From assembly GCA_002780065.1 (NCBI GenBank), contig PEWQ01000177.1, forward strand, positions 1 to 6,766: 6,766 nt of DNA, given 5' to 3'. The position numbers and the translations under genes were made by a program. A model generated the notes under the pieces. The model saw only the letters and a list, made by a program, of their open reading frames with translations. It ran no database searches and was not told where the DNA came from. The stretch comes from Candidatus Hydrogenedentes bacterium CG07_land_8_20_14_0_80_42_17. GTDB taxonomy: Bacteria > UBA8481. This document shows, one piece after another, positions 1 to 6,766 of the stretch (within the stretch, counting starts at the first letter, position 1; each line of letters starts with the position of its first letter).

Positions 1-930
1 TACGTTATCGCTTTGGGCGGCAATGCAATACAGAAGGCTTCCCAAGTCGGAAACATAAAAGAGCAGTTTACGAATTCGACCGATGCATGTAGGGAGTTTG
101 CCAAGATTGTTGCTGAAGGTCATTCAATAGCGTTGACTCACGGCAACGGGCCGCAGGTAGGAAATATTCTACGCAGAGTGGAATTGTCCATGAAAGAAAT
201 TTATCCATTGCCGCTCGATACATGCGTTTCGGATTCACAGGGCGGCATGGGCTATATGCTCCAGCAGGTCATGAAGAATGTTTTATTTGAACTCGGATTG
301 AAGAACGATGTTGTCACTGTGATAACGAGATGTATTGTCGATCCGAACGATCCTGCGTTTAACAACCCGACTAAATTCATCGGCTCGGCAATGCCTGAAG
401 CTCTTGCAAAAGAACACGCAGCTAAGGAAGGCTGGATTTTGAAAGAGGACGTCGGCAGAGGCTGGCGCCGTGTTGTGCCGTCTCCGTGGCCTAAGTCAAT
501 TATTGAGCGCAGAGCTATTAAGATTCTTTTGGATAACGGAATCATTACAATTGCCTGCGGCGGCGGCGGAATTCCTGTGAAGTATGCTGAGAACGGAAAT
601 ATTGTTGGAGTGGAAGCGGTCATCGACAAGGACCTTGCAAGTGCTCTGCTTGCTTTGGAAATTGAAGCTGACTCTTTCGTAATTTTGACCGGAGTAGAAC
701 AGGTCAAGATTAATTTTAAGAAACCTGACGAAAAAAATATATCTGTTTTGACGCTTGCTGATGCTAAAAGATATCTTGCAGAAGGACAGTTCCCACCCGG
801 TTCGATGGGGCCGAAGATTCAAGCCGCAGTATATTATCTCGAATCCGGCGGCAAAGAAGTGATAATAACTTCGACGGAGAAGATCAACGATGCTATTGCC
901 GGCAAAACGGGCACACGCGTAGTAAAGTGA
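1..930 (+). CDS. arcC: Carbamate kinase, 5' end cut by window edge
   Basis: Carbamate kinase catalyses the reversible transfer of phosphate between carbamoyl phosphate and ADP, giving ATP, CO2 and ammonia. It is cytosolic and usually ends arginine/citrulline or other ureido-compound breakdown. The frame is open from base 1 and reads YVIALGGNAIQ, so the true start lies a few codons upstream; the TTG at 13 falls inside the conserved GGN motif and is not the start. Family motifs appear in order: LGGNAI, THGNGPQVG (about 136-162), GGMGYMLQQ, the DPNDPAFNNPTKFIG segment, GRGWRRVVPSPWP, ACGGGGIPV, VIDKDLASALLA, LTGVEQV and FPPGSMGPKIQAA. The 309 visible codons against about 310 residues for the family mean only a short N-terminus is missing. 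The TGA stop directly abuts the ATG of the aminotransferase, so the two are probably co-transcribed. Upstream genes that would name the pathway (for example a carbamoyltransferase) are outside the window. The family call is firm; the arcC symbol is by family. Confidence 0.95.
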   Translation, partial: YVIALGGNAIQKASQVGNIKEQFTNSTDACREFAKIVAEGHSIALTHGNGPQVGNILRRVELSMKEIYPLPLDTCVSDSQGGMGYMLQQVMKNVLFELGLKNDVVTVITRCIVDPNDPAFNNPTKFIGSAMPEALAKEHAAKEGWILKEDVGRGWRRVVPSPWPKSIIERRAIKILLDNGIITIACGGGGIPVKYAENGNIVGVEAVIDKDLASALLALEIEADSFVILTGVEQVKINFKKPDEKNISVLTLADAKRYLAEGQFPPGSMGPKIQAAVYYLESGGKEVIITSTEKINDAIAGKTGTRVVK

Positions 931-2100
931 ATGAAGCCCGTAAAGGATAAAATTAGCCGGCGAGTTGCGGACACTTCGCCTAGCGGAATTCGTAAATTTT
1001 TCGAAATGGTGTTGGGTACGCCGGGAGTTCTTTCGCTCGGGGTAGGCGAGCCGGATTTTGTTACTCCAAAACCGTTCATCGATCGCGCCATTCGGGAACT
1101 TGGGGAAGGGATGACGAGCTACACATCGAATTACGGCCTGCTTGAATTGAGAGAAGCTATTTCAGATTATACGGTAAACAGGCTGAAAGGACCTCGATAC
1201 GATCCGAAGAAGGAGATACTTGTCACCATCGGAGTATCGGAGGCTGTAGACATCTGCATGCGTTCGATACTAGATCCGGGCGATGAAGTTATTATGGTGG
1301 ACCCGTGTTATGTCAGTTATCTTCCGATGGTCACGATGGCGGGTGGAGTTCCGAAGCTTGTGCATTCATCGATCGAAAATGGATTCAAGATAACTCCTGA
1401 AGATATTGAGTCTGCAATAACACCGAAAACGAAGGCGATAATTTTAGGGTATCCTGCAAATCCGACGGGCGCTTCTTTTAGCCGCAATGAACTGATTGCG
1501 ATCTCGGAGATTGCGGATTCAAAAGATATCATTGTAATTTCAGATGAGATTTATTGCAGGCTGACTTATACGGGGCCGCACACGGTTTTTTCGAGTCTAT
1601 CGGGAATGAAGGACAGAACGATATATTTGAACGGACTTTCGAAGGCTTACGCCATGACCGGCTGGCGCGTCGGATACGCATGCGGAAACGCGGAGATTAT
1701 TGAAGCTATGATGAAGGTCCATCAATATTCAATTATGTGCGCTCCAATTATGGGGCAGTTCGCCGCCATCGAAGCGCTTAAGAATGGATGGAGCGAAATG
1801 GAGCGAATGGTAGCGTCTTATGCGATGCGCCGCAGACTTATTTTGGATGGAATTAAAAAGATCGGTTTGAAATGTCATGAGCCTGAAGGCGCGTTTTACG
1901 TTTTTCCCTCAATAAAAGAGACCGGCTTGAGTTCAGATGAATTCTGCAGGAGATTATTAACCGAGGAAAAAGTTGTAGTGGTGCCTGGTTCAGCGTTTGG
2001 AGCGTGCGGAGAAGGACATATCAGACTCTGCTATGCTGCTTCAATCAATACAATTAACTCGGCATTGAAGAAGATAAAAGAATTTTTAAATAGGATCTGA
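931..2100 (+). CDS. PLP-dependent aminotransferase, class I/II (AspC-like fold type I)
   Basis: A 389-residue cytosolic aminotransferase that moves an amino group between an amino acid and a 2-oxo acid using pyridoxal phosphate. The N-terminus (SGIRKFFE...SLGVGEPDF) is typical. YTSNYGLLELREAI lies at about 64-77. The cofactor site shows YPANPTG with N177, SDEIY with D205 and Y208, and the Schiff-base lysine K238 in GLSKAYAMTGWRVGY, followed by phosphate-binding R246. R365 in GHIRLCYA is the expected substrate-carboxylate arginine. Length is normal and all key residues are present. The ATG follows the carbamate kinase TGA with no gap and has no clear Shine-Dalgarno, which suggests translational coupling; the start fits family N-termini. 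The sequence places it among the aspartate/aromatic aminotransferase-like enzymes, but the substrate cannot be read from it. Adjacency to carbamate kinase suggests a nitrogen-handling role, which is inference. Confidence 0.93.
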   Translation: MKPVKDKISRRVADTSPSGIRKFFEMVLGTPGVLSLGVGEPDFVTPKPFIDRAIRELGEGMTSYTSNYGLLELREAISDYTVNRLKGPRYDPKKEILVTIGVSEAVDICMRSILDPGDEVIMVDPCYVSYLPMVTMAGGVPKLVHSSIENGFKITPEDIESAITPKTKAIILGYPANPTGASFSRNELIAISEIADSKDIIVISDEIYCRLTYTGPHTVFSSLSGMKDRTIYLNGLSKAYAMTGWRVGYACGNAEIIEAMMKVHQYSIMCAPIMGQFAAIEALKNGWSEMERMVASYAMRRRLILDGIKKIGLKCHEPEGAFYVFPSIKETGLSSDEFCRRLLTEEKVVVVPGSAFGACGEGHIRLCYAASINTINSALKKIKEFLNRI

Positions 2101-2101
2101 G

Positions 2102-2121
2102 CTCTAATATTTCATTCAAAT
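2102..2121 (+). repeat. Left copy of 20-bp direct repeat flanking the TA module
   Basis: CTCTAATATTTCATTCAAAT is identical to 2712-2731. With the preceding four bases (TGAg here, TGAt in the other copy) the match is 23 of 24, and those four bases include the aminotransferase stop codon TGA at 2098-2100. Similarity ends at once on the right side. Confidence 0.9.
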
Positions 2122-2128
2122 AAAAAAA

Positions 2129-2154
2129 TTGACTGATATCCAAAAAAATATAAT
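2129..2154 (+). promoter_or_regulatory. Candidate promoter of the toxin-antitoxin operon
   Basis: TTGACT at 2129-2134 resembles a sigma-70 -35 box, and a perfect TATAAT lies at 2149-2154. The spacer is only 14 nt, shorter than the usual 16-18, so the pairing is uncertain; the lower-scoring TAATCT at 2151-2156 would give 16. Position just upstream of the antitoxin ribosome binding site fits a self-contained operon promoter. TA operons are usually repressed by antitoxin or complex binding here; the only short palindrome I see is GATATC at 2135-2140, between the two boxes. Confidence 0.45.
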
Positions 2155-2163
2155 CTGAAATAA

Positions 2164-2169
2164 GAGGAG
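2164..2169 (+). promoter_or_regulatory. Strong Shine-Dalgarno of the antitoxin gene
   Basis: GAGGAG lies 6 nt before the ATG at 2176 and decides that start over the in-frame ATG at 2191. It is the clearest ribosome binding site in the window; the toxin and the aminotransferase have no comparable one, which fits antitoxin being made in excess of toxin. Confidence 0.75.
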
Positions 2170-2175
2170 ATTGCT

Positions 2176-2382
2176 ATGGGAACTTCATTTATGGCATTGG
2201 ATACAGAATACATTATTGATAAAAATGGGAAGCATAAAGCTGTAGTATTAGATATCAGGCAGTATAAAAAATTATTGAGCTTAATTGAAGAAACAAAAAT
2301 AATAAAAATGATAAATAAAGGCGAGAGAGAATATGGAATGGCTAAAATTAAACCTATTAGCTCACTCGCAGAATTAGAATAA
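2176..2382 (+). CDS. Antitoxin of type II TA module, Phd/YefM-like
   Basis: A 68-residue protein, small and charged as expected of antitoxins. The N-terminal half (residues 12-34, YIIDKNGKHKAVVLDIRQYKKLL) has the 'sequence-dependent repressor' look of Phd/YefM-type antitoxins: a short beta strand pair ending in AVVLDIxxYxxLL. The C-terminal part (about 40-68) is lysine- and glutamate-rich and would be the toxin-neutralising tail. It precedes a RelE/ParE-family toxin by 4 nt, the normal antitoxin-first order. The start at 2176 is supported by GAGGAG at 2164-2169. Codon use is very AT-rich compared with the aminotransferase next door, consistent with acquisition. By family it should bind and inhibit the toxin and repress its own promoter. 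The family is inferred from pattern and context; exact subfamily (Phd/YefM or RelB-like) is open. Confidence 0.78.
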   Translation: MGTSFMALDTEYIIDKNGKHKAVVLDIRQYKKLLSLIEETKIIKMINKGEREYGMAKIKPISSLAELE

Positions 2383-2386
2383 TTTT

Positions 2387-2650
2387 TTGATACGCAAAGT
2401 TTACCCTACAAGCCATTTTAGAAATTCTTTTAAGAAAATTCCTAATCATGTAAAAAAATCTGCAGTTGAAAAAGAAAAGGAATTCATAGCAAATCCATTT
2501 TCTACAAAACTCAGAACACATAAATTAAAAGGAAAATTAAAAGATTATTGGGCGTTTTCAGTTGGATATGAATATAGAATACTATTCAGATTTATCGATG
2601 ACGAAACTGTTTTGTATTTTGATATTGGAACGCACGAAATTTATAGGTAA
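2387..2650 (+). CDS. RelE/ParE-superfamily toxin (probable mRNA interferase), TTG start
   Basis: An 87-residue basic protein of normal length for RelE/ParE toxins. Visible signatures are THKLKGKLKDYWAFSV (44-59), YEYRILFRF (61-69) with R64 and R68, and the C-terminal DIGTHEIYR (79-87). The histidine H83 and Y86 correspond to the conserved GTHD-Y end of YafQ/RelE-type toxins, which cut mRNA at the ribosome. The upstream frame is open only from 2378 and contains no ATG or GTG, so the start is TTG at 2387, 4 nt after the antitoxin stop, with no Shine-Dalgarno. Translation is therefore probably coupled to the antitoxin and weak. No frameshift or internal stop is seen, so the toxin looks intact. 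A ParE-like gyrase poison is the alternative, but the KLKGKLKDYW...YRI pattern favours the ribonuclease group. Confidence 0.85.
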   Translation: MIRKVYPTSHFRNSFKKIPNHVKKSAVEKEKEFIANPFSTKLRTHKLKGKLKDYWAFSVGYEYRILFRFIDDETVLYFDIGTHEIYR

Positions 2651-2711
2651 GAATTCTAAAATTATTTAAATTTTATGACTGAAAAAAGAATATTAATATC
2701 TGATAATTGAT

Positions 2712-2731
2712 CTCTAATATTTCATTCAAAT
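2712..2731 (+). repeat. Right copy of 20-bp direct repeat; contains stop codon of the GspN-like gene
   Basis: Identical to 2102-2121. Bases 2722-2731 of this copy are coding on the minus strand (stop TGA as complement of TCA at 2722-2724, then codons for E, F and part of S). This copy therefore extends naturally into the gene, while the left copy is an orphan fragment of the gene's 3' end. Confidence 0.9.
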
Positions 2732-3555
2732 GAAGATTGAGGAGATGATAGAGCTCCTGTCATGCGCAATCCCAATGAGCCGTCTGGCTTAAGAATTTTA
2801 TTAATTGCACGATCAGAACTTGTGATTTGATTTAGCCAGTTTCTTTGTGGAAAGAGTTTGAGATGGATATCTATGGGCGACTCTAATGGATTGCGCCCGG
2901 CCGAGATCATTCCTTCTCCGCTGATTCGAACATTGCCTCCTATGCTTTGCACTCGGCTAATTTTTATAGCGCCATTTGCGGCGGAAAAAAGAATATTGAG
3001 TTCATCGACTTCTATCTTTGGTAAAGTTATCCCAGCCATTATGTAGTTTTTAAGTGAAAAATCTTTTACACGTATTTCACCGTCAAACGAGAGATTAGAG
3101 CTACTTTCGGAAAAACCTATTTTTGTTGAAAAATTCATTTTGCCATTAATTTGAGAAGAAGTATTTGATTTAAAAAGCTCTTTGAGCTCGATATCATTTG
3201 CTGAAGAATAGATATGTTTTTGGTCGAAGTCTAAACTAATTTGACCTTTGAAAACCGAGGCATTTACCCAACCCGACAGGTTCCCAGTCAGTGCTTGGAG
3301 TTTTGGAGTGTAAATGAGCTCATCAAAGATGAAAGAAGTTTTCTTTTGATCATTTGGAGTGATGATTAGATTTATCGCCGATAGCGAAAATGGAAAACTA
3401 TATTTTATTGATTCAGCTTTTATTTTTATTCCTGTTTTATTTTCGATAAATGGAAAAACAGTTCTTGAGACAATGAGATCGTAAGGAAGAAAAAAGGGGA
3501 GGGTTGCGATAAATGAAAACAGCAGAATAAGGAAGATATTTAGATATTTAGACAT
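2722..3555 (-). CDS. GspN-like / AsmA-fold periplasmic protein with N-terminal membrane anchor
   Basis: A 277-residue protein with one N-terminal hydrophobic stretch (about residues 5-24, NIFLILLFSFIATLPFFLPY) and no other clear membrane segment. It should be an inner-membrane-anchored periplasmic protein. After the anchor comes the pattern FPFIENKTGIKIKAESIKYSFPFSLSAINLII, then repeated short beta-strand stretches, and a C-terminal GSLGLRMTGALSSPQ. This order resembles GspN proteins linked to type II secretion and, more broadly, AsmA-like proteins of the diderm envelope. No other secretion gene is nearby, so a secretion role is only inferred. The start at 3555 is the first Met before the anchor; no good Shine-Dalgarno is seen. 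The gene converges on the TA module, and its stop lies inside the right direct repeat. It is divergent from the adenylate cyclase. Composition is AT-rich in parts. It appears full length. Confidence 0.62.
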   Translation of the reverse strand: MSKYLNIFLILLFSFIATLPFFLPYDLIVSRTVFPFIENKTGIKIKAESIKYSFPFSLSAINLIITPNDQKKTSFIFDELIYTPKLQALTGNLSGWVNASVFKGQISLDFDQKHIYSSANDIELKELFKSNTSSQINGKMNFSTKIGFSESSSNLSFDGEIRVKDFSLKNYIMAGITLPKIEVDELNILFSAANGAIKISRVQSIGGNVRISGEGMISAGRNPLESPIDIHLKLFPQRNWLNQITSSDRAINKILKPDGSLGLRMTGALSSPQSSFE

Positions 3556-3622
3556 GAAATGAACTATATCAGAAAAGAAAAAAGCGGTCAGGAACCTTTT
3601 TTCTTTTGATTGAACAGGAATA
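3556..3622. other. Divergent intergenic region between GspN-like gene and adenylate cyclase
   Basis: These 67 bp must hold 5' signals for both divergent genes unless promoters lie inside coding sequence. No convincing -35/-10 pair was found on either strand. The main structure is the 12-bp inverted repeat at 3573-3607. AGGA at 3616-3619 lies only 3 nt from the cyclase ATG, a poor but possible ribosome binding site. Confidence 0.6.
3573..3607. promoter_or_regulatory. Perfect 12-bp inverted repeat upstream of the adenylate cyclase
   Basis: AAAAGAAAAAAG at 3573-3584 is the exact reverse complement of CTTTTTTCTTTT at 3596-3607, with an 11-nt loop (3585-3595, CGGTCAGGAAC). One arm is all purine and the other all pyrimidine on each strand. 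It ends 15 nt before the cyclase ATG and 17 bp from the other gene's start. It could be an operator, an mRNA leader hairpin, or a weak attenuator; the sequence does not decide. Confidence 0.5.
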
Positions 3623-6127
3623 ATGTTTGATAATCACATAATGATCTTTTATGACTTATGCGGGAATGCAAATAGGCGCAGATTGGAGATGCTTGAGGAT
3701 GCGCTGACGACTTTAAAGTGGAAGGCATTTTCAGCAATCCCGGCATTACTGCACTTCAACCATCCTTTCCTTCCTGGATGCGAAGACGGACTTAGTCCTC
3801 ATGGTTTTATCAGGCCTTCATTTGTTACCGACACATTTCATCGAGCAGGAGAGTTTTTTCCTGAGCTTCGCAGTAAAACTGCTCCGCCTCGAAAATCTCA
3901 GTTGCTTGGATTATATGCGATGGGATCGGTCGGAACGGCTTTTTTTACTTCTGCATCCGACATAGATTTTTGGGTTATTCTTGACTCGAAATCTTTTCAA
4001 AAGCCTGAACGAGGACGATTAGAGAGAAAACTTAGAGCAGTTGAAAAGTGGGCGATTGATACTGCAGGGCTCGAAATACATTTCTACGTTCACGAGCTTT
4101 CTGAAATTCAGAGAGCGACTTTTTCTTATGACAGCGAGAACGCCGGAGAATTCGGAGCGATATTGAAAGAAGAGTTTTTGAGAACAGCCGTGTATGTTGC
4201 CGGATTCGAACCGTCGCATTGGCATGGTGAAGAACCGTCGATAGATTTCGGGGCGATCCCGCGGCTTTCCACTGATCAATATCTTTCAGCCTGCCTCACT
4301 CAGCTCGATAAAGCATTTACAAAACCATTCAAGTCTTCATTGAAGATTGCTTTATTGAGGAGTCTTGCGGCGCGGCCGACTGAAAAGATGCCGGCGGAAA
4401 TATTTTGGGAGCGTATTGGACTTGGCATTCAGCCTGATCCTTACATTCTACTGCTCGATTATCTCTGGAATCATTTTCAGAAGATCGAGTCTGAGGAACA
4501 GCACAATTTTTTGAAACAACTTTTATATTTGAAGATGATTGCGGAGGAAAATTCTCCTGAGCGTGCGCGGCGCAATAAGGACAGAATAATTGCGGCTCGA
4601 TTTCAGGCGGTTGGCAAACCGATCGATCTGGATTATTTGGATAATTTTTTTGACTGGCCTTTCGAAAGAAGAAAGGGTTTATCAGATGAAATAACAAGGT
4701 ATCTGCAGGACTCGCTCAGAGAGATTAGTTCTTACCTGGGTACTTCTCAAATTGATCCGTCTAGGCTCAGAAGGCTTATGAGAAAAGTGATGTTGAGAAG
4801 AGCGGGAGGCGATGTTCTTGAGAGCATAACTTTTTCGGATGTGCCGTCGAAAGGAGAACAGGTCATTTCGATAGTTTTTAACGAATCGAATGAAGATTGG
4901 CTCTTGTCTTTGGAACGTTTTTCCGGCAGACCTGATCTCGATAAAATGAAAACTGAACGAAATGCTAAGACTTTGGTTTTGCTGATTGCTTTTGCGATAT
5001 ACAACAATTTGTTTAATCGAAACAAAACAGATTTGCGAATTTATCCTTCGAATTTTTCGCCAAGAAGATTGAACGAAATTATTGATTCGATAGAAAAGTT
5101 AATTGCTATGGAGACGAATGAAAATTGGCTGGATACCCCCTCAAAACCCTTCAAACATCTTATTGTCCTTGAAGAACCTGAACCTAGAAACAGCGAGTCC
5201 AGAATGGTTACAGTTCTTACAAAGACAACATGGGGTTTAATTGAGGTAAGGACTTATAGAGGAAAAAAAGCGATGGCAATAATGCTGACTGATTTGCTCT
5301 CATTGCCTTTGCCGGATGTAAAAACGGAATACATTTTGGATCCTATCCAAGGTCCCGACCCGGCAATACTCGAAAATATTTTTTTGAAGAATGATGAAGA
5401 AGAGGATAAAGAGACCAGCACTATTATGATCGTCCAGGATGTAAACGAATATATTTTGGTATGCAGAGGCAAGACAGTATTAATCAACGAAGTTCAAGAG
5501 CTTATTTTTAGTCTCGGCCAGTTTGAAGGAAAAGTCAGCTTGAAAGGATTGCCTTCAAATGAAACAGGACAGATGCTCTGCGAAATTTTCGGAAGGTCAG
5601 CGAGGAGCAGAGCGTCGATTTTCAGATTTCAGGAAGGAGGGCGAGTGACATTTTTACTTACCGATTCTGACGGAAGATGCGATTCATGGGAGTCTGACAA
5701 AGATGATGCTTCGTATAATTTGAGAGCAAACTACAGATACGTATATGAATTACTGAATGGAAAGCCGTTCGATTGTTATTCAGTGGAATATAGAAGAGGT
5801 ATGAGAGACGCATGGAATTTCAGCAAAATACCGATGACAGAACTTTCGTCCGTTACATTGGATTTAAGTTTTGTTTTAGATTCGACAGGTGTAGTTAAAG
5901 TCACGCTAGGAAATAAAACTATTGAGCAAGACTCAATGGATGGAGCATGCATTCTGGTTGCAAATCTGATTCGCGCCGCAAGAAAAGTTAACAGGTATTA
6001 TCCGCCTTACTTGACTAGTCTGAAATTCCCGATGGAGTTAGCGGGGAAGATTCCAATTACTGAAGCAATGCGTAAAAAGAGAGAGATTGAAACGAGGATC
6101 GGTTCAATTTTGCAAGGGCTGTATTAG
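3623..6127 (+). CDS. cyaA: Class I (CyaA-type) adenylate cyclase
   Basis: An 834-residue protein (E. coli CyaA is 848) expected to make cyclic AMP from ATP in the cytosol. The N-terminal catalytic half carries the class I pattern: IPALLHFNHPFLPG (39-52), then LYAMGSVGTAFFTSASDIDFWVI (97-119), a nucleotidyltransferase-type GS...DxD with G101-S102 and the metal-binding pair D113/D115. LEIHFYV (150-156) and LKEEFLRTAVYVAG (181-194) follow, matching the order in enterobacterial CyaA. DPYILLLDYLW (272-282) and the LLYLKMIAEENSPERARRNK stretch (300-319) continue the match. The C-terminal half (about 400-834), regulatory in E. coli, is weakly conserved; I cannot identify known control residues in it. 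ATG 3623 was chosen as the longest start; ATG 3641 (residue 7) also fits the family N-terminus. No CRP gene or cAMP site is visible here. A RAYT transposase unit follows the gene. Confidence 0.86.
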   Translation: MFDNHIMIFYDLCGNANRRRLEMLEDALTTLKWKAFSAIPALLHFNHPFLPGCEDGLSPHGFIRPSFVTDTFHRAGEFFPELRSKTAPPRKSQLLGLYAMGSVGTAFFTSASDIDFWVILDSKSFQKPERGRLERKLRAVEKWAIDTAGLEIHFYVHELSEIQRATFSYDSENAGEFGAILKEEFLRTAVYVAGFEPSHWHGEEPSIDFGAIPRLSTDQYLSACLTQLDKAFTKPFKSSLKIALLRSLAARPTEKMPAEIFWERIGLGIQPDPYILLLDYLWNHFQKIESEEQHNFLKQLLYLKMIAEENSPERARRNKDRIIAARFQAVGKPIDLDYLDNFFDWPFERRKGLSDEITRYLQDSLREISSYLGTSQIDPSRLRRLMRKVMLRRAGGDVLESITFSDVPSKGEQVISIVFNESNEDWLLSLERFSGRPDLDKMKTERNAKTLVLLIAFAIYNNLFNRNKTDLRIYPSNFSPRRLNEIIDSIEKLIAMETNENWLDTPSKPFKHLIVLEEPEPRNSESRMVTVLTKTTWGLIEVRTYRGKKAMAIMLTDLLSLPLPDVKTEYILDPIQGPDPAILENIFLKNDEEEDKETSTIMIVQDVNEYILVCRGKTVLINEVQELIFSLGQFEGKVSLKGLPSNETGQMLCEIFGRSARSRASIFRFQEGGRVTFLLTDSDGRCDSWESDKDDASYNLRANYRYVYELLNGKPFDCYSVEYRRGMRDAWNFSKIPMTELSSVTLDLSFVLDSTGVVKVTLGNKTIEQDSMDGACILVANLIRAARKVNRYYPPYLTSLKFPMELAGKIPITEAMRKKREIETRIGSILQGLY

Positions 6128-6159
6128 TAAGGCTATAAGCGAGAGGCAAAAAAAATGAG

Positions 6160-6180
6160 GCACAGGCGCCACGCCTGTGC
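6160..6180. repeat. REP-like GC-rich hairpin (9-bp perfect stem, 3-nt loop)
   Basis: GCACAGGCG (6160-6168) and CGCCTGTGC (6172-6180) are perfect complements around CCA. It lies 33 nt after the cyclase stop and 130 nt before a RAYT gene, so it is a good candidate for the REP-type palindrome such transposases recognise; TGAG directly precedes the stem (6156-6159). On the forward strand no T-run follows, so it is not a normal terminator for the cyclase. On the minus strand a run of eight T (complement of 6148-6155) follows 4 nt after the stem, so it might stop leftward transcripts. Confidence 0.65.
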
Positions 6181-6200
6181 AAGTCAGGGCAAGGAAATCA

Positions 6201-6254
6201 AATCAGGGAATCAGGGAGGGAATCAGCAATCAGGAGCAATCAGAGGAGAATCAG
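6201..6254 (+). repeat. Six direct copies of AATCAG with variable spacing
   Basis: AATCAG occurs at 6201, 6209, 6221, 6228, 6238 and 6249, all on the same strand, with start-to-start distances of 8, 12, 7, 10 and 11. Flanking near-copies are GTCAG at 6183 and AATCAA at 6196. The tract is purine-rich, with G-runs at 6187-6189, 6206-6208, 6214-6216, 6218-6220 and 6254-6257. It lies between the REP-like hairpin and the RAYT promoter. Confidence 0.7.
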
Positions 6255-6274
6255 GGGACACATAACTTATTTCA

Positions 6275-6303
6275 TTGACATAACCATTCCTCTCCGCTGT
6301 AAT
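6275..6303 (+). promoter_or_regulatory. Near-consensus promoter of the RAYT transposase gene, probably leaderless
   Basis: TTGACA (6275-6280, perfect -35) is separated by exactly 17 nt from TGTAAT (6298-6303, five of six bases of the -10 consensus). Initiation about 7 nt after the -10 box would fall at 6310-6311, which is the A of the ATG at 6311 or the base before it. No Shine-Dalgarno lies between, so the mRNA should be leaderless or nearly so. Confidence 0.7.
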
Positions 6304-6310
6304 TTTTTCT

Positions 6311-6766
6311 ATGGCAAGAATAGCAAGAATTGTAATACCAAACATACCCCACCACATTGTCCAACGTGGCAATAGATCTCAAAAAGTTTTCTTCAGTAGT
6401 AAGGATAAGGAATTTTATCTTAACTTGCTACATAAGCATGCCCATGAGTCAGGATTAAGTCTTTGGGCGTATTGCCTTATGGATAATCATATTCATTTGA
6501 TTGTTGTTCCTGAAAAAGAAGATAGTTTGGCTAAAGGAATAGGTGACACAAATAAATATTATACGCGCATGGTCAATTTCAGAGAGAATTGGAGAGGATA
6601 TCTTTGGCAAGGAAGGTTTAGTTCCTTTCCTTTAGACGGAAAATATCTTTATGCGGCAATCCGTTATGTAGAGCGTAATCCGGTGAGGGCTGGTATTGTA
6701 GAAAAAGCGGAGGATTATGAGTTTTCTAGCGCAAGGGCGCATGTTTACAAAAAGAAAGACCGCCTA
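6311..6766 (+). CDS. REP-associated tyrosine transposase (IS200-like Y1/RAYT), 3' end cut by window edge
   Basis: The frame is open from ATG 6311 to the window end (152 codons, no stop). It encodes a HUH single-strand transposase of the Y1 superfamily, which nicks DNA at hairpins through a tyrosine. Visible signatures are the N-terminal IPHHIVQRGN (12-21), YCLMDNHIHLIVVP (54-67) with the metal-binding HxH at H60/H62, and NKYYTRMVNF (81-90) with the catalytic tyrosine at Y83 or Y84. LWQGRF (98-103), YVERNPVRAGIV (119-130) and the trailing DYEFSSARAH complete the pattern. These last motifs mark the RAYT group rather than classical IS200/IS605 TnpA. Most members are about 150-250 residues, so the missing part may be short or moderate. 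All active-site residues are present. The GC-rich hairpin at 6160-6180 is a likely cognate REP element. RAYT genes are often single-copy and domesticated, so active movement is not shown. Confidence 0.92.
   Translation, partial: MARIARIVIPNIPHHIVQRGNRSQKVFFSSKDKEFYLNLLHKHAHESGLSLWAYCLMDNHIHLIVVPEKEDSLAKGIGDTNKYYTRMVNFRENWRGYLWQGRFSSFPLDGKYLYAAIRYVERNPVRAGIVEKAEDYEFSSARAHVYKKKDRL

What the first reader, a model, noticed from the sequence alone, without database searches (positions are those of the whole stretch)
2102..2731. Toxin-antitoxin module bracketed by an exact 20-bp direct repeat: an insertion with no recombinase
The repeat CTCTAATATTTCATTCAAAT occurs exactly twice, immediately outside the TA pair, and extends to 23 of 24 with TGA on its left. 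The right copy carries the GspN-like gene's stop and last codons; the left copy is a stray fragment of that gene end beside the aminotransferase stop. Collapsing the repeats rebuilds two complete convergent genes 11 bp apart. This is the pattern of a cassette that entered and duplicated about 20-24 bp, longer than most transposon target duplications, yet only toxin and antitoxin are inside. It may be a non-autonomous mobile TA cassette. Repeats are observed; mobility is inferred.
Basis: partly seen in the sequence, partly recalled or inferred. Interest (0 to 1): 0.72.

Follow-up and report, generated by a model that had tools for sequence, protein, structure and literature searches.

The report
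Toxin-antitoxin pair inserted with duplicated target
A small bacterial toxin-antitoxin gene pair slipped between two neighbouring genes and left a copied scrap of its landing site on each side, and at least five other small inserts in the same genome, mostly toxin-antitoxin or defence-like genes, did the same with scraps of different lengths, which suggests a general way for such genes to settle in chromosomes without any mobility gene.

Summary
CTCTAATATTTCATTCAAAT occurs exactly at 2102-2121 and 2712-2731 and nowhere else in the window. It brackets a RelB-like/RelE-type pair, and collapsing it restores two convergent genes whose stops lie 11 bp apart. It is not a one-off: a scan of 1.04 Mb (44%) of the same genome found six compact inserts (0.6-1.2 kb) bracketed by unique direct repeats spanning 20 to 208 bp. 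Four carry toxin-antitoxin pairs from different families, one a BRO-N candidate defence gene, and one a protease plus a probable HicB remnant. In the one case where a relative could be compared (C82), the flanking genes are adjacent there without the pair. The inserts share no ends, inverted termini or transposase, and duplication length varies, so "a mobile TA cassette with its own ends" is not supported. The pattern matches "insertion with long target duplication", described for restriction-modification genes. At two sites one junction runs into a diverged homologue of the flanking gene while the other is abrupt, which favours recombination that is homologous at one end and illegitimate at the other. 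For the window's own insert the mechanism is undecided: no close relative with an empty site could be found.

The parts
2102..2121 (+). left copy of the 20-bp direct repeat: stray copy of the GspN-like gene end
   Evidence: exact match to 2712-2731
2712..2731 (+). right copy of the 20-bp direct repeat; contains the stop and last codons of the GspN-like gene
2122..2711 (+). inserted segment, 590 bp, 26% G+C (sampled host DNA 42%); no terminal inverted repeat, no transposase
2176..2382 (+). antitoxin, 68 aa, RelB-like (PF18506); preceded by AAGAGGAG
2387..2650 (+). toxin, 87 aa, RelE/StbE-ParE-YafQ superfamily, TTG start
2681..2711 (+). stretch before the right repeat weakly resembling the aminotransferase 3' end (2073-2101); possible diverged extension of the duplication to about 50 bp
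   Evidence: p = 0.011 by shuffling; weak, AT-rich
931..2100 (+). aminotransferase class I/II, left neighbour, intact
2722..3555 (-). GspN-like protein (TIGR04411), right neighbour, intact

Best explanation
The RelB/RelE-type pair entered the chromosome as passive DNA at the junction of two convergent genes, and the junction was duplicated, so both neighbours stayed intact. It is one of at least six events of this kind in the genome ('insertion with long target duplication'). The most likely mechanism is that an incoming fragment recombined with the chromosome homologously at one end, in a flanking gene shared with the donor, and was joined illegitimately at the other end. Where that second joint falls before the anchor, a stretch of target is present twice. 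Insertions that instead deleted a gene end would be lost, so surviving copies carry duplications. Once in, a toxin-antitoxin pair resists loss. Shown: the repeat, restoration of both gene ends, recurrence, variable duplication length, the empty arrangement at one site in a relative, and at two other sites one junction running into a diverged homologue of the flanking gene. Inferred: uptake of donor DNA, the order of joints, addiction as the cause of retention, and that this module used the same route.
For: Repeat and gene-end restoration. Recurrence: C82 RelE/YafQ pair, exact 60 bp within 114 bp at 87%; C55 Phd-like/PIN pair, 67 bp; C58 DUF433/DUF5615 pair, 208 bp at 89%; C19 BRO-N gene matching PDC-S13, 68 bp; C46 aspartyl protease plus probable HicB remnant, 60 bp. 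Genome scan: six compact inserts among ten loci with non-dispersed direct repeats of 18 bp or more, against one inverted repeat. Relative G001 has the C82 flanking genes adjacent. One-sided homology: in C82 the insert-side part of one copy encodes a related but different C-terminus (SNFEILRTIDADKIHYVAVALETLLGL against ENFEALRTIDADVIHFTASALETLLGL) beside a 60-bp exact block; in C55 the hybrid gene continues with synonymous changes (CTT..AAA against CTC..AAG) and then a different tail.
Against: No empty site is known for this module; the nearest held genome is of the same order and has a different gene neighbourhood. In the window itself the one-sided homology is weak (p = 0.011). C46 and G049 show sharp exact repeats with no diverged tract, which a staggered break would explain as well. 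Gene conversion between the two copies could mimic the C82 mosaic. No competence gene was seen in the sampled 44% (E. coli queries only, not a real test). Three of the contigs carrying bracketed inserts (C82, C55, C46) were fetched because of TA or PIN hits, so the sample is not fully unbiased.
Confidence: 0.55

Rival explanations
1. Insertion into a long staggered double-strand break: broken ends with 20-200 nt overhangs are filled in, foreign DNA is captured by end joining, and the filled-in target appears on both sides.
For: Sharp exact repeats at both ends at C46 and G049; variable lengths; no shared ends.
Against: Does not explain the diverged homologous tract on the insert side of only one copy at C82 and C55. 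End-joining genes were not looked for.
Confidence: 0.22
2. A transposase acting in trans on the TA module, with an unusually long and variable target duplication.
For: Transposon families with long target duplications are recorded or recalled (IS1202-like; IS1634-like, from memory); a Y1 REP-associated transposase lies 3.6 kb away.
Against: No terminal inverted repeats, no shared ends among six inserts, one copy only; Y1 transposases are not known to make long target duplications (general knowledge).
Confidence: 0.08
3. The module arrived already flanked by the duplication through ordinary homologous recombination with a relative that carried the whole arrangement, so the original event is older and elsewhere.
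For: The C82 fragment looks like a diverged relative's gene end; exact cores could be recent exchange.
Against: Only moves the insertion event to an ancestor; does not explain why each duplication fits the local gene ends of this genome.
Confidence: 0.12
4. Assembly artefact in a metagenome-derived genome.
For: 207 contigs; a short run of N inside one insert; exact repeats of 59-68 bp are close to common assembler word lengths.
Against: No N at the junctions; copies differ in sequence at C58 and C82; the same pattern occurs in other assemblies; inserts are mostly TA or defence-like genes.
Confidence: 0.03

Closest known systems
Insertion with long target duplication of restriction-modification genes (Nobusato et al. 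2000, Gene 259:99; cited in PMC3874152 and PMC3031569)
   Same: Gene module without mobility gene, direct repeats of tens to about 100 bp derived from the target, variable length, neighbours kept intact.
   Different: Cargo is toxin-antitoxin or single defence-like genes; at least six events in one genome; two sites show one junction inside a diverged homologue.
Homology-facilitated illegitimate recombination (de Vries and Wackernagel 2002; Prudhomme et al. 2002; proposed for Vibrio T6SS immunity arrays, PMC5361080)
   Same: One junction homologous, the other illegitimate; foreign module added beside a conserved gene end.
   Different: Here inferred from sequence only, and recognised by the duplication; donor unknown.
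RelBE/ParDE-type chromosomal toxin-antitoxin loci
   Same: Two-gene antitoxin-toxin operon with RelB-like and RelE-type proteins.
   Different: Bracketed by a target duplication; nine E. coli K-12 TA/dinD loci show none.
MITEs and other non-autonomous transposons
   Same: Short insert, no transposase, direct repeats at the borders.
   Different: No inverted termini, no family of copies, no constant duplication length.

Membership tests
Insertion with long target duplication | Long direct repeats derived from the target, not from the insert | tested here: met
   Right copy is the working GspN-like gene end; collapsing restores both genes
Insertion with long target duplication | Duplication length varies between events | tested here: met
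   20, 60-114, 67, 60, 68-81, 208 bp
Insertion with long target duplication | Empty site with a single copy in a relative, for this insert | not testable with these tools
   No close relative held; at C82 the flanking genes are adjacent in G001
Insertion with long target duplication | Cargo is a restriction-modification unit | tested here: not met
   Cargo is a toxin-antitoxin pair; in the literature read here the pattern is stated for RM genes only
Homology-facilitated illegitimate recombination | One junction lies in a homologous, donor-like tract, the other is abrupt | tested here: inconclusive
   Seen at C82 and C55; in the window only weak (p = 0.011)
Homology-facilitated illegitimate recombination | Microhomology at the illegitimate joint | not testable with these tools
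   Needs the donor sequence
Non-autonomous transposon / MITE | Terminal inverted repeats | tested here: not met
   No insert exceeds shuffles (p 0.2-0.92)
Non-autonomous transposon / MITE | Multiple copies with the same ends | tested here: not met
   One copy in the genome; no shared ends
Integron gene cassette | attC site and cassette array | not tested
   No array in the window; attC not searched
Type II toxin-antitoxin, RelBE/ParDE superfamily | Antitoxin and toxin domains in one operon | tested here: met
   PF18506 above cut-off and TIGR02385 above cut-off, ORFs 4 bp apart
Type II toxin-antitoxin, RelBE/ParDE superfamily | Toxicity neutralised by the partner | not testable with these tools
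   Needs expression

The most novel reading that the evidence does not exclude
Toxin-antitoxin and single-gene defence modules colonise chromosomes by a common route that needs no mobility gene: one-ended homologous, one-ended illegitimate integration at tightly packed gene borders, recognisable by long variable target duplications, and made visible because these cargos resist loss.
Probability: 0.35. Interest if true: 0.72.

Novelty: new variant of a known kind. Interest (0 to 1): 0.5.

Why it matters
How toxin-antitoxin pairs without mobility genes reach new chromosomal sites is largely unexplained. A recognisable scar gives a way to date and count such events, to identify donor flanks, and to test whether restriction-modification, toxin-antitoxin and other defence genes share one entry route. 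It also explains how insertions into overlapping gene ends leave both neighbours intact.

Tried and rejected
(1) EcoRV-like restriction-modification genes on C55 between 59-bp repeats first looked like another case; the repeat is a dispersed AT-rich element with dozens of copies, so dropped. (2) 77-bp repeat on C138: dispersed element with inverted ends, dropped. (3) Simple decay of the non-working copy: at C82 all divergence lies in one tract next to a 60-bp exact block, although non-working sequence extends into the exact block on both copies; gene conversion remains possible. Synonymous excess pooled over sites is suggestive but not decisive, because the working copy also drifts. (4) Empty site for the window: the aminotransferase scan of 84,980 genomes gave only relatives at 48-59% identity; the GspN-like gene of G001 has other neighbours. 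(5) Looking for congeners of G049 to see an empty site: none held. (6) E. coli K-12: nine TA/dinD loci, none bracketed by 14 bp or more. (8) Plasmids gave three distant RelE matches, phages none.

Full report
WHAT IS THERE. The window is a complete 6,766-bp contig (C2) of a 2.39-Mb, 207-contig draft genome whose nearest held relative is of the same order only. The 20-bp repeat is exact at 2102-2121 and 2712-2731 and unique in the window at up to three mismatches, with no match in 200 shuffles. Between the copies lie an antitoxin (2176-2382, RelB-like) and a toxin (2387-2650, RelE/StbE-ParE-YafQ superfamily) and nothing else. The left neighbour is an intact aminotransferase ending at 2100; the right neighbour an intact GspN-like gene ending at 2722 on the other strand. 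Removing one repeat copy and the insert leaves two convergent genes with 11 nt between stops. The GspN-like protein matches its family model almost to the last residue, so the right copy is original and the left copy is the duplicate.

IT IS NOT ALONE. The second RelE relative in this genome (C82) is also bracketed: an exact 60-bp core inside 114 bp at 87% identity, 923 bp apart. A Phd-like/PIN pair on C55 sits between exact 67-bp repeats. Stretches covering 1.04 Mb (44%) of the genome gave three more: a BRO-N gene on C19 that matches the candidate defence family PDC-S13 between 68-bp repeats; an aspartyl-protease gene, a small unknown protein and a probable HicB remnant on C46 between 60-bp repeats (the HicB reading is by eye, no Pfam match); and a DUF433/DUF5615 PIN-like pair on C58 between repeats of 208 bp at 89%. 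A uniform scan for direct repeats of at least 18 bp, 250-3,000 bp apart and not dispersed, found ten loci. These six are the compact ones; the others are a repetitive gene (C169), a 19-bp pair (C11) and two 23-bp pairs of unclear meaning (C29, C200). The same scan for inverted repeats found one, of 18 bp. Several of these contigs were fetched because of TA hits, so the proportion is biased upward; C19 and C58 came from stretches chosen blindly. Two further TA loci of this genome (C92, C101) are not bracketed, though C101 lies near a contig end.

EMPTY SITE. For the window's insert no empty site could be found. For C82, the same-order genome G001 carries the two flanking genes next to each other, about 100 bp apart, without the toxin-antitoxin pair.

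OTHER GENOMES. Around 29 ParE-family toxins from other genomes the longest bracketing exact repeat was 20 bp or more in five; around 30 SmpB genes from the same set of genomes none reached 15 bp; around 29 Phd-family antitoxins one did. Repeats in other genomes were not filtered for dispersed elements, so five is an upper estimate; three were inspected by alignment (77 bp exact; 264 aligned columns at 93%; 141 aligned columns at 86% covering the end of etfB). Nine TA or dinD loci of E. coli K-12 showed none. So the scar is recurrent but not universal.

MECHANISM. The six inserts share neither ends nor inverted termini and have duplications of 20 to 208 bp, which argues against one transposon. 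Two sites are informative. At C82 the insert-side part of one copy encodes a related but different C-terminus of the flanking gene (61% identity over 44 residues) and then switches to 60 bp of exact identity, while the other end of the insert is abrupt. At C55 the gene on the left continues past the exact repeat with synonymous differences for four codons and then a different tail. This is what recombination anchored in a homologous gene at one end and joined illegitimately at the other would leave. Gene conversion between the copies could imitate the first, and break fill-in explains the sharp cases (C46, G049) as well. In the window the 29 bp before each repeat are weakly alike (p = 0.011), compatible with the same mosaic but not proof. 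I therefore put the one-ended homologous model first, at about even odds.

WHAT IS KNOWN. Insertion with long, variable target duplication was proposed from Helicobacter pylori comparisons for restriction-modification genes (Nobusato et al. 2000; not held, cited in PMC1643837, PMC3031569 and PMC3874152). A review on RM and TA systems states it for RM units. In the searches made here no paper was found that states it for toxin-antitoxin pairs, but only open-access papers could be searched. One-ended homologous integration is established experimentally in competent bacteria (cited in PMC5361080). Hence: a known kind of event, with a different cargo and some new evidence on how it happens.

LIMITS. 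Draft genome, 44% read, no reads or coverage, no close relative, mechanism inferred from sequence only.

Noticed in passing
6158-6181 and 6311-6766: A REP-like palindrome (GGCACAGGCGCCACGCCTGTGC) upstream of a REP-associated Y1 tyrosine transposase that runs off the contig; a related copy (38%) lies on contig C12 (L036).
   Followed up: partly
L045 1-3200 (contig C55): EcoRV-like restriction enzyme and D12-class methyltransferase genes (named by eye) between two copies of a 59-bp AT-rich element that has dozens of copies in the genome, often at contig ends.
   Followed up: partly
L201 4835-4963 and 9238-9366 (contig C138): Element of about 130 bp with inverted ends GGGTCAGGCTTGAAC/GTTCAAGCCTGACCC, dispersed in the genome: probable MITE.
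   Followed up: partly
L134 1433-3515 (contig C29): 23-bp exact repeat, one copy inside an amylase-like gene and one beyond a MazEF-like pair; does not fit a simple insertion.
   Followed up: no
L165 145-2616 (contig C200): 23-bp exact repeat around three metabolic-type genes (squalene synthase-like, response regulator, GalT-like); could be a larger insert with target duplication.
   Followed up: no
L015 1-96 (contig C197): Third RelE relative (66% identity over 32 residues) cut by the contig start; flanks could not be tested.
   Followed up: partly
L228 565-2764 (genome G002): Two TA pairs and a small DUF5678-like gene stacked beside etfB, with a diverged copy (86%) of the etfB end between them; changed codons are mostly synonymous (7 of 11), as if from a related genome.
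   Followed up: partly
3623-6127: Class I adenylate cyclase next to a GspN-like gene; the same two genes are neighbours in G001, there in tandem rather than divergent.
   Followed up: no
L024 1895-2000 (contig C55): Short tandem repeat (about 17 bp, GATACCGCACGCATCTT) at the end of the PIN toxin gene inside the insert.
   Followed up: no
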